Assembly (NCBI GenBank): GCA_020851785.1
Contig: JADZCC010000034.1
Coordinates: 81,258 to 145,257 of the forward strand
Source of the DNA: Anaerolineales bacterium
Lineage (GTDB): Bacteria > Chloroflexota > Anaerolineae > Anaerolineales > Villigracilaceae
DNA length: 64,000 nucleotides
Reading direction: 5' to 3'
A program made the position numbers and the translations under genes. Under the pieces are notes generated by a model. That model was given only the letters and a program-made list of their open reading frames with translations. It was not told the DNA's origin and searched no databases. This document shows, one piece after another, positions 1 to 64,000 of the stretch. The first letter of the stretch is position 1. Each line of letters starts with the position of its first letter.

Positions 1-1012
1 GGTTGGCGATTGTGGAAAGCCCCGTGCCAAAGCCGAGGAGCGTAATGCCCACATAAAACAGGTGTTTGTTGGCCAGCCAGCCGCTGATGACAATGAGTAT
101 AAAGCCAAACAACGCGCCGAGGTTGCCAATTTGCGCGGTGTACTTCTTTTTCACGCGGCCATCCAAAAAACCGGCGATGAGAAAGGCGATTAAAGAAAAG
201 CTATTGATGATGGAAACGATCCGCGAGGTTTGCTCCAGCGTCATGCCGAAGGCTTGCGCGCCAAACGGCTCGAGCAATACGTCCTGACTTAAGATGGCGG
301 CCAGCAGTAAGAGCAAATAGACGAAGAAGATTTTAGCCACCGGATTCTCCGTAATGGCGGAGGTCATTTCTTTGAGGGTATACGTTTCGGACTTGACGGC
401 TGGGGCGGAACGCTCAAAGCGTGGCTCCAGCCTGAAGAGGCCGAGCAGGCCGAGGGTTAAGGCAGAAGCGGCGACGATGATAAACGCGCGCGAAAGCGTG
501 GCCGGGTCATACGTTTGCGCCAGGCAGCTTAAGCTGATCCCCGTCACAATCAAGCCCACGACCATGACTGTGAACATCGTGGCGATGGTTTTGCCGCGCT
601 CGCGCTCGCCGGAGAGTTCGGAGGCCAGCGATAAGTAGGAAACTGCCGAGAGGTTGTAGCCAATGCCCCACAAGCCAAAAGCCAACACGCCGACGATGAT
701 TCCAGCAGTGAAGTTATGACTCATCAGCGTTGCAATTTGCGGCGAGACGGCCACGCCCACTACGCAACAGATCAGCCCGGCTAGAATGTAGGGCGTGCGT
801 CGAAAGCCAAAAAGCGGGTGACGGTCTGAGAAGGCGCCGATGGCGACCTGCGCCGGAGCCAGCAAGTAGGGAAAGATGGATAGGGCCGTGAACAGGGTTT
901 TGGAAATGCCGAGGTCAAAGATCATCACACGGTTCAGCGTGCTGTTGATCGGCAGGAGCGTCATGGCGACGGCCGTGTGAATGAGGGCGAGTTGCAGGCG
1001 TTTGAGAAACAT
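1..1012 (-). CDS. PucC/BCD-family MFS transporter (3' end outside window)
   Basis: The reverse strand is open from an ATG at 1012 to the window edge, about 337 residues, with no stop; it is missing from the ORF track because it is truncated. The protein is hydrophobic with repeated membrane segments. It carries an MFS loop after helix 2 (GAFSDRHPLFGFRRTPYI) that matches the PucC/LhaA (bacteriochlorophyll delivery) branch, and a second MFS-type loop GERERGKTIATMF. Family members assist pigment-protein assembly in phototrophs but also occur in non-phototrophs, where the substrate is unknown. No photosynthesis gene is visible here, so a pigment role is not supported. Family confidence is good, substrate unknown. 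Confidence 0.85.
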   Translation of the reverse strand, partial: MFLKRLQLALIHTAVAMTLLPINSTLNRVMIFDLGISKTLFTALSIFPYLLAPAQVAIGAFSDRHPLFGFRRTPYILAGLICCVVGVAVSPQIATLMSHNFTAGIIVGVLAFGLWGIGYNLSAVSYLSLASELSGERERGKTIATMFTVMVVGLIVTGISLSCLAQTYDPATLSRAFIIVAASALTLGLLGLFRLEPRFERSAPAVKSETYTLKEMTSAITENPVAKIFFVYLLLLLAAILSQDVLLEPFGAQAFGMTLEQTSRIVSIINSFSLIAFLIAGFLDGRVKKKYTAQIGNLGALFGFILIVISGWLANKHLFYVGITLLGFGTGLSTIAN

Positions 1013-1060
1013 GTTTATCCGGAATAAAAGAGGATGTGAACTTGCCGCCAAATTTACTGT

Positions 1061-1090
1061 GGAAATCTACAGAAAGCAATGTAGATTTCC
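1061..1090. promoter_or_regulatory. 11-bp perfect inverted repeat upstream of the MFS gene
   Basis: GGAAATCTACA and TGTAGATTTCC are separated by 8 nt. Outside them, AATTTAC and GTAAAATT give a second, imperfect symmetry. The repeat lies 49 nt before the MFS start and has no T-run, so an operator for a dimeric regulator is more likely than a terminator. Confidence 0.5.
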
Positions 1091-1142
1091 GTAAAATTCC
1101 ACTAGAGATTTGTGAGCGTTAATTGAAAAAAGCGGGCGAAAC

Positions 1143-1175
1143 AAAAAGCGACTTCAGAGAAGCCGCTTTTTTATT
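1143..1175 (-). terminator. Rho-independent terminator of glyS
   Basis: The hairpin AAGCGGCTTC/GAAGTCGCTT (one G-T pair), read on the minus strand, is followed by TTTTTGTTT directly after the glyS stop codon. Confidence 0.75.
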
Positions 1176-4175
1176 TTAGAACCCTTCCAGCTTGCTGAAA
1201 TCCGCAACGCCGGTAGCCTGCGCGGCAATTCTTTGCAGTAAGCCCAGCCGGTTTTCGCGCACTTTCTGGTCTTCCGCCATCACCATCACCTTTTCAAAAA
1301 AGGCGTTGATTTCCGGCGTCAACTTCACCACAACCTTCAAAAATCCTTCAACAGAAAACGACTGACTGCTGATGGCTTTTACCTGCGCGTATAAATCCTT
1401 TTCTTCTTTTTCAACCAGCCGGGCCTCATCCACTTTGAAAGTTTGTTTTTGATCGCGGGTGATACGAACACACCGCGCAAACGTGGCGAGGATGGCAGAC
1501 CAATCTTCGCGCTTCACCCACGCCGAAAGCTGGTCCAACGACCAGACACAGGCCGCCGGGTTGGAGGCTTGTTCCGCCAAAACCGCTTCTACCTGATCGT
1601 GCTTGTAGCCCAGGTCTTTCAGCGTCACCGCCAAACGCCCGGCAATAAATTCCAGAATTTGTTTCTGCGCTTCATCCGTAACTTCAATCGGCTGAAGGCT
1701 CGCCGAAACCTTAACGATGTCTTTCAGATTAAATTGTTTTTTGTGTTCAATCAAAGGTTGCACCACGCCAATCGCGGCGCGGCGCAAGCCAAACGGGTCT
1801 TTGGTTCCGGTGGGCGCTAAACCAGCGGCAAATAAACCAACCAACGAATCGATTCGATCCGCCAGCGCGATGGCCAGACCGGCCTGAGTCTGCGGGACGG
1901 TTTGATATTGCTCGCTGATTGCGTCTGCCACTTCCTTAGATTCGCCGCTTCGCAAAGCGTATTCGCCGCCAATGATGCCTTGCAGGGACGTCATCTCAGT
2001 GACCATTTGAGTGACAAGGTCGGCTTTCATTAAATAGGCGGCTCTTTGAGTAATTGGCAATTGGTTATTGGTAATTCCTAATAACGGTGCAATTTCTTTA
2101 ACTAATTTGGCTATGCGCTCGGATTTATCCAGCATGGAGCCGAGTTTGGCGTGGAAGGTCAACGTCGCCAGCTTGGGGCGATATTCTTCGAGTTTGAGTT
2201 TCACATCTTCACGGACGAAGAAGTTTGCGTCGGCAAAGCGCGCGCCGAGGACGTGTTCATTCCCTTCGCGGACGGTGTCAATGCCGATGTCGTCGCCGTT
2301 GCGAATGGCGATGAAGTGCGGCAACAATCCCTCACCCCGTCTCGCTCCGCTCAACTCCCCTCTCCCAGCGGAAGAGGGGGCGGGGGTGAGGGGAAAATAT
2401 CTTTGGTGCTTTTTCATCACCGAAATCAAAACATCTTTTGGCAGTTGAAGAAATTCAGGGTCGAAGCCGCCCATGACGGCGGTGGGCATTTCAACGAGGT
2501 TGGCGACTTCGCTCAGCAAACCTTCTTCAATAATGGCTGTACCGCCGACTAACTCTGCGGCTTGTTTGGCTTGTTCGATAATCGAATTTTTTCTTTCTTC
2601 TTTATCTAAGATGATGCCTGCTGTACGAATCACATCGAAATACTGATCCGCAGATGGGATTTTGATTTCAGGAGAATCGTAAGGGCGTAATCCGCGACTG
2701 ACATTACCTGAAACGACGCCAGCATATTCAAACGGGATGACTTGGTCGCCGAGTAAGGCAACGTACCAACGAATGGGACGGGAGAACGCAACGCCTGAAG
2801 CATTCCAGCGCATGGATTTTTCAAACTTGACGCTTTCCACAAGTTTGGGCAGGGCTTCCTGCAAAACCTCGGGCGTAGGTTTGCCTTTTTGTTTGACCAC
2901 AGCGAAGACATATTTGCCTCCGCCCTCTTCGCGAATTTCTAAAGCAGATGGGTCAATGTTATTTTTCTTGGCGAAACCTAAACCGGCTTGTGTGGGTTTG
3001 CCATCTTTATCTATTGCTTTATCGGCAGGCGGGCCTTTGACGACTTCTTCGCGGTCGGGCTGATGCGGGGCGAGAGAGTCAATAGAAACAACGATCCGCC
3101 TTGGGGTAGTAAAGATGCGGATGTCTTGATGGTCAAGGTGAAGTTCATCGAAGAGTTGCGAGATACGAGTTATGAGAAACGCGTAAGCGGAGTCCACATC
3201 ACTAGCTGGAAGTTCTTCGACGCCGATTTCTAAGAGAAAGGTCGAAGGTCGAAGGTCAAAGGTTGAAGGTAACGATAGACTTGTGACCTGTGACTTGTGA
3301 CTTTCTTTCAACAACGGATATTCAAGGCTCTTCCTTTGCTCTTCATAACTTTCGGCGACGCGTTTGGCCAGTTCGCGCATACGACGGAAAAAGGCCTGAC
3401 GTTCGGCAACCGAAATTGCGCCGCGCGTGTCGAGCACGTTGAACATGTGCGAGCATTTCAACACATAATCATGGGCGGGGACGATCAGATTTTGCGCGAG
3501 ACAGGCATCGGCTTCGGCGGAAAATAAAGCATACATCTGGCGAATGCGTTCGACGTCGGCGGTTTCAAAATAATATTTGGAATGTTCAAATTCTTCTTGA
3601 CGGCGAATTTCACCGTACGTAACGCCCGCGCCGTATTCCTCATTCCAAATCGCTTTGGCATTGTTGAGCGCAATTAAAATTCTTTCAAGCCCATACGTAA
3701 TTTCAACCGAGATGGGGTCCAGCGCCACGCCACCCATCTGTTGAAAATAAGTGAACTGCGTGATCTCTTGCCCATCGAGCCAAACTTCCCAACCCAGCCC
3801 CCAAGCGGAGATGGCGGGCTGTTCCCAATTATCTTCCACAAAACGGATGTCATGCTGGCGCGGATCAATGCCGAGGGCTTTGAGCGAATCAAGATACAGT
3901 TCCTGCGGATTGCTGGGGTCGGGCTTGAGGATGACTTGAAACTGGGTGTGGAGTTGAAAACGATTTGGGTTTTCGCCATAACGTCCATCGTCGGGTCGAA
4001 CAGATGGTTCGACGTAGGCCACGTTCCACGGTTCGGGTCCAAGGACGCGCAAAAAGGTATTGGGATTCATCGTGCCCGCGCCAACTTGCGTGTAATACGG
4101 CTGGGTAATCAGGCATCCGTGCGACGCCCAGAAGTTTTGTAGTTTGAGGATGATGGATTGGAAGGAGGAAGGCAT
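1176..4175 (-). CDS. glyQS: Glycyl-tRNA synthetase, fused alpha-beta chain (GlyQS)
   Basis: A single 999-residue chain joins the alpha catalytic subunit (about 1-290, with the class II segments [19 protein letters not shown] and [18 protein letters not shown]) to the beta subunit (about 315-999, including the C-terminal anticodon-binding part). It charges tRNA-Gly in the cytoplasm. The linker at about 290-313 is encoded by a heptanucleotide repeat array, residues about 594-615 by a G/C-rich palindromic element, and residues about 699-708 by a second short heptad array; all keep the frame. No SD precedes the ATG; the 5' side is again heptad repeat. A diverged copy of its first 22 codons lies at 5066-5137. 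The gene ends in its own terminator and probably receives transcripts from the cassette upstream. Confidence 0.97.
2051..2078. repeat. Heptanucleotide repeat inside glyS
   Basis: Four phase-locked heptads (TAATTGG, CAATTGG, TTATTGG, TAATTCC) encode the segment [10 protein letters not shown] in the beta part of GlyQS. Confidence 0.7.
2329..2393. repeat. G/C-rich palindromic element inserted in frame in glyS
   Basis: The arms CCCTCACCCC and GGGGGTGAGGG, with inner arms CCCCTCT and GAGGGG, enclose a short loop. Read in glyS it encodes about 21 residues rich in Gly, Ser, Ala and Arg that do not look like synthetase sequence. A related element lies inside the SUI1 gene at about 40362. Confidence 0.75.
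3237..3306. repeat. Ten-unit heptad repeat encoding the GlyQ-GlyS linker
   Basis: Ten consecutive 7-nt units keep phase (AAAGGTC, GAAGGTC, GAAGGTC, AAAGGTT, GAAGGTA, ACGATAG, ACTTGTG, ACCTGTG, ACTTGTG, ACTTTCT). The first half is GGTC-type and the second GACC-type, so the array is roughly self-complementary. It encodes the linker between the alpha and beta parts of GlyQS. Confidence 0.8.
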
Positions 4176-4180
4176 GAGTT

Positions 4181-4208
4181 GTTAGTTACCAGTGGTTAGT
4201 TGAGTTTT
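4181..4208. repeat. Heptad repeat immediately before the glyS start
   Basis: GTTAGTT, ACCAGTG, GTTAGTT and GAGTTTT are in 7-nt phase between the nucleotidyltransferase stop and the glyS ATG, occupying the place where an SD would be expected. Confidence 0.6.
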
Positions 4209-4223
4209 TGAGTACAAAAGGGA

Positions 4224-4778
4224 TTATCTCGCCCGCAGTTTGTGAAAGTCACGAATCAGCGTGCTATCTGTCAGCGCCTCTTCAAATTGAGCCGGCCAAT
4301 TCTCGATATAAACATCGTCTAAAGCATCCCCCTGCTTTTGAACGACAGATTCAACATCGCCTCGATCTTTGGCGCGGGTGGAGAGCATTTTGTAAATAAT
4401 CAGATCTTCGGCTGTGCACACGCAAATATTTTTTTCCAAAGTGAAGTCAATATCACGCGCCCGTTTAATGGCAGTCTCATCAAAGATCGTATCCGCCAGC
4501 ATCACGTCAATGCGAACGCCGTTAGAATCTCGAAAAAATGCCAACCCAAGGCGACGAAACGATTCATCTGAATTATCTTGAAGCGGCGTAAACGCATTCA
4601 ACAACGTTAACAATTGACTGCGATTTTCACGCGAGACCAAGACCTTCATATCAATGTCGCGTGTGAGGCGTGGCTCGCCCCAGATCGCAACAGCAATCCC
4701 ACCAATGGCCATGACAGGTACGCCTTCCTTTTTCAGGAAGTTTTGAAAGGCGATCACGGAATCAATCAGGTCGTTCAT
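4224..4778 (-). CDS. AbiEii-like nucleotidyltransferase (toxin-like)
   Basis: This 184-residue protein has the polymerase-beta-type nucleotidyltransferase signature GGIAVAIWG...RLTRDIDMKV near residues 26-47, with the DxD pair, and a third acidic position in GVRIDVML. The layout fits the AbiEii/AbiGii and DUF6036-type family, whose better known members are toxins of type IV abortive-infection systems that modify tRNA; that activity is an inference here. The start overlaps the stop of the small upstream gene (ATGA, 4 nt), showing translational coupling. It lies 48 nt upstream of glyS on the same strand, within the proposed insertion between the two glyS 5' copies. Confidence 0.8.
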   Translation of the reverse strand: MNDLIDSVIAFQNFLKKEGVPVMAIGGIAVAIWGEPRLTRDIDMKVLVSRENRSQLLTLLNAFTPLQDNSDESFRRLGLAFFRDSNGVRIDVMLADTIFDETAIKRARDIDFTLEKNICVCTAEDLIIYKMLSTRAKDRGDVESVVQKQGDALDDVYIENWPAQFEEALTDSTLIRDFHKLRAR

Positions 4779-4996
4779 GGCTTATGGGCGTTCAGAATTG
4801 CCAACCGCGTCTGGAGTTGAATCAGCGCCTGATTGCGTTCTTCCCGAAACAAGGTCTCGGTCTCCTGCAACCATGGCTCGAATTCCACCATCAACGCAAA
4901 AAACTGCCGCACACCTTCCAGCGGGGATAAGGAGCGCAACAAGCGTGTCTCTTCGGCATAAATAGCGTCCCAATTTATGGCAGTATTCTTTAACAT
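4775..4996 (-). CDS. Small partner of the nucleotidyltransferase, unknown family
   Basis: The track ORF runs from a TTG at 5053 (92 residues), but a -10 box lies inside that stretch, so the ATG at 4996 (73 residues) is preferred. The protein is acidic, apparently all-helical, with no recognised motif (segments AEETRLLRSLSPLEG and ETETLFREERNQAL). The 4-nt overlap with the nucleotidyltransferase makes it the likely cognate partner, possibly an antitoxin or substrate adaptor. It does not resemble the winged-helix AbiEi antitoxin, so the pair is not a standard AbiE system. Confidence 0.65.
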   Translation of the reverse strand: MLKNTAINWDAIYAEETRLLRSLSPLEGVRQFFALMVEFEPWLQETETLFREERNQALIQLQTRLAILNAHKP

Positions 4997-5026
4997 CTTT
5001 TCAATTCCATCCGGCGTGTTTAGTTG

Positions 5027-5053
5027 ATTATACCCGTTCCTGTTAAACGCCAA
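5027..5053 (-). promoter_or_regulatory. Candidate promoter of the nucleotidyltransferase cassette
   Basis: TTGGCG, 15 nt, then TATAAT on the minus strand, about 30 nt before the ATG at 4996. The spacing is short, so strength is uncertain. Confidence 0.45.
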
Positions 5054-5065
5054 CGCAGGATATAG

Positions 5066-5137
5066 TCAAGCGCATCCGTGCGACGCCCAGAAGTCTTGCA
5101 GTTTGAGGATGATCTCTTGAAAAGATGATTTTGGCAT
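5066..5137 (-). pseudogene. Remnant of a second glyS 5' end
   Basis: Reading from the ATG at 5137 gives MPKSSFQEIILKLQDFWASHGC followed by A and a stop. This matches the GlyQS N-terminus ([21 protein letters not shown]) and breaks off right after the shared GGATGC. The DNA is similar but diverged, so it is not a recent exact duplication. It probably marks the original glyS start, with the cassette at 4.2-5.0 kb inserted downstream of it. Confidence 0.8.
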
Positions 5138-5163
5138 TCGATATTCGCTATTCGATATTCGGA
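5136..5163. repeat. Heptad repeat before the glyS remnant
   Basis: ATTCGAT, ATTCGCT, ATTCGAT and ATTCGGA are phase-locked and abut the remnant ATG, as the array at 4181 abuts the intact glyS ATG. Confidence 0.65.
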
Positions 5164-5181
5164 TTTTGTTGAAGTGAGGGG

Positions 5182-5187
5182 ATTATA
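5182..5187 (-). promoter_or_regulatory. -10 box, probably the ancestral glyS promoter
   Basis: TATAAT on the minus strand, 44 nt before the remnant ATG. The -35 is poor. From here a transcript could run through the remnant, both cassette genes and glyS. Confidence 0.4.
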
Positions 5188-5216
5188 ACTGATGGGAAGA
5201 CCGTGGGCGATTTTTA

Positions 5217-5244
5217 TTGTCTATCGTCCACGGTCTATTGTTCA
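5217..5244. repeat. Heptad repeat downstream of the TIR gene
   Basis: TTGTCTA, TCGTCCA, CGGTCTA and TTGTTCA are in 7-nt phase in the intergenic space after the TIR gene; similar units occur inside mutS2 at about 53516. Confidence 0.6.
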
Positions 5245-5276
5245 AATAGCTTTACGCGCCTCTTTAGGGCGATTTT

Positions 5277-6848
5277 CTACGGGGACGAGCGGGCGCAACG
5301 GAAGCCAACGACAGTGCTTGCATACGAAAGACCGCTACTAAGGCGGTTAATCATACGTATATCGCTAACATCACTCCATGAGCCGCCGCGTAAGATGCGA
5401 AATGTACCAGAACCCGGACCTTGTGGGTTTAAAACAGGCGAGTTTTGATAATATTTTTCAGCATACCAATCCGCCACCCATTCCCAAACATTGCCCGCCA
5501 TATTGTACATGCCATACGGGCTTTTTCCGCTTTCATAACCCGTCACTTCGGTTGTATCACCTATGCAACTGGCATAGTTAGCCTGACCACAAGCGCTATT
5601 TTCACCCCACGGATACGTCCTGCCGTCCGTGCCTCGGGCGGCTTTTTCCCATTGAGCTTCGGTGGGTAAACTGGCATCGCGCCACTTGCAGTATGCATTG
5701 GCTTGGTTCCAGTCCACGTTGACTACCGGGTAATTATCAAACTGTGAATTACCGTAATAACTATCACGAGTGGAGGAGCCTATATCTTGTGGCGGGGTAC
5801 AGCCGCCTGTCTTCACACAGGCTTTGTAAGCGGCGTTGGTCACTTCGTAGATATCCATGTAGAAGGCGTCGAGATATACCAAGTGAAGCGGTTTTTCATC
5901 TTCTTCGCTGTTATTGCTTCCCATTGCAAATTGGCCTGCCGGTACAAGTCCCATTTTTATGTCTTTGTCATCGGTGATTTCAGCAGGCAACGATGTAGGC
6001 ACAGGTGTTTGAGAAGCGGGTATTTGAGTCTCTGTAGGCGTAGGTGAAAATATCTTTATAAACCAAGGCGAACTGATCAGCGCGGCAAGGATTGTGCCGA
6101 CCAGTCCGATCAACGCGACGATGACGGCAGTCTTCGGCTTGCGGGGTGGGTTTGTTTTCTTCGGTTCAGGTTTGGCGGGCTGAGGTTTTTCAGGCGCTGA
6201 CTTTTCCTGATTGCCAAAATTGATTACGTTGCCGCTACCTGAAACGATCACGCTCCCTTTTACATCGCCGCCAACATCCACGTTATCTGGCGCGGGAGTG
6301 GGATGCGTTTGAGGTTTAGGTTTTACTTCTTTTGGTTCGGGGAATTTCTTTTCTTCAACAACCGGCTTAATCTCAATAGTTGTTTCACCCGCTTTGGGCA
6401 ATTGCACTGTGGCGCGTTCCAACTGCGAGGCGCGCAGTTTCAGAGACTGCATCAGTTTGGTATAGCCCGCCTTTTCATACAAATCCACGGCGTGATATTT
6501 TTTCAAACTAAAGGGCAGTTCGCATTCCTCGAGCCGCGCAGGGATGATGAAGATGCGTCCATCCGGCATTTCCATCGCTTTGTCTAAAGCGAACTTGATT
6601 TCCTTTTGGACGTAGCCCTCTTTATCCACCGAGTTTGGGCTTAGACAAATGATGATTGCGTCCGAGGAATGCAGAGCCTTCGGGATTTCCACTTCCCAAT
6701 TCTGCCCGGGAATCAAATCCTCCGCATCCAGCCAGGGTTGGACGCCGCGCCGCTTCAAGGCGCGGTACAACTCCCGCACCTTCGGCTTGTCGGCGGAGGC
6801 GTGGCAAAGGAAGACTTTGAGGGGGCGTTTTTGGTCAGCGGACTTCAT
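5277..6848 (-). CDS. TIR - transmembrane - FGE-fold receptor-like protein
   Basis: 523 residues. Residues 8-145 form a TIR domain (KVFLCHASADK, PWLDAEDLIPGQNWEVEI, IIICLSPNSVDKEGYVQKEI); Glu83 sits where bacterial TIR NADases have their catalytic glutamate. A Pro/Lys-rich linker with GGDVKGSVIVSGSGNVINFG (about 193-212) leads to one membrane helix (about 241-258), preceded by positive charges, so the N-terminus is predicted inside. Residues about 296-523 are a formylglycine-generating-enzyme (SUMF1) fold ending in RGGSW...GFRCAR. The two catalytic cysteines found after RGGSW in true FGEs are absent, so it is probably a binding domain and not a sulfatase activator. TIR-FGE fusions are known among bacterial conflict proteins; an immune or cell-death role is inferred. 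Confidence 0.88.
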   Translation of the reverse strand: MKSADQKRPLKVFLCHASADKPKVRELYRALKRRGVQPWLDAEDLIPGQNWEVEIPKALHSSDAIIICLSPNSVDKEGYVQKEIKFALDKAMEMPDGRIFIIPARLEECELPFSLKKYHAVDLYEKAGYTKLMQSLKLRASQLERATVQLPKAGETTIEIKPVVEEKKFPEPKEVKPKPQTHPTPAPDNVDVGGDVKGSVIVSGSGNVINFGNQEKSAPEKPQPAKPEPKKTNPPRKPKTAVIVALIGLVGTILAALISSPWFIKIFSPTPTETQIPASQTPVPTSLPAEITDDKDIKMGLVPAGQFAMGSNNSEEDEKPLHLVYLDAFYMDIYEVTNAAYKACVKTGGCTPPQDIGSSTRDSYYGNSQFDNYPVVNVDWNQANAYCKWRDASLPTEAQWEKAARGTDGRTYPWGENSACGQANYASCIGDTTEVTGYESGKSPYGMYNMAGNVWEWVADWYAEKYYQNSPVLNPQGPGSGTFRILRGGSWSDVSDIRMINRLSSGLSYASTVVGFRCARSSP

Positions 6849-6894
6849 AACGGATTCGCGGAGTCAAACGGATTTTAGTCCCATACATGGGGCA

Positions 6895-6900
6895 ATTATA
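6895..6900 (-). promoter_or_regulatory. -10 box of the TIR gene
   Basis: TATAAT on the minus strand, 46 nt before the ATG; no clear -35. Confidence is modest. Confidence 0.4.
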
Positions 6901-6940
6901 CATGCTGAGTCCGGTTTTATCCGCAATTCTACGAGAGCGT

Positions 6941-7189
6941 CATTCACAAGTTCAACGCAAAGGCGCAAAGTGAAACTCAACCAACTCATATCTTGAGTCC
7001 GTTTTCATCCGCTATTCCGTGAAAAAGTTCGCTTACCTATCCGCTATTCCGTGAAAGAATCCGCTTACCCATCCGCTACTCCGTAACAGAGTCCATTCAC
7101 AAACTCAACGCAAAGGCGCAAAGTGAAATTCAACCAACTCATATCCTGAGTCCGTTTTTATCCGCTATTCCGTGAAAAAGTCCGTTTAC
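6941..7189. repeat. Direct and short tandem repeats between the TIR and acyltransferase genes
   Basis: The 381-nt gap 6849-7229 is mostly repeat. A unit of about 96 nt (CATTCACAAG...GCAAAGGCGCAAAGTGAAA...GAGTCCGTTTT...) occurs at about 6941-7036 and again at 7094-7189 with few changes. Between and within them, ATCCGCTATTCCGTGAAAAAGTCCGCTTACC-like units of about 31 nt repeat several times. Related AGTCCGTTTAC ends bound the element at 42520. No ORF is convincing here. Confidence 0.8.
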
Positions 7190-7229
7190 CCGCTTCCATC
7201 CGTTCACGTTTATGGTAGCATAAGGGCTT

Positions 7230-8339
7230 GTGATTCCCGGACTGGACGGCCTCCGCGCCATCGCCTTCTTGGTGGTCTTCTTCTTTCACACGCGCAACCT
7301 GCCCTTTGGCTGGCTGGGCGTGCAATTATTTTTTGTGTTATCCGGCTTTCTAATTACGGACATCCTGCTGAGGATGAAAGACCAACTGCCGCGCCGCGAC
7401 TTCTTCATCAAGTTTTATGGGCGGCGTTTTTTACGCATCTTCCCGCTCTATTATTTTTATCTGGCGCTGGTCGTCGTTTTTATTTTCGTCCTGCCTTCGT
7501 TAAAATTAAACCTGCTCAACCAGGAATTAAACAAAAGTTATTTCAATCAGATTTGGGTGGCGGCGTTTTACGTCTACGACTTCTTCCACGCCAGCGCCTT
7601 CTTTGAACGCAGTCGCTTCTTCACGCACCTTTGGTCGCTCTCGGTCGAAGAGCAGTTTTACCTGCTCTGGCCTTTGCTCATCTTCCTCACGCCGCGCGAT
7701 AAATTCAAACGACTCTGTCTAACCGCCATCGGAGCCGGTTTCAGCCTGCGCCTGATCATCTCCTTAATCTATCGGACGCAGGCCCTGCCCTGGTTGTTGA
7801 CCGACCCGCAACAGGCGGTGAACGTCCTGCCGTTTTCGCATCTGGATGCCTTCGCCTTCGGCGCGTACATCTCCCGCTTTGAACTGCCGCGCCCGCGCCT
7901 GCAATTGCTCAGCCTGAGCATTCTCATCCCGCTCCTCGGCCTCGGCGCCGATTATCTTTCCAAAGGAAGCGTCAGCGCCGCGCTGGGGTATGACCTGCCC
8001 CTCACCGGCTACTACAAGGAAGTTTGGGGCTACACTTTATTAAACTATTTTTTCGCCGTGTTAATCTATTGCGTGGCCAAGACCAATTTACTAACCAGGT
8101 TTCTGGAAAGCCCGCCGCTTAAATACCTTGGAAAAATCTCGTATGGTTTATATGTTTACCATTATGGAATCATCGCCATTTTCGTCGCCATTTTTCATAA
8201 ATATGGATTAGACTATGCCCTGCGTTCGCCGCAAATGTTCGTCAGCGCCTTCAGCGCCACACTCGCGATCGCCTCGCTCAGTTTTTATTTATTGGAAAAA
8301 CCGCTGATCTTGCTTAAAGGTAAATACTTCAAAACCTGA
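7230..8339 (+). CDS. Acyltransferase 3 (OafA/YrhL-type) membrane protein
   Basis: 369 residues beginning IPGLDGLRAIAFLVVFFFHTRN, the usual N-terminal motif of acyltransferase family 3, with about ten membrane segments. LWSLSVEEQFYLLWPLL is the second family hallmark. Such proteins transfer acyl groups to surface glycans or other extracytoplasmic acceptors; the substrate cannot be told. The start is a GTG with no clear SD; no earlier in-frame start looks better. The C-terminal SGNH domain of longer OafA forms is absent. The downstream PHP gene follows after 32 nt and may be cotranscribed. Confidence 0.9.
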   Translation: MIPGLDGLRAIAFLVVFFFHTRNLPFGWLGVQLFFVLSGFLITDILLRMKDQLPRRDFFIKFYGRRFLRIFPLYYFYLALVVVFIFVLPSLKLNLLNQELNKSYFNQIWVAAFYVYDFFHASAFFERSRFFTHLWSLSVEEQFYLLWPLLIFLTPRDKFKRLCLTAIGAGFSLRLIISLIYRTQALPWLLTDPQQAVNVLPFSHLDAFAFGAYISRFELPRPRLQLLSLSILIPLLGLGADYLSKGSVSAALGYDLPLTGYYKEVWGYTLLNYFFAVLIYCVAKTNLLTRFLESPPLKYLGKISYGLYVYHYGIIAIFVAIFHKYGLDYALRSPQMFVSAFSATLAIASLSFYLLEKPLILLKGKYFKT

Positions 8340-8371
8340 CAATCCACATCGCCGAAAGGGTTTCTGTAGTC

Positions 8372-9142
8372 ATGGGCCTCGCCGACCTTCACATCCACAG
8401 CATCTACTCCCCAGATGCCACCATCACCATCCGCGCCATCCTTAAGCAAGCCTCAGATGTCCAACTCAACGTCATCGCCATTACCGATCACGACGAAATT
8501 CGCGGCGCGCTCGAAGCCGCCAAAATCGCGCACGAATACGACCTGGAAGTCGTCCCCGGCGCAGAAATCTCCACCAAAGACGGTCACCTCGTCGCCTTGT
8601 TCATCCACGAAGTTCCGCCCGCCGGTCGTTCCCTCATTGAAACGCTGATCGCGATTGGCGAACAAGGCGGGCTGGCCATTGCGCCGCACCCTTTCAACGG
8701 CCTGCCCGGAAGCCTGAGCATGGAAGCCGTCGTTGGAGCGCTCACCCACCCCTATGCCAAAACCGTCCTCAAAGGCATGGAGACTCACAACATGAGCACG
8801 CACAGCTTTAACAGCGCCGCGCAAAAACTTGCCATCTATCTGCCGCTGGCCAAAATCGCCTCCAGCGACGCGCACCTCTACTGGGCCATCGGCGCCGGGC
8901 GCACACAATTTGAAGGCGACACCGCGCAAGACTTACGGTACGCCATCGAAAACAACGCCACCATGCCCATCCCCTACGAGGAAGAACTCTCCGCCCGGGC
9001 CGTCTTCAGTTGGATGCGCAGAATCACCCTCCGTCAGTTTGGCTACGCCTCCGATTCGCCCTCCGCCTCACAACCGATCAACACGCAAAAAATCGCCAGA
9101 ACGCTCATCCGCAAAATTAAAAGAAAAGAACCGGCTGAATAA
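8372..9142 (+). CDS. PHP-domain metal-dependent phosphoesterase
   Basis: 256 residues. Metal-binding motifs of the polymerase and histidinol-phosphatase (PHP) superfamily are in order: DLHIHSIYSPD at the N-terminus, AITDHDEIRGA near residue 37, GAEIST near 63, APHPFNG near 108 and SSDAHLYW near 165. Relatives include nucleoside 3',5'-bisphosphate phosphatases and other small phosphoesterases; the substrate is not evident. The stop codon lies inside the loop of the following terminator. Confidence 0.88.
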   Translation: MGLADLHIHSIYSPDATITIRAILKQASDVQLNVIAITDHDEIRGALEAAKIAHEYDLEVVPGAEISTKDGHLVALFIHEVPPAGRSLIETLIAIGEQGGLAIAPHPFNGLPGSLSMEAVVGALTHPYAKTVLKGMETHNMSTHSFNSAAQKLAIYLPLAKIASSDAHLYWAIGAGRTQFEGDTAQDLRYAIENNATMPIPYEEELSARAVFSWMRRITLRQFGYASDSPSASQPINTQKIARTLIRKIKRKEPAE

Positions 9143-9151
9143 GCGGTTCTT
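9126..9151. terminator. Shared terminator between the PHP gene and recO
   Basis: AAGAACCG/CGGTTCTT, followed by a T-run on the plus strand and preceded by A's for the minus strand, lies between convergent genes. The PHP stop codon is in its loop. Confidence 0.8.
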
Positions 9152-9153
9152 TT

Positions 9154-9912
9154 TTAGACTTTGACTTGCTTGATGAAATTCGGCGTATTGAGTTGACGTT
9201 CGAGCAGATGCGTAAAATAAGATTGCATTAACTGTTCCGCCTCTTTCTGGACCTCGAAGTTGGGCCGCGCGCGAGCGGCCTCGCGGTACGTTGACCTTTG
9301 GAAGTGCCGCAAATATTTAAGCGCTTCCAGCGAAATCCTCAACAGGTTGGGAACGCCATCCCCGCAACGCGAGCAAATGGCGCCGCCCGCCGTAAACGAA
9401 AAGAACTGGTCTTCGGGCAAAATCTCCCGCCCACAATTGGCGCACGCAAACAACTGCGGACGAAACCCAACCGCGTCCAACAGGCGCATTTCATAATAGC
9501 GCAGAGCCAGCCAACTATCGGATTCTTTTTCCAGACGGCTCAATGTATCGGTGAGCAATTTGAAAACGGTCGGATTGCCGCCCTCCTCTTCGTAAGAAAA
9601 ACGGAGCAGTAACTCGGCCGCATAGGCCGCGTAACTAATCTTTGCCAAATCGTCATGTAAAGCCAAAAAGGCGTTTACCGTTTCCACCTGCGTCACTATC
9701 AACAAATCCCGCCCCTTGGCCAACTGCACGCTGATCTGCGTAAATGGCTGTAAATGCCCCGCCTTGCGCGAAGTAACTTTGCGCGCGCCCTTCGCCAACG
9801 CGCGAAGCAGGCCTTGCTCGCGGGTATATAACGTCAGCAGACGGTCGGCCTCGCCCCAATCGCCATGCCGCAACACCACCGCCGAAGCGCGAAACGAGCG
9901 AAAGTCAGCCAT
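9154..9912 (-). CDS. recO: DNA repair protein RecO
   Basis: 252 residues: N-terminal OB fold (ASAVVLRHGDWGEADRLLTLYT), helical middle, and a zinc site CANC...CSRC at about 175-200. RecO loads RecA with RecF/RecR during recombinational repair. The start overlaps the end of cdd by 8 nt, so the two are translationally coupled. Confidence 0.95.
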   Translation of the reverse strand: MADFRSFRASAVVLRHGDWGEADRLLTLYTREQGLLRALAKGARKVTSRKAGHLQPFTQISVQLAKGRDLLIVTQVETVNAFLALHDDLAKISYAAYAAELLLRFSYEEEGGNPTVFKLLTDTLSRLEKESDSWLALRYYEMRLLDAVGFRPQLFACANCGREILPEDQFFSFTAGGAICSRCGDGVPNLLRISLEALKYLRHFQRSTYREAARARPNFEVQKEAEQLMQSYFTHLLERQLNTPNFIKQVKV

Positions 9913-10312
9913 TTTGCAAATGCCTGGGCGTGAACGCCTCAGGCAATAGTTCTGCGACGGTCAGCGCTTTGTGCAAATGACCTTCGCCATCCGCCAGCAA
10001 AACCAGCGTCTCCAGTCCAAATTCAGCCATCACCTGGCGGCATCCGCCACAGGGCGAGCCGCCGTTGTTGGTGACCACGGCAATGATCTCAAATTCCGTT
10101 TCGCCTTCGGAAACCGCCTTAAAGATCGCCACCCGTTCGGCGCACATCGTTTGCGGGTAGGCCGCGTTTTCAACGTTCACGCCGGTATATAAACGTCCAC
10201 TTTTGGTGCGTAAAGCCGCGCCCACTGGATAATTGGAATACGGCACATACGCGCGGCGGCGGGCTTCGTTCGCCAAATCAACCAGGGCTTGTTGTTCTTC
10301 TTGTTTAATCAT
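9905..10312 (-). CDS. cdd: Cytidine deaminase
   Basis: 135 residues of the homotetrameric type. The zinc and catalytic motifs CAERVAIF and PCGGCRQVM are intact, and NVENAAYPQTMCAE matches the nucleoside-binding segment. It converts cytidine and deoxycytidine to uridine and deoxyuridine in pyrimidine salvage. The SD is weak (AGGCGA). It sits between glmU (18 nt upstream) and recO, with which it overlaps. Confidence 0.95.
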   Translation of the reverse strand: MIKQEEQQALVDLANEARRRAYVPYSNYPVGAALRTKSGRLYTGVNVENAAYPQTMCAERVAIFKAVSEGETEFEIIAVVTNNGGSPCGGCRQVMAEFGLETLVLLADGEGHLHKALTVAELLPEAFTPRHLQNG

Positions 10313-10330
10313 CTTCGCCTACATTAAGTT

Positions 10331-11695
10331 TTATTTCTGCGGTTTGCGGGTCAGCTTTTTGATCGCGCGCGCGGGCATCCCCACCACCAGCGTATCCTCG
10401 GCCACGTCTTTGGTCACAATCGCGCCCGCGCCAGTTCTGGCGCCCGCGCCAATTTTTAGCGGAGCAACCAGCATCGTATCCGATCCGATGAAAACATCGG
10501 CGCCGATTTCCGTTGCGTGTTTCTTCTCGCCGTCGTAATTGCAAGTGATCGTCCCGGCGCCGATGTTGGTATTTGCGCCAATTTGGGCGTTGCCAATGTA
10601 AGAGAAATGCCCCATCTTCACGCCATCCGCCAGATGGGAATCTTTCACTTCGCCAAAGTTGCCCATGTGAACGTGATTGCCCAAATGCGCGCCCTTCCGC
10701 AAACGCGCAAACGGGCCCATGTCCACATCGTCTTCCAAAACGGCGCCCTCCAAAACCGAAGCCAACACTTTACAGCTGTCGCCAATTTGCGTATCGCGGA
10801 TGATGGTATTGGGGCCAAGTAAATTGCCTTCGCCAATGTTGGTTTTTCCATGCAAATACGTGTTCGGCATCACAACCGTATCTTTTCCAATCTTCACGCC
10901 TGCTTCAATATAAACCGAAGCGGGGTCGGGCATGGTGACGCCATTGAGCAAATGCTCGCAGTTAATGCGCCGCCGCATGGCAACTTCGACTTCCGCCAGA
11001 TGGATGCGTGTGTTCACGCCAATCGTCTCTTCCCGATCGTCCATCGGCATGGCCAGCACGGGTAAGCCATCCTGCACGGCCAGTTCGATTGCATCCGTGA
11101 GATAGTATTCGCCTTTTTTCGGGTTTTTAGGAATACGTTTCAACGCGCCCCACAACCATTTGGCGTCAAAGCAATAGCCGCCTACGTTCAATTCTTTGAT
11201 TTGTAACTGCTCCGGCGTGGCGCCATATTCCTCAACGATGGCCGCCACCGTTCCATCGGCCTTGCGGATAATGCGCCCAAAGCCGCGCGGGTCATCCGCC
11301 ACCACCGTCAGCATGGAGATTGGGCCCAAATTTTTCTTTTGCGTCTCTACCAGTTTTTGCAACGTCTCGCCGCGCAAGAGCGGCATATCGCCATAACAAA
11401 CGACGACCAAATCCGTTTTTCCATTTAAAACAGGTTCAGCCTGCATTACGGCGTGACCCGTCCCCAACTGCGGCTCTTGTAGCACGGTTTGCGCCGAAGT
11501 CTCAAGATATTCCGTCACCGCTTCAGCCCCATGCCCCACCACGACAATTGGCTTCTCGGTAGTGGCGGCTTGAATCGCATTCAGGGCATGCCAGAGCATG
11601 GGCTTGCCCGCCACTGCATGTAAGACCTTCGGCAGGTTGGATTTCATGCGCGTGCCTTGTCCGGCGGCCAGTAAAATCGCTGTCACTTTCATCAT
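10331..11695 (-). CDS. glmU: Bifunctional UDP-GlcNAc pyrophosphorylase / GlcN-1-P acetyltransferase
   Basis: About 454 residues. The N-terminal uridylyltransferase has LAAGQGTRMKSNLPKVLH. The C-terminal left-handed beta helix carries the acetyltransferase site region (RLRKGAHLGNHVHMGNFGEVK, IGAGTITCNYDGEKKHAT). It makes UDP-N-acetylglucosamine for peptidoglycan and surface glycans. Two adjacent ATG codons compete; the second (11692, MKVTAILLA) fits the family start and the AGGTGA spacing a little better. The gene heads a possible glmU-cdd-recO operon behind the tRNA-Gln terminator. Confidence 0.96.
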   Translation of the reverse strand: MMKVTAILLAAGQGTRMKSNLPKVLHAVAGKPMLWHALNAIQAATTEKPIVVVGHGAEAVTEYLETSAQTVLQEPQLGTGHAVMQAEPVLNGKTDLVVVCYGDMPLLRGETLQKLVETQKKNLGPISMLTVVADDPRGFGRIIRKADGTVAAIVEEYGATPEQLQIKELNVGGYCFDAKWLWGALKRIPKNPKKGEYYLTDAIELAVQDGLPVLAMPMDDREETIGVNTRIHLAEVEVAMRRRINCEHLLNGVTMPDPASVYIEAGVKIGKDTVVMPNTYLHGKTNIGEGNLLGPNTIIRDTQIGDSCKVLASVLEGAVLEDDVDMGPFARLRKGAHLGNHVHMGNFGEVKDSHLADGVKMGHFSYIGNAQIGANTNIGAGTITCNYDGEKKHATEIGADVFIGSDTMLVAPLKIGAGARTGAGAIVTKDVAEDTLVVGMPARAIKKLTRKPQK

Positions 11696-11712
11696 TCACC
11701 TCATAAAGACAC

Positions 11713-11756
11713 AAAAGACAGGGTTGTGCGAAATTCCAGCGCAATCCTGTCTTTTT
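11713..11756 (-). terminator. Hairpin between tRNA-Gln and glmU
   Basis: AAAAGACAGGGTTGTGCG pairs imperfectly with CGCAATCCTGTCTTTTT; read on the minus strand it lies after the tRNA and is followed by TTTTG. A likely terminator of the tRNA transcript. Confidence 0.65.
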
Positions 11757-11790
11757 GAGTGTTCCGCTCGGAGCGGAGGTTAAAATTTAA

Positions 11791-11861
11791 CTGGGGTACC
11801 TGGATTCGAACCAAGATCCACAGCTCCAAAGGCTGGTGTGCTGCCGTTGCACCATACCCCA
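11791..11861 (-). tRNA. tRNA-Gln (TTG anticodon)
   Basis: The minus strand folds as a 71-nt cloverleaf: acceptor TGGGGTA/TACCCCA with discriminator G, D arm GTGC/GCAC, anticodon loop CTTTGGA giving anticodon TTG, and T arm CTTGG-TTCGAAT-CCAGG. Position 27-43 is a C-T mismatch. CCA is not encoded. Confidence 0.93.
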
Positions 11862-11897
11862 ATAAAAGAGCGGGGCAAATTGTATCACAGTTTTATT

Positions 11898-12992
11898 TTA
11901 TTTCTTGTCCTGGTCGGGGAAGAGGCCCATTTCCTTGGCCTGCTCCAGCGAGATCACTTTGGCGTTGGCTGGTTTTTTACCATGCTGTTCCGCCGCCTGA
12001 TCCCAAAAATCATCCAGGTTGGTTGGCGGCTTGGGTTTGGTTTTGGAGGCTTCCAACAGCGCTTCCATTTCCGGCGCGGGTGGAGATTCTTTCAACCGCG
12101 CGGTCTGCGATTTGCCCGGCTTGCCTTCCGCGTTCTGCCGCGGGGGCAAAGGCACGGTCTTCGGGGAGATGGAGCGTAGCTCGCCGGTGGCGCCAATGTT
12201 GCGTAACGTCTTTTGAACCTCGCGCCTTAAAGCCAGCACGCCGGTAATCGTGTTAAAAATGTTTTCCTGATTCGCCAGACCATCGCCAGCCACGAGCAAA
12301 GCGTATAAAGAATCGACTGGAATAAACAGGAGGTCAGAGTCGCCCGCTTGAAACACGTGATATGAATCCAGCGCCTCTTGATGGTTATTGCGCGAGACCT
12401 TAATGCTCGCTTGATGAATGGCCGTCAGCGCCGAAACGATGGAGACTTCCAAACTGCTGTCTTTCAAACTTCCAGCGCGAGCTTGCACGCGGCCGCGTTC
12501 GCTGATTAAGAAAACGGCCTGGGTGTTGAAATCCTGCCGAAAGTTGGCCAGCAGGTCCGAGAGGCGCACGTGGCGCGCCTCGGTCTTAACGTCCACCTGC
12601 TCGGGCGGAAAGATGGTTTGGACCAGTCCCAGGCCTCTTTCGACCGCGTCCAAAAAATCCGCCAGTGGAATGGGCTTGTCAAAGATGGCCATGGCGCCCG
12701 CGCCGATCATTTCTTCGCGGGCTTTTTTGTCGGACATGCCAGAGATGAGGATGACTTTGACTTCGGGATGTTTGGCGCGGATTTTGTGCATGAGTTCCAC
12801 GCCAGTCATGCCGGGCAATTTGTAATCGGTGATGAGCAGGTCAATTTTGCGCCGCGCCGCTTCGAGCAAGGCCTCTTCGCCGGAAGGCGCTTCAAAGGCT
12901 TTAATCTCCGGCCTTTTGAGCGTATCCAGCGTATTCTTTAATAATTTGAGAATATCGCGGTTATCGTCAACCAGCAGAACGGCGTTTTCCAT
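11898..12992 (-). CDS. Response regulator with receiver and roadblock-like domain
   Basis: 364 residues. An N-terminal receiver domain (LLVDDNRDI, phospho-acceptor in LITDYKLPG, conserved Lys in FDKPIPL) is followed by a roadblock/LC7-like region (about 140-265) and a low-complexity tail. There is no DNA-binding domain, so it probably acts by protein contact; roadblock domains often partner small GTPases. It starts 7 nt after the OppF-like gene and is the last gene of the third peptide-transport cluster, which may link uptake to signalling. No histidine kinase is nearby. Confidence 0.85.
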   Translation of the reverse strand: MENAVLLVDDNRDILKLLKNTLDTLKRPEIKAFEAPSGEEALLEAARRKIDLLITDYKLPGMTGVELMHKIRAKHPEVKVILISGMSDKKAREEMIGAGAMAIFDKPIPLADFLDAVERGLGLVQTIFPPEQVDVKTEARHVRLSDLLANFRQDFNTQAVFLISERGRVQARAGSLKDSSLEVSIVSALTAIHQASIKVSRNNHQEALDSYHVFQAGDSDLLFIPVDSLYALLVAGDGLANQENIFNTITGVLALRREVQKTLRNIGATGELRSISPKTVPLPPRQNAEGKPGKSQTARLKESPPAPEMEALLEASKTKPKPPTNLDDFWDQAAEQHGKKPANAKVISLEQAKEMGLFPDQDKK

Positions 12993-12999
12993 GGCGCAC

Positions 13000-13986
13000 C
13001 TATTTCACCAGCCAACAGGCGACAAAATGGCCGGGGTTGTGTTCGCGGAATTCCGGCTCTTGTTGCGAGCAAATTTCCTCCGCAATCGGGCAACGCGGAT
13101 GAAAACGACAACCCGTGGGCGGGTTTAATGGGCTGGGCACGTCGCCCTTCAGGATGGTGCGTTGTTTTTTAGCTTTGGGGTTGGTGGAAGGGATGGCCGA
13201 CATCAGCGCCTGCGTGTACGGATGTAACGGGTTATTAAATAATTCCGTGCGATCGGTCAGTTCCACCATCTTGCCAAGGTACATCACTGCCACGCGGTCG
13301 GAGATATGCTCCACCACGCTCAGGTTGTGGGCAATGAATAGGTAGGTCAACCCAAATTCGGCTTGCAGGTCTTTGAGGATGTTTAAGACCTGCGATTGAA
13401 TGGAAACATCCAGCGCTGAAACGGGTTCGTCGCAAATGATGAAGTTGGGGCGCAAGGCCAAAGCGCGGGCAATGCCAATGCGCTGGCGCTGACCGCCGGA
13501 AAATTCATGCGGGTAGCGGCGGGCGTGATAACTTTCCAAACCCACTTTTTTAAGCGTATCAATCATCAGGTCGTAACGCTCCTGACGACTGCCAATGTTG
13601 TGAATGTGCAATCCCTCCATCACTGATTCGCCGATGGGCACACGCGGGTCGAGTGAAGCGTACGGGTCTTGAAAGATGATCTGCATGTGGCGGCGCACCT
13701 CTTTCAGATCGCGCCCTTTTAATTGCAGGATGTTTTTGCCCTCATAGCGAATCTCGCCAGAGGTCGGTTCCACCAGCCGGAGCATGGAGCGCCCGATCGT
13801 CGTCTTGCCACAACCAGATTCGCCCACCATCCCCAGCGTCTCGCCTTTTTTGACGGAAAAAGAGACTTGATCCACCGCCTTAACCTGATTGACCACCCGT
13901 TGCAGTAACCCCGCCCGCACCGGAAAGTATTTGACCAGATTTTCAACTTCGACAATATTTTGAACGCCTGCCTGGGTTTCATTCAT
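13000..13986 (-). CDS. Peptide ABC transporter ATP-binding protein (OppF/DppF type)
   Basis: 328 residues: Walker [10 protein letters not shown], signature FSGGQRQR, Walker [12 protein letters not shown], and the C-terminal oligopeptide extension with cysteines [15 protein letters not shown] that bind an Fe-S cluster in some relatives. It pairs with the OppD-like protein upstream. No permease gene is in this cluster, so the pair may serve the permeases of the two neighbouring clusters. Confidence 0.93.
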
Positions 13987-14016
13987 AATAAAAAATAACT
14001 CCGCAAAAAATTTTAA

Positions 14017-15045
14017 TTACGCCGAGACCTGCAAAGGCGCCGTATGCCCGTCCGCATTTTGATACAACCAACACCGCGCCAAATGCCCCGAAGCGGCTTC
14101 CTTCAACTCCGGTTTTTGTTCGGTACAAATCTTCAGCCCAAATTTTTCGCGCGCCGTGCAACGCGGCGCAAAGCGACAACCCGCGGGTAAATTCACCAGG
14201 TTGGGCACCGAGCCGGGAATCACTTCCAATTTGTCTTTAATTTCGCCCAAAATCGGGATGGAAGCGATCAGGCCTTGCGTGTAAGGGTGAAGGGGTTTTT
14301 CAAAGAGCGCGCCAACTTCGGCTTGTTCCACCACCTCGCCTGCATACATCACCGCCACGCGTTCGCAGGTCTCCGCCACCACGCCCAAATCATGCGTGAT
14401 CAAAATGATGGAGGTTCCCAACTTTTCGCGCAGTTCCAGCATCAGGTCTAAAATTTGCGCCTGAATCGTCACATCCAAAGCGGTGGTCGGCTCGTCGGCA
14501 ATCAATAACTCCGGCTCGCAAGCCAGGGCCATCGCAATCATCACGCGCTGGGCCATCCCGCCGGAGAGTTCGTGTGGGTAGGCCTTGGCGCGGCGTTCCG
14601 CGTCTGGAATGCCCACCATCTTCAAGAGTTCAATTGCGCGCGCGGCCCCCGCCGCTTTATCCAAATTTTTATGAATGCTCAACACTTCGGCAATCTGATC
14701 GCCCACCTGAAAGACCGGGTTCAACGCCGTTTGCGGCTGTTGAAAAATCATCGAAACGCGATTGCCGCGAATCTTCGTCATCGCTTCTTCGGAAAGTCCC
14801 AGCAAATCCTGCCCGTTGAGGAGCAGTTCGCCTTCCGCCACTTTTCCGGGCGGCGCAATCAGGCGCATAATCGAAAGCGAGGTGACGCTCTTCCCGCACC
14901 CCGACTCGCCCACAATCCCCAGCACTTCGCCGGGGTACACCGTAAAATTTACGCCATCTACCGCGCGCACGATGCCGTCTTCCGTATAAAAATAAGTCTT
15001 CAAATTTCGAACGTCTAACAAAGGCTGTGGTTTGGTTTCCGGCAT
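14017..15045 (-). CDS. Peptide ABC transporter ATP-binding protein (OppD/DppD type)
   Basis: 342 residues: Walker [12 protein letters not shown], signature [12 protein letters not shown], Walker [13 protein letters not shown], and the C-terminal cysteine extension ([19 protein letters not shown]). The SD GGGAG precedes ATG at 15045. It has its own extended -10 promoter in the 40-nt gap after the SBP gene, so the ATPases and regulator can be expressed apart from the two SBPs. Confidence 0.93.
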
Positions 15046-15072
15046 TGCCTACTCCCATGCAAAATAAATTTG

Positions 15073-15081
15073 ATTATAGCA
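15073..15081 (-). promoter_or_regulatory. Extended -10 promoter before the oppD-like gene
   Basis: TGCTATAAT on the minus strand between the SBP stop and the ATPase start, 27 nt before its ATG. Confidence 0.55.
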
Positions 15082-15085
15082 AAGA

Positions 15086-16966
15086 TTACGGCGCAGGAAT
15101 AGCTTCGGCGGGCGCGCCATACAAAGCCGTTAACCCGCCCAACGCCCACGCAAACGGATATTTCACCTGTTGCGCTTTCACCGCCGTCGTTTCCGCATAC
15201 AACGGCACAAACGGCAACTCCTCCATGAGGATGGCTTGAATCTGAAACAGGTAACTCTGCGCCGCAGTCAAATCCGTTTCGGAATTTAACGCCGCGCACC
15301 CCGCCTGAAACTGGTCATTGCGATTCTCAAACGGCCCGCCACTCCCAAACCAATCGCACAAATAGCCCGGGTATTCGCTTAACCGCCAGCCCAACACAGC
15401 CAGATCATACTTCCCACTGGAGTACACGGCATAACGTAAGCCCGCCGCGTCAGTCAGTTGGGCTGAGAGCGGAATGCCCAAATGCAGAGCCTGCTGTTCA
15501 ATATATTTTGCCGCCTGCGCGCGCGCAGAATCCACCTCCGCAGAAGTGGAGAGCAAAACCAAACGCGGAAAGGCCTGTCCGTCTGGCGTTTGCAAACCAG
15601 AACCAGGTTGTGTAACGCCAGGTTCTTGCGCCCAACGATATCCGGCAGACTTGAGCATTTCCACCGCCGCAGGAATTCGCTCATCGGCAGAAAGTCCGGC
15701 GCAAGGCAAAGCCAAACCTGCATTTTGCCAGGCTGGGCTTGGCGCAAACCCGGCAGGCATTAAGCCCGGCGCAAATGCGCCGCTGACGCAGGCCAGCGCT
15801 TTGCGCAAACTTACATCGCTTAAAATTTCATTGCGCGGGTTAAAGGCCAAAAAGCGCGCGCTTCGGCTGGGGCTGAGCAAATCGGTTTGACTGCCCTCTG
15901 TCGAATTCAAAATTACGTCCACATCCCCGCGCACGAACGCCGCATTTGCAGATTCATCGTCGGCAAAAAACGTATAGGTCACGCGGTCATAGTTCGGCTG
16001 GCCAAACGGGAAATCGGGGTTGGCTTCGCTCGTCCATTGCGTTTCATTTTGCTGGGCCAGAGTCCAAACGCCCAGCGTTGGCTCGGCGGAATCTTCCAGC
16101 GCATATAAAGCCTGCTGAGCCGCCAAAATTTTGGCGGCGCGTTCTTCCAGCAGTTTATCCAGGTTGTTTTGGGCGTACTGTAATTCATCGCTCCGCTTGC
16201 CCAACTCGCCAGACACCTCGCGGGCGCCTTGGATTCCAGATAAAAATAACCTTTGCTGTTTCGTCAATTCATCCACTTGCGCTTGCACAGAGTTCAAATA
16301 GACTCTGGCGCTGGCGATCTTATCTTCCAGCGCTTGATCAGGCAGTAACGCGGAGGAATCTTGCAGGCGGGGTTCCCAAAAGGCTTTTTGGACGAGCGGG
16401 CCTTGCAACGCGCCATATTGCCAAACGCCCACGTTTGGTTTTTGCTTGAAATAAAATTTAACTGTCCGCGCGTCTTGCGCTTCGGCATGGTCGAGAAAAT
16501 TCAACGGGTAGGCGTCAGACCAATCGTAGCCGAGTTCATACTTCAAGGCGGTGTTGACTGTAAAAGCCACGTCTTCGGCGGTAAAGGGTTGACCGTCCGT
16601 CCACTTTAACGCGGCGCGCAGTTTGACAACGGCCGTATAGGCTTCGCCTTCTTGAAGGATCGGCGCAGGCGAGCCTTCCGCCGCGAGCGGTTGAAATTCA
16701 AAATTTGGCGGAACCAGTTGATATAAGCGCGGATAGGTTTGCGAGCGAAGCGCGTAATTGACATAGCTTGCGCCGCTCTCGTCGAACAAGCGCCAGACGT
16801 TCACGTCGGTTGGGTGGCCGATTAATGCAAAGCGCAGTTCTGGAGCATGGGCAGGCGCGGGAGAATTTGTCGGGGTGGGAATGCCGGTAAAAACAGGAGC
16901 AGGCTGGGGCGCGCAAGCGGCGAGGAGCGTCAATCCGAGGATGAGGGTGAAAATTCTTCGACGCAT
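15086..16966 (-). CDS. Family-5 solute-binding lipoprotein with coiled-coil insertion
   Basis: 626 residues from the ATG at 16966, which overlaps the previous stop as TAATG; the track TTG start four codons earlier lacks a usable SD. Lipobox LLAACAPQ marks an anchored lipoprotein. Family-5 motifs include LKWTDGQPFTAEDVAFTVN. About 84 residues (214-297 in track numbering) of charged, Gln/Leu-rich sequence without proline are predicted coiled coil, which normal peptide-binding proteins lack. It probably binds peptides or other oligomers for an Opp-type importer. A second SBP gene lies directly upstream. Confidence 0.88.
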   Translation of the reverse strand: MRRRIFTLILGLTLLAACAPQPAPVFTGIPTPTNSPAPAHAPELRFALIGHPTDVNVWRLFDESGASYVNYALRSQTYPRLYQLVPPNFEFQPLAAEGSPAPILQEGEAYTAVVKLRAALKWTDGQPFTAEDVAFTVNTALKYELGYDWSDAYPLNFLDHAEAQDARTVKFYFKQKPNVGVWQYGALQGPLVQKAFWEPRLQDSSALLPDQALEDKIASARVYLNSVQAQVDELTKQQRLFLSGIQGAREVSGELGKRSDELQYAQNNLDKLLEERAAKILAAQQALYALEDSAEPTLGVWTLAQQNETQWTSEANPDFPFGQPNYDRVTYTFFADDESANAAFVRGDVDVILNSTEGSQTDLLSPSRSARFLAFNPRNEILSDVSLRKALACVSGAFAPGLMPAGFAPSPAWQNAGLALPCAGLSADERIPAAVEMLKSAGYRWAQEPGVTQPGSGLQTPDGQAFPRLVLLSTSAEVDSARAQAAKYIEQQALHLGIPLSAQLTDAAGLRYAVYSSGKYDLAVLGWRLSEYPGYLCDWFGSGGPFENRNDQFQAGCAALNSETDLTAAQSYLFQIQAILMEELPFVPLYAETTAVKAQQVKYPFAWALGGLTALYGAPAEAIPAP

Positions 16967-18918
16967 TAAGGCTGGCAACCTTCTCCATAATCAAACGCTT
17001 CGATGTTCCACATGGGGTTGGCGGTTGGATCCAAATCAAAATGACAAAAATCCGGGCGGGCGGCGGCGATGCGCATTCGATAATATAACGGAATGGCGGG
17101 CAGGTCGTTGGAAAATAAAATTTCGGTCTGACGATAATTTTCGGCGTAGGCGGGCTCGTCAGGCAGGGCCAGTTGCGCGGCGCGGCAGGCGGCGTCGAAT
17201 TGCGGGTTTTTATATCCGCTGACGTTGGCGCCGATCCACGCGTTGGCGGCCGCGGGAATTTCGGAACTGGCGAACCAATTGCAAGGCGGTTCAAAACCGT
17301 TGACGCCCATCGCGTATTCGATCAAATCAAAACGGCGGCCGAACAAAATGCCGCTTGGGCCGGAGGCGTATAAATCATTCTGGTCGAGGTAGTGCAGTTC
17401 CAAGCCCACGCCGCATTGCGCGAGCGATTGGGCCAGAATGTCGGTGACTTGACGGCGCTGGGTGGCGCCGGTGGTGTAATAACTTAAGTTCAGCGGCGTT
17501 CCGGCGGGGACGTTCTTCACCGAGACGGCCAGGCGTGGCGTGGCGGGGTTACCGTCGGTATCCTTCCAACCGGCCTGTTCGAGCAGGGAAATTCCCAAAG
17601 CCGGGTCAAACGGAATGGCGTCTATGTTTTTATCGTAGAGCGGGTGCTCGACTGGCAGGTAGGTGTTGGGAACTTCCACCAACCCAGACAAAACCTGATT
17701 GACGACCGTTTGACGATCCAAACAATAGGCCAGAGCCTGGCGGGTGTGGGCGTCTGCAAAAATGTCGGGGCGGTCTTTTTGATACAAGGTCTCGTAGCCA
17801 TCGTCATACGTGGCGGGGACAATCCCCAGCCCCAGCCATTCGATGTTCATGCCTTGCGTAAAAAAGGCCTGCGCCTGTTCGCCCGCCTGCATTTCTTTTA
17901 GCAGGCTGGCTTGCGCGTCCAGGCGAATCGTTGGGTCGAGCAGGTCGCAACGTCCGGCGGATAATTCGCTGATGGCCGTGTTTGGGTCAGAGATAAAGCG
18001 AAAGGTTAACGAATCAAATTTGGGGTAACCTTCTGCGGCGCGGAAGTAGTTTGTATTTTTGGTCAGCGTGATGTGGTCGCCCGCGGCCCATTCCTGCACC
18101 ACATACGGCCCCCAACCCACCGGCGAGCGGGAGGAAACGTCCACTTGCGGCAACTGCCCAACCGGAAACTGACTCCACAAATGTTTGGGGAGCGGTTGCC
18201 AGAAATTTGTAAAATACGTCGGGTCTATAAAGCCTGGCAAACCCCACCATTGCGTGGTGTTGGCGTCCGTAGCTTCATAGACGGCGGTGCGATCCAACAG
18301 ATAAGTATTGGCGATGGCGCCGGGGTCTGAAGCGATGGAATAAGCAAAGACCGAATCGTCCGCAGTGAGCGGCGTGCCGTCGGACCAACTCAGCCCGGGC
18401 TTGAGGCGATAGACGACGATCATTTGATCCATCTGAAGCGGAGTGGTTCCATCCCAGGTGAGGATGCAATCGTCGGCGCGACAGGCCGAGGGGCGGACAC
18501 GCACGCCTTGCGCGAGCAAGACGACGTTGCCATCCGCATCCACAATCTGACCTCCAGCCTGCACCGGCGTACTGACAATTTGGGCGTCGCCGTTGGAGAG
18601 CGAGGGCAGTTGCGTGAGCAAGACGGGTTGATATTCATAGCCGACTGTGTCCAGCGGGCCGTCGTAAATTGCGGCGAGGACGCTCCGCGCGGCGGCGTTG
18701 GGCGCGCCAAAAGGGTAGAGCGTGTTGGGTTCAGCGCCCAGGCAAACGGTCAGGTTGTGCGGCGCGGGCGTGGCGGTTGGCATGGGCGGAGCGCTGGTCT
18801 CCGTGGGGCTGGGGGTATTCGTCGCCGTGGGGGCAGAAAGCAAATTACAAGCCGAAAGCCCGGCCACGAAAAAACAAATCAATAAAAATGCCCAATGTTT
18901 GACGATGAAAGGCTTCAT
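16966..18918 (-). CDS. Family-5 solute-binding lipoprotein
   Basis: 650 residues from the ATG at 18918. The track start (18945) overlaps the -10 box, and AAGGA sits well before 18918, giving a clean signal peptide with lipobox FVAGLSACNLL. After a Thr/Pro/Ser-rich tether come SBP_5 motifs (LSWSDGTPLTADDSVFAYS, VGWGPYVVQEW, DAHTRQALAYCLDRQTVVNQVL). It is an extracytoplasmic peptide-type receptor and the first gene of a cluster with a second SBP, two ATPases and a response regulator but no permease. Confidence 0.9.
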   Translation of the reverse strand: MKPFIVKHWAFLLICFFVAGLSACNLLSAPTATNTPSPTETSAPPMPTATPAPHNLTVCLGAEPNTLYPFGAPNAAARSVLAAIYDGPLDTVGYEYQPVLLTQLPSLSNGDAQIVSTPVQAGGQIVDADGNVVLLAQGVRVRPSACRADDCILTWDGTTPLQMDQMIVVYRLKPGLSWSDGTPLTADDSVFAYSIASDPGAIANTYLLDRTAVYEATDANTTQWWGLPGFIDPTYFTNFWQPLPKHLWSQFPVGQLPQVDVSSRSPVGWGPYVVQEWAAGDHITLTKNTNYFRAAEGYPKFDSLTFRFISDPNTAISELSAGRCDLLDPTIRLDAQASLLKEMQAGEQAQAFFTQGMNIEWLGLGIVPATYDDGYETLYQKDRPDIFADAHTRQALAYCLDRQTVVNQVLSGLVEVPNTYLPVEHPLYDKNIDAIPFDPALGISLLEQAGWKDTDGNPATPRLAVSVKNVPAGTPLNLSYYTTGATQRRQVTDILAQSLAQCGVGLELHYLDQNDLYASGPSGILFGRRFDLIEYAMGVNGFEPPCNWFASSEIPAAANAWIGANVSGYKNPQFDAACRAAQLALPDEPAYAENYRQTEILFSNDLPAIPLYYRMRIAAARPDFCHFDLDPTANPMWNIEAFDYGEGCQP

Positions 18919-18943
18919 ATCATTTTCCTTTTTGAACTGCCCC

Positions 18944-18966
18944 ATTATATAATACCCGCTGGGTAT
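18944..18966 (-). promoter_or_regulatory. Promoter with overlapping palindromic operator
   Basis: TATAAT (18944-18949, minus strand) lies next to the palindrome ATACCC-AGC-GGGTAT (18952-18966), which fills the upstream spacer. A repressor or activator bound there would control the SBP-SBP-D-F-regulator cluster. Confidence 0.55.
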
Positions 18967-18975
18967 AAAGGAGAT

Positions 18976-19017
18976 AAAAAAACGTTCCGCAGGCGGGTCG
19001 CCTGCGGAACGTTTTTA
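18976..19017 (-). terminator. Strong terminator of the middle peptide-transport cluster
   Basis: A perfect stem ACGTTCCGCAGGCG/CGCCTGCGGAACGT with a 3-nt loop is followed on the minus strand by a run of seven T's. It separates the second and third clusters. Confidence 0.9.
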
Positions 19018-19029
19018 ACCAGACCTGAA

Positions 19030-19233
19030 TTATTTTTTCCCCTTGCGCCAGTAAAAGGCCACGCCCACGATCCCCAGCATAAAGCCCAACGTGGAAGAGC
19101 CATAGGCGAAGAAGTTCAGGAAGAACGTGGACTCAAGGACGTGAATGACCATGAGGAACGGCAAGATCACGCCCAGCGCCATCAGCAGGCCGGCCAAGAT
19201 GAGGATGTAAAGCGGATTCCAACGCTCAAGCAT
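19030..19233 (-). CDS. Small two-helix membrane protein
   Basis: 67 residues from the ATG at 19233, which overlaps the end of the ATPase gene (AATGCTTGA); the longer track start lies inside that gene. Two hydrophobic segments are seen (YILILAGLLMALGVILPFLMV and TLGFMLGIVGVAFYW) with a basic tail RKGKK. Family not recognised. Coupling to the ABC operon suggests an accessory membrane role, which is only a guess. Confidence 0.65.
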   Translation of the reverse strand: MLERWNPLYILILAGLLMALGVILPFLMVIHVLESTFFLNFFAYGSSTLGFMLGIVGVAFYWRKGKK

Positions 19234-20251
19234 TTTTATCGTACAGCCAGCACGAAACCTGATGCCCAGGCTCCGGCTCAAACTCTGGCGGGAAATTCAC
19301 GTCGCACACGCCTTTAATCATCACCGAGCATCGCGGATGAAAGCGGCAACCGGCAGGCGGGTTGACCAAACTGGGCGGTTCGCCGGGCGGAAGCTCTTTG
19401 AAGGTTTCGGCGTTGCGCGCATCCGGCTCGGAAGTTCCGGTGAGCAGGGCTTTGGTGTAGGGGTGCAAAGGGTTATCCAAAAGCTGGCGGACTTTGCCCT
19501 TCTCCACCAGATTGCCCGCGTACATCACAAAAATTCGTTCGGAGAAGTAACTCACCGTGGAAAGGTCATGCGTGATGTAGATCACTGAAAGGTTATGCGA
19601 TTCTTGCAGGTTGCGGAGCAGTTTGAGAATTTCAACGCGCACGGAAGCGTCTAACATGGAGACGGGTTCGTCAGCGACGAGGAATTTCGGATCCATGATC
19701 ATGGCGCGGGCAATCACGACGCGCTGTTGTTGCCCGCCGCTGAGCATGTGCGGATATTTTTCGACGAAGTCGGCGGGCGGGGTGAGTTTCACTTCCTCCA
19801 TCGCCTGACGGACGCGCTGAACGCGCTCCTCTTTGGATTTTACGCCGCCGACGATCAGCGGTTCTTCAAGGATGCGCTCAATGGTCATAAACGGCGGGAG
19901 GGCGCCGTAAGGGTCTTGTTGAACGTAGCCCACTTTGGAGCGGTATTCGCGCATGGCTTTGGCGTCAAATTGGGCGACGTCTTTTCCGTCGAAGCTGATT
20001 GTGCCGCGCGTGGGTTTGTGCAAGGCCAAAATGGTCTTCATCAAACTGGATTTACCGCAACCGCTTTCGCCAACCACGGCAATGGCTTCGCCTTCATGCA
20101 CGTCGAAGGTCACGCCATCCACCGCCTTCACATACCCGGCATGGCCAAAGCCCAACCGGCGCAGTTCAAACCAGACGCGTAAATCGTCAATGGCAACGAT
20201 CACATTGCGTTCTTTCTCCATCGTTTCTTGGGGGGAAGCAGAGGCCATCAT
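19226..20251 (-). CDS. Peptide ABC transporter ATP-binding protein (OppF type)
   Basis: 341 residues from the ATG at 20251, with AGGAG 6 nt upstream lying in the end of the preceding gene; the track start is 36 codons inside that gene and is rejected. Walker [12 protein letters not shown], signature LSGGQQQRVVIA, Walker B FLVADEPVSMLDAS (Met where Ala is usual), C-terminal GCRFHPRC. It works with the D-type ATPase and the B/C permeases immediately upstream. Confidence 0.92.
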   Translation of the reverse strand: MMASASPQETMEKERNVIVAIDDLRVWFELRRLGFGHAGYVKAVDGVTFDVHEGEAIAVVGESGCGKSSLMKTILALHKPTRGTISFDGKDVAQFDAKAMREYRSKVGYVQQDPYGALPPFMTIERILEEPLIVGGVKSKEERVQRVRQAMEEVKLTPPADFVEKYPHMLSGGQQQRVVIARAMIMDPKFLVADEPVSMLDASVRVEILKLLRNLQESHNLSVIYITHDLSTVSYFSERIFVMYAGNLVEKGKVRQLLDNPLHPYTKALLTGTSEPDARNAETFKELPPGEPPSLVNPPAGCRFHPRCSVMIKGVCDVNFPPEFEPEPGHQVSCWLYDKNA

Positions 20252-20252
20252 C

Positions 20253-21221
20253 TTACGCTCCTGAAGAATATAACCAGCATTTAACTTGACGGCCATCCAC
20301 TTCAACCGTTGGCGGCTCTTCGACGCATTTTTCAAACCGCGAAGGACAACGATCCGCAAAGCGGCAACCCTTCGGCAGGTTAATCAGGCTGGGCGGGCGG
20401 CCGGTGATAAATTCCGGCTCGGTATCGCCATGCAAGCGCGGGACGCTGGCCATCAATTTTTTGGAGTAAGGGTGTAAAGGCGCGGTAAAGAAACGGTGCG
20501 CGTCGCTCACTTCCACAATCTGTCCGGCGTACATCACGGCCACGTCGTCGGCCAATTCGCTGGAGGTGGCAATATCATGCGTGATCAAAATAAAGCTGAT
20601 GCCCAACTCATGTTTGAGGCGTTTCAACACGTTGAAGATGTTCGCCTGCGTCAACACGTCCAACGCGGAGGTCGGCTCGTCGAGGATGATCAGATAAGGC
20701 GAAGTGACCAGCGCCATGGCAATCGCCACGCGTTGGCGCATCCCGCCGCTCAACTCAAACGGGTAACGGTTGATAAAATCTTCCGGCACGCCCACATGCT
20801 GAAACATTTTCTTCACCAGCGAGAGCGCTTCTTCCTTGCTGATGTTCAGGTGAATGATGGCGGGTTCGGCGACTTGTTCGCCGACGCGCAGGACCGGGTT
20901 AAGGGAGTTCATGGCGGCTTGCGGAACCATGGAGATGGAAGCCCAGCGGATGTTCTGCCGGAATTCTTCTTCGTCCAACTGCATAATATCTTTGCCATTC
21001 AGGTAGATATGGCCGCCATACGTTCCCGCGTTGCGCGGCAGAAGGCGCAGGATGGCCTTGGCCAGCGAGCTTTTTCCACAGCCCGATTCGCCCAAAATGA
21101 CGACTGCGCGATTGCTATCCAACGTAAAGTGAACGCCATCCACGGCTTGAACCGGCCCGCGGGCCGTGTTGAAATGCAAGACCAAATCTTCAATTTGGAG
21201 AAGTTTTTCAGTTTGATTCAT
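20253..21221 (-). CDS. Peptide ABC transporter ATP-binding protein (OppD type)
   Basis: 322 residues: Walker [13 protein letters not shown], signature [12 protein letters not shown], Walker B LIILDEPTSALDV, C-terminal cysteine motif GCRFADRCPSRFEKC. It follows the C permease after 4 nt and is separated from the F-type ATPase by 1 nt, so the whole set is one transcription unit with coupled translation. Confidence 0.93.
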   Translation of the reverse strand: MNQTEKLLQIEDLVLHFNTARGPVQAVDGVHFTLDSNRAVVILGESGCGKSSLAKAILRLLPRNAGTYGGHIYLNGKDIMQLDEEEFRQNIRWASISMVPQAAMNSLNPVLRVGEQVAEPAIIHLNISKEEALSLVKKMFQHVGVPEDFINRYPFELSGGMRQRVAIAMALVTSPYLIILDEPTSALDVLTQANIFNVLKRLKHELGISFILITHDIATSSELADDVAVMYAGQIVEVSDAHRFFTAPLHPYSKKLMASVPRLHGDTEPEFITGRPPSLINLPKGCRFADRCPSRFEKCVEEPPTVEVDGRQVKCWLYSSGA

Positions 21222-21225
21222 AAGG

Positions 21226-22563
21226 CTACATATCCCTCAAGCGCGGATTAAAGATTCGATCCAGCGCGAAACCCAGCATGGCAAAGCCCAGTCCGGTGAA
21301 CATCAACAAAACCGCCGGTTCCAAGACCCAATAATAACGGCCCTGATATAAAGCGCCATCCGCGAAAGCGTCGTTAATCACCTTGCCCCAGGTCGGCAGG
21401 AGCGGGTCGCCCAACCCCAGCACGGCCAACGAAGCCTCCAAAAACACGTACCCAGGCACGGATGAAACCAGGGTGGGGATGAGCAAGGGAACCATGCGCG
21501 GGATGAGATAGGTGAAGATGATACGTCCACTGGAAGCGCCATAGGCCCGCGCCGCTTCGATGTAACTGGCCTCTTTGGATTGCAGGAAGATGGCGCGATA
21601 GGATTTAATCGAGCCTCCAAAAATACCAAGCAAGATTGTGATGCCCAGCATCAGCCAGATGCTCCGCGAGTAGAACGTGCCGACCATGATCAAAATTGCG
21701 AGGAACGGCAGGACCAGGTTCACCTCGGTAATGCGTTGAATCAATTCGTCAATCCAGCCGCCATACCAGGTGCCAATCGCGGCGATGATCATCGTCAGAA
21801 AGGCGGTGCCCAGAGCGGCCACCAGGCCAAACGCCAAAGCAATCGGCGTTCCGTACAACAGGGGTAAAAGCAGGTCGCGGCGATATTTATCGGTTCCAGC
21901 CAGCCCGTACAAATCGCCATGCAAGACGAGTTCAGCGTCCATGCCGGATTTACTCTCGAAGGTTGTGCCTTCAATCCGCAATTGATACGTCCCTTTAACC
22001 ATCTTGCCGGTATCCGGGTTGGTGAAGAGGGCGTTCATGACTCGCTCGGTCTTCAAACTCTTTTGCAGTTTCAAGTCCTGGGAAACGCGGTAGGTGGTTT
22101 TACGATCCACCGCCATTTTGCCAATTTTTATCTCACGCCCGTCTGGGGTAACTAAAACAACGGAAGCAAAAGGAAGTTTTTGATCAAACGTCGTTGTAAA
22201 GTAGAGGGTGATTTCCTGGGGCGGCGCGTCATAGTCGTATTCAAATGAATACGCCATATCCACGCTGGAAATATCGGCGCTGGCGGCCGTCACCGTTTTG
22301 GTCATGCCTCCATCCACAGTGCTGGCTTTAAATGAGACGGGCTTTTTCGTTTTGGAAAAAAAGTTGTACCAGGCCGGGGCGGCATACTTTGGATTTTGAT
22401 ACCAGACGTCCTCGCCGCCGCGCCATTGTCGCACCGCTTCATCATACGGGATGGTGGCCAGCGCGTAAGCGGCAATGCCCAACAAAAGGAGGATGGTGAG
22501 CGTCCCCAGCACAGCCGAAGGGTATTGAATCAGTTCGCGGAAAGTGTTTTTCAAAGCGGTCAT
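21226..22563 (-). CDS. Peptide ABC transporter permease (OppC type) with large extracytoplasmic insertion
   Basis: 445 residues, against about 300 in typical OppC. After TM1 (about 18-36) comes a soluble stretch of some 190 residues, predicted outside and beta-rich (EITLYFTTTFDQKLPFASVVLVTPDGREIKIG). The usual permease core follows from about residue 235, with the EAA-type coupling segment (EASYIEAARAYGASSGRIIFTYLIPR). The extra domain may dock the unusual 854-residue SBP of the same operon. Confidence 0.9.
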   Translation of the reverse strand: MTALKNTFRELIQYPSAVLGTLTILLLLGIAAYALATIPYDEAVRQWRGGEDVWYQNPKYAAPAWYNFFSKTKKPVSFKASTVDGGMTKTVTAASADISSVDMAYSFEYDYDAPPQEITLYFTTTFDQKLPFASVVLVTPDGREIKIGKMAVDRKTTYRVSQDLKLQKSLKTERVMNALFTNPDTGKMVKGTYQLRIEGTTFESKSGMDAELVLHGDLYGLAGTDKYRRDLLLPLLYGTPIALAFGLVAALGTAFLTMIIAAIGTWYGGWIDELIQRITEVNLVLPFLAILIMVGTFYSRSIWLMLGITILLGIFGGSIKSYRAIFLQSKEASYIEAARAYGASSGRIIFTYLIPRMVPLLIPTLVSSVPGYVFLEASLAVLGLGDPLLPTWGKVINDAFADGALYQGRYYWVLEPAVLLMFTGLGFAMLGFALDRIFNPRLRDM

Positions 22564-23699
22564 TGGGGGCTTCCTGCGCCCACTTTAACTCTGGGGTCAA
22601 CGAGGGCATAGACAAAATCAAGCAACAAGACGGTGAGCGCCAAAAGGTAGGCGTAGATAATGGTCGAACCAACGATGACCGGCGTATCGTAGGCGCCGAT
22701 TGCGCGGTAGAGCGTAATGCCCAACCCGGGCCAAACGAAGACCGTTTCGGTGATGGTAAAGCCCGTCCACAAGGCGATCACCAGCAGGGCGAAATTGGTG
22801 ATAATGGTGGGGAGGGTGGGGCGTAAAATGTAACGGTTCTCCACATCGCGCGGCGGAAGCCCCTTGGCCTTGGCCACTTCCACGTAATCTTCGCTGGAGT
22901 AAATCAGGAAGAACGTCCGCCAGCTATAAATGCTCAGGAAGACGGAGCTGACGATCAGCGACGAAGCGGGGAGGATTAAATGTTTAAGGACGTTGAGTCC
23001 ATAATCAAACGAATTCGTGGGCGGCGGGGAATCCACCAACCCGCCAAACGGCAGGATCTTCAAGATCGCCGCAAAAATCAAAATAAAGAAAATTCCATAA
23101 AACCAGGCCGGGACTGAGGAAGTTGGCGAAAGCGCGATGGTTAATTTATCGAGCCAACTGCCATACTTTCTGGAAAGCGGCAGGGCGATAAAAATACTTC
23201 CAAAGAACAATAAAAGCTGAGAGACGCCCGCTAAAAGCAGGGTGGCGGGCAGGCGCTCCAATAGAATGAGGCGCACTTCTTTTGAGCCGTGGTCGCTAAT
23301 CATGCGTTGGGCGCGGCCCAGGTTCAAAACCAGGCTGTTGCCCAAATAACGCATGGAGCGAATCGCAAACGGCTGATCCAAACCCAGGCGCTTTTCTTCT
23401 GAAGCGATCTTCTTTTGAATCAATTCCTGTTTTGCTTCTGTCGTCAGGTTGCGATATTGGGGGTTGGCTAAAATCCCCATAGTGGTGCCTTCGCGGATTT
23501 CGTTCCGCATAATCGTATCCACATAACCGCCCATGTTGGCGATCAGAATGGTGAGGTACACGCCAATGGCCACGGTGATCATCATCGTTACGATTCTAAT
23601 TGCCGTAAATTTCATCACCCGCACAACGGCGCTGTTGGAGGCGATCTTTTTAGGAACTGACGAATCCTGAGTTGGGGCAGATAAAGATTCGGTGGACAT
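22560..23699 (-). CDS. Peptide ABC transporter permease (OppB type)
   Basis: 379 residues with an N-terminal TM, an extracytoplasmic stretch of about 100 residues, and the permease core with coupling segment SEDYVEVAKAKGLPPRDVENRYILRPTLP. It ends ALVDPRVKVG, typical of OppB/DppB. The SD GAGGA precedes the ATG at 23699, and the stop overlaps oppC by 4 nt. Confidence 0.92.
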   Translation of the reverse strand: MSTESLSAPTQDSSVPKKIASNSAVVRVMKFTAIRIVTMMITVAIGVYLTILIANMGGYVDTIMRNEIREGTTMGILANPQYRNLTTEAKQELIQKKIASEEKRLGLDQPFAIRSMRYLGNSLVLNLGRAQRMISDHGSKEVRLILLERLPATLLLAGVSQLLLFFGSIFIALPLSRKYGSWLDKLTIALSPTSSVPAWFYGIFFILIFAAILKILPFGGLVDSPPPTNSFDYGLNVLKHLILPASSLIVSSVFLSIYSWRTFFLIYSSEDYVEVAKAKGLPPRDVENRYILRPTLPTIITNFALLVIALWTGFTITETVFVWPGLGITLYRAIGAYDTPVIVGSTIIYAYLLALTVLLLDFVYALVDPRVKVGAGSPQ

Positions 23700-23803
23700 T
23701 TCATCCTCACATTCTTTAGTCTATTACACAAAGGAACCCAAAGGCGCGCTTAAGTTTCGCTCCGCCCTTCGGGAATCTGTCTAATAGCGTTGCTGGCAAG
23801 CGG

Positions 23804-23832
23804 GAGGGGCAAGGGTTGATCCCTTGCCCCTC
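23804..23832. promoter_or_regulatory. Intercistronic hairpin after the 854-aa SBP gene
   Basis: GAGGGGCAAGGG-TTGAT-CCCTTGCCCCTC, a perfect 12-bp stem between the SBP gene and oppB without a T-run. It probably blocks 3' exonucleases and partly attenuates transcription into the permease genes, keeping SBP mRNA in excess. Confidence 0.65.
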
Positions 23833-23852
23833 AGAATTACACGAGCTAAAGC

Positions 23853-26417
23853 TTACGGTAGAACCACGTAATCGAGCGAGGTGAACGCCGGAATGGCGAC
23901 GGGGATCATCACACCAGCCACTTCGATTCTGCCGGAGCCTGCAACCAGTTTCGCAGAAACGTCCGCCGGGATGGTCAGCGTGTAAACGCCTTCATCGCCC
24001 GCCGGAGCGCCTTCGCCGACGTAGACGGTCGCGCCGGTTTCGTCATAGAGCAGGAACTTCACAGCCTTGATGTCTGCGGTGGGGTAGGCATCGCCAGAGG
24101 ATTTATAGGTGAAGGTCGCGGTGAAATCTGTGGCTTCGCCAATTTTGACTTCGGAAGGTCCATCGAGGGCGGCTTCCGCTAACGGGGCTTGTCCAAACTT
24201 GGACCAGCGGTCAGCTAAATCTGGGAAGTCGGCGTTGTTCTTGACAACCGCAGAGCCAGCGTTCAAGTCCACAGAGTCCAGATAGTAGGGGCCGGTTCCA
24301 TCCCAGAAATGACCACGGGCGGCGTACCAGTCTTTGAGGGCGGTGTAGCGAGCCGCGGCTTCATCCGCAGTCAGGTAGGCGCCCATCACTTCAGGATACG
24401 GGATGGTCTTATCGGTAATCGCCTGATCCAGATACTTGGAAAGGGTTTCCAGGCTCGGGCCGCCAATGAGGCTCATCCATTCCTTCTCAAAGCGGTCGGC
24501 TTGGCCGGTTCCCCAGGCCAGTTCTTTGGCGGCCACGGCGGCATTGCCAACGGCAATCGTCTGCCAGGGGGCTTCGCCATAACCGTAGTTGGGCCACCAG
24601 GTGGCGATATTCAATTCAGCGTCGGAATAGACGTTGTCGTCATAGGTCGCAATGACGAGCGGGTCGGCAGAAACGATCTGCACGCCCTTGAAGTGCGAGA
24701 GGAAGGCTTCCAGGTTGCCAGCGGTATCTTCGTCGTAGATCGCGCTACCTTCCTTGCTGTAGTCAAAGCTTTCGATCATAGCCATCACAAAGTCAGCGGC
24801 GGAGAGGTTGCTTCCATCGTGCCATTTGACGGTTTTGAACATATCGGCCGGGTAGTAAATAACGGATTTGCTCTTGGCGGTTGTGCCATCCGGGAATTTC
24901 TCGGCGGCGGTGACGAACTTGCCAGTCGCGGGGTCCCAATCCACCCAGGCGTCAGCCGGAACGGGGATTGAATCTTCAAAGGACAGGTTGACCCAGCCCA
25001 GGCTGGCTTCGACCGGAATGCCTTTTTCAATCACCAGATCAGCCTTTTCAGCGCGTAGAGGCCACGCCAAACCGGTATATGGATCGGGCATGATACCGCG
25101 GCTACCGGTGGCGTTTTGGATGTAGGTGCTGGTGACCCAGTTGGAGCCGTTGACTGGATTCCACGGGTCGGTGAAGATCGTGCTGGTGGTGCCGACTTTA
25201 ACCTGGCCGCCTTCTTTATCCGCAAAGCGCATGGTGTAGGGAGACATGAACGTGGTTTCCACGCCTGCGCCCACATCAGAACTCACTTGCAAGTCGCAAC
25301 GGAATGGAGAATAGCCTTGCAAGTCAACCGTCCAGATCTGAAGAGAATCTTCAATGGACAACGGCAGAGCTTCAGCCATCAGGTCGTGGCGTTCTTCAAG
25401 GGTCTTGTAATTGCCGTTCGCCAAATCATCGCCAACTTGTTGGAACTTGGCGTCGGACTGATTGGCAGTGAACAGCGGAATGCCTTGTGGGCTATCCGGC
25501 AGATACATTTCCTGGAAGATGGTGCGGCTATCGCGGCTTAAGCCATTCGAGGCCCAACCGCCGGTGTAAATGTCCCATTGCCCTTCGGTTGGATCAGAGC
25601 CAATCCAGAGCGGGGAGAGGTCGGAGGATTTGCCTTCTTTGCGATCCACCGTGAAGCCGAGGGCTTCCAACTGGGTGGCAAAGTAGTTGCCTTGTGGCAG
25701 GCGGGTGCCATCGCCATCGTTGCGGATTAACAAAATGATGGTCACTGGAGCGCCGTTATATTGCCACTTGCCGTCGGAGCCTTTAGTCGCGCCCAGTTCG
25801 GCCATTTGCGCGTCAACCACTTCCTGCGCCTTGGCCATATTGTAGGCATATTTGGCTTCCAAACCGCGCGCCACGTCAATCAAGTCGGTGTAGTCCACCA
25901 ACTGCGTCGCGAGCACGGTGAACTTCGGCAATGCGCCGCCCGCATAAATTTCCTGATTGATGTAGTTACGATCCAGCGCCCAGTTCATCGCCTCGCGGAT
26001 TTTGCGGTCAGAGAACGGGTTCAGCCGTCCATCGGCATATTCGTGTTTGTCAGAACCATAGGGGTTGAAGATGAAGCCGTAGTACAACCCATAGGACTGG
26101 GTGTAGCACAGGTTCGCATCTTTAATTTCGGCAAGTTTATCGGAAGCGACGCCATAACTGAACAGGTCAATCGCTCCAGCGGTAATTTGCGTGATCGCGG
26201 ATTGAGTGTCCACGACGGAATAGTCAATTTCATCCAGCCAGCCGCCATGACGGGTGGTGGGGGCCGCAGTGGGTTCAGCGGTAGGGGCCTCGGTGGCCGG
26301 GGCCTGAGTAGCGGGCGCTTCGGTTACAGCCGGGGCCTGGGTGGCGGCTCCGCCGCACGCAGAGAGGGCCATGCTGGCAATCACCAGAAGCGACAACAAG
26401 GTAAACAGTTTACGCAT
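23853..26417 (-). CDS. Family-5 SBP lipoprotein with swapped halves (apparent circular permutation)
   Basis: 854 residues, about 300 longer than normal. A lipobox (SMALSACGGA) and Ala/Pro/Thr tether precede sequence that usually forms the second half of SBP_5 proteins (residues about 60-395: DEIDYSVVDTQSAITQITAGAIDL, NPFSDRKIREAMNWALDRNYI). The usual first half follows at about 403-715 (GGQVKVGTTSTIFTDPWNP, VKWHDGSNLSAADFVMAM, and GTGPYYLDSV at its end). An Ig-like beta domain of about 100 residues closes the protein. The reading frame is intact. It begins the second peptide-transport cluster and probably delivers substrate to the B/C permeases downstream, one of which has an extra domain. 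Confidence 0.85.
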   Translation of the reverse strand: MRKLFTLLSLLVIASMALSACGGAATQAPAVTEAPATQAPATEAPTAEPTAAPTTRHGGWLDEIDYSVVDTQSAITQITAGAIDLFSYGVASDKLAEIKDANLCYTQSYGLYYGFIFNPYGSDKHEYADGRLNPFSDRKIREAMNWALDRNYINQEIYAGGALPKFTVLATQLVDYTDLIDVARGLEAKYAYNMAKAQEVVDAQMAELGATKGSDGKWQYNGAPVTIILLIRNDGDGTRLPQGNYFATQLEALGFTVDRKEGKSSDLSPLWIGSDPTEGQWDIYTGGWASNGLSRDSRTIFQEMYLPDSPQGIPLFTANQSDAKFQQVGDDLANGNYKTLEERHDLMAEALPLSIEDSLQIWTVDLQGYSPFRCDLQVSSDVGAGVETTFMSPYTMRFADKEGGQVKVGTTSTIFTDPWNPVNGSNWVTSTYIQNATGSRGIMPDPYTGLAWPLRAEKADLVIEKGIPVEASLGWVNLSFEDSIPVPADAWVDWDPATGKFVTAAEKFPDGTTAKSKSVIYYPADMFKTVKWHDGSNLSAADFVMAMIESFDYSKEGSAIYDEDTAGNLEAFLSHFKGVQIVSADPLVIATYDDNVYSDAELNIATWWPNYGYGEAPWQTIAVGNAAVAAKELAWGTGQADRFEKEWMSLIGGPSLETLSKYLDQAITDKTIPYPEVMGAYLTADEAAARYTALKDWYAARGHFWDGTGPYYLDSVDLNAGSAVVKNNADFPDLADRWSKFGQAPLAEAALDGPSEVKIGEATDFTATFTYKSSGDAYPTADIKAVKFLLYDETGATVYVGEGAPAGDEGVYTLTIPADVSAKLVAGSGRIEVAGVMIPVAIPAFTSLDYVVLP

Positions 26418-26485
26418 TTTATTTTCTCCTCACATTTGTTGATAATAAAATCGTGACACGAACCGTGCGAACATCCTTCAACCGC

Positions 26486-26497
26486 ATCACCTCCTTT
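26486..26497 (-). promoter_or_regulatory. Perfect anti-SD complement in the SBP leader (Stab-SD-like)
   Basis: AAAGGAGGTGAT matches 12 nt complementary to the conserved 16S rRNA 3' end, yet lies 69 nt before the SBP start, which has its own GAGGAG. A similar site precedes the other SBP at 30503. It resembles 5' stabilising 30S-binding sites. Alternatively it could start a 22-codon leader at GGTGATG, but the spacing is too short for good initiation. Confidence 0.55.
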
Positions 26498-26546
26498 AAT
26501 TGCAAATTAGAAAAGGCTACCAGCGCGTACATCTGCCTAATACAAG

Positions 26547-26571
26547 CGCAAGTCGCCATAAGCGACTTGCG
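26547..26571. promoter_or_regulatory. Hairpin between the first and second transport clusters
   Basis: CGCAAGTCGC-CATAA-GCGACTTGCG, a perfect 10-bp stem 15 nt downstream of the DppC-like gene, without a T-run. It may be a weak terminator or an RNA-end stabiliser. Confidence 0.5.
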
Positions 26572-26585
26572 GAATGACCAGAAAA

Positions 26586-27572
26586 TTATTGAGAGCCGCG
26601 CATGCGAGGGTCCAGCGCGTCGCGCAAGCCGTCGCCGAGGAAGGTAAAGGAAAGCACGATCAGGGCGACGCAAACTGCGGGAGATAACAAAAGATAAGGC
26701 TGGGCATTAATCGAGGTCTGCCCGTCCAGCATCAGCGAGCCCCAACTGGTGATAAAAAAAGCGTCCGGGTTGGTGGTTGGCTTAAGCCCCAGCCCCAAAT
26801 ATCCGAGGATCGCTTCGGTAATGATCATGCCGGGGATCATAAACGAACCTTGCACAATGACCGGACCCCAAACGTTGGGCAGGAGGTGACGGAACATGAT
26901 TTGCGAATCTTTCACGCCAATGCTCCGCGCCGCTTCGACAAACTCCTTTTGTTTCAGCGAAAGCACCTGCCCGCGCACAATCCGCGCAATGCCCACCCAG
27001 TTGATCAACGCCAGCGCGAAAAATAAGAGGAAGAGCCCGTTCATAAACTGGCCAATCACGGTATCCCGCAGGGAAATCAACGCGATAATAAAAAACAAGA
27101 GGTCGGGAAAGCCATACATGATGTCGGTCAGGCGCATCAAAAAATTATCCCAACGCCCGCCGTAGTAGCCAGCCATCATGCCCACGAAAGTTCCAAGCGC
27201 AATGATGATAAACGTCGGCGCAAAACCCACCATCATCGAAACGCGCGAACCGTAGAGCACGCGGCTAAAGACGTCGCGCCCAAGGGTGTCGGTACCCAAG
27301 AGAAAATCCGCTTCGCCTTTTTTCCCATCTGCGGCTTTTTCAACCCAGGCTGGGGGGAGGAACCCCTTGCCGCTATTGAGCTGAATCGGGTTATGCGGGG
27401 AAAGGACGTTCGCAAAAATCGCCATTAACAGGAAGGAAACGATCAGGATGATTCCCAGCACAGCCACTTTGTTGCGGATCAGACGCCCCCAGGCTTCCTG
27501 CGCGGGCGTGCGCGAAACCTTCTTCTGCGTAGCGTCCAACGACGCGATGTGATTAACATTGCCAGTAGCCAT
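26586..27572 (-). CDS. Peptide ABC transporter permease (DppC/OppC type)
   Basis: 328 residues from the ATG at 27572, with GGAGGAG 7 nt upstream; the track start overlaps the B gene. About six membrane segments are seen, with a periplasmic loop carrying GTDTLGRDVFSRVLYGSRVS and the coupling segment KEFVEAARSIGVKDSQIMFRHLLPN. Standard length. It forms the import channel with the DppB-like protein encoded 4 nt upstream. Confidence 0.94.
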   Translation of the reverse strand: MATGNVNHIASLDATQKKVSRTPAQEAWGRLIRNKVAVLGIILIVSFLLMAIFANVLSPHNPIQLNSGKGFLPPAWVEKAADGKKGEADFLLGTDTLGRDVFSRVLYGSRVSMMVGFAPTFIIIALGTFVGMMAGYYGGRWDNFLMRLTDIMYGFPDLLFFIIALISLRDTVIGQFMNGLFLLFFALALINWVGIARIVRGQVLSLKQKEFVEAARSIGVKDSQIMFRHLLPNVWGPVIVQGSFMIPGMIITEAILGYLGLGLKPTTNPDAFFITSWGSLMLDGQTSINAQPYLLLSPAVCVALIVLSFTFLGDGLRDALDPRMRGSQ

Positions 27573-27576
27573 ACGC

Positions 27577-28578
27577 CTACTCCTCCAACCGAATACGCGG
27601 ATCAATCAGCACGTATAGAAAGTCCACGCTCAAATTCGCCAACGAAACCATTAACACATACAGTAAAGTTGTGCCCAGAATCATGGAGTAGTCGCGCTGG
27701 GAAATCGCAGTGACATAAGCGCGACCCATGCCAGGAAAACTGAACATCGTTTCAATAATGAAAGAACCGGTCACTAAACCAGCCAAAGCGGGTCCTAAAA
27801 TTGTGGTGACTGGAATGAGCGCATTCCGTAACATGTGACGCCAAATCACCACGCGTTCATGCAGGCCCTTCGCGCGGGCAGTGCGGATGTAATCCTGCCG
27901 TAAAACCTCGAGCATGGAGGCCCGCGTCAGGCGCGCAGTAAATGCCAATGTGCCAAAACCTAAAACGACGGCCGGTAAAACCCAAGCTTTAACTTCGTCC
28001 CAGTTTTTAGGGACCACGCTGACCCAATGTAAACCTGTGGCAAAAATAATAATCAGAAAAATAGCCATCACAAAATTAGGGACGGAGATCCCAATTGAGG
28101 AGATAAATCCACTCAAGTAGTCCGCCCAGGAATTTTGCTTTAACGCCGCCAAAATGCCCGCTGGGATTCCCAACACGATGGCAAAGGCTAAAGAGATCAG
28201 CCCCAGGCGCAGAGAATATCCAAAGCGGCTATATTCGAAGCTTTTGCCCTTGGGCGGCTTAAAAAGAATATCTTGAACTGAACTCCCCCGCACGCGATAA
28301 GAAGGTCCTAAATTACCGCAAATCACCCCACAGACAAACTTGCCGTCCTTGGCGCTCACGTCTCCGAAGACGTAAGCGGTAAACTGCCTCCAGAGGGGTT
28401 TATCCAGACCATAATAGGCATTCAAAACTTTCTGAGTGCCGGCGTCCACCTGACGGGCGCTTAAATCGCGATCCCACGGTCCACCAGGGGCGGCGTGCAT
28501 TAAAACAAAAGTAATCAACGCCACGATAAATAATACCGGGAAGAGCCAAAGAAAACGCCTGATGAAATAGGTGGACAT
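27577..28578 (-). CDS. Peptide ABC transporter permease (DppB/OppB type)
   Basis: 333 residues starting MSTYFIRRFLWLFPVLFIVALITFVLMHAAPGGPWD, a typical DppB N-terminus. Coupling segment RQDYIRTARAKGLHERVVIWRHMLRNALIP; ends YVLIDPRIRLEE. The SD CAGGAG is 8 nt before the ATG. It follows the SBP gene after a perfect hairpin, so it is probably made in lower amount than the SBP. Confidence 0.94.
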   Translation of the reverse strand: MSTYFIRRFLWLFPVLFIVALITFVLMHAAPGGPWDRDLSARQVDAGTQKVLNAYYGLDKPLWRQFTAYVFGDVSAKDGKFVCGVICGNLGPSYRVRGSSVQDILFKPPKGKSFEYSRFGYSLRLGLISLAFAIVLGIPAGILAALKQNSWADYLSGFISSIGISVPNFVMAIFLIIIFATGLHWVSVVPKNWDEVKAWVLPAVVLGFGTLAFTARLTRASMLEVLRQDYIRTARAKGLHERVVIWRHMLRNALIPVTTILGPALAGLVTGSFIIETMFSFPGMGRAYVTAISQRDYSMILGTTLLYVLMVSLANLSVDFLYVLIDPRIRLEE

Positions 28579-28618
28579 GTTTCAATCTCCTGACGAGCGC
28601 TGACGCACAAAATCAAGG

Positions 28619-28647
28619 CAGGCTGGCCCAAAATTTGGGCCAGCCTG
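28619..28647. promoter_or_regulatory. Perfect palindromic hairpin after the 587-aa SBP gene
   Basis: CAGGCTGGCCCAAA-A-TTTGGGCCAGCCTG gives 14-bp arms around one base, between SBP and permease genes, with no T-run. It occupies the same place as the hairpin at 23804 in the other cluster. Confidence 0.65.
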
Positions 28648-28658
28648 TTTATTACAAA

Positions 28659-30422
28659 TTACTGAGTGGGTTCAGAAACGGTGATGGAAAGCGGGTCGTT
28701 ATCGCCAATCCAGCCGGAATCCATGGGGGTTTGGTGTAAGCCAGTCACCCAGGGTTTGACCAGATAGGTGTTCACGTTGTTCCACATGAAGGCCACAGGA
28801 GCGCCAGCGACAAGCATATCTTGCGCTTGCTTGTAGAGGTCAGCGCGCTTGGCAGGGTCGAGTTCGCCGTCAGCTTGCAACAGCAAAGCGTCCAATTCCG
28901 GGTTGGAGTAGCCAATGCGTTCGCCGAACGCGCCGGTCTTCCAATAGACGCTGAGCCAGTTTTGTGGATCTGGGTAGTCCGCGCACCAGCCGAGGATGAA
29001 CATTTGCGGAGCGGTGTTCACGTCCTTGGTCAGGCCGGTGTAGGTGGTGGGTTCAACGGGGTTGAGCGGAATGTCAATGCCCAAAACTTCCTTCCACTTG
29101 GCAACCAGCCATTCGTTGCGGGTGCGGTTGCGTGGGGTGTCGGAGAAGGTGTCGGTGATTTCAATGGCTTTGCCATCGGTACCGATCAATTTGCCGCCTT
29201 CAACTTTGTAGCCAGCGTCGGTCAAAGTTTGGAGAGCCTTGGCGGCATCGTAGCCCCAGCGGGTTTCGCCATCTTGGTAGCCTGGGAAGCCCTTCGGAAT
29301 CCAGGTCAAGGTGGGGGAACCAAGTCCCTTGAGCACGTCGGTCACCCAGCCTTCGCGATCCAAAGCATAGGCAAACGCCTCGCGAACTTTAGGATCGTTG
29401 AAGGGGGCTTTCAATTGGTGGAACATCACGGCGAAAGTACAAGAGCCGGGGTAGATGTTGGCTTCCTTGCTCAAGACCGGGTCCGCTTGCACGGTGGCGA
29501 GGTCTTCAGCGGCCAAGCCGTTGATGTCCAATTCGTTGTTCTTGTAGGCTTCGAAGGCCACTGCGCCGTCGGTGATGAAGGAATAGTCCAAATCATAGGT
29601 CGGAACGCCAGCCCAATAGTGTTCGTTGGGGGTGAAGTGAACGTTCACGCCTTGTTCGAGGTTGGAAACCACGAAAGGACCATTGCCCAAGTGATTGGCG
29701 CCGTCTAACCACCAGGTGTCGCCGCCAGCTTCGATCAATTCTTGCTTGGCGGGGAAGGTCACCCACAAGGAAGCGACGGTGTGGAAGTAAGGAGCAGGTT
29801 GCGGGAATTTGAGGGTGAGGGTATTGCAGTCCGCATCTTCATATCCAGTACAAGCGGCGCCGTCGGCATGGGAAGCCTTGACGCTTTCCATCACAGCGGC
29901 TTTTTCGTCATCGCAACTCTCGGTACAAGTGCGCCAGGCGGCCGCGCCGAGGATGTCGTCCGTAATCGCGGCGTATTCGCCAGCGGTGGCGGGGTCAATG
30001 TTGCGGTGCAGGGAATACTCAAAGCGAGCGGCGTTCAGCAAAGAACCATCGCTATAAGTCAGGCCTGAGCGCAGGGTGAAGGCCAATTCCGTGGCGTCGT
30101 CGTTGTACTTCCAGGATTCCGCGGCGGCCGGGACGGTATTGAGATCGCCATCCAAGCGGGTCAAACCTTCGTAAGCCATTTTCAAAACGGCGATTTCATT
30201 CACGAAGGATGATTTTTGTGGGTCGAGCATGTCTGGGAAAGAACCCAGGTTCACGCGCAGGGTGCCGTGATAGGCAGGCGCTTCGGTCGCGGCGGGAGCA
30301 TCAGTGGCGACAGGAGCATCGGTGGCGGCTGGGGCCTGGGTCGCCGGAGCGGGAGTTCCGCACGCGGCGAGGACCATGCTAGCCATCACCAAAAGGCTCA
30401 ACAGAGTAAAAAATTTACGCAT
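28659..30422 (-). CDS. Family-5 peptide-binding lipoprotein
   Basis: 587 residues, regular length and order: lipobox VLAACGTP, Ala/Pro tether, GTLRVNLGSFPDMLDPQKSSFVNE, SGLTYSDGSLLNAARFEYSL, GNGPFVVSNLEQG, FNDPKVREAFAYALDREGWVTDVL. The signal peptide is nearly identical to that of the 854-residue SBP (MRKxFTLLSLLVxASM), and the two 5' leaders share GAGGAGAAA and the distant anti-SD match, suggesting common origin or gene conversion of the 5' region. It is the likely receptor for the D-F-B-C transporter around it. Confidence 0.94.
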   Translation of the reverse strand: MRKFFTLLSLLVMASMVLAACGTPAPATQAPAATDAPVATDAPAATEAPAYHGTLRVNLGSFPDMLDPQKSSFVNEIAVLKMAYEGLTRLDGDLNTVPAAAESWKYNDDATELAFTLRSGLTYSDGSLLNAARFEYSLHRNIDPATAGEYAAITDDILGAAAWRTCTESCDDEKAAVMESVKASHADGAACTGYEDADCNTLTLKFPQPAPYFHTVASLWVTFPAKQELIEAGGDTWWLDGANHLGNGPFVVSNLEQGVNVHFTPNEHYWAGVPTYDLDYSFITDGAVAFEAYKNNELDINGLAAEDLATVQADPVLSKEANIYPGSCTFAVMFHQLKAPFNDPKVREAFAYALDREGWVTDVLKGLGSPTLTWIPKGFPGYQDGETRWGYDAAKALQTLTDAGYKVEGGKLIGTDGKAIEITDTFSDTPRNRTRNEWLVAKWKEVLGIDIPLNPVEPTTYTGLTKDVNTAPQMFILGWCADYPDPQNWLSVYWKTGAFGERIGYSNPELDALLLQADGELDPAKRADLYKQAQDMLVAGAPVAFMWNNVNTYLVKPWVTGLHQTPMDSGWIGDNDPLSITVSEPTQ

Positions 30423-30502
30423 TTTTCTTTCTCCTCATAAAATTTGGTAACAGTTAACGAACACGACAATTGAGCGAAGGATAAATTAACAACCTGTGTC
30501 GC

Positions 30503-30514
30503 ATCACCTCCTTT
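30503..30514 (-). promoter_or_regulatory. Perfect anti-SD complement in the second SBP leader (Stab-SD-like)
   Basis: AAAGGAGGTGAT, 81 nt before the SBP start, with the same flanking GC as the site at 26486. The SBP has a separate SD, GAGGAG, near its ATG. Confidence 0.55.
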
Positions 30515-30531
30515 CAAGGGGGATCTAAAAA

Positions 30532-31524
30532 TTATACAAATCGTTCGGCAAAGTGACAAGCCACAAAATGGCCCGGCTTTAATTCGCGGAATTCAGGACG
30601 TTCTTCGGCGCAAACTTTTTCGGCGATGGGACAGCGCGTGCGGAAGCGACAGCCCGACGGCGGGTTGACCGGCGAAGGCACATCGCCTTCCAACAAAATG
30701 CGCTTGCGCTTTGATTCCAGAATCGGGTCTGGAATTGGCACAGCGGAAAGGAGCGCCTGCGTATAAGGGTGTAACGGATTGGTGTACAAAGCGTCGCTAT
30801 CGGCAAGTTCCATCATCACGCCCAAATACATCACCGCCACGCGATCGCTGATGTGACGCACCATGGAAAGATCATGCGCGATAAAGAGATAGGTTAAACC
30901 AAATTGCTCCTGCAATTCCTGCAAGAGGTTAATCACCTGAGATTGAATCGAAACATCCAAAGCGGAAATCGGTTCGTCGCAGACGATGAACGGCGGCTGA
31001 AGCGCCACGGCCCGCGCAATCCCAATGCGCTGACGTTGCCCGCCGGAAAACTCATGTGGATAGCGGCTGGCAAAGGAAGGATTCAGGCGCACCAATTCGA
31101 GCAGTTGCGCAACGCGATCCTGCACTTCCGCGCCCTTGGCGATTCCATGCACCACCAACGGCTCGCCGATGATTTCGCCCACCGTCATCCGCGGATTTAA
31201 ACTCGCATACGGGTCTTGAAAGATCATCTGCATTTTTCGCCGCATCAGGCGCAATTCTTCGCCTTTTAATTCAACCAGGTTTTTCCCGTCAAAATTGACT
31301 TTGCCGCTGTTCGGGCGGTGCAGTTGTAAAATGGCGCGACCCGTAGTGGATTTACCGCACCCCGACTCGCCCACCAACCCCAACGTTTCGCCTTTATGCA
31401 CTTCAAAGGAAATGCCATCCACCGCGTGGACTGCGCCAACTTGTTTGCGAAACAAGCCTTTGTAAATTGGAAAGTGCATTTTTAAGTCTTCGACTTGCAA
31501 AAGCGCTTCTGGTTTCGTAGTCAT
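30532..31524 (-). CDS. Peptide ABC transporter ATP-binding protein (DppF type)
   Basis: 330 residues: Walker [13 protein letters not shown], signature [12 protein letters not shown], Walker [14 protein letters not shown]-terminal [15 protein letters not shown]. The start overlaps the stop of the D-type gene as TAATG. Confidence 0.94.
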
Positions 31525-32513
31525 TAACGCGCTCTCCCAGTTTTAGTATCTACCCAGCAAGCCACACGATGTTCCGTGCCAACCGTTTCCAACATTGGGT
31601 TTTCCTTCCAACAGCGCTCCATGGCCCACTTACAGCGCGGCGCAAACGGACAGGCCGTCGGCTTCTCATACAAGACGGGCGGCAAACCCTCAATCGAAGT
31701 TAACTTCTTGCCTTCTTTTTGATCCAAGCGCGGGATACTACCGAGCAATCCCAGCGTATACGGATGCGTAGGATTGGCGTACAACTCATTCACCGGCGCT
31801 TCTTCAACCACAAAGCCGCCATACATCACCACCACGCGTTGCGCCAGCCCGGCCACAATGCCGAGGTCGTGCGTAATCCAAATGATGGCCATGCCGATCT
31901 CGTCGCGCAGGCGTTTTACCAGTTCCACAATCTGCGCCTGAATGGTGACATCCAACGCCGTGGTTGGTTCGTCGGCAATCAAAATTTGCGGACTGCAAGA
32001 CAAGCCCATCGCGATCATCACGCGCTGACGCATGCCGCCAGAAAATTGATGCGGGTAATCATCCAGCCGGTCTTTCGGATTCGGAATGCCCACCATGGCC
32101 AGCAATTCCGCCACGCGATCGCGCGCCTGCGTACGCGACATGCCCACGTGCAACATCAACGGTTCTTCCAGTTGTTTGCCAACCGTCAAGACCGGGTTCA
32201 ATGAAGTCATTGGGTCTTGAAAGACCATGCTAATTTGCGCGCCGCGCACATGCCGCAGTTCCTCAGCGGACATTTTCAAAAGGTCGCGGCCAAAGAACAA
32301 GGCCTCGCCAGCCGTCACCTTACCGGGAGGCGACGGAACCAATCCCATGACTGATAACATCGTTACGCTTTTTCCACATCCACTTTCCCCCACCACCGCC
32401 AATGTTTCGCTTTCCTTCAAACCAAATGAAACTCCATTCACGGCGTGAACAGTTCCATCTGGCGTCTTGAACTGTGTTTCAAGGCCCTTTATATCCAGCA
32501 AAAAATCAGGCAT
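31524..32513 (-). CDS. Peptide ABC transporter ATP-binding protein (DppD type)
   Basis: 329 residues from the ATG at 32513, with AAGGA 8 nt upstream; the track TTG at 32519 overlaps that spacer. Walker [12 protein letters not shown], signature [12 protein letters not shown], Walker [14 protein letters not shown]-terminal [15 protein letters not shown]. First gene of the first cluster, behind a good promoter at 32592-32619. Confidence 0.94.
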
Positions 32514-32591
32514 CCGCAAGTCCTTCTCTAACTTTAGGATTTTTTATTTTCGGCGTACTCGGATTCAGGCCCGCGCCTGAAAGCAGGGGAA

Positions 32592-32619
32592 ATTATACCT
32601 AATTCTTTTCGAGCGTCAA
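32592..32619 (-). promoter_or_regulatory. Sigma-70-type promoter of the first transport cluster
   Basis: TTGACG, 16 nt, TATAAT on the minus strand; predicted start near 32585, leaving a leader of about 70 nt. Between this promoter and the divergent one at 32722 the DNA holds no recognisable gene. Confidence 0.75.
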
Positions 32620-32721
32620 ATGAATTATTTTACCAAACACGCTCCCCATTGAGCGGGACGCGCCGCGCCGCCCTACCCCAAGCCTGCTCCTACATTAAAT
32701 GGCATTTCCCCAGCCCAGGCA

Positions 32722-32750
32722 TTGACACGCCTCACCGCATCCCATAGAAT
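32722..32750 (+). promoter_or_regulatory. Consensus promoter of mscL
   Basis: TTGACA, 17 nt, TAGAAT, 29 nt before the mscL ATG, followed by the SD AAGGAGGAG. Confidence 0.82.
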
Positions 32751-32779
32751 AAAAAATATCGCTTTACAAGGAGGAGCAA

Positions 32780-33169
32780 ATGCTCAAAGAATTCAAAGCT
32801 TTTATCATGCGCGGAAACGTACTGGACCTGGCGATTGCCGTCATCATCGGCGGCGCCTTCGGCAAAATCGTCAGTTCGCTCGTAGCCGACATCCTCATGC
32901 CAATCATCGGGCTGATCATGGGCGGCGTGGATTTCAGCGGGCTGGCCCTCACCATCGGCGAAGCCAAAATCACCTACGGCGTGTTCATCAACAATGTGAT
33001 TGACTTTCTGATCATCGCCTTCGTCATTTTCTTAATCGTCAAATCCGCCAACGCCCTCAAAAAGCCGGAACCTGCCGCCGCGCCCACTACCAAAGACTGC
33101 CCGTATTGCTACAGCGCCATCGCCCTCAAAGCCACGCGTTGCCCGCACTGCACTTCAGAAATAAAATAA
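32780..33169 (+). CDS. mscL: Large-conductance mechanosensitive channel with C-terminal zinc ribbon
   Basis: 129 residues. The N-terminal helix and TM1 ([40 protein letters not shown]) and TM2 ([23 protein letters not shown]) are classic MscL; the channel opens under membrane tension to protect against osmotic downshift. The usual C-terminal helical bundle is replaced by a Pro/Ala linker and a CPYC...CPHC zinc ribbon, likely cytoplasmic, which could bind metal or a partner. It has its own promoter, and a strong hairpin follows. Confidence 0.95.
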
Positions 33170-33192
33170 TTTTTAATCGGTTTCAATTTCCA

Positions 33193-33226
33193 TGCTCTGA
33201 CGCAGGTCGCGGCCTGCGTCAGAGCA
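33193..33226. terminator. Hairpin between mscL and uvrD
   Basis: TGCTCTGACGCAGG-TCGCGG-CCTGCGTCAGAGCA, a perfect 14-bp stem followed by TTTATAAT. It probably ends mscL transcription; its 3' flank contains the uvrD -10 box. Confidence 0.65.
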
Positions 33227-33228
33227 TT

Positions 33229-33234
33229 TATAAT
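33229..33234 (+). promoter_or_regulatory. -10 box of uvrD, leaderless arrangement
   Basis: TATAAT, 6 nt (ACCGAC), then ATG at 33241. It fixes the start at 33241 and not the track start at 33106, which lies inside mscL. Confidence 0.65.
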
Positions 33235-33240
33235 ACCGAC

Positions 33241-36200
33241 ATGGATTTCCTCAATAAACTAAACCCTCAACAAAAAAGCGCAGTCACAGCCGGGGAAGGT
33301 CCGGTTTTGGTCGTCGCCGGGCCGGGGTCCGGGAAGACGCGCGTACTCACACAACGCATCGCCTATCTGATCGCCAATCAAGGCGTGCGCCCGTGGCAAA
33401 TCCTCGCCGTCACCTTCACCAACAAAGCCGCCAAAGAAATGCAAGAGCGGGTGAAGGCGATGTTAAATGAGCAAGCCATTGAAGGGATGATGATTGGCAC
33501 GTTTCACTCGATCTGCACGCGCATTTTACGGCGGGAAGCCGAACACCTGCCGATCGAATCGAATTTCGTGATTTTTGATTCTGACGATCAGGAACGAATC
33601 GTCAAGACGATTATCAAGGAATTTAACCTCAACGAGAAGTTATATCGCGCCAACAGCGTCCACGCTTCAATTTCCCGCGCCAAAAACGAATTAATCCCAG
33701 CCGACGATTATCCGATTAACACCTATCGCGATGAAGTCGTCAAGCGCGTCTATGCCGAATATCAAAAACGGCTGGTCTCCATGAACGCCGTGGATTTTGA
33801 CGATATCCTCTTCTACGCCACGCGCCTGCTGGAAGACGTGCCAGCCGTGCGCGAAAAATATGCGCAACGCTTTCGGCATGTGCTGGTGGACGAATTTCAA
33901 GACACCAACAGCGCGCAATATGCGCTGGTAAAAAGCCTTTCTTCGCATCATCGAAATATCTTTTGCGTCGGCGACCCGGACCAATGCTTTCCGGGGGATG
34001 TGAAAATTCAGACCCCGCATGGGCAGAAGAAGATTGAAGACATTAAACGCGGCGATGAGGTCATCGCCGCCAGCGGACGCGGCTCGGTAATGACGGCTTC
34101 CGTAGCCCATGCAGGAAAAAGGATATTTAAGGGCAACCTCGTCCGCGTTAAAACAAAAAGCGGCCAGATTATCCGCGCAACGCCCAACCACATTATGTTT
34201 GCCCGGTTGGGAATGAAGCCGGGCTTGCATTACGTCTATCTGATGTACCGCAAAGACAAGGGCTATCGGGTTGGCATTGCCTCGCATGCCCGGAGCGACG
34301 GCGCTTCGCTAAAAATTGGATTGCAGGTTCGCAGTAATCAGGAAAACGCCCACAAAATGTGGGTCCTGAAAGTTTGTTCAGATCGCAACGAAGCCCATTA
34401 CTGGGAAGCGTACTATTCGACATCGTATGGCGTTCCAACCAGCGTGTTTCATGTACGCGGACGCCGAATGCGCATGTCGCAAGAATACATCAACCGGCTG
34501 TTTACCGAAATTAACACAGATGAAAATGCCCATCAACTATTGACCGATCTCGGCATGGATTTAAAATACCCGCACTACATTCCACAAGGCACGTTCAGAA
34601 ACATTGTTAATTTACGTTACTTTGGCGACGGCAGAATTACCGAAGAATCCCCCTGGCACGCTCATCGCGTGGACTTGTGGAGTAGCGACGAGCGCCTCGG
34701 CAGGCAACTCAAGGCGGATGGCTACAAACCCCGTACGCGCAGTCGCAACCACTGGCGCATTGGCGTCAACCGCTTGCAGTACGACGATACTCAAGACGTC
34801 GCGCAAAAATTAAGCGAAGCCGCCAATGACGCTGAAATTGTGACGGGCGCATTCCTTGTAGACAAAGGCGCATCTCCAATCGCCAATAAATTCAACCTCA
34901 TGCCCGCCAGCCACTTACACCCATCCATGATTGTAGCCATCGAAAAGCAGGGAAAGATCGTCGAAGACGAGATCGTGGAAGTGACTCACGAGCCCTACAA
35001 CGGAACCGTCTATGACTTTGAAGTGAAAAATCTGCACAACTATATCGCCAATGGCGTCGTCGTCCACAACTCGGTGTATGCCTGGCGCGGGGCGGACTAT
35101 CGCAACGTGCGCCGCTTTGAACAGGATCACCGCGACGCCACCGTAGTTTTGCTCGAACAAAACTATCGCTCGCGCCAAAACATTTTAGACGCGGCCATGA
35201 GCGTGATTGACCGCGCTCAAAACCGGCGCAAGAAAAAACTTTTCAGCGATCGCGGCGCGGGCGAAAAAATCTTCTTCTACGAAGCGCGGGACGATTACGG
35301 CGAAGCCGCGTTTGTGGTGGACACCATCGCGCAGTTGGTCGCCTCCAGCGAGTTTGAGCCGCGCGATTGCGCCGTGATGTATCGCACCAACGCCATGTCG
35401 CGTTTAATTGAAGAAGCCTTTTTACAGGCGCGACTTCCCTATAAATTAGTCGGCGCGCAACGCTTTTACGGCCGCCGCGAAGTGAAAGACATGATCGCCT
35501 TCATGCGCCTCGTCCACAACCCAGCGGACGAAGCCAGCCTGGATCGCATCATCAACGTGCCGCCGCGCGGCGTGGGCGAAAAAACGTTAACCACGCTCCA
35601 CGTCGTCGCCCGCCAGAACCACGTCTCGCCTGCCAGCATTTTGCTCGACCTGGCGCGCGGCTCCGATTCTCCATATTACAAATCCTTCACCGGCCGCGCC
35701 GCGCTTCCGCTGGCAGATTTTGGCGGCCTGTTTGCCAACTGGCGCGCGCTCGCGCAAACCGGCTCCGTTTCCGCGCTGTTCGACCAAATCGCCAAAGACA
35801 TTAATTATCAAGCCTACATCAAAGACGACGATTCAGAAGAAAGCGCCGACCGCTGGGAAAACGTGCAAGAACTGCGCCGTCTCGCGCAGGAATACGACAC
35901 GCGCACAATGGACGAGTTCCTCGAAAACATCGCGCTCATCGCCGACCAAGACACCATCACCGACAATAACGCGCCCACCTTGCTCACGCTTCACGCCGCC
36001 AAAGGGCTGGAGTATGGCGTGGTCTTCATCGTTGGGCTGGACGACGGCATCATTCCGCACAGCCGCTCATTCGACGAACCCGAACAAATGGAAGAAGAAC
36101 GTCGCCTCTTTTATGTCGGCCTCACCCGCGCCAAAGATCGCCTCTATTTGCTCAGAGCCATTCAACGCGGCGGGCGCGGCATGAGCGAAGAAACTTTCCC

Positions 36201-36495
36201 TTCGCGATTTATGGACGACATCCCCGAAACTTTACTGGTAGGCAAAACCAGAACTGGACGGCCCCTCCGCAGTTCGTCCTCATCAACGACTTGGTCGCGC
36301 CCGGCCCCGCCCAAAGTGGATTCTGTTCCAACCGGCCAATACAAAGCTGGGATTCGAGTCAAACATCCCGTATGGGGCGAAGGCATTATCCTGAACAGCA
36401 AGTTACAAGACGGCGACGAAATTGTAGACGTGGTCTTTGAATCCGTCGGCATCAAACGCCTCGCCGCCAGCTTGGCCAAGCTCACCATCCTCTAA
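33241..36495 (+). CDS. pcrA: UvrD/PcrA-type 3'-5' DNA helicase interrupted by an intein
   Basis: 1084 codons from the ATG at 33241. The SF1A helicase motifs are complete in the spliced product of about 722 residues: Walker A AGPGSGKTRVLTQRIAYL, TFTNKAAKEM, DEFQDTN, motif III GDPDQ/SVYAWRGAD split by the intein, LEQNYRS, TLHAAKGLEYGVVFIVG and the VGLTRAKDRLYLL region. The C-terminal tail (VKHPVWGEGIIL...) is the Tudor-like module of PcrA/UvrD that contacts RNA polymerase in relatives. The protein unwinds DNA in nucleotide excision and mismatch repair. Function requires intein splicing, since motif III is essential. Leaderless promoter directly upstream. Confidence 0.96.
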   Translation: MDFLNKLNPQQKSAVTAGEGPVLVVAGPGSGKTRVLTQRIAYLIANQGVRPWQILAVTFTNKAAKEMQERVKAMLNEQAIEGMMIGTFHSICTRILRREAEHLPIESNFVIFDSDDQERIVKTIIKEFNLNEKLYRANSVHASISRAKNELIPADDYPINTYRDEVVKRVYAEYQKRLVSMNAVDFDDILFYATRLLEDVPAVREKYAQRFRHVLVDEFQDTNSAQYALVKSLSSHHRNIFCVGDPDQCFPGDVKIQTPHGQKKIEDIKRGDEVIAASGRGSVMTASVAHAGKRIFKGNLVRVKTKSGQIIRATPNHIMFARLGMKPGLHYVYLMYRKDKGYRVGIASHARSDGASLKIGLQVRSNQENAHKMWVLKVCSDRNEAHYWEAYYSTSYGVPTSVFHVRGRRMRMSQEYINRLFTEINTDENAHQLLTDLGMDLKYPHYIPQGTFRNIVNLRYFGDGRITEESPWHAHRVDLWSSDERLGRQLKADGYKPRTRSRNHWRIGVNRLQYDDTQDVAQKLSEAANDAEIVTGAFLVDKGASPIANKFNLMPASHLHPSMIVAIEKQGKIVEDEIVEVTHEPYNGTVYDFEVKNLHNYIANGVVVHNSVYAWRGADYRNVRRFEQDHRDATVVLLEQNYRSRQNILDAAMSVIDRAQNRRKKKLFSDRGAGEKIFFYEARDDYGEAAFVVDTIAQLVASSEFEPRDCAVMYRTNAMSRLIEEAFLQARLPYKLVGAQRFYGRREVKDMIAFMRLVHNPADEASLDRIINVPPRGVGEKTLTTLHVVARQNHVSPASILLDLARGSDSPYYKSFTGRAALPLADFGGLFANWRALAQTGSVSALFDQIAKDINYQAYIKDDDSEESADRWENVQELRRLAQEYDTRTMDEFLENIALIADQDTITDNNAPTLLTLHAAKGLEYGVVFIVGLDDGIIPHSRSFDEPEQMEEERRLFYVGLTRAKDRLYLLRAIQRGGRGMSEETFPSRFMDDIPETLLVGKTRTGRPLRSSSSSTTWSRPAPPKVDSVPTGQYKAGIRVKHPVWGEGIILNSKLQDGDEIVDVVFESVGIKRLAASLAKLTIL
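33985..35070 (+). mobile_element. 362-residue intein in helicase motif III with nuclease-like insert
   Basis: The intein runs from Cys (CFPGDVKIQTPHGQKKIEDIKRGDEV, block A) to HN before extein Ser611 (YNGTVYDFEVKNLHNYIANGVVVHN, blocks F/G); block B has the TxxH motif RATPNHIMFA. All splicing residues are present, so it is probably active. The insert between blocks B and F holds HYVYLMYRKDKGYRVGIA...VRSNQE...MWVLKVC...EAHYWE, which resembles a GIY-YIG nuclease core, and later NLRYFGDGRI...WHAHRVDL, which resembles a degenerate LAGLIDADG-type segment. The site, between Gln and Ser of GDPDQS, is a conserved ATPase motif, as usual for homing elements. Confidence 0.92.
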
Positions 36496-36518
36496 ACGTC
36501 ACTGTTGGGAAACTACCC

Positions 36519-36971
36519 ATGTACTATCGCCTGCTCTATCTCGCCTATCGCATTTTCTGCTTCCTCTTTCGTCCCGTCCGCATGGGCGTGCGCGTGATGA
36601 TGATTCAAGACCAGTGCGTGACGCTCGTCCGTCAGACCTACCTGCGCGGCTGGTTCATGCCCGGCGGCGGACTCAAACGCGGCGAAACGCTGGAGCAGGC
36701 CGCCCGCCGCGAAGCCCGCGAAGAAACCGGCGCCGAATTGGGCGCGCTCACGCTGATGGGCGCCTACACCAACTTCGCAGACTGGCGCACCGATCATAAC
36801 CTCGTCTTCGTCTGCCGCGATTTCAAAATCATCGGCACACCCGATCAAGAGATCGCCGAGCTAAAAACCTTTCCGCTCGATCAACTCCCCGCAGACCTCT
36901 GGCCCGGGCATTCCCGCCGAATTGAAGAATATCGCCAGCAAAAAAATAGTCCGCAATTTGGAGAATGGTAA
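36519..36971 (+). CDS. NUDIX hydrolase
   Basis: 150 residues. The Nudix box GGGLKRGETLEQAARREAREETGAELG is complete, so it should hydrolyse a nucleoside diphosphate linked to another group; substrate unknown. The N-terminus is hydrophobic and basic (MYYRLLYLAYRIFCFLFRPVRMG), possibly a membrane-associating helix. It follows uvrD after 23 nt and abuts the chromate transporter gene. Confidence 0.9.
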   Translation: MYYRLLYLAYRIFCFLFRPVRMGVRVMMIQDQCVTLVRQTYLRGWFMPGGGLKRGETLEQAARREAREETGAELGALTLMGAYTNFADWRTDHNLVFVCRDFKIIGTPDQEIAELKTFPLDQLPADLWPGHSRRIEEYRQQKNSPQFGEW

Positions 36972-37535
36972 ATGCAGATCAAATTACTTTGGGATATTTT
37001 CTGGCTCTTTGCGCGCGTGGCCTTGTTTTCATGGGGCGGCGGCCCGGCTTCGCTGGCCCTAATGCAACGCGAAGTGGTGGACGCCAACTGGATCAGCAAC
37101 GAAGAATTTGCCGACGCAGTGGCAATTAGCAACGCGCTCCCCGGCCCGATTGCGCCGCAAGTCTCCGCCTATGTGGGGTACAAACTTTCCGGCATGGGCG
37201 GGGCCATCATCGCCACAGCCGGAACCGTCCTGCCCACCACGCTTCTGATGTTAATCATGATCGCCTACTTCTTCAACATCAAAGATTCGCCCGCGGTGGC
37301 CGCCATGCTCAAAGCGGTGCGGCCGGTGGTTGTGGGCCTACTCCTGTGGACGGCCTACATCATGGCGTATTCGGTTTTCAGCGTCAAAAAACTGGGCTGG
37401 GGCGGTGGGCTAATGCAAAACAAAACGCAGGCGCTGATTGCCCTCGTCGCGTTTGCCTTGTTAACGCTGACGGAACTTAATCCCGTCTGGCTGGTGGTGG
37501 CTGGGGCGGCGCTGGGGTTTGCGCTGTATCGTTAA
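36972..37535 (+). CDS. Single-domain chromate transporter (CHR family)
   Basis: 187 residues with about six hydrophobic segments and the CHR motifs FSWGGGPASLALMQREVV and LPGPIAPQVSAYVGYKL. Long ChrA proteins have two such domains, and short ones usually occur as adjacent gene pairs; here only one half is present in the window. It may form homodimers or be a remnant, and its substrate may not be chromate. The ATG is adjacent to the NUDIX stop codon, with GGAG inside that gene. Confidence 0.88.
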   Translation: MQIKLLWDIFWLFARVALFSWGGGPASLALMQREVVDANWISNEEFADAVAISNALPGPIAPQVSAYVGYKLSGMGGAIIATAGTVLPTTLLMLIMIAYFFNIKDSPAVAAMLKAVRPVVVGLLLWTAYIMAYSVFSVKKLGWGGGLMQNKTQALIALVAFALLTLTELNPVWLVVAGAALGFALYR

Positions 37536-37549
37536 AGTTTTTTCATTGG

Positions 37550-37555
37550 TACAAT
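37550..37555 (+). promoter_or_regulatory. Extended -10 box before the sugar nucleotidyltransferase gene
   Basis: TGGTACAAT, 29 nt before the TTG start at 37585. Confidence 0.45.
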
Positions 37556-37584
37556 ACCGTTGAAATTCACTACGGAGAAGTCCC

Positions 37585-38610
37585 TTGAAAGAAACGTTGA
37601 AAATTGTCATCCCAATGGCTGGCTGGGGCACGCGGATGCGCCCGCACACCTGGAGCAAACCCAAGCCTTTGGTGAGCGTGGCCGGAAAAACCTCGCTCGA
37701 ACACCTGCTCGATATGTTCAAAACCGTCCCGAACGCCGAACAAGCCGAGTTTATTTTTATTGTCGGCCCGTTTCTCGGCGAACTTCAAGTCCCCGCTTTT
37801 ATTAAAGAAAACTACCCAGACTTAAAGGCCCATTTTGTGGTGCAACACGAAATGAAAGGCCAGTCCCACGCTTTGGCCTTGGCCCGCAAACATTTAAGCG
37901 GCCCAATGATCATGTGTTTTTCGGACACGTTAATGGAAACCGATTTCTCCTTCCTCGCGGACGAAACGGCGGACGCGATTGCCTGGGTGATGCCCGTGCC
38001 AGACCCACGCCGCTTTGGTGTGGCGGAAGTCAACGCAGAAGGCTGGGTCAAGCGCTTTATTGAAAAGCCGCAAAGCCTGGAGAACAACCTTGTGGTGGTC
38101 GGTTGCTACTATTTCAAAAGCGCCGAAAAACTACTGGAAGCGATTGACGAACAAATCGAACGCCAGATCACGCTCAAAGGCGAATACTTCCTCACGGATT
38201 CAATCACGCTGATGATTGAGCATGGCGCCAAAGTTCGCACGCACGAAACTGCCGTCTGGCTGGATACCGGCACGATTGAAGCGACGCTGGAAACCAATCA
38301 GGTCTTATTGGAAAAACTCGGCGGCGCTCCGGCGCAGTTCGCCGACTCCAACGTGGAAATTATTGCGCCGGTCTTCATTCATCCCAGCGCTCAAGTCTCA
38401 AATTCCAAAATTGGGCCACACGCTTCGATTGGCGCAAATTGCAAGATCGAAAACGCGCAAATTGACTCGAGCATCCTCGAAGCCGGGTGCGAGATCAAAG
38501 ATGCGGCGCTGACTCGCTCATTGATTGGCCGGCAGGCTTCGGTTAAAGGAAGAGGCGATTGTCACGCGGCGTCTGTAAACATCGGCGACAATTGCTCAAT
38601 CGTCTTGTAA
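37585..38610 (+). CDS. Sugar-1-phosphate nucleotidyltransferase with left-handed beta-helix tail
   Basis: 341 residues from a TTG start with GGAG 7 nt upstream. The N-terminal nucleotidyltransferase fold has VIPMAGWGTRMRPHTWSKPKPLVSVAGK, and the middle VFIEKP-like motif is KRFIEKPQS. Residues from about 255 form hexapeptide-like repeats (VSNSKIGPHASIGANCKIENAQIDSS). It probably makes a nucleotide-sugar (glucose- or glucosamine-type) for cell-surface glycans; the exact sugar and nucleotide cannot be assigned. Confidence 0.88.
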   Translation: MKETLKIVIPMAGWGTRMRPHTWSKPKPLVSVAGKTSLEHLLDMFKTVPNAEQAEFIFIVGPFLGELQVPAFIKENYPDLKAHFVVQHEMKGQSHALALARKHLSGPMIMCFSDTLMETDFSFLADETADAIAWVMPVPDPRRFGVAEVNAEGWVKRFIEKPQSLENNLVVVGCYYFKSAEKLLEAIDEQIERQITLKGEYFLTDSITLMIEHGAKVRTHETAVWLDTGTIEATLETNQVLLEKLGGAPAQFADSNVEIIAPVFIHPSAQVSNSKIGPHASIGANCKIENAQIDSSILEAGCEIKDAALTRSLIGRQASVKGRGDCHAASVNIGDNCSIVL

Positions 38611-38611
38611 G

Positions 38612-38833
38612 ATGGAAGTTGTCGAGTGCCGCCGCGACCCAATCCGCCGGAGCGGATATGCCGAACGACCGCTTTCGCTCGTCTGGCAGGGCGCGCGTCA
38701 TGAAATTGCCGAGGTGATCTCGCGCTGGAGCGGGCAGGGCGAAAAAGGCTTTCAGGTGAAAACGGCGGATGGGCTGGCGTTTGAAATTACCTATTTGGAA
38801 GACGCCGACGACTGGCTCGTCGAACCGTTGTAA
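38612..38833 (+). CDS. Small hypothetical protein (DUF6504-like)
   Basis: 73 residues starting 1 nt after the nucleotidyltransferase stop. It has the pattern RPLSLVWQGARHEIAEVISRW...GFQVKTADGLAFEITYLEDADDWLVEPL, a short beta-rich domain seen in many Actinobacteria and Chloroflexota, often beside DNA polymerase genes. Function unknown. No signal or membrane segment. Confidence 0.75.
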   Translation: MEVVECRRDPIRRSGYAERPLSLVWQGARHEIAEVISRWSGQGEKGFQVKTADGLAFEITYLEDADDWLVEPL

Positions 38834-38860
38834 AATGATAAAAAACCATAAGGAGAATCA

Positions 38861-40039
38861 ATGCAAGAAATATCCACCGTGAATCGCTTGTCCAAACGCG
38901 TCGCCGGGTTGAAACCCAGCGGCATCCGCAAGTTCTTTGATATTGCCGCCACCATGAAAGACGTGATCTCGCTGGGCATTGGCGAACCAGATTTCACCAC
39001 GCCCAAACCCATTTTGGATGCGGGCATCCGTTCTCTGCAAAATGGCGAAACGCATTACACCTCCAATTGGGGCAAAATGGAATTGCGTCAGGCGATTGCC
39101 GACAATTTGAAGCGCCTGTATCAAGTTAAATACAACCCGGCCGATCAAATCATCGCCACGGTTGGCGGCTCGGAAGCGCTGTATCTTTCCTTCACCGCCA
39201 TCCTCGACCCGGGCGACGAAGTGATCATTCCCACGCCGTGTTTTGTTTCCTATCAAGCTGAGGTAATCATGGCGGGCGGCGTGGCGGTGGAAGTCCCCTG
39301 CCGCGAAGAAAACCAATTCATGGTGGACCCGGCCGATATTCGCAAAGCCATTACGCCGCGCACCAAAGCGCTGTTCTTTGGCTTTCCCAACAACCCCACC
39401 GGCGCTGTCGTCACCCGCGAAGTGATGTTGGAAATTGCGGCCATCGCCGAAGAAAACGACCTGATCGTCGTCTCCGACGAATTGTACGACCGCCTGGTAT
39501 ATGACTTTGAGCACGTCTGTTTTCCATCGTTGGGCGAAAACATAAAGAACCGCACCATCCTCATTGGCGGCTTTTCCAAAGACTACGCCATGACCGGCTG
39601 GCGTATCGGCTATGCTTGCGGTCCCACCGATTTAATTCAAGGGTTGGTGCGTATTCATCAATACACCATTATGTCCGCCCCCACCACCGCGCAAGATGCG
39701 GCGCTCGCGGCCTTGCTGATTGGCGACCCACACGTGGAAGAAATGCGCGTGGAATATGATCGTCGGCGCAAGCTTTTAGTAGGCGGATTAAACCGCCTCG
39801 GGCTGACGACCTTTGAGCCGCGCGGCGCTTTTTACGCATTTCCCAACATCCGGGCCTCCGGCATGGACGATGAAACCTTCTGCCAAAAATTATTGGAAGA
39901 AGAACACGTAGCCGTTGTGCCAGGCAGTTCGTTTGGACCCGGCGGCGAAGGTTTTGCCCGCGCCTGTTACGCCACCTCCTACGAAAAAATTGAGGAAGCC
40001 CTGCGCCGCATGGAAAGATTTATGAGCAGGCATGGGTGA
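38861..40039 (+). CDS. PLP-dependent class I/II aminotransferase (aspartate aminotransferase family)
   Basis: 392 residues. Fold-type I features: GIGEPDFTTPKPILDAGI at the N-terminus, TVGGSEALYLSFTAILDPGDEV, NNPTGAVV, SDELYDRLVYD and the PLP lysine in GGFSKDYAMTGWRIGYACGP; the C-terminal Arg lies near GFARACYATSYEKIEEALRRM. It probably transfers amino groups between aspartate, alanine or aromatic amino acids and 2-oxoglutarate; the substrate is not fixed by sequence. The SD AAGGAG is 5 nt before the ATG. The bidirectional terminator follows. Confidence 0.93.
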   Translation: MQEISTVNRLSKRVAGLKPSGIRKFFDIAATMKDVISLGIGEPDFTTPKPILDAGIRSLQNGETHYTSNWGKMELRQAIADNLKRLYQVKYNPADQIIATVGGSEALYLSFTAILDPGDEVIIPTPCFVSYQAEVIMAGGVAVEVPCREENQFMVDPADIRKAITPRTKALFFGFPNNPTGAVVTREVMLEIAAIAEENDLIVVSDELYDRLVYDFEHVCFPSLGENIKNRTILIGGFSKDYAMTGWRIGYACGPTDLIQGLVRIHQYTIMSAPTTAQDAALAALLIGDPHVEEMRVEYDRRRKLLVGGLNRLGLTTFEPRGAFYAFPNIRASGMDDETFCQKLLEEEHVAVVPGSSFGPGGEGFARACYATSYEKIEEALRRMERFMSRHG

Positions 40040-40053
40040 GAATTAGAGAGTAG

Positions 40054-40099
40054 AAAAATCGTGCAGAGTTTGGACAAAACTCTGCACGATTTTTTTTTT
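40054..40099. terminator. Bidirectional terminator between convergent genes
   Basis: AAAAATCGTGCAGAGTTT-GGAC-AAAACTCTGCACGATTTTTTTTTT, with a T-run on both strands, between the aminotransferase and SUI1 genes. Confidence 0.92.
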
Positions 40100-40104
40100 G
40101 CCGA

Positions 40105-40470
40105 TCACCCGCCTGCAATTTTGACTTTATATCCCAGCTTAATCAAAATCTCTGCAATTTTTTGGCGGTGTTCGCCTTGAATTTCAATCACGCCATCTTT
40201 AATCGTCCCGCCCGTGCCGCATTGTTGCTTCAACTTCTTTGCCAGGGCCTTCATATCCTCTGCATTTAATGCAAGATTCTTCACCAAAGAAACAGGCGTG
40301 CCATTCCGCCCGCTGGTCTCACGGTGCAGATAAATCGTCTGTTGTTGTGGCGGCAGAGATTCCCCTCTCCTCAAAGGACGTGTGCCCGTTAGGGTAGAGG
40401 GGTTAGGGGTGAGGTTTTGTTTTTTTCTTAAATCTCCAGATTCAGAAGACCAAACCGTTTTATTTGACAT
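40105..40470 (-). CDS. SUI1/YciH-family translation factor with inserted palindromic element
   Basis: 121 residues. The C-terminal SUI1 fold is clear (VSLVKNLALNAEDMKALAKKLKQQCGTGGTIKDGVIEIQGEHRQKIAEILIKLGYKVKIAGG), the domain of eIF1-like proteins that act in start-codon selection. Residues about 18-36 (QNLTPNPSTLTGTRPLRRGESL) are encoded by a G/C-rich palindromic repeat that sits in the disordered N-terminal region and keeps the frame. The promoter TATAAT is 6 nt before the ATG, so the mRNA is probably leaderless. Confidence 0.92.
   Translation of the reverse strand: MSNKTVWSSESGDLRKKQNLTPNPSTLTGTRPLRRGESLPPQQQTIYLHRETSGRNGTPVSLVKNLALNAEDMKALAKKLKQQCGTGGTIKDGVIEIQGEHRQKIAEILIKLGYKVKIAGG
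40362..40415. repeat. Palindromic element in frame in the SUI1 gene
   Basis: CCCCTCTCC...GGGTAGAGGGGTTAGGGGTGAGG. It shares the CCCTCACCCC/GGGGTGAGG and CCCCTCT/AGAGGGG arms with the element inside glyS at 2329. Confidence 0.72.
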
Positions 40471-40476
40471 AAATCC

Positions 40477-40505
40477 ATTATAAACGTCCCGCAGGTTAGG
40501 CTCAA
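40477..40505 (-). promoter_or_regulatory. Leaderless promoter of the SUI1 gene
   Basis: TTGAGC, 17 nt, TATAAT, then 6 nt (GGATTT) to the ATG at 40470. Confidence 0.7.
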
Positions 40506-40538
40506 TGATTAAAGTTAACTTGAGAAACCTGCGGGACG
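40485..40538 (-). terminator. Hairpin after the DEAD helicase gene
   Basis: CGTCCCGCAGGTT...AACCTGCGGGACG, 13-bp arms and a long loop that itself holds AGGCTCAA/TTGAG. On the minus strand it is followed by TTTATAATGG, which is also the SUI1 -10 region. Similar CGTCCCG-AAGG arms occur at 52899. Confidence 0.6.
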
Positions 40539-40544
40539 ATTTAA

Positions 40545-42230
40545 TTAATTTGCCTTCACGGCGCTAAATTTTTCTTTGCCAATTTTGTAGTTGCCGCTGT
40601 GTTTAATCACCTGGTCAACCACATCGGCGGGCACATCTACAAATGAATGTTTTTCTTCAATGCGGATTTTCCCAATGGTATACCCGGGGATGTTGGCGTG
40701 AAAGGCAATCTGGCCGACGATGTCGCTGGGACGGATGTTGTGCATTTTGCCCTTATTGATTTTGACTCGCACCATGCCTTCTTCATGCGACGTTGCGCCA
40801 CGACCGCGCTCGCGCTTGCCCCGGCTCCCGGACTCATCTCTACGCCCGAACGACTCTTTGCGCCCGAACTTTTCATTTCGTCCACCACGCTCATCTCTGC
40901 GATTGAAATCGGGCTTCACATCCGACACTTCGGCAATCGGCCTTTGCTTTTCGTCGCCACGGGAAATCTTAATCGCGGCGGCGGCAATGTTCATTGGGTC
41001 ATGCCCGGCTTCAATTAATTCCTGAACCATCTCCAACTCGCGCTTGAAACGTCCGCGACCAAGCCAAACCTTCAAATTTTCAACGGTTTGCGTTTCGCGG
41101 TGTTTAATAATTTCAGCGGGCGTGGGCAGTTCCAATTGCTTGACCGGCTGTTTGGTGAGCGCTTCCACTTCGCGCAAACGCCTTTTTTCTTTGGGAGCGA
41201 GCAATGTGATCGCAATTCCGGTTTTGCCTGCGCGGCCGGTTCTGCCGATTCTGTGAACATAGACTTCGGCGTCATCTGGCAGGTGATAATTGAAGACGTG
41301 CGAAATATCGTCAATGTCCAAACCGCGCGCGGCGACGTCGGTGGCGACCAAGACTTTCACCTGGTTGGCGCGGAAACGGCCCAAGACGCGTTCGCGGGCG
41401 TTTTGATCCAGGTCGCCATGAATGGCTTCGGCGGGGATGCCGCGAATCACCAGTTCGTTTGCCAGCGTGGCGGTTTCCGCTCGGGTGCGGGCAAAAATCA
41501 GCGCGGAATGAATCGGCTCAATTTCAAAAAGACGAGTGAGCGCATTCGTTTTATCGCGATCATGCACAAGGTAGTAGCGCTGATCAATGGCTGAGGCGGT
41601 GAGCGTGCTTCTTTTCACCGCGACCGTTTGCGGGTCACGCATGAAGCGGTCTGCCAGTTTGCGAATCCGCTGGGGCATGGTGGCGCTGAACAAGGCGGTT
41701 TGTCGCTCGGAGGGAGTCGTCGCCAGAATTTTTTCAACTTCTTCCACGAAGCCCATGTTGAGCATTTCATCGGCTTCATCCAGCACAACGGTTTTGATAT
41801 CGCTCAAAACCAAAACGCCGCGTTCAAGCAAGTCATTGAGACGGCCGGGCGTACCCACGACCACATCCACGCCGCGCCGCAGGTTGTTGATTTGCGGGCC
41901 GTACGGTTGACCGCCATACACGGCCAGCACGCGCGCATGCAAATGTTTGCCATATTCGTTCATCGAATCGGCGACTTGCAAAGCCAGTTCGCGCGTGGGC
42001 GCCAACACCAGGGCTTGCGGGTTTTTCTGCTTTTGAAAATTATTTAAGATGGGGAGAGAAAACGCGGCTGTTTTGCCGGTGCCGGTTTGAGCCTGACCAA
42101 TTACGTCCACGCCGGTGAGCATGAGGGGAATCATGCCTGCTTGAATGGGCGTCGGTTCGGCATAGCCAAGTTCGCTAATGGCTTGCGTCAGCTCGCTACG
42201 CAAGTTTAAAGAAAGAAAATCGGTTGTCAT
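40545..42230 (-). CDS. DEAD-box RNA helicase with DbpA-type RNA-binding tail
   Basis: 561 residues from the ATG at 42230 (AAGGA 5 nt upstream); the track start 25 codons earlier has no support. Motifs: Q motif region EPTPIQAGMIP, AQTGTGKTAAF, PTRELALQ, DEADEMLNMGF, SATMP, ATDVAARGLDI, HRIGRTGRAGKTG. A basic Arg/Gly-rich linker (about 455-485) leads to the DbpA RNA-binding fold (VRVKINKGKMHNIRPSDIVGQIAFHANIPGYTIGKIRIEEKHSFVDVP), as in DeaD/CsdA. It probably remodels rRNA and mRNA, often in cold adaptation. A long leader with palindromes lies upstream. Confidence 0.95.
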   Translation of the reverse strand: MTTDFLSLNLRSELTQAISELGYAEPTPIQAGMIPLMLTGVDVIGQAQTGTGKTAAFSLPILNNFQKQKNPQALVLAPTRELALQVADSMNEYGKHLHARVLAVYGGQPYGPQINNLRRGVDVVVGTPGRLNDLLERGVLVLSDIKTVVLDEADEMLNMGFVEEVEKILATTPSERQTALFSATMPQRIRKLADRFMRDPQTVAVKRSTLTASAIDQRYYLVHDRDKTNALTRLFEIEPIHSALIFARTRAETATLANELVIRGIPAEAIHGDLDQNARERVLGRFRANQVKVLVATDVAARGLDIDDISHVFNYHLPDDAEVYVHRIGRTGRAGKTGIAITLLAPKEKRRLREVEALTKQPVKQLELPTPAEIIKHRETQTVENLKVWLGRGRFKRELEMVQELIEAGHDPMNIAAAAIKISRGDEKQRPIAEVSDVKPDFNRRDERGGRNEKFGRKESFGRRDESGSRGKRERGRGATSHEEGMVRVKINKGKMHNIRPSDIVGQIAFHANIPGYTIGKIRIEEKHSFVDVPADVVDQVIKHSGNYKIGKEKFSAVKAN

Positions 42231-42519
42231 GTTTGTCCTTTTTATTTCGTCATTATGAATGTGGTTTCGATACGCCGCAACCCTGAAAATCATCAGGGCA
42301 AGCAAACAAGAACGCGGCTACTCAACCACCAATTTCACGATGACATGTCATTGGGACGTTTTGACAACTCTGTTTTACTTCTTTCTTGCTATTCAAGATT
42401 GCTTTTTCAAGCAATCTCACCCAACAAAAAAGCCCGATGATTTCAGCGGGCTTGGCGTTTAGAGCGGGTCAAAACATTTTCCCAGAAAATTACAACGGGC
42501 TGAGTTTACCACAGAATTT
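42231..42519 (-). promoter_or_regulatory. Leader/intergenic region of the DEAD helicase gene
   Basis: No gene is seen. On the minus strand it holds a terminator-like hairpin AAGCCCG-CTGAAATCAT-CGGGCTTTTTT (42430-42453), a second hairpin AGATTGCTT-GAA-AAGCAATCT (about 42398-42418), and the perfect 12-bp palindrome ATGACATGTCAT at 42340-42351. The first probably ends the EamA transporter transcript; the others may shape a structured leader, as in cold-induced helicase mRNAs (inference). Confidence 0.5.
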
Positions 42520-42625
42520 GTAAACGGACTCTATCACGAATTCACGGAAACAAACGGATTTGTGGGAGCGAATGGAAACCGATTTGTCCGTTATTGTCCG
42601 CGAATCCGCGACAAAGTCCGTTTAC
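42520..42625. repeat. 106-bp element with inverted ends
   Basis: GTAAACGGACT and AGTCCGTTTAC bound an A/T- and CCG-rich body (TTCACGGA, AACGGATTTG, TCCGCGAATCCGCG). It supplies the stop codon of the EamA transporter gene. Related AGTCCGTTT/ATTCCGTGAA units make up the 6.9-7.2 kb repeats. Confidence 0.65.
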
Positions 42626-43467
42626 ATGGTCATTAATACAATCGCAATCAAAGCGGAGACTACGCCCACCCATTGATTGCGGTTGAGTCTTTCTTTGAGG
42701 AAGATGGACGCGAGCAACACCGTTGCGCCCGGGAAGAGCGAGCTTAACACCGCGGCGACATCCAATCGGCCGGTTTGGGTGGCGAGGATGAAAAAACCGT
42801 TGCCGGTCAAATCCAGGATGCCGTTGAGAAAGATCGCCGGCAAGACGGTCGCTTTTTCAAGTTGAAAGGATGTTTTTGTAATCAGCATATAAATCAACAA
42901 AAAGGAAACGCTGGCCACGCGGGAAATCACCATGGGCCAAATCACTCCGCCCGCGCCCGTGGCCTGATGGACAAAGACAAAGTAACAGCCAAATCCAAGG
43001 CCGGCCAGCAGAGGCAGCTTCAGGTCTACAAGGTGCGAGCGGATATTTTTGATTCCATCTTCGCCTTGTGAAATCACCCAAATGGACAGGAGCGCAAAGA
43101 CGAATCCAACCAATATCAAATAATTTGGCAAGCCCTGTGTGACGATGCCGACGATGACGGGAATGAGCGCCGCCAATAACGCTGAGACTGGGGCGGCTAT
43201 GCTCATCAACCCTTTGGACATGGCGGCGTAAAGAAAGATCAGGCCCATTACGCCAAACAGCCCGGCCATGAACGCCAACCCAACATCTCGCGGAGATGGA
43301 AACGCTTCATTGCTCCTGAGCGCTAAAAGGCCAACTGCAACCAGCCCAACCACAGACGCATAAAACACGGCGCGGACTGCGCCAACGCTTCGCGCCGCCA
43401 GCCCGCCGGTAAAATCGCCTGCGCCCCAACTGAACGCGGATAATAATCCGTAAACGATGGATAACAA
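42622..43467 (-). CDS. EamA/DMT-family transporter
   Basis: 281 residues from a TTG at 43467 with GAGGAG 5 nt upstream; the longer track ORF overlaps the CitE-like gene. Ten membrane segments in two EamA halves are seen (LLSIVYGLLSAFSWGAGDFTGGLAARSVG at the start; ILDLTGNGFFILATQTGRLDVAAVLSSLFPGATVLLASIFLKERLNRNQWVGV near the end). Drug/metabolite exporter or permease of unknown substrate. The last codons are part of the inverted-end repeat at 42520. Confidence 0.9.
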   Translation of the reverse strand: MLSIVYGLLSAFSWGAGDFTGGLAARSVGAVRAVFYASVVGLVAVGLLALRSNEAFPSPRDVGLAFMAGLFGVMGLIFLYAAMSKGLMSIAAPVSALLAALIPVIVGIVTQGLPNYLILVGFVFALLSIWVISQGEDGIKNIRSHLVDLKLPLLAGLGFGCYFVFVHQATGAGGVIWPMVISRVASVSFLLIYMLITKTSFQLEKATVLPAIFLNGILDLTGNGFFILATQTGRLDVAAVLSSLFPGATVLLASIFLKERLNRNQWVGVVSALIAIVLMTM

Positions 43468-43537
43468 GGTAGCTCCTCTAATTTGGAACGTGGATTTCAG
43501 TCGCAGGTAACAAACGCAGACTAAAGCCTGCGTTACG

Positions 43538-44395
43538 TTACTCCTTTGCTCGCGCCAACACTTTTTGCGCGTTGCGTAGCAATGGCATATCAATCATCTT
43601 GCCATCTAACGAATACGCGCCTTTCCCCTCTTTTTGACTGGCCTCAAACGTCTCGACGATTCTTTTTGCATATGCAACTTCTTCGGCGGATGGAGTAAAC
43701 GCCGCTTGCACCGCCGCAACCTGATTCGGGTGGATGATTTGTTTGCCGCTGAAGCCCAGCCGCGCACCAAACTCAGATTCCGCTTTCAGCGCTTCTGAAT
43801 CTTTATAATCAATGGTGACAATATCAATGGCTTGCAAATCATGGGCGGCGCAGGCCACAACGACTGCCTGACGGGCGTACAATAATTCAGTTGCGTCTTT
43901 TGTGCGTTTTGCGCCAATGGATGCGGCAAAATCCTCGCCACCGAAAATCAGGGCGTCCAAACGCGGGTGTGACGCAATTTCTTTGAGGTTCAAAATCCCT
44001 TTGGCGGTTTCAATGCCAATCAGAATGCGCATGGAGTTAACCTTCCAGCCGTATTTGAGTTCGGCAGATTCGATAATTTCGCTCGCCCATTCAATCTGTT
44101 CATAGGACTCAACTTTGGGAATCACAATGCCATCCGGCCGATATGGCAGGACCGCTTCAAGATCGTCCTGCTCCCAGCCTGAGCCAACGGAATTAATGCG
44201 GGCCAGCTTTTCGCTTTGGCCAAAATCCAGTTCGCGCAAGGCTCTGGCAATCGTTTCGCGGGCTTCGGCTTTTTTGTTAACCGCCGCGCCGTCTTCCATA
44301 TCCATACAAATGGAATCGACTCCCAGGGTGATGGATTTTGTAATCATCTTCCAGTTGTCGCCGGGCATGTAAAGCAGGGCTCGTCTTGGGTACAT
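43538..44395 (-). CDS. CitE-like acyl-CoA lyase (HpcH/HpaI family)
   Basis: 285 residues. The TIM-barrel CitE motifs are present: YMPGDNWKMITKSITLGVDSICMDMEDGA, the Arg in LARINSVGSGW, VIPKVES, GIETAKGILNLKEIA, FGGEDFAASIGAKRT and GKQIIHPNQV. The family cleaves (S)-citramalyl-, malyl- or methylmalyl-CoA to two CoA/keto products. With the MaoC hydratase and biotin carboxylase genes nearby, a role in branched-chain or C5 acid breakdown is plausible, for example citramalyl-CoA to acetyl-CoA and pyruvate. The SD AAAGGAG is good. Confidence 0.88.
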   Translation of the reverse strand: MYPRRALLYMPGDNWKMITKSITLGVDSICMDMEDGAAVNKKAEARETIARALRELDFGQSEKLARINSVGSGWEQDDLEAVLPYRPDGIVIPKVESYEQIEWASEIIESAELKYGWKVNSMRILIGIETAKGILNLKEIASHPRLDALIFGGEDFAASIGAKRTKDATELLYARQAVVVACAAHDLQAIDIVTIDYKDSEALKAESEFGARLGFSGKQIIHPNQVAAVQAAFTPSAEEVAYAKRIVETFEASQKEGKGAYSLDGKMIDMPLLRNAQKVLARAKE

Positions 44396-44423
44396 GGAAT
44401 GCTCCTTTGCCAGCCGATGATAG

Positions 44424-44457
44424 CATTAAAAAGAAAACCGCCAAAGATTTGGCGGCT
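44424..44457 (-). terminator. Terminator of the FHA gene
   Basis: CCGCCAAA/TTTGGCGG with a short loop, followed on the minus strand by TTTTCTTTTT, between the FHA and CitE-like genes. Confidence 0.82.
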
Positions 44458-44476
44458 TGGGAAGCAAGCTTCAGCG

Positions 44477-44977
44477 TTATGGATGCCGATCGTAAACGGC
44501 AACCAGTTTCAAGCGTCCCAACTGGAGCGTGCTTCCGCTGGGAAGTTGCGCGGCCTGACTGGGCGGGAGAATCTTTCCATCCAGCCAGGTTCCATTGGAA
44601 CTGTTTAAATCCATAATTTCATAGCCCTGAGCAGTTGCGCGAACTTTGGCATGTCGCCTGGAGACGCCCATGCCGAAACCATCCGGAGTGGATAAATCCA
44701 CCAGCGTTTCGGTCGCGTCGTCCGCTTTGCGCCCGAGGACGAATTCTTCGGCGGTGGCGATGGTGATTAGCGCGCCATTCCCTGAAAAATAAAAAGCCAG
44801 GCCGTTTTCTGGCACGGCGTACTGACTTCCCTTTTCCAGGTTTAATTGAGCGGACAGATCCAACGAACTGCCGCAATGCACGCAGGTGAGCGCGTTTGAA
44901 TCATTGCCAAATTTACAGGCCGGGCAAAATTTAGTAAACGATTGTGTGCCAACAATGGCGCGATATTGATCATCCAT
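44477..44977 (-). CDS. Zinc-ribbon FHA-domain protein
   Basis: 166 residues. The N-terminal CPAC...CVHC is a zinc ribbon (about 18-36). The C-terminal FHA domain has LGRKADDAT, VSRRHAKVRA and IMDLNSSNGTWLDGKILP, the residues that bind phosphothreonine. It probably reads Ser/Thr kinase phosphorylation; no kinase is in the window. It has its own promoter and terminator, so it is independent of the catabolic genes on both sides. Confidence 0.9.
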   Translation of the reverse strand: MDDQYRAIVGTQSFTKFCPACKFGNDSNALTCVHCGSSLDLSAQLNLEKGSQYAVPENGLAFYFSGNGALITIATAEEFVLGRKADDATETLVDLSTPDGFGMGVSRRHAKVRATAQGYEIMDLNSSNGTWLDGKILPPSQAAQLPSGSTLQLGRLKLVAVYDRHP

Positions 44978-45013
44978 CTTACACTTCCAAATTTCAAAGT
45001 TTTACAAGGGTAA

Positions 45014-45042
45014 ATCTTACATGAAGGCCGGGCTTTAATCAA
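45014..45042 (-). promoter_or_regulatory. Promoter of the FHA gene
   Basis: TTGATT, 17 nt, TAAGAT on the minus strand, 37 nt before the FHA start. Confidence 0.6.
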
Positions 45043-45149
45043 TTTACAGTTTCACATTGAAAGGCGTTTGTAAGGTTTAAAACGTCGGTACCATCCGAGG
45101 ATTTGTCTTTTTCGGCAAAAGCGAAACGTAATTTTCAAAAAAGTAATTT

Positions 45150-45620
45150 TTACGGCAAAAAGTTCAGGCGTTGGCCTTGCTTCAGAAACATGGCGGTCCG
45201 CTCAAATTCGATGACGATCGTGCCATCCTGTTTTTTGCCCCAATGTTTCAGGCGCACGATGCCCACGTTTCTACGCGATTTGGATTCGCGTCTCTCCAGC
45301 ACCTCGCTTTCGGCGTAGATGGTATCGTTGTGGAAGGTGGGGTTGGGATGGATGACTTTATCGTAGCTTAAGTTGGCGATGATCGTGCCTTCGCTAATAT
45401 CCGCAACGGTTAACCCAACGACCAGCCCCAGCGTGAAAATTCCGTTCACAATCCGCTGACCAAATTCGGTGTTGGCCGCAAAATCTTCGTTGACGTGCAA
45501 AGGCTGGGTGTTCATCGTCAGCGAAGAGAACAGGACGTTGTCCATCTCCGTAATGGTGCGCCCCGCCGAATGTTTAATTTTCAACCCCACTTCCAACTCT
45601 TCAAAATATTTTCCAGCCAT
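45150..45620 (-). CDS. MaoC-family acyl-CoA hydratase
   Basis: 156 residues from the ATG at 45620 with AGGAG 5 nt upstream; the longer track ORF overlaps the biotin carrier gene. Hot-dog fold with the MaoC hydratase motif around NTQPLHVNEDFAANTEFGQRIVNG (Asp/His pair of the R-hydratase type). It hydrates or dehydrates an enoyl-CoA. Position as last gene of the carboxylase operon, one gene from a CitE-like lyase, suggests mesaconyl-, itaconyl- or methylglutaconyl-type CoA substrates, which is an inference. Confidence 0.88.
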   Translation of the reverse strand: MAGKYFEELEVGLKIKHSAGRTITEMDNVLFSSLTMNTQPLHVNEDFAANTEFGQRIVNGIFTLGLVVGLTVADISEGTIIANLSYDKVIHPNPTFHNDTIYAESEVLERRESKSRRNVGIVRLKHWGKKQDGTIVIEFERTAMFLKQGQRLNFLP

Positions 45621-45648
45621 GCCTGCTCCTAAAAAATAAACGAGATCG

Positions 45649-46125
45649 TCATTCCGCCATTTCAACCAGCGTTTGTTCGCGTTCCACGGTGGCGCCGGGC
45701 GCAACAAAAATCGTCTTGATTTTGCCGTCCATCAAGGCCTGAATCTTGATTTCCATTTTCATGGCTTCCATAGTCAGGAGGGTTTGGCCTTTCTTGACGG
45801 CTTCGCCAACGCCAACCGCCACACTGCGGACCTGCCCAGGCATGGGAGCCGTTAACCCGGCCGTTGAATCCTGTCGGGCGCCGCGCCGCGCTGTGGAGGT
45901 TTTGGTCAGCATTCGGGTTTGGCCATTCAGCGTAATCCAACGCTTTGCGCCGTCAAAGGAAATATAAGCGGACTGAGCAATCCCGCCAATGCGGAATTCG
46001 ATTTGTCCGCTGGCTTTATCCAGACGGGCGATTTCCACTGGATGCGTTTGCCCGTCGAACAAAACATCATAGCCGTTGGGCGTTGGGACAATTTCAATTG
46101 GTTGCGAATCAAAAAGTAATTTCAT
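45649..46125 (-). CDS. Biotin carboxyl carrier protein of an acyl-CoA carboxylase
   Basis: 158 residues. The C-terminal biotinyl domain has the lysine in TMEAMKMEIKIQ and the preceding PMPGQVRSVAVGVGEAVKKGQTLL. The N-terminal 75 residues resemble the BT-like segment normally found between biotin carboxylase and carrier in fused alpha subunits. The carrier is thus a separate gene here, encoded 2 nt after the carboxylase stop. Confidence 0.93.
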   Translation of the reverse strand: MKLLFDSQPIEIVPTPNGYDVLFDGQTHPVEIARLDKASGQIEFRIGGIAQSAYISFDGAKRWITLNGQTRMLTKTSTARRGARQDSTAGLTAPMPGQVRSVAVGVGEAVKKGQTLLTMEAMKMEIKIQALMDGKIKTIFVAPGATVEREQTLVEMAE

Positions 46126-46127
46126 AC

Positions 46128-47630
46128 CTAGTTCCTAAACCCATTGGTTTGTCTCCACGGGCTGTATGGATCGGACTCGTTGCGCCGTTCAACCGCCGCA
46201 ATGGATGAGTTTGCCAGCGTGGCTTCAGCCAGCGCGGCAGAAATCAACTGCTCGGGAGTGGGTTTGTTTTTTTCAACTGCCAAATCAGCGACAGCTAAAA
46301 CAGTTTCCACCCAGCGCGTGGTGACCTGACCGGAGGCAAAATCCGGGTGCGCCAAAACGGCTTGCATAAAATCAACGTTCGTAACCACGCCATGCACGAT
46401 GAAATTCTTGAGGGCGTTTTGCATTTTTTGAATCGCAGTCTCGCGGTTTTCAGCATGGACAATCAATTTCGCCAACAGCGGGTCGTAGAAATGCGTAACG
46501 GTCTTCCCTTTGGCAAAACCAGAATCCACGCGCACGCCCGGCCCATGCGGTTCGATAAATTGAAGCAATTTGCCCGTGCTGGGTAAAAACCCGCTGGCCG
46601 GGTCTTCGGCATAGACGCGGCACTCGATGGCGTGGCCTCTTTGCATAAAATCCTTTTGTTGAAAGGGGAATTTTTCTCCCGCCGCCACGCGAATTTGCCA
46701 CTGCGCCAAATCAATCCCGGCCACCAATTCCGTCACCGGATGCTCCACCTGCAGGCGGGTGTTCATTTCAAGGAAATAATATTGGGCGGAACTTGGGTCG
46801 AAGATAAATTCAATCGTTCCGGCGTTGAAGTAATTCACCGCTTTGGCGGCTTGGACAGCGGCCGCGCCCATTTGCTCCCTTAATTCCGAAGTTAATACAG
46901 GCGAGGGAGTCTCTTCGATGATTTTTTGATGCCTTCTTTGCACGGAACATTCGCGTTCAAACAAATGAATCAAATTGCCCTGCTCGTCGCCAAAAACTTG
47001 AAACTCCACATGATGGGCCGCGGCGATATATTTTTCGATTAACAAGCGTTCATCGCCAAAGGAGTTAAGCGCTTCGCCACGGGCCAGTTCCAGCGCGTCT
47101 TGCAACTCCGACTCCTGGCTCACCACCCGCATGCCTTTGCCGCCGCCGCCCGCCGAGGCTTTGATCAAAACCGGATAGCCGATTTCCTGCGCGGCTTGTT
47201 TAAACTCCGCTTCGGTTTCCAGCCCTTCAAAACCGGGGACGGTGGGCACGCCCGCTTTTTTCATCAATATTTTCGATTCGGCTTTATCGCCCATGGCGCG
47301 GATCGAATCTGCCGAGGGGCCGATAAATTTCAGTTTCGCTGATTCAACTGCGGCGGCGAAAGCGGCGTTCTCCGAAAGAAAGCCATAGCCCGGGTGAATG
47401 GCTTCCGCTCCGCTGTGCAGGGCGGCTTGAATCAATTTATCCCTATTTAAATAAGATTCTTTGGGGGCGGAGGCGCCGAGATGCACGGCTTCGTCTGCAA
47501 ATTGAACGTGCAAGGCGTTTTGATCTGCGTCGGAATAGACGGCCACGGTTTTGACGCCGAGTTCCTGACAGGCGCGCATGATGCGCATGGCGATTTCGCC
47601 GCGATTGGCGATTAGGATTTTAGTGAACAT
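46128..47630 (-). CDS. Biotin carboxylase subunit of an acyl-CoA carboxylase
   Basis: 500 residues. ATP-grasp enzyme that carboxylates biotin with bicarbonate: KILIANRGEIAMRIMRACQELGVKTVAVYSDAD, KASAGGGGKGMRVV, RDCSVQRR-like ERECSVQRRHQKIIEE and MNTRLQVEHPVTE are intact. The first 11 nt overlap the epimerase gene. With the 540-residue carboxyltransferase of the same operon it forms a methylcrotonyl-CoA carboxylase-like complex. Confidence 0.95.
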   Translation of the reverse strand: MFTKILIANRGEIAMRIMRACQELGVKTVAVYSDADQNALHVQFADEAVHLGASAPKESYLNRDKLIQAALHSGAEAIHPGYGFLSENAAFAAAVESAKLKFIGPSADSIRAMGDKAESKILMKKAGVPTVPGFEGLETEAEFKQAAQEIGYPVLIKASAGGGGKGMRVVSQESELQDALELARGEALNSFGDERLLIEKYIAAAHHVEFQVFGDEQGNLIHLFERECSVQRRHQKIIEETPSPVLTSELREQMGAAAVQAAKAVNYFNAGTIEFIFDPSSAQYYFLEMNTRLQVEHPVTELVAGIDLAQWQIRVAAGEKFPFQQKDFMQRGHAIECRVYAEDPASGFLPSTGKLLQFIEPHGPGVRVDSGFAKGKTVTHFYDPLLAKLIVHAENRETAIQKMQNALKNFIVHGVVTNVDFMQAVLAHPDFASGQVTTRWVETVLAVADLAVEKNKPTPEQLISAALAEATLANSSIAAVERRNESDPYSPWRQTNGFRN

Positions 47631-48609
47631 TTAATAGTTTTAATAACTCCGCTTCTTTTTCGGGCGTCAGTCCAGCTTTCCACACATGGTCGGCGGGACG
47701 CGAGTTAGACCACTCCAACGTGTCGTAGATCGTTTCTTCGAGCGAGAGAAAAGTGAGGCCGGCGCGAATGGCTTTGGAAGAATTCACGCGCAAGAACCCG
47801 GCCTGGTCGCCGTCGTCTGGCGCCCAAATGGGCAAATCCAGCCCGGGCGTGAGGTTGTGGCGCTGGATGAAATCCAGCGAAGCCCATTTGAATTTTGCGT
47901 CGCTGTTGCCGATTAATTTACAAGTATCGAGCAGTCTGCCGAAGCTCAATTCATATTCCGGGCCGGTGGCGTTGAACACGCCCGAAACGTTTTGCTCAAT
48001 CATTTCGACGATAAATTTGGAAAGGTCGCGCGCGTCAATAATTTGAGTTAATACGCTGGGGCTGTCTGGAGCGAGAACCAGCCCGCCACGCGCCACGCGA
48101 GAGACCCAATAAGTGAAGCGGTCGGTGCCATCGTGCGGGCCGACGATGAGGCCCGGGCGGATGATCAGCGAGCGGATGCCAAAGACGTTTTGCACCGCCT
48201 GCTCGCATAAGGTTTTACGCGGCCCATACGTCTCCGGCGTGTTGTCCCGGGCGGCTTCTTCTGGAATAACGGCCAGCGCGTCTGATTCGTTTAACCCGAT
48301 TTTTTTGAAGTTAGCATACGCGGAAATGCTGGAGATAAAGACGTAGGCGTCCGTTTTATCTTTCAAGGCCTCGGCGGAAAGGCGCACGCTCTGCGGAAAG
48401 TATCCGCAGGTGTCTATGACCGCGTCCCAATGCCCTTGAAGCAAATCCAAATCCTTTTCGCGGTCGCCGTGAATTTTATCCATTTGTGGAAACAGGTTGG
48501 GGTTGGTCTGTCCGCGATTGAACAGGGTGACGTGATGTCCGTGCGAGCGGGCGTAGTTTACAAGATGTCTGCCCAGAAAACGCGTGCCGCCAATCATCAA
48601 GATTTTCAT
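47620..48609 (-). CDS. NAD-dependent epimerase/dehydratase family protein
   Basis: 329 residues of the extended SDR family: the N-terminal dinucleotide motif GGTRFLGRHLV, HLTLFNRG-type segment, and the catalytic region ISSISAYANFKKIG...YGPRKTLCEQAVQ. It resembles bacterial/plant mRNA-binding-type SDRs annotated as epimerases; substrate unknown. It is embedded in the carboxylase operon with the SD GGAG, overlapping the biotin carboxylase start, although no sugar pathway genes surround it. Confidence 0.85.
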   Translation of the reverse strand: MKILMIGGTRFLGRHLVNYARSHGHHVTLFNRGQTNPNLFPQMDKIHGDREKDLDLLQGHWDAVIDTCGYFPQSVRLSAEALKDKTDAYVFISSISAYANFKKIGLNESDALAVIPEEAARDNTPETYGPRKTLCEQAVQNVFGIRSLIIRPGLIVGPHDGTDRFTYWVSRVARGGLVLAPDSPSVLTQIIDARDLSKFIVEMIEQNVSGVFNATGPEYELSFGRLLDTCKLIGNSDAKFKWASLDFIQRHNLTPGLDLPIWAPDDGDQAGFLRVNSSKAIRAGLTFLSLEETIYDTLEWSNSRPADHVWKAGLTPEKEAELLKLLNVH

Positions 48610-48624
48610 GGTCGCTCCATTTGG

Positions 48625-49104
48625 TTATTTCCTGCGCGTGAGTTTTGCTTCGGTGGCTTTGACGGCCTGCCCTTCGGGGAGGATGTTCTCGGCCGAGATC
48701 AGCAAGGTATCTGCGTCCAACAATTGAACGGCAGTGCGCCAGCCCCAATCTGGCCCGCCGGTGGGGTCGGGGTAACTGCCCAGCACTTGAAAGCCGTTTT
48801 CAATTTCAGACCCCGTGCAAAACATAATGCCGTCATTGGTATGAAACGAATCCACCCAACTGGCTTCGTAATGATTCGTGGCGGTGTTAAAGCCAAAGGT
48901 AAACATGCCGTGTTGCGCTTCGCCTTGAATGGACGCTTGATATAAAAACAAAGCAAACCGCCCTTCCAAAACCAATTGCAAACTGCCGAGCATGGGCGCG
49001 TCGTCGGCGAGTTTATCGGGTTCAAGCCAGAGCTTGCTGGAGCCCGACCAATGGCCCGCCAGTTGAGCAAAAAATTTATGCGGAGAGGAAGAAGTTGAGG
49101 CCAT
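48625..49104 (-). CDS. DUF1579-like protein
   Basis: 159 residues from the ATG at 49104, 7 nt after the carboxyltransferase stop; the track start lies inside that gene. The sequence FAQLAGHWSGSSKLW...GRFALFLYQASIQGEAQHGMFTFGFNTATNHYEASWVDSFHTNDGIMFCTG matches the DUF1579 pattern (lipocalin-like beta barrel, function unknown). No signal peptide. Confidence 0.78.
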   Translation of the reverse strand: MASTSSSPHKFFAQLAGHWSGSSKLWLEPDKLADDAPMLGSLQLVLEGRFALFLYQASIQGEAQHGMFTFGFNTATNHYEASWVDSFHTNDGIMFCTGSEIENGFQVLGSYPDPTGGPDWGWRTAVQLLDADTLLISAENILPEGQAVKATEAKLTRRK

Positions 49105-49111
49105 GTGTGAA

Positions 49112-50734
49112 CTACATCCTAAACACGCCAAAACTGCGTTCTTCGGCGGGCGCATTGAGAATCACCGACAACGCCAGCCCCAACACCTGACGCGAATCCG
49201 CCGGGTCAATAATGCCGTCGTCCCATAAGCGGGCGGAGGAATGATACGGACTGCCTTCCTTTTCGTACTTCTCCAACAACGGGCGCTTGAAGGCTTCCGC
49301 CTCTTTCGCGCTGAGGGCTGGTTTGCCCTCTCTGACGAGTTGATCCTGTTTGATGGTGAGCAGAACGTTTGCGGCCTGTTCGCCGCCCATCACGCTGATG
49401 CGCGCGTTGGGCCACATCCACATAAAGCGCGAGCCATACGCGCGCCCGGCCATGGCGTAGTTGCCCGCGCCAAACGAGCCGCCAATCACCAAAGTCAATT
49501 TTGGGACGCGGGTGGTGGCCACAGCATGGACCATCTTGGCGCCGTCTTTGGCGATGCCGCCGGTTTCATATTCCTTGCCGACCATAAAGCCGGTGATGTT
49601 TTGTAAAAAGATTAAGGGGATGCCGCGCTGGTCGCACAACTCGATGAAGTGCGTCCCCTTCAACGCGGATTCGCTAAACAAGACTCCGTTGTTGGCGATG
49701 ATGCCCACCGGATAACCATGCAGGCGCGCAAAGCCGCAAATCAGCGTTGTCCCGTAGCGCGCTTTGAACTCGCGGAATTTACTGCCATCCACAATGCGGG
49801 CGATGATCTCGCGCACGTCGTAGGTTTCTTTGAAGGCGCGCGGGAGCGCGCCGTATAATTCTTCAGCGGGGTATAAAGGCTCTTCGGGTGGAGCCACCTC
49901 CAGCGCGGAAAGGTACGAATGCACATGTCCACGCGGTAAAGTCTCCACGATGCTTCGTAAAATTTCAAGCGCGTGATCGTCGTCTTCCGCAAAGTGATCG
50001 GCTACGCCGCTTTTTCGAGTATGCACGTCTGCGCCGCCCAATTCTTCGGCGGTGACATCTTCTCCCGTGGCGGCTTTGACCAATGGCGGGCCGCCCAAGA
50101 AAATTGTACCCGCGCCTTTGACGATGATGGCTTCGTCGCTCATGGCGGGAACGTAGGCGCCGCCCGCCGTGCAGGAACCCATCACCGCCGCAATTTGCGG
50201 AATCTTTTTGGCGGACATGCGCGCCTGATTGTAAAAGATGCGGCCGAAGTGATGCGCGTCCGGAAAGACTTCATCTTGAAACGGTAAATTCGCGCCGCCC
50301 GAATCGACGAGATATAAACAGGGCAAGTGATTTTCTTCGGCGATTTGTTGGGCGCGTAAATGTTTTTTGACGGTTAAGGGAAAGTACGAGCCGCCTTTGA
50401 CGGTGGCGTCGTTGGCGACGATCAGCGCTTCGCGGTTGGCCACGCGCCCAATGCCGGTGATGATGCCGGCGCTCGGCGCTTCGCCTTGATACAGGTCGTA
50501 GGCCGCGAAAGCCGAAAGCTCCAAAAACGGCGCGCCGGGGTCGAGCAGGCGTTCGATGCGTTCGCGGACGAACAACTTACCCTGCTCTTCGTGGCGCTTA
50601 CGATATTTTTCTCCGCCGCCTTCGCGCACAACGGCGAGCCTGGCTTTAAGTTCTTGCGCCAGTCCGCGATGGTGTTCAACGTTAAGTTTGAATTCGGCAG
50701 ATTGTGGGTCGAGAGCGGTTGAAAGCATTTCCAT
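49112..50734 (-). CDS. Acyl-CoA carboxylase carboxyltransferase, methylcrotonyl-CoA type
   Basis: 540 residues from the ATG at 50734, set by a -10 box 6 nt upstream; the track TTG is two codons earlier. Both crotonase-fold halves are present: [103 protein letters not shown], and [33 protein letters not shown]. These segments look more like methylcrotonyl-CoA carboxylase (leucine degradation) than propionyl-CoA carboxylase. First gene of a six-gene operon. Confidence 0.92.
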
Positions 50735-50740
50735 GCGCAA

Positions 50741-50749
50741 AGTGTAGCA
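50741..50749 (-). promoter_or_regulatory. Leaderless extended -10 promoter of the carboxylase operon
   Basis: TGCTACACT on the minus strand, 6 nt (TTGCGC) before ATG at 50734; no good -35. Confidence 0.6.
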
Positions 50750-50811
50750 TAAAAAATCAAGTAAAATGCCTTGTCAGGGATTAAGCTTACAAGCAAAGGA
50801 AAACGCTCAAG

Positions 50812-51792
50812 ATGAATGTCAAGAAACCAACCTTTTCAGTTAAAAGAAATTTTCTTGTATTGTTGTTTCTGCTCCTCAGCTTAACGACCATTTTTTGTTG
50901 CTTCGTGATTCTGATTCCCGGAATTGTGGAAGGCAATTTCTTTGAAGATTCCAAAGAACTGGGGCTGGCGCTGTTTACAATTTTCATCCTGCCGTTCATC
51001 GTGGGCGCGATAACCAGCGCTGTGATCCTGCTCCTTTCGCTGATCGCGCGGCAAGCCTGGTGGATTTCACTCCCCGTTTCCATTGTCCTCTTGGGCGCCC
51101 CGCAGCTTGCATACGCGCTGGTTTGGGCCGCTTCGTGGGTGGCGCGATTTTTTTACGAACCAACGCCTGAAGACGAAGCCCGCACCAAAAGCTTCTTTGG
51201 CATGGCTATCGTGAAGGAACAAAAAATCGAAGATGAAACCGCCAAATTGCGCCAGATGAAATTGCTCCTCGACGATGGCATCCTGACACAGGCGGAATTT
51301 GACGCGCAAAAGAATCAATATTTAGCCAGATATGAGGCGGAGCAAAAACAGGACGACTTGCCGCGCCTTTTTTCAATCTGGCAGGTTGCGCTGGCCGCGC
51401 TCCTCGGCGGGCTGGTGAGCGGCGCAATTTTAATGGCGCTAAACTATCGTCGCCTGAAAGACAACCAGCAAATGATCATCAGCTTCCTCGCTGGGGCCGT
51501 TGGGCAGTTTTTAGTCTTTGTTCTGACTGGGGCGCTGATCTATATGATTCCTGATATTAACAGTTACCTGCTATTTTCGATCAATTTTATTTATCCGCTC
51601 ATTCTGTATTTATGGTATTCCGAAACGCAAAGAACCGCAGTCAATGAGCTTCTTTTCAAGCGCGAAGCTGTCGGCGCTTCCTGGTGGCTGACGATTTTGA
51701 TCGGGCTGACCTGCGGAGCTTTCTTCGCTTTATGCAGTTTTCCATTCCTCGCCCTACTCGGCGCTTTGGTTTTTCCGGCGCCTTTACCTTAG
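50812..51792 (+). CDS. Membrane protein with SHOCT-like segment
   Basis: 326 residues. Three N-terminal membrane segments (about 12-110) precede a cytoplasmic stretch with a SHOCT-type motif (LRQMKLLLDDGILTQAEFDAQKNQYLARYE, about 143-172); four more membrane segments follow. SHOCT modules are short oligomerisation motifs attached to many unrelated proteins. No enzyme motif was recognised. Divergent from the carboxylase operon; AAGGA lies 11 nt before the ATG. Confidence 0.75.
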   Translation: MNVKKPTFSVKRNFLVLLFLLLSLTTIFCCFVILIPGIVEGNFFEDSKELGLALFTIFILPFIVGAITSAVILLLSLIARQAWWISLPVSIVLLGAPQLAYALVWAASWVARFFYEPTPEDEARTKSFFGMAIVKEQKIEDETAKLRQMKLLLDDGILTQAEFDAQKNQYLARYEAEQKQDDLPRLFSIWQVALAALLGGLVSGAILMALNYRRLKDNQQMIISFLAGAVGQFLVFVLTGALIYMIPDINSYLLFSINFIYPLILYLWYSETQRTAVNELLFKREAVGASWWLTILIGLTCGAFFALCSFPFLALLGALVFPAPLP

Positions 51793-51820
51793 CCTGGGAA
51801 AATTGGGTCAAAAAGTACGG

Positions 51821-51848
51821 TTGAATTTTATTCAAAAAGTTCTATACT
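51821..51848 (+). promoter_or_regulatory. Promoter of the esterase-like gene
   Basis: TTGAAT, 16 nt, TATACT, 23 nt before the ATG at 51872, with the SD AAAGGAG between. Confidence 0.7.
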
Positions 51849-51871
51849 GAAGGGATATAAAAGGAGCCACT

Positions 51872-52822
51872 ATGCAGGCCGAAAAAGACGCCCCGCAACC
51901 CCCGCGCCAACCCGACGACTGGCAGGAAATCCCCATCTTCATCCACGGCATCTCGCCGGATAAATATCCCAACTCCGGCGTGGAAGAATATGAAGAACTT
52001 CTGCGGCTGGTGAAGAAACAACTCAAAGAATATCCCGACAAGAAGTTCAACGCCGACCCGCTCTTCATCACCTGGGGCGTACCGAATAAAGATTCCAGCG
52101 CCAGCCTGAACCAACACCTTGCGGATGTGGAGCGCAAGATTCAGGAAAAGGTCAAAGCCCGCATGGGCGGCGCGTACAGCAACCCGTTTGGCATTACCGG
52201 CCATCTGCGCGACCTGCTCTTCTATGGCATGTCCGACCTGTTTTACTATCTCTCCCCGGACGGCGAAGAAGATTTACGCGAGCAAATTTTCGGCATCATC
52301 GCCAAAGAAGTGAAGAAGATTAACAAAAAAGATAACGAGCGCGTTTCGATGACCATTTTTGGACATTCCGCCGGAAGCGTCATCGCGCACGATTTACTCT
52401 TTCACTTATTTTCGCGCAAGAGAAGTCATACCAGCGAAGTTGGAAAAATGAAAACCAACATGGATCACCTGCGCGATTTAATTGGCGAAAAACGCCTGCG
52501 CGTCCGCCGTTTATACACGTTTGGTTCGCCGCTCAGTTTGTTGATGTTGCGCGCCAAAGCCTTGATTTACAAAATTCACGAGGAAGAGCCGCTTCACCCC
52601 AGCGACCTCGGGCTGGATACCGCCGACGATTTAAGCGATCCACGCTGGGTCAACTTTTGGAGTCGGCACGACCTGGTTTCCTATCCGGTGGACTTTTTAT
52701 ACGACAATAAAAAAGGGCTGATCGAAGACCACGAAATTTCAACCTCGATCAGCCCCACGGCCGCGCACACCGGCTACTGGACTTCGGAAGAAATGGCGAA
52801 ACACGTCGCCAAAACGTTTTAG
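51872..52822 (+). CDS. Alpha/beta-hydrolase-like protein (esterase/lipase type)
   Basis: 316 residues without signal peptide. The nucleophile elbow GHSAGSV follows a hydrophobic strand (VSMTIFGHSAGSVIAHDLL); an oxyanion-type HGIS sits near the N-terminus (IPIFIHGISPDKYP); a late FWSRHDLVSYPVDFL and HTGYWTS could hold the acid and histidine. The arrangement is that of lipase-like hydrolases acting on lipids or small esters, but close family is not recognised. Two terminators follow. Confidence 0.7.
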   Translation: MQAEKDAPQPPRQPDDWQEIPIFIHGISPDKYPNSGVEEYEELLRLVKKQLKEYPDKKFNADPLFITWGVPNKDSSASLNQHLADVERKIQEKVKARMGGAYSNPFGITGHLRDLLFYGMSDLFYYLSPDGEEDLREQIFGIIAKEVKKINKKDNERVSMTIFGHSAGSVIAHDLLFHLFSRKRSHTSEVGKMKTNMDHLRDLIGEKRLRVRRLYTFGSPLSLLMLRAKALIYKIHEEEPLHPSDLGLDTADDLSDPRWVNFWSRHDLVSYPVDFLYDNKKGLIEDHEISTSISPTAAHTGYWTSEEMAKHVAKTF

Positions 52823-52833
52823 CCGCACAGAAT

Positions 52834-52874
52834 AAAAAATGGGATGAAGAAAAAAATCTTCATCCCATTTTTTA
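52834..52874 (+). terminator. Terminator of the esterase-like gene
   Basis: AAAATGGGATGAAGA-AAAAAA-TCTTCATCCCATTTTTT, a perfect 15-bp stem with T-run 12 nt after the stop. Confidence 0.9.
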
Positions 52875-52898
52875 TTGCTTAACCTTTCAAGGAAAAAA

Positions 52899-52952
52899 CG
52901 TCCCGAAGGCTGCTGATTATCCCTTGATTTTTTTGAAAAAACCTTCGGGACG
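52899..52952 (-). terminator. Terminator of the 80-aa gene
   Basis: CGTCCCGAAGG...CCTTCGGGACG; on the minus strand it is followed by TTTTTTCC. Arms resemble those at 40485. Confidence 0.75.
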
Positions 52953-52968
52953 GTTATTTTATATGCTT

Positions 52969-53211
52969 TCAACCTTTCAACGGTGGCGCGTCTTTGTCAT
53001 ACACAAAAACCTGCACATCCATGCCGTCGCTATTCAACAAATCCAGCGCGGGCTGAAACGTCGCATCTTTGATCTTTTGCATCTCGCCCGCAGGCGCATA
53101 GACGGAAAGCCGCGCTTCTTCATCCGACATTTTGGCGGCTTTGATCTCCGCCACAGCGCAGGCGGCGGCAATCAGGTCGGTCATCTTTTTAATCGCGTCG
53201 TCAATGGTCAT
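52969..53211 (-). CDS. Small hypothetical protein
   Basis: 80 residues, MTIDDAIKKMTDLIAAACAVAEIKAAKMSDEEARLSVYAPAGEMQKIKDATFQPALDLLN..., soluble, helix followed by a beta segment (DVQVFVYDKD). SD GGGAG 6 nt before the ATG, TATAAT about 21 nt upstream of it, and its own terminator support a real gene. Family not recognised. It lies downstream of mutS2 on the same strand. Confidence 0.75.
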   Translation of the reverse strand: MTIDDAIKKMTDLIAAACAVAEIKAAKMSDEEARLSVYAPAGEMQKIKDATFQPALDLLNSDGMDVQVFVYDKDAPPLKG

Positions 53212-53244
53212 CGGCGGCTCCCGTTTTTTAAATTATACAACACA

Positions 53245-55665
53245 TCAAGCCGCGTTCAACTTCGCCACGGTCACGCCCTCGCCGCCTTCGGTCTGCCCGC
53301 CCTCTTCAAAAGATTGGATATAGGCGTGTCCGCGCAGGGCTTCGCGCACAGCCTGACGCAAACGCCCCGTGCCTTTGCCGTGAATGATGCGCACAAACGG
53401 CAGGCCCGCCAGATAAGCCTGCTCCAAATATTTTTCCATTTTATCCAGCGCATCTTCGCTCATCAGGCCGCGCAAATCCACTTCCATGCCGGGGGGCTTC
53501 ATCCCGACCGTAGCTGATGGACGATTGACCGTGGACGACGGCTGACGTTTTTGTTCCTTTTGTGGTCGATCGTCTACGGTTTGTGGTCTGATTAAATCGG
53601 CGAATCTCGCCCGCACGCGAATCTTCCCAACCTGCACTTCCGCTTCAGTCTCGCTGATGGCAGTTATCAGACCCTCGGCATTCAACGCGCTGACGGTGAC
53701 CTTCTCGCCCAATTTCAGGGCCGCAGAACCCGCCGTAGGGGCTGGCTCGCTTTTTCTTTCCACCGGTTGCGTTATGGTCTGCTCCATCGTTTCGATTTTT
53801 TCTTCGATGGATTTAATCGCGCTCAAGGGTTGTTGGGCCTTCTTCAACTGGCTCTTCAACGCGTTCAGGTTGCTCTTTAATACGGCGACTTCCAATTCGC
53901 CTTCGGCGCGGGCTTGGGCCAGCGTCTCGCGGCGCTCGTCTTCTATTTTTTCAAGGCGCCTTTCCAGGTCCAGGTTTTGTTTTTCAAGCCGGGCTCTGGC
54001 TTTCTCCAGCTTTTCTCTTTCGCGCGAGGTACGATTTCTTTCCTTGCGAATATCGTCCAGCAATTGATCGGCGCGTAAATCCAGCGGATCAATCTCCGCT
54101 TTGGCCGCGGCGATGATCTGCGGGGATAACCCCAACCGTTGAGCGATGGCCAGGGCGTTGGAGCGGCCGGGGAGTCCGAGAGTCAGCTTGTAGGTCGGGC
54201 GAAGCGTTTTAATATCAAATTCCAGCGAGGCGTTGACCACGCCCTCCGTTGAGTGCGCGAAGGTCTTTAATTCCGGGTAATGCGTGGCCACCAAAGTGAC
54301 GGCGCCGCTTTCGAGCAAATGATTCAAAATCGCGCGCGCCAGGGCCGCGCCTTCTTGCGGGTCGGTGCCGGAGCCAAGTTCGTCGAAGATCACCAGCGAG
54401 CGCCGATCCATTTCTTTTAAGATGCGGATGATGTTGGTGATGTGACCGCTAAACGTGGAAAGCGATTGCTCGATGGATTGCTCGTCGCCGATGTCGGCAT
54501 AGACGGAATGAAAGCACGGCAGTTCGGAACCGCTTTGCGCGGGGATGTGCAAGCCGCTTTGGGCCATGAGCGCCAGCAAGCCAATGGTTTTCAGCGTGAC
54601 GGTTTTGCCGCCGGTGTTGGGGCCGGTGATGACGATGGCGCGCGTTCCAGCGCGCGGATCCACGTCAATGGGGACGACGCTGTGCGGGTCAATCAATGGA
54701 TGGCGGGCGTGAATCAACTTCAGGGTTGGCGAGTGGATGGTTGAAGGTTGTGTATCTTGCAACTTTGAACTTACAACTTTCAACTCATGCAAAATCGGTT
54801 CGCTGGCGTTTAACGTTTCGGCATATTTGGCTTTGGCGAAGGCGACATCCAAAACCGCCAGATTTTCCACGCCGTATTTAATTTCGCTGGCATGAGCGCC
54901 CACCAGAGCCGAAACTTCGGCGAGAATCCTTCTTTCTTCGTCGCGTTCCGCCAATTGCAATTCGCGGATTTCGTTATTGGACTCAACGATGGGCAATGGT
55001 TCGACGAACAAGGTCGCGCCGCTGGCAGATTGATCGTGGACGATGGATTTAATCTTCCCTTTGAATTCCGCCCGCAAAGGGATGACATAACGCCCATCGC
55101 GTTGCGTGATGATTGGCTCCTGCAACATTTGGGCGGTCTTTGAATCGGTGACGTATTTTTGCAGGCGACTCATCAGCCGATCTTGCGCGACGCGCAAATT
55201 ACGGCGCAGGTCGGCCAGCTTGGGCGAAGCTGAATCGAGGACTTCGCCGCGCTCGGAGAGGATGCGCGTAATCGCGTCCACCATGCCGTAGGTTTCGGGC
55301 AGTCCGGCCACGCTGACCATCAAGCGCGGATATTCGGCTTCTTTCTTCTCGAAGTTTTTTTTCAACTCGCGGCAGGAAATCAACGTGGATTTGATGTCGA
55401 GCAAGGCTTGCGGGTCGAGTACGCCGCCACGCGCCGCCAAATCGGCCTGCGGGCGTACGTCGTGCGCCGCGCCCACGCCTGCGCTTTGCAGAGACAGCAA
55501 TTTGCGAGCTTCGGCAGTTTCGCCTAACCGCGCCAGAGCCAACTCGTGGGAAGCGGTTGGCTGTAAACTGCGGGCCAATTCCATCGAAGCGGAAAAATCA
55601 CAAAAGCCCGCCAGCCGTTGTAGAACCTTGGGGTATTCGAGTACGTTGAGAGTCTTACTGTCCAT
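53245..55665 (-). CDS. mutS2: MutS2 endonuclease/ATPase
   Basis: 806 residues from the ATG at 55665, fixed by TATAAT 6 nt upstream; the track start is 36 codons earlier and lies across the promoter. The MutS-type ATPase has TGPNTGGKTVTLKTIGL and DELGSGTDPQEGAALARAIL; a long coiled-coil segment (about 520-610) precedes the C-terminal Smr nuclease domain (VDLRGLMSEDALDKMEKYLEQAYLAGLPFVRIIHGKGTGRLRQAVREAL). It suppresses homologous recombination or rescues stalled ribosomes in characterised relatives. Two linkers are encoded by heptanucleotide arrays at 53516 and 54731. Confidence 0.95.
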   Translation of the reverse strand: MDSKTLNVLEYPKVLQRLAGFCDFSASMELARSLQPTASHELALARLGETAEARKLLSLQSAGVGAAHDVRPQADLAARGGVLDPQALLDIKSTLISCRELKKNFEKKEAEYPRLMVSVAGLPETYGMVDAITRILSERGEVLDSASPKLADLRRNLRVAQDRLMSRLQKYVTDSKTAQMLQEPIITQRDGRYVIPLRAEFKGKIKSIVHDQSASGATLFVEPLPIVESNNEIRELQLAERDEERRILAEVSALVGAHASEIKYGVENLAVLDVAFAKAKYAETLNASEPILHELKVVSSKLQDTQPSTIHSPTLKLIHARHPLIDPHSVVPIDVDPRAGTRAIVITGPNTGGKTVTLKTIGLLALMAQSGLHIPAQSGSELPCFHSVYADIGDEQSIEQSLSTFSGHITNIIRILKEMDRRSLVIFDELGSGTDPQEGAALARAILNHLLESGAVTLVATHYPELKTFAHSTEGVVNASLEFDIKTLRPTYKLTLGLPGRSNALAIAQRLGLSPQIIAAAKAEIDPLDLRADQLLDDIRKERNRTSREREKLEKARARLEKQNLDLERRLEKIEDERRETLAQARAEGELEVAVLKSNLNALKSQLKKAQQPLSAIKSIEEKIETMEQTITQPVERKSEPAPTAGSAALKLGEKVTVSALNAEGLITAISETEAEVQVGKIRVRARFADLIRPQTVDDRPQKEQKRQPSSTVNRPSATVGMKPPGMEVDLRGLMSEDALDKMEKYLEQAYLAGLPFVRIIHGKGTGRLRQAVREALRGHAYIQSFEEGGQTEGGEGVTVAKLNAA
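53516..53592. repeat. Eleven-unit heptad repeat inside mutS2 before the Smr domain
   Basis: GATGGAC, GATTGAC, CGTGGAC, GACGGCT, GACGTTT, TTGTTCC, TTTTGTG, GTCGATC, GTCTACG, GTTTGTG, GTCTGAT: all in one 7-nt phase. The first half carries GGAC-type and the second GTC-type units, so the array is partly self-complementary. It encodes a hydrophilic linker (QTVDDRPQKEQKRQPSSTV). Confidence 0.75.
54731..54786. repeat. Eight-unit heptad repeat inside mutS2 before the ATPase core
   Basis: GAGTGGA, TGGTTGA, AGGTTGT, GTATCTT, GCAACTT, TGAACTT, ACAACTT, TCAACTC in 7-nt phase; GGTTG-type on one side and CAACTT-type on the other. Encodes KVVSSKLQDTQPSTIHSPT. Confidence 0.75.
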
Positions 55666-55671
55666 GCGACG

Positions 55672-55700
55672 ATTATACATTGGAGCAGTTGAATCAATAA
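55672..55700 (-). promoter_or_regulatory. Leaderless promoter of mutS2
   Basis: TTATTG, 17 nt, TATAAT, then 6 nt to ATG at 55665. Confidence 0.68.
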
Positions 55701-55740
55701 AAAATGCTATACTCTCAGCAATCCATTTAAGGAGTTCAAT

Positions 55741-57300
55741 TTGTTCAAGACCAAGCGAACCAGCCAGTTTCACCGGCTGGCGATGATTTTCCTTGTAATT
55801 TCAAGTCTGGCGGGTTGCAACGTCTTCAATTCCGCGCCGCGTCCAAATTTTGTCATTCTGCTAACCGACGATCTTGACGATAAGTTAATGCCCTACCTGC
55901 CCAAAGTCAACGACCTGATCGGCAAACAAGGCGCCACCTTTACCAATTATTTCATCACCACGCCGCTCTGTTGTCCGTCGCGCACGTCCATGCTCACCGG
56001 CGAATACTCGCACAACACCGACATTTTAGACAACCTTCCGGCCTTTAAGCGGTTCTATAAAAACGGCGAAGAAGCGGAAACGCTGGCCGTCTGGTTGCAA
56101 CGCGAAGGGTATCAAACCTCGCTGGTTGGAAAATATCTAAACCTCTACCCAAACGACGCGGGGCGCAATTACGTGCCGCCCGGCTGGACGGACTGGCATT
56201 CCTTTTTATACCTCCCCAAAGGCGGCGTTGACTTTTACTACAACTACACCTTGAATGAAAATGGTCAACTGAAGGAGTATGGCGACAAGCCGGAAGAATA
56301 CGGAACAGACGTAATTTTAGAACGGTCGCTCCAATTTATTAATCAACAAGCTGAAAGTTCAGAACCTTTCTTCATTCTGGTTTCATTCATCGCGCCGCAT
56401 GGGCCAGCCACGCCCGCAGATCGTCACGCCGACTTATATCAAGACCTGGAATATCCGCAAACGCCCTCTTTTGCAGAAGCAGACCTGAGCGATAAACCAA
56501 AGATCGTCCTTTCGCTGGCCTTAAGCGGCGACGAATACGATGAAAATGACGCGAATGACCTCTTTAGAAGGCGGGTTCAATCCCTGCAGGCGGTGGATGA
56601 AGCGACCGTTCAGATTCTTGACGCGCTTCAAAAGAACGGTCAACTGGAGAATACCTACGTTTTCTTCCTATCCGACAACGGTTTTCACATGGGCGAGCAT
56701 CGTTTACCATCCGGCAAGGGAACTTCCTATGAAGAAGATATTCGCGTCCCCTTAATGGTGCGCGGGCCCAACATCCCGGCCGCATCGCAGGTGACTCAAA
56801 TGACCGCCAACATTGACTTTGCGCCCACCATCGCGGAGATTGCCCACATCCCCACCGCCGATTTCATTGACGGGCGGTCCTTCCTTCCGCTTTTAAACCC
56901 CGCCACCAACGCCGCAACCGCATGGCGTAACAGTTTATTGATTGAAATCGGCTACAGCGAATTAGCCGCTACGCAAGAGCAAAATTTAGCCTTGGTTAGT
57001 TCCGCCCCGCCGGAGCCAGACCCGGAATACCCAGACTATATCTACGACCCACCGCGCCAAATTACCGGCGGCACAAGCCGCGCGATTCGCGGCGAGGATT
57101 TTATTTATATTGAGTTTGATAACGGTGAACTGGAATTTTACGATCTGGTCAAAGACCCGTATCAACTGGAAAATATCGCCAGCCAATTAGCGCCGGAAAT
57201 TTTGGCGCAACTGCACGGACGTTTGCAAGCCTTAAAATACTGCACAAAAGATGATTGCCGAAAATACGACGTGGATTTTCACGTCAATTTTAGAAAATAA
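55741..57300 (+). CDS. Sulfatase-family lipoprotein
   Basis: 519 residues from a TTG at 55741 with AAGGAG 6 nt upstream; a TATACT lies about 27 nt before it. The N-terminus is a signal peptide with lipobox SSLAGCN. The sulfatase signature CCPSRTSMLTG holds the Cys (CxPxR) that is normally converted to formylglycine; metal ligands appear in LLTDDLDD and LSDNGFHMGEHRLPSGKG. It probably cleaves sulfate (or phosphate) esters of polysaccharides outside the cell. Maturation needs an active FGE or AtsB-type enzyme encoded elsewhere; the FGE-like TIR protein here lacks the catalytic cysteines. Confidence 0.92.
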   Translation: MFKTKRTSQFHRLAMIFLVISSLAGCNVFNSAPRPNFVILLTDDLDDKLMPYLPKVNDLIGKQGATFTNYFITTPLCCPSRTSMLTGEYSHNTDILDNLPAFKRFYKNGEEAETLAVWLQREGYQTSLVGKYLNLYPNDAGRNYVPPGWTDWHSFLYLPKGGVDFYYNYTLNENGQLKEYGDKPEEYGTDVILERSLQFINQQAESSEPFFILVSFIAPHGPATPADRHADLYQDLEYPQTPSFAEADLSDKPKIVLSLALSGDEYDENDANDLFRRRVQSLQAVDEATVQILDALQKNGQLENTYVFFLSDNGFHMGEHRLPSGKGTSYEEDIRVPLMVRGPNIPAASQVTQMTANIDFAPTIAEIAHIPTADFIDGRSFLPLLNPATNAATAWRNSLLIEIGYSELAATQEQNLALVSSAPPEPDPEYPDYIYDPPRQITGGTSRAIRGEDFIYIEFDNGELEFYDLVKDPYQLENIASQLAPEILAQLHGRLQALKYCTKDDCRKYDVDFHVNFRK

Positions 57301-57317
57301 TGATTGGAGCGTGGAAC

Positions 57318-57974
57318 ATGATCGTCGTCTCAGACATGATGGGAACTTTAACCGCCGGCTCGCCTTTTTTGGGACTGGTGGATTGGGTGAAGCATAATCA
57401 AAGCAAATGGCAGGCCAATTTGATCATGGCTTCCATTATGCCGTCATACTTGCTGGCCAAAAACGGCCTGATTGACTGGCAAGCCTGGGGGCAAAAGTTA
57501 ATGATCGAGAGCTTGGCCTACATCAAAAATGCGGATGCGGAAAAGCTCAAACAGGTTTCCGAATGGGTGGTGGAACAGGATTTATGGAAGAAGCGCCGCG
57601 CAGACGTGGTGGCGCGCTTAATTCAACACCGCGAAGCTGGCGCGCAAGTGTACATTGCCAGTAGCGTCGTTGAGCCGTTCATTGAACCGTTTGCCAAACG
57701 GCTGGGGGCCCAAGTGAGCGGCACGCCGGTGGAAATCGTCAACGGGCGCATTTGCATGGTGGGCGAACTCATCGCCAGCGAAAAGAAAGTGGAGCAGATC
57801 CTGAATCGGCTGGGCGTGAAGCGCGTGGACTTTGCCTACGGCGACACCTACATGGACATTCCCCTGCTCGAACATGCCGATCATCCCGTGGCAGTTTATC
57901 CAGATTCAAAGTTGAAAAAAGTCGCTATGGAAAAAGGCTGGGAAATTATCGGCGATACGCCACAGCGCAATTAA
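57318..57974 (+). CDS. HAD-superfamily phosphatase
   Basis: 218 residues from the ATG at 57318 (GGAG 8 nt upstream); the track start at 57300 overlaps the sulfatase stop as TAATG and is possible. HAD motifs: VVSDMMGTLTAG (second Asp replaced by Met), ASSVVEP, Lys in ASEKKVEQ, and GDTYMDIPLLEHADH. It resembles SerB/PSPase-like HAD hydrolases (HAD-IB). Substrate unknown. Confidence 0.87.
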   Translation: MIVVSDMMGTLTAGSPFLGLVDWVKHNQSKWQANLIMASIMPSYLLAKNGLIDWQAWGQKLMIESLAYIKNADAEKLKQVSEWVVEQDLWKKRRADVVARLIQHREAGAQVYIASSVVEPFIEPFAKRLGAQVSGTPVEIVNGRICMVGELIASEKKVEQILNRLGVKRVDFAYGDTYMDIPLLEHADHPVAVYPDSKLKKVAMEKGWEIIGDTPQRN

Positions 57975-58028
57975 CGCAGAGCAGATTGCGCTTGCATAAA
58001 ACAACAACCTAAGCGCTCAAGAGGAAAC

Positions 58029-58772
58029 ATGGAACGCACAACGTTACGCCGCATACGCCAACGCAAAGCTGAAAACAAAATTTATTTATGCGCCCCGGTC
58101 AATGCCTTAGTAGAGGGCATTTACGAACAAAACATCCCGCTGGCTGAGATCAAAAAGCATGGCGACTTGGGGCTCGGCACGTTCAATGATTTAGACGGCG
58201 AAATGATGATGGTGGACGGAGAAATCTTTCGCGTCGGTTCCGACGGGAAAGTAAATCAAGTTACGGACGAATCGATCCGTACTCCATTTGCTTGCGCTGT
58301 AAAGTTTGAACCAGCCACTAACGAGGCCTTGAATGAAGAATTATCCTACAACGAGTTCTTAAAATGGATGATTGACCTCATGCCATCGCCTAATATCTTT
58401 TATGCGTTTCGCATCACTGGCGATTTTACGTATGTCAAAACTCGTTCGGTTCCAAAACAAGAAAATTATCGTCCGTTGGTTGAAGTAGCCAAAGAACAAC
58501 CCACTTTTGAATTTAATCGCGTCCACGGGCAAATGGTCGGCTTTTATACGCCAGCCTTTATGGCTTCGCTCAATGTGCCCGGCGTCCATTTACATTTTCT
58601 CACCGACGACAAATCCAGCGGTGGGCATTTGCTGGAATGCCGCCCGCGCCATATAAAATTGGAATTGCAATATCTGTATACGCTAGAGCTATCTTTACCG
58701 TCCAGTTTGGATTTTCTCACCTGGGACTTTCAGAGAGATATTGGCCAAGATTTGGACAAGGCCGAGAAATAG
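58029..58772 (+). CDS. budA: Alpha-acetolactate decarboxylase
   Basis: 247 residues. Typical order: LVEGIYEQNIPLAEIKKHGDLGLGTFNDLDGEMMMVDGEIFRV, TPFACAVKF, then GTMVGF-like GQMVGFYTPAFM and the zinc site VPGVHLHFLTDDKSSGGHLLEC. It converts 2-acetolactate to acetoin, balancing pyruvate overflow and branched-chain amino acid synthesis. No acetolactate synthase gene is adjacent. The SD GAGGAAAC precedes the ATG. Confidence 0.95.
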   Translation: MERTTLRRIRQRKAENKIYLCAPVNALVEGIYEQNIPLAEIKKHGDLGLGTFNDLDGEMMMVDGEIFRVGSDGKVNQVTDESIRTPFACAVKFEPATNEALNEELSYNEFLKWMIDLMPSPNIFYAFRITGDFTYVKTRSVPKQENYRPLVEVAKEQPTFEFNRVHGQMVGFYTPAFMASLNVPGVHLHFLTDDKSSGGHLLECRPRHIKLELQYLYTLELSLPSSLDFLTWDFQRDIGQDLDKAEK

Positions 58773-58821
58773 TTTTCAAGTCACCAGAACCAAAACGTAA
58801 CTGGCCATCCTGTCAGGCGCG

Positions 58822-61527
58822 TCATCCCGTATTTCTTAACCCAGCCGCAATCCCGTTAATCGTCAGAGCCATCACCTCGCGCAGAGGTTTGGCTTCGGCG
58901 CATTCCGGGTCTTTGAGCGCGCGTAAACGCTGTAACATTTCCACTTGAATATAGTTCAACGGATCTACATACGGGTTGCGCAGTTGCACCGCCTGGCGCG
59001 TCACCGGCTCCAACTCCAACAGGGTTTGGTGGCGGCTGATTTTCAGCGTCATCTCTTTCGTCCGTTCGTATTCACTGCGAATCGAATTGAAAATTTTGTC
59101 CGCCAGTTTTTCATCCGGCGCCAGGCTTACATACAAGGCGGAAATATCCATATCCGCTTTGAGCAGGGACATTTCAGAATTATTCAGCAACGTTCGAAAG
59201 AATAACCAGCCGTCGTACATTTCCTGTAGCAGGCTTAAGTCTGGCGCGGCGGAGAGCCCGGCGCCGAGGCTGTACCAACCCGGCAGGTTGAAGCGGCTTT
59301 GCATCCACGAGAAAACCCAGGGGATGGACCGAATTTGGTTGACCGCGCCCAACCTCCCGCGCGCAGAGGGGCGCGAACCAATTTGCAGGCGTTTGATTTC
59401 GTCCAACGGCGTGGCCGCCTCCCAAAACTGGATGAAGCCCGGCGTTTCATAGACCAACGCGCGATACGCTTCTTTTCCGACCTTTGACATTTCGGACAGC
59501 GTCTCGCGCCATTTCTGCGGGATGGATTCCACAGCGCGCGGGGCGGAAGCCAAAAGCACCGCGTTGACAATTTGTCCCAGATGCCGATGCGCGATATCGG
59601 GATTGGAATACCGCGAGGCGATGATCTCGCCTTGTTCAGTCAGGCGAAAGCGGCCGTTCACGCTTCCCGGGGGTTGGGCGCGAATGGCATTGTTGGCGGG
59701 GCCGCCGCCGCGCGCAATCGTTCCGCCGCGCCCGTGAAAGAGGGTCAGGCGTATGGCGTATTTTTGCGCCATTTGCGCGATCTCTTCCTGGGCCTGATAC
59801 AACGCCCAGTTCGCCATCAAATAGCCGCCGTCTTTGTTGCTGTCGGAATAACCGATCATCACCATTTGTTTGTTTTGATGCGCCTCCAGGTGGGCGCGAT
59901 ACACTGGAGAATTGAAAAGCAGTTCCAAAATTCCGGCGGCGTCTTTTAAATCTTCAATCGTTTCAAACAAAGGGACAATTTGCGGAATCGTTTTGCAACC
60001 CGCCCATTTAGCCAAGAGCAGGACGGTTAAGACGTCGGCGGCGGAGCGCGTCATCGAAATCACCACCGGGCCCAACAGGTCGGTTCCATAAATTGCATAG
60101 ACGCGCGCAATCAATTGAAAGAGCGCCCACGTTTCCGCCGAAGCGGAAGTGACGCCAGGGTGGCTGGATAAAGCGGGGAGCGGCTCGCTCAACAAACGCG
60201 CCAGCAGGGTTTCCCGCGCAGAGTCGGACAGGTTCTCAAAATCATTTTCGATTCTGAGGGCCCGTAAAATCTCGCCGAGGGCCGCATTCAAACGGCTCGA
60301 TTCTTCGCGCAAGTCCAAACGCGCGGCGCGCAGGCCAAACACCTGCACTTTGTTGATGACAGTCTGTAATTCGTCGTGCGTTAAGTTTGCGGGCAGGGCG
60401 GCGGAGATCATCTGCAAAGGTTCCAACAAATCCGCCAACTGCAGGCGCGCCGGGTGCGGACTGGCGCTTAACAAGTTGCTGGTCATATCGTCGCCGGAGG
60501 CTTCTTTTAAATCGTTGGCCAAAATCGCCACAATCAAACGATAGGGCTCGTGCGCGTAACGTTTTTCAATGTAGGCGATGTGTTCGGAAAAACCCGGCCG
60601 GCGTTTTTCAATCCACTCCGTTAATGCCTGTGGCGGCGGGATGCGGTTGGAGCTCACGCTCAATTGACGGGCCAACTCTTTCAGCGCTTTTTGGTGGCCT
60701 TCCACCGCCAAACCACGATGCAAACGCAGGGTTTCAGCGGTCACGGCGGCCGTCACAAACGGGTTGCCGTCGCGGTCGCCGCCAATCCACGAAGCCAGGC
60801 TCAACCAGTCTTTTGGCGCTTTCAGCGTGGGATAATATTTTTGCAGGGCTTCTTCCAGGTCGCGGTAAATAAGCGGAATCGTATCCCAAAAAAACGACTC
60901 CACAAAATACAGGCCGGTGCGAACTTCATCCGTGACGGAGAGTTTATCGGCGCGCGCGCGATCGGTCAGCCATAAGGCCGAGATCGCGTTTTGCAAGGCC
61001 GTTTCAGTCTCTTCTTTTTTGCGGCGCGCCAGCCCATCCTGATTGAGCAGGCGCAGGAGCGTTTCAATGCGCTCGGTATGCGAAAGCACCGTGCGACGAC
61101 GCGCTTCCGTGGGGTGTGCGGTTAAAACCAACTCGATGAATAAATTTTCCAGCAAAGCGGCGACGGCTTCCGCGCTGACGCCTTCTTTTTTGAGAAGCGC
61201 AAACGCTTCGCCAATCGACTCGCGGACTGGTTCTGGATAAGATTCATCCTCCCGCTGACGGAGCAAACGCACGCGCTGATGTTCTTCCGCGAGATTCACC
61301 AAATCAAAATAGGCCGCAAAAGCCGCGGCAATCACGCGCGCGTCCGAATTTTTCAGCGCGGCAACTTCCTTCAGCAGACGCTCTGCGGCAACGCCATCTC
61401 CAGCGCGGCGCGCCTTGGCCAACAGGCGAATGTTTTCTTCGATCTTAAAAAGTTGCGGCGACTCCAGTTCCGAGATCACCCGGCCGAGCAAGTCGCCTAA
61501 TAAATGTATATTTTGAGAAAGTTCCAT
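58822..61527 (-). CDS. ppc: Phosphoenolpyruvate carboxylase
   Basis: 901 residues, full length. Catalytic segments VLTAHPTEARRRT (His), GYSDSNKDGGYLMANW, FHGRGGTIARGGGPANNAI, GSVNGRFRLTEQGEIIASRY and SRPSARGRLGAVNQIRSIPWVFSWMQSRFNLPGWY are intact, and the C-terminus ends INGIAAGLRNTG as usual. It fixes bicarbonate to make oxaloacetate for anaplerosis. The promoter is leaderless. Confidence 0.97.
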   Translation of the reverse strand: MELSQNIHLLGDLLGRVISELESPQLFKIEENIRLLAKARRAGDGVAAERLLKEVAALKNSDARVIAAAFAAYFDLVNLAEEHQRVRLLRQREDESYPEPVRESIGEAFALLKKEGVSAEAVAALLENLFIELVLTAHPTEARRRTVLSHTERIETLLRLLNQDGLARRKKEETETALQNAISALWLTDRARADKLSVTDEVRTGLYFVESFFWDTIPLIYRDLEEALQKYYPTLKAPKDWLSLASWIGGDRDGNPFVTAAVTAETLRLHRGLAVEGHQKALKELARQLSVSSNRIPPPQALTEWIEKRRPGFSEHIAYIEKRYAHEPYRLIVAILANDLKEASGDDMTSNLLSASPHPARLQLADLLEPLQMISAALPANLTHDELQTVINKVQVFGLRAARLDLREESSRLNAALGEILRALRIENDFENLSDSARETLLARLLSEPLPALSSHPGVTSASAETWALFQLIARVYAIYGTDLLGPVVISMTRSAADVLTVLLLAKWAGCKTIPQIVPLFETIEDLKDAAGILELLFNSPVYRAHLEAHQNKQMVMIGYSDSNKDGGYLMANWALYQAQEEIAQMAQKYAIRLTLFHGRGGTIARGGGPANNAIRAQPPGSVNGRFRLTEQGEIIASRYSNPDIAHRHLGQIVNAVLLASAPRAVESIPQKWRETLSEMSKVGKEAYRALVYETPGFIQFWEAATPLDEIKRLQIGSRPSARGRLGAVNQIRSIPWVFSWMQSRFNLPGWYSLGAGLSAAPDLSLLQEMYDGWLFFRTLLNNSEMSLLKADMDISALYVSLAPDEKLADKIFNSIRSEYERTKEMTLKISRHQTLLELEPVTRQAVQLRNPYVDPLNYIQVEMLQRLRALKDPECAEAKPLREVMALTINGIAAGLRNTG

Positions 61528-61533
61528 TTGGGT

Positions 61534-61539
61534 AGTATA
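61534..61539 (-). promoter_or_regulatory. -10 box of ppc, leaderless arrangement
   Basis: TATACT, 6 nt (ACCCAA), then ATG at 61527. A -35 is not clear. Confidence 0.6.
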
Positions 61540-61553
61540 ACAAAGCCAAAGCC

Positions 61554-61585
61554 TTCAGGCATGACCCAGACGGGTAATGCCTGAA
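61554..61585. terminator. Hairpin between the SMR transporter gene and ppc
   Basis: TTCAGGCAT-g-ACCC-agac-GGGT-a-ATGCCTGAA; lies after the SMR stop on the minus strand and before the ppc promoter. T-run is weak. Confidence 0.5.
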
Positions 61586-61611
61586 AGACTCTTTCAATTT
61601 GCGCGCTGAGG

Positions 61612-61944
61612 TTAATGCGTGGGGGCTTTTGAAATCACGTTAATGAACACGATTCCCAACAAAATCAGGAAGATGCCCACGACGCGGGCCCAATCCAGCG
61701 GCTCGCGCCAGATGAGCATTCCGGCGATGACCGTGAGGACCAACCCCACGCCCGACCAGATCGCATAGGCCACGCCGATGGGCATGGTTTTTAATGCCAG
61801 CGAAAGCAGATAAAACGAGGCGCCATAGCCAATCACGACGATCAGGCTGGGGACAAGTTTGGTGAATCCCTGCGTAAACTTTAACGCAGTGGTGGCAATC
61901 ACTTCGGAGAGGATGGCAAAGAAGAGGACGAGGAAAGTTTGCAC
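61612..61944 (-). CDS. Small multidrug resistance (SMR/QacE-like) transporter
   Basis: 110 residues from the GTG at 61944 with AAGGA 7 nt upstream, the usual SMR length; the track start adds a poor N-terminal extension. Four membrane helices; the essential Glu is in LSEVIATTALK, and YAIWSGVGLVLTVIAG matches the family. It exports cationic drugs, guanidinium or polyamines by proton antiport. It follows the TetR-hydrolase pair on the same strand, so it may belong to the same regulon. Confidence 0.92.
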   Translation of the reverse strand: MQTFLVLFFAILSEVIATTALKFTQGFTKLVPSLIVVIGYGASFYLLSLALKTMPIGVAYAIWSGVGLVLTVIAGMLIWREPLDWARVVGIFLILLGIVFINVISKAPTH

Positions 61945-62041
61945 AGGGGGTTCCTTTTGAGGGTTTGAAATTTGGGGCGTTTTGCAAGTTCCCGTCCTAT
62001 TATCCCACGTCACGCAAAAGCGCTCTACCTCTCTTCAAGAA

Positions 62042-62869
62042 CTAACCCTTCAAGAACCTGACAACCTGCTCTTGAGTTTCTTTCGACTGTAGCGCGCCTC
62101 TATGGCCCAAGCCTTTGGTCTCAACATACTGCACGCCCTGCCAGGTCTTGGCAATGGCGCGGCTGTCTTCTACGGGTGTCACCTCATCCGCATGATCGTG
62201 AAACATCAACGCGGGGATCTGAAGTTCCTTCACAAGTTCCGCATTCACAATTGAATTAAGAAGTTCTGCGCTGAAGTTTTCAAAGAGCAAGTCGCGGATT
62301 CCATCCGTCAAATCGTCTGGTAACTTAGCCAGCGTTTGAAAGCGCGGCAGTGCATCCATCAGCCGGTTGAATGCGCCAAAATAGACCAGCTTGGCAGGCG
62401 GCAGACAATTTAATTTAACCAAAGCATAGGAGGCGATTAACGTTCCAAATGAGTGGGCAAGCATGGCGTCAAACCCTCCGAAACGCCGCGTGATTGTCGT
62501 CAGCGTTGGCCCAATTTCCAAAATGTTCGTCTGCCGCCCCGCCGAGGCTCCATGCGCTGGCTGATCGTACGCCACCACGAAATATCCAGCCTGTAGTAGC
62601 GGTTCAACAAAGCCCGTCAGTTGCGCGCGCGCGCCGCCCCAACCGTGAAGCAACAAGGCTTTGGGATGCGCAGGATTGCCCCAGGCAGTCACAGCCAGCT
62701 CCAGCGCCGCTCCGGTTGCAGGTACGTCATGTTGAACCGTCAGATTATTCCCATTTTTGAGAATTTCAGCCTCTGTCGGTTTAACTTCATATTTGCCTGG
62801 CGTAAAAAAAACTTTATAGGCCTTCTTTACCAGAGCTTGCTTTTCATTTACAGGCGTATCGTTCAACAT
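62042..62869 (-). CDS. Alpha/beta hydrolase
   Basis: 275 residues from the ATG at 62869, with AAGGAG upstream; the longer track start lies in a hairpin region. Oxyanion HGWGGARAQL, nucleophile elbow AHSFGTLIAS, acid in HDHADEVTP and histidine in GLGHRGAL complete a catalytic triad. Substrate unknown; likely a small ester or lactone. A TetR operator sits just upstream and the tetR gene precedes it. Confidence 0.88.
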   Translation of the reverse strand: MLNDTPVNEKQALVKKAYKVFFTPGKYEVKPTEAEILKNGNNLTVQHDVPATGAALELAVTAWGNPAHPKALLLHGWGGARAQLTGFVEPLLQAGYFVVAYDQPAHGASAGRQTNILEIGPTLTTITRRFGGFDAMLAHSFGTLIASYALVKLNCLPPAKLVYFGAFNRLMDALPRFQTLAKLPDDLTDGIRDLLFENFSAELLNSIVNAELVKELQIPALMFHDHADEVTPVEDSRAIAKTWQGVQYVETKGLGHRGALQSKETQEQVVRFLKG

Positions 62870-62908
62870 TATTTTTTCTCCTTTTTTTGCGCCCAATCGG
62901 GCGTCTAA

Positions 62909-62930
62909 AAACTTACTATGTAGTAAGTTT
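62909..62930. promoter_or_regulatory. TetR operator before the hydrolase gene
   Basis: AAACTTACTA-TG-TAGTAAGTTT, a perfect palindrome; ACTTACTA-N2-TAGTAAGT is identical to the site in the tetR promoter. On the minus strand it begins within TTGAAA, a likely -35. Confidence 0.85.
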
Positions 62931-62945
62931 CAACGACAAAAAAAA

Positions 62946-63521
62946 CTACGCGGCGAGCACATCCATTTTATTCTGCTCAACCACCTCGCGAAATTTCTTC
63001 GCCCCCAGAGCGCGGGCCATTTGCAAACTTCCCTGCACGCTGGAATATATCAACGCGGCTTTGCTGGCGGGCGTCCCATTAAATTGAAACGCGCCATGTT
63101 TCTTTCCTTCCGCCAGAGTGACTTCCAACCAAGCCAGCGTTTCCCGGTTCAGGCTTTCAACTTCTTTTTTCAAGCCGTCGGGGATTGTATTAAATTCCAC
63201 CTCTAAAGCGCCGACCAGACAAACCTTGCCGTTGTTTACGCGGAAATCTTCGTAAATTTTGAAGAACCAGTTTAGTTTTTCCTGCGGAGCTAAATCTTTG
63301 ATGCGCGCATTATTAATCCATAATTTGAAGCGTTCGCGGTAGCGCTGAATGACTGCAATGGCCAACGCTTCCTTGCTGGGGAAGTGATAATGAATCGCGG
63401 CATTCTTCACGTTGAGCGCAGAGGCAATGTCGGCATAGCTAAACCCGTTGAAGCCTCTGTCTTGCAGGAGGGATTCGGCGAGATTCAAAATTGTCCGCTT
63501 CGAGTTTTCGATCTTGACCAT
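62946..63521 (-). CDS. TetR-family transcriptional repressor
   Basis: 191 residues. The N-terminal HTH (FSYADIASALNVKNAAIHYHFPSKEALAIAVI) is typical; the C-terminal ligand domain resembles the AcrR/TetR_C-type (about 80-190) with no recognised effector. Two matching palindromes, in its own promoter and before the hydrolase gene, indicate autoregulation and control of the hydrolase (and perhaps SMR) genes. The mRNA is probably leaderless. Confidence 0.93.
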   Translation of the reverse strand: MVKIENSKRTILNLAESLLQDRGFNGFSYADIASALNVKNAAIHYHFPSKEALAIAVIQRYRERFKLWINNARIKDLAPQEKLNWFFKIYEDFRVNNGKVCLVGALEVEFNTIPDGLKKEVESLNRETLAWLEVTLAEGKKHGAFQFNGTPASKAALIYSSVQGSLQMARALGAKKFREVVEQNKMDVLAA

Positions 63522-63527
63522 CGGGCG

Positions 63528-63557
63528 ATTTTACTTACTAATTAGTAAGTTTGTCAA
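63528..63557 (-). promoter_or_regulatory. tetR promoter with embedded operator
   Basis: TTGACA (63552-63557), 18 nt, TAAAAT (63528-63533), then 6 nt to the ATG. The palindrome ACTTACTA-AT-TAGTAAGT (63533-63550) fills the spacer. Confidence 0.85.
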
Positions 63558-63708
63558 GGGAGAAATCCCAAACTTGCGCAAGCGTTTTATGATCTACAGA
63601 ATCATTTTTTGCAATTTGTACAAACTGTAACCAAACCTTTTCCCCTCTCAACTGCGTTTCATATAACTGGGCATACCAACCACTTAGCGCGGGTAACTCC
63701 GCGCTCAC
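63538..63708 (-). CDS. Possible small ORF or degraded gene end
   Basis: An open stretch of 56 codons from a GTG at 63708 (VSAELPALSGWYAQLYETQLRGEKVWLQFVQIAKNDSVDHKTLAQVWDFSLDKLTN) looks protein-like. It is in the same frame as the 73-residue gene upstream, separated by TGA-CAG-TGA and about ten more codons. No SD is present before the GTG. Its stop lies inside the tetR operator. It may be the rest of a gene broken by stops or a short independent gene. Confidence 0.35.
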   Translation of the reverse strand: MSAELPALSGWYAQLYETQLRGEKVWLQFVQIAKNDSVDHKTLAQVWDFSLDKLTN

Positions 63709-63750
63709 AATCTCTTTTTTCGCTGAATATTCAAGATTACAAAATCACTG

Positions 63751-63972
63751 TCACTTAATCTCAGGCATGGCTGAAATCAAGGCGCGTAAGGCTTTATTAA
63801 CCTGCTCGGCAGTGTTAAACACCCTAGCCACGTCGTCATCAAGCAAAACCACAACAGGCGTTTGCTTCATTTTTTCGGCAAAGCGATTTGGTTTCGCTTT
63901 TTTATAATCAAAGCGATACTCGGAAGCCATTTCTTTGATCTTACAGGGCTTGGAAGCGGGCGTTTTCTTCAT
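63751..63972 (-). CDS. Small hypothetical protein, possible antitoxin-like
   Basis: 73 residues: basic N-terminus (KKTPASKPCKIKEMASEYRFDYKKAKPNRFAEKM) and a C-terminal VVLLDDDVARVFNTAEQVNKALRALI. The pattern (aspartate-rich strand after a Lys/Arg/Tyr-rich tail) is like small proteins annotated as antitoxins or hypotheticals in Chloroflexota and Cyanobacteria. An SD-like AAGAGAAAAAAG precedes the ATG. No toxin gene is adjacent inside the window. Confidence 0.65.
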   Translation of the reverse strand: MKKTPASKPCKIKEMASEYRFDYKKAKPNRFAEKMKQTPVVVLLDDDVARVFNTAEQVNKALRALISAMPEIK

Positions 63973-64000
63973 AATCTTTTTTCTCTTGACTGGTGGCGGG

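Follow-up and report, generated by a model that had tools for sequence, protein, structure and literature searches.

A predicted single-pass TIR receptor with a non-catalytic FGE-like outside domain, and its modular, DGR-diversified relatives in Anaerolineae

The window, a stretch of 64,000 nucleotides from an Anaerolineales bacterium, carries on its minus strand a gene with an ATG start that encodes a protein of 523 residues (5277..6848; all features given below lie on this strand). Pfam searches, hydropathy analysis and AlphaFold2 (AF2) modelling define the order TIR domain, linker, membrane helix, Pro/Ser/Thr linker and FGE-like domain with a C-type-lectin fold (TIR-TM-FGE). Two further elements lie between this gene and glyS. 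A DUF6036-like nucleotidyltransferase gene with a small partner ORF (4224..5053, by Pfam) is flanked on one side by glyS and on the other by a second, truncated copy of the glyS 5' end (5066..5137; 42 bp at 5072-5113 with 40/42 identity). This copy separates the pair from the receptor gene and resembles the scar of an insertion or duplication. At 10 related loci (L019, L021, L031, L023, L102, L116, L117, L118, L119 and L171; L173 and L174 repeat L119 and L102) glyS is preceded at 158-464 bp, on its own strand, by a TIR/FGE receptor that is complete, split or shortened. Since the pair is flanked by glyS and a truncated glyS start where the related loci have the receptor directly upstream, it was probably inserted between receptor and glyS and would stand outside the receptor system. 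Neighbourhoods of related loci do not share the pair, and relatives of the pair are found where the receptor is missing; no PADLOC model matched it. The AbiEii toxin model gave 16.2 bits against a cut-off of 22.5, DUF6036 scored at its cut-off and the partner ORF was unmatched, so that the pair was not assigned to the AbiEii type. As related loci do not share it, the pair was ruled out as an operon partner, and the 'small defence patch' that the sequence-only reading had seen in receptor and pair was not supported.

The TIR domain (residues 12-130; 6459..6815) matches Pfam TIR_2 with 98.4 bits (cut-off 28) and is modelled by AF2 with a pLDDT of 85.5. In Foldseek searches, the modelled fold matched the TIR structures of MyD88, the Toll-related receptor TRR-2, SPARTA and AbTir. 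Residue Glu83 (6600..6602, in GYVQKEIKFAL) is invariant across the 17/17 aligned TIR domains and aligns with the Glu conserved in AbTir and PdTIR. The Glu at this position of TIR domains is the NADase catalytic residue, as established for SARM1 and AbTir. These alignments bear out the earlier assignment of Glu83 to the NADase position. When the receptor was searched as a whole, PADLOC returned no match to a complete system, only matches to the TIR part and weak partial matches, and Pfam detected no EAD domain in the protein.

The linker that follows contains a motif, DNVDVGGDVKGSVIVSGSGNVINFGN (residues 188-213; 6210..6287), predicted to be cytoplasmic. It is common to L018/L128, L021 and a TIR-less neighbour protein in L020/L098, and is rare elsewhere; considered as an amyloid-type signalling motif, it proved rare and no matching literature was found. 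The gene for the TIR-less protein (L020:6950-7978, plus strand), which shares the linker motif GDVKGSVIVSGSGNVIN with the window protein, precedes the L020 TIR-TM-FGE gene by 8 bp. The TIR-less protein has a linker and membrane helix of the same kind, joined to a different ectodomain, and is possibly a co-receptor. In the window protein, a basic stretch (residues 229-239; 6132..6164) precedes the single membrane helix (residues 240-258; 6075..6131), which was found by hydropathy (Kyte-Doolittle 2.67) and is also present in the AF2 model, as the sequence-only reading had noted. The 15 residues before the helix contain 6 K/R, compared to 1 after it. The helix is followed by a stalk (residues 259-290; 5979..6074) that consists of Pro, Ser and Thr for 53%.

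The FGE-like domain (residues 299-520; 5289..5954), which is predicted to be exported, matches Pfam FGE-sulfatase with 182.4 bits (cut-off 23.3), and by fold it resembles FGE, PvdO and TvpA (2y3c), a variable protein of a diversity-generating retroelement (DGR). The full-length AF2 model is weak in the linkers and in the segment equivalent to the DGR variable region (VR; pLDDT 69.5). True FGEs carry C....C after RGGSY, for instance RGGSYLCHDSYC in 6muj. In the window protein, RGGSW is followed by RGGSWSDVSDIRM, which contains no Cys, and by comparison with 6muj both copper-binding cysteines are absent; the domain thus has the FGE fold and lacks the complete FGE active site, as had been claimed. 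C387 and C518, on the other hand, align with the GFRC disulfide pair of human FGE. The VR-equivalent segment lies between RGGSW and GFRC at the C-terminal end of the C-type-lectin-fold domain (residues 492-514; 5307..5375), at the VR position of L201, L202, L040 and L255. It is the most variable 23-residue stretch of the FGE domain in the family: the window protein and that of L022 are 13% identical in this segment compared to 73% outside. Loss of the cysteines is therefore a family trait, because the stretch concerned is hypervariable across the whole FGE-like family considered here. Foldseek and phmmer also match the domain to PvdO, CalU17, ToxD and EgtB, which would fit another kind of catalyst, a relative of PvdO or EgtB, rather than a binding domain. 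However, the FGE cysteines are absent, and a segment that is the most variable part of the domain and a DGR VR in relatives is ill suited to hold a conserved active site, so that we regard a catalytic role of this kind as improbable.

The side of the membrane on which the domains lie was predicted from two features of the family. Firstly, K/R residues are more numerous before the helix than after it in 24/27 TIR-TM-FGE proteins; this bias of the same sign predicts that the TIR domain is inside. Secondly, a cysteine pair of the FGE domain, C344/C350 (5799..5819), tracks membrane location in counts over the family: it is present in 26/27 TIR-TM-FGE and 23/26 kinase-TM-FGE proteins, and in none of the proteins without a helix (0/14 TIR-FGE, 0/5 kinase-FGE and 0/18 long proteins; 0/37 in total). 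Paired cysteines are confined to proteins with a helix or a signal peptide. On an FGE tree built without the C344/C350 columns, the location label changes 5 times and there are about 4 independent pairs, of which the informative ones all behave as expected; because independent events are few (about 4; sign test, p 0.25), the link between cysteines and location is not conclusive. In one kinase-TM-FGE relative, the outside part carries a LysM domain. Export of the FGE domain is thus supported at the level of sequence, and so is the earlier proposal of a one-protein, Toll-like receptor with a cytoplasmic TIR and an exported FGE domain. Both domains could instead be cytoplasmic, with the helix serving as an anchor only or being a hairpin insertion, and soluble TIR-FGE and STAND-like FGE proteins do exist in the class; given the positive-inside bias, the single helix, the P/S/T stalk and the distribution of paired cysteines, we consider this highly improbable.

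The same domain order was searched for elsewhere. TIR-TM-FGE recurs in 27 non-redundant domains from Anaerolineae-class genomes, which indicates that the window gene results neither from a chance fusion nor from misassembly. The FGE tree shows 22 changes of effector label, and in it the FGE domains of the window protein and of L024, a kinase-TM-FGE protein, are sisters (SH-aLRT 96). The window genome itself also encodes a kinase-TM-FGE protein (L008), lipoprotein-like FGE proteins and one long soluble FGE protein. Exchange is also seen on the other side of the helix. At the same glyS locus, L021 encodes the same TIR-linker-helix (TIR 89% identical) joined to an unrelated outside domain, which matches no Pfam model and, read by eye, appears propeller-like. 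In other related TIR-helix proteins the ectodomain is a CBM9 (L151) or gives a weak LamG-like match (L130). Judged from these sequences, the Anaerolineae family is modular: effectors (TIR, kinase and others) are exchanged on a single ectodomain, and the TIR-helix module is in turn found with different ectodomains.

Other domain arrangements were also seen. A TIR-TM protein at L057 (7892-10456) has two tandem FGE domains outside, and the linker between them resembles an SH3-type segment. At L159 (1035-2477), TIR is joined to a multi-pass, cytochrome-c-assembly-like membrane domain (Pfam PF01578), an odd combination. L132, L133 and L268 encode soluble EAD7-TIR-FGE proteins, in which a conflict-system adaptor domain is placed directly on the TIR-FGE fusion; L268 is the same G314 gene as L133, and is a DGR target (21 adenine and 0 other mismatches).

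DGRs act by reverse transcription of an A-rich template, in the course of which adenines are replaced by any base. In genomes of the same genus as the window genome, reverse transcriptases (RTs) are found directly downstream of TIR-TM-FGE genes. We scanned for pairs of template repeat (TR) and variable repeat (VR), tolerating mismatches at template adenines and penalising other mismatches. In five TIR-TM-FGE genes, the numbers of adenine and other mismatches were 17/0 (L201), 14/0 (L202), 15/0 (L040), 20/0 (L255) and 17/1 (L267), that is 83 adenine mismatches combined compared to 1 other, and the VR is in each case the RGGSW/F...GFRC segment; the template of L201 reads RGGSWNNNNNNTRSSNRNNNTPDNINNNIGFRCAR. 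Over 60 TR/VR pairs, 1009 A-to-N and 30 other changes were counted, a ratio that is partly inherent in the scan because other mismatches are penalised; chance would not be expected to produce long near-perfect pairs with adenine-only changes. The sequence-only reading had missed this diversification of the same FGE segment in relatives, as well as the exchange of effectors and ectodomains.

The DGR-RT motif (I/L)GxxxSQ is present as IGNLTSQ in the RTs beside L201, L203, L205, L040 and L065 and as LGNLTSQ beside L028, and YVDD/YADD is found in those beside L201 and L040, as well as L203 and L065. The RT beside L202 matches RVT_1 with one internal stop. Of the 396 genomes of the class, 85 hold relatives of the L201 RT, and a TR/VR pair was obtained at 45/60 loci around L201-type RTs. 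The VRs that fall in ORFs correspond to FGE-like domains, except at L286 where the ORF is not settled. Soluble TIR-FGE and kinase-TM-FGE proteins are among the DGR targets; long proteins of other types are the most frequent ones. An apparent TR/VR pair at L021 turned out to be a duplicated TIR gene start and was rejected as a DGR. A soluble TIR-FGE gene at L160 (715-1047; G206:C2) has its own TR/VR pair (12/0) and no RT within the stretch examined; the same genome also holds the L018 TIR-TM-FGE gene with its RT, and an RT possibly acts in trans on L160. In the isolate Levilinea saccharolytica, L028 (6735-10454) contains a kinase-TM-FGE gene with a VR (8698-8807), an RT (8908-9969) and a TR (10345-10454), and further kinase-TM-FGE paralogs adjoin this locus.

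The nearest TIR relative of the window protein, that of L018 (TIR 92% identical), is followed 86 bp downstream by an RT that is 80% identical to the L201 RT; no template was found at L018 because the contig ends soon after the RT. In the window genome, searches yielded neither an RVT_1 match nor a sequence matching the L201 RT at E<=1e-30, and a TR search with an A-tolerant pattern allowing <=3 mismatches returned only the receptor gene itself. The window copy is thus not an active DGR target in this genome, unless the assembly of 114 contigs misses a DGR. Codon usage was tried as a fossil signature of DGR activity: NNY codons are more frequent in the VR-equivalent segment of the window gene (0.83 vs 0.59, nominal p 0.04), but other FGE domains show the same bias (0.65 vs 0.52) and it was not counted as evidence. 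The window copy is best regarded as an orphan of the family. As it keeps the hypervariable segment and no DGR is detectable in the genome, it is probably fixed, either a former DGR product or a cousin of the process. Alternatively, it could be a decaying relic of a DGR target that is out of use, as might be suggested by the missing RT and TR matches and by the split or truncated versions found upstream of glyS at L102, L031 and L118. However, the ORF of the window gene is intact, its invariant residues are kept, and the position upstream of glyS is held by a receptor across about 10 related loci; decay is for these reasons an unlikely explanation.

Several parts of this picture are already known separately, namely DGR-diversified sensors, bacterial TIR effectors and some periplasmic DGR targets. 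FGE/CLec domains have been described as invader sensors that DGRs diversify, and their partners include STAND, MoxR and TIR effectors; some targets are predicted to be periplasmic (Kaur et al., PMC7159879; TRADD-N, PMC8195603; a 2024 DGR study, PMC10907252). The DGR sensors of multicellular bacteria resemble the window receptor in having a C-terminal FGE-type CLec domain, a VR at its end and an N-terminal effector or NTPase, and in relatives of the window receptor a DGR RT is likewise nearby. They differ in that they are mostly of STAND, MoxR or vWA type and mostly cytoplasmic, whereas the window receptor has a stand-alone TIR, one helix and an FGE domain predicted to be exported, and its copy is without a DGR. 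In cyanobacteria, one study describes effector-CLec fusions under DGR control with kinase, caspase and TIR-like N-termini, mostly cytosolic and dominated by kinases, and in the text consulted no TIR-TM-FGE receptor is spelled out (PMC7517822). A literature search that missed most subscription papers gave nothing on receptors with TIR plus FGE-sulfatase beyond these DGR and conflict-system papers, and no report of a stand-alone TIR with one helix and an exported, DGR-controlled FGE domain.

Animal Toll-like and Toll-related receptors share with the window protein a cytoplasmic TIR, one membrane helix and an outside ligand domain. In contrast to Toll-like receptors, which have a leucine-rich-repeat ectodomain and a C-terminal TIR, the window protein has its TIR at the N-terminus, an opposite chain order, and an FGE/lectin ectodomain without leucine-rich repeats; the likeness is one of plan and need not reflect descent. 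With the bacterial TIR NADases AbTir, PdTIR and SPARTA TIR it shares the fold and the Glu at the catalytic position, but it is fused to an outside sensor and has no Argonaute, SAVED or STAND partner. With FGE/SUMF1 it shares the fold and C387/C518 and differs by the two missing copper-binding cysteines; the EAD that marks EAD-linked conflict systems is absent from it and present in the soluble sisters L132 and L133.

Combined, these results make it probable that the window gene encodes a single-pass, non-catalytic receptor with TIR inside and FGE outside, activated through its TIR by ligand and built of swappable modules, with a binding face that DGRs rewrite in relatives. The N-terminus would be inside and the TIR in the cytoplasm, carried by a flexible linker; a single helix would span the membrane, and the stalk would hold the non-catalytic FGE/C-type-lectin-fold domain outside the cell. 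A ligand may bind the loop-rich face between RGGSW and GFRC and cause the receptors to cluster, and clustering would bring TIRs together and switch on their activity, either NAD cleavage or a TIR-made signal. Phages or rivals at the surface of the cell would be the most plausible targets of the response. We infer an immune function, and likewise the ligand, the NADase activity and the role in phage defence.

The main rival is regulatory sensing, because the same ectodomain often sits on kinases. The receptor could respond to ordinary cues such as wall fragments, kin or nutrients, with the TIR serving as a scaffold for signalling instead of a suicide effector, and without a defence role. In the class, the exported FGE domain is mostly found on Ser/Thr kinases, for example L008 of the window genome and L028 of Levilinea, one kinase-TM-FGE protein has LysM outside, and cyanobacterial DGR-kinase fusions have been interpreted as regulatory tuning (PMC7517822). 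However, the NADase Glu is invariant in the 17/17 aligned TIRs, the soluble sisters are EAD7-TIR-FGE proteins with a conflict-system adaptor, and DGR sensors of multicellular bacteria have been proposed to be antigen sensors (PMC10907252). We consider regulatory sensing possible, if somewhat unlikely, and retain the TIR-activated receptor as the preferred reading. The chances are about even that the Anaerolineae family as a whole consists of Toll-like membrane receptors with a TIR inside and an exchangeable outside domain whose binding face retroelements actively hypermutate; such self-diversifying surface receptors of adaptive type would feed signalling of innate type, and the window gene would be a fixed member.

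The Levilinea saccharolytica isolate, in which the kinase version has RT, TR and VR in one locus, provides a cultured model where the question of the ligand is testable, and TIR versions lend themselves to expression in laboratory E. coli. If the receptor works as proposed, it would be a bacterial surface receptor that unites Toll-type signalling with programmed diversification.
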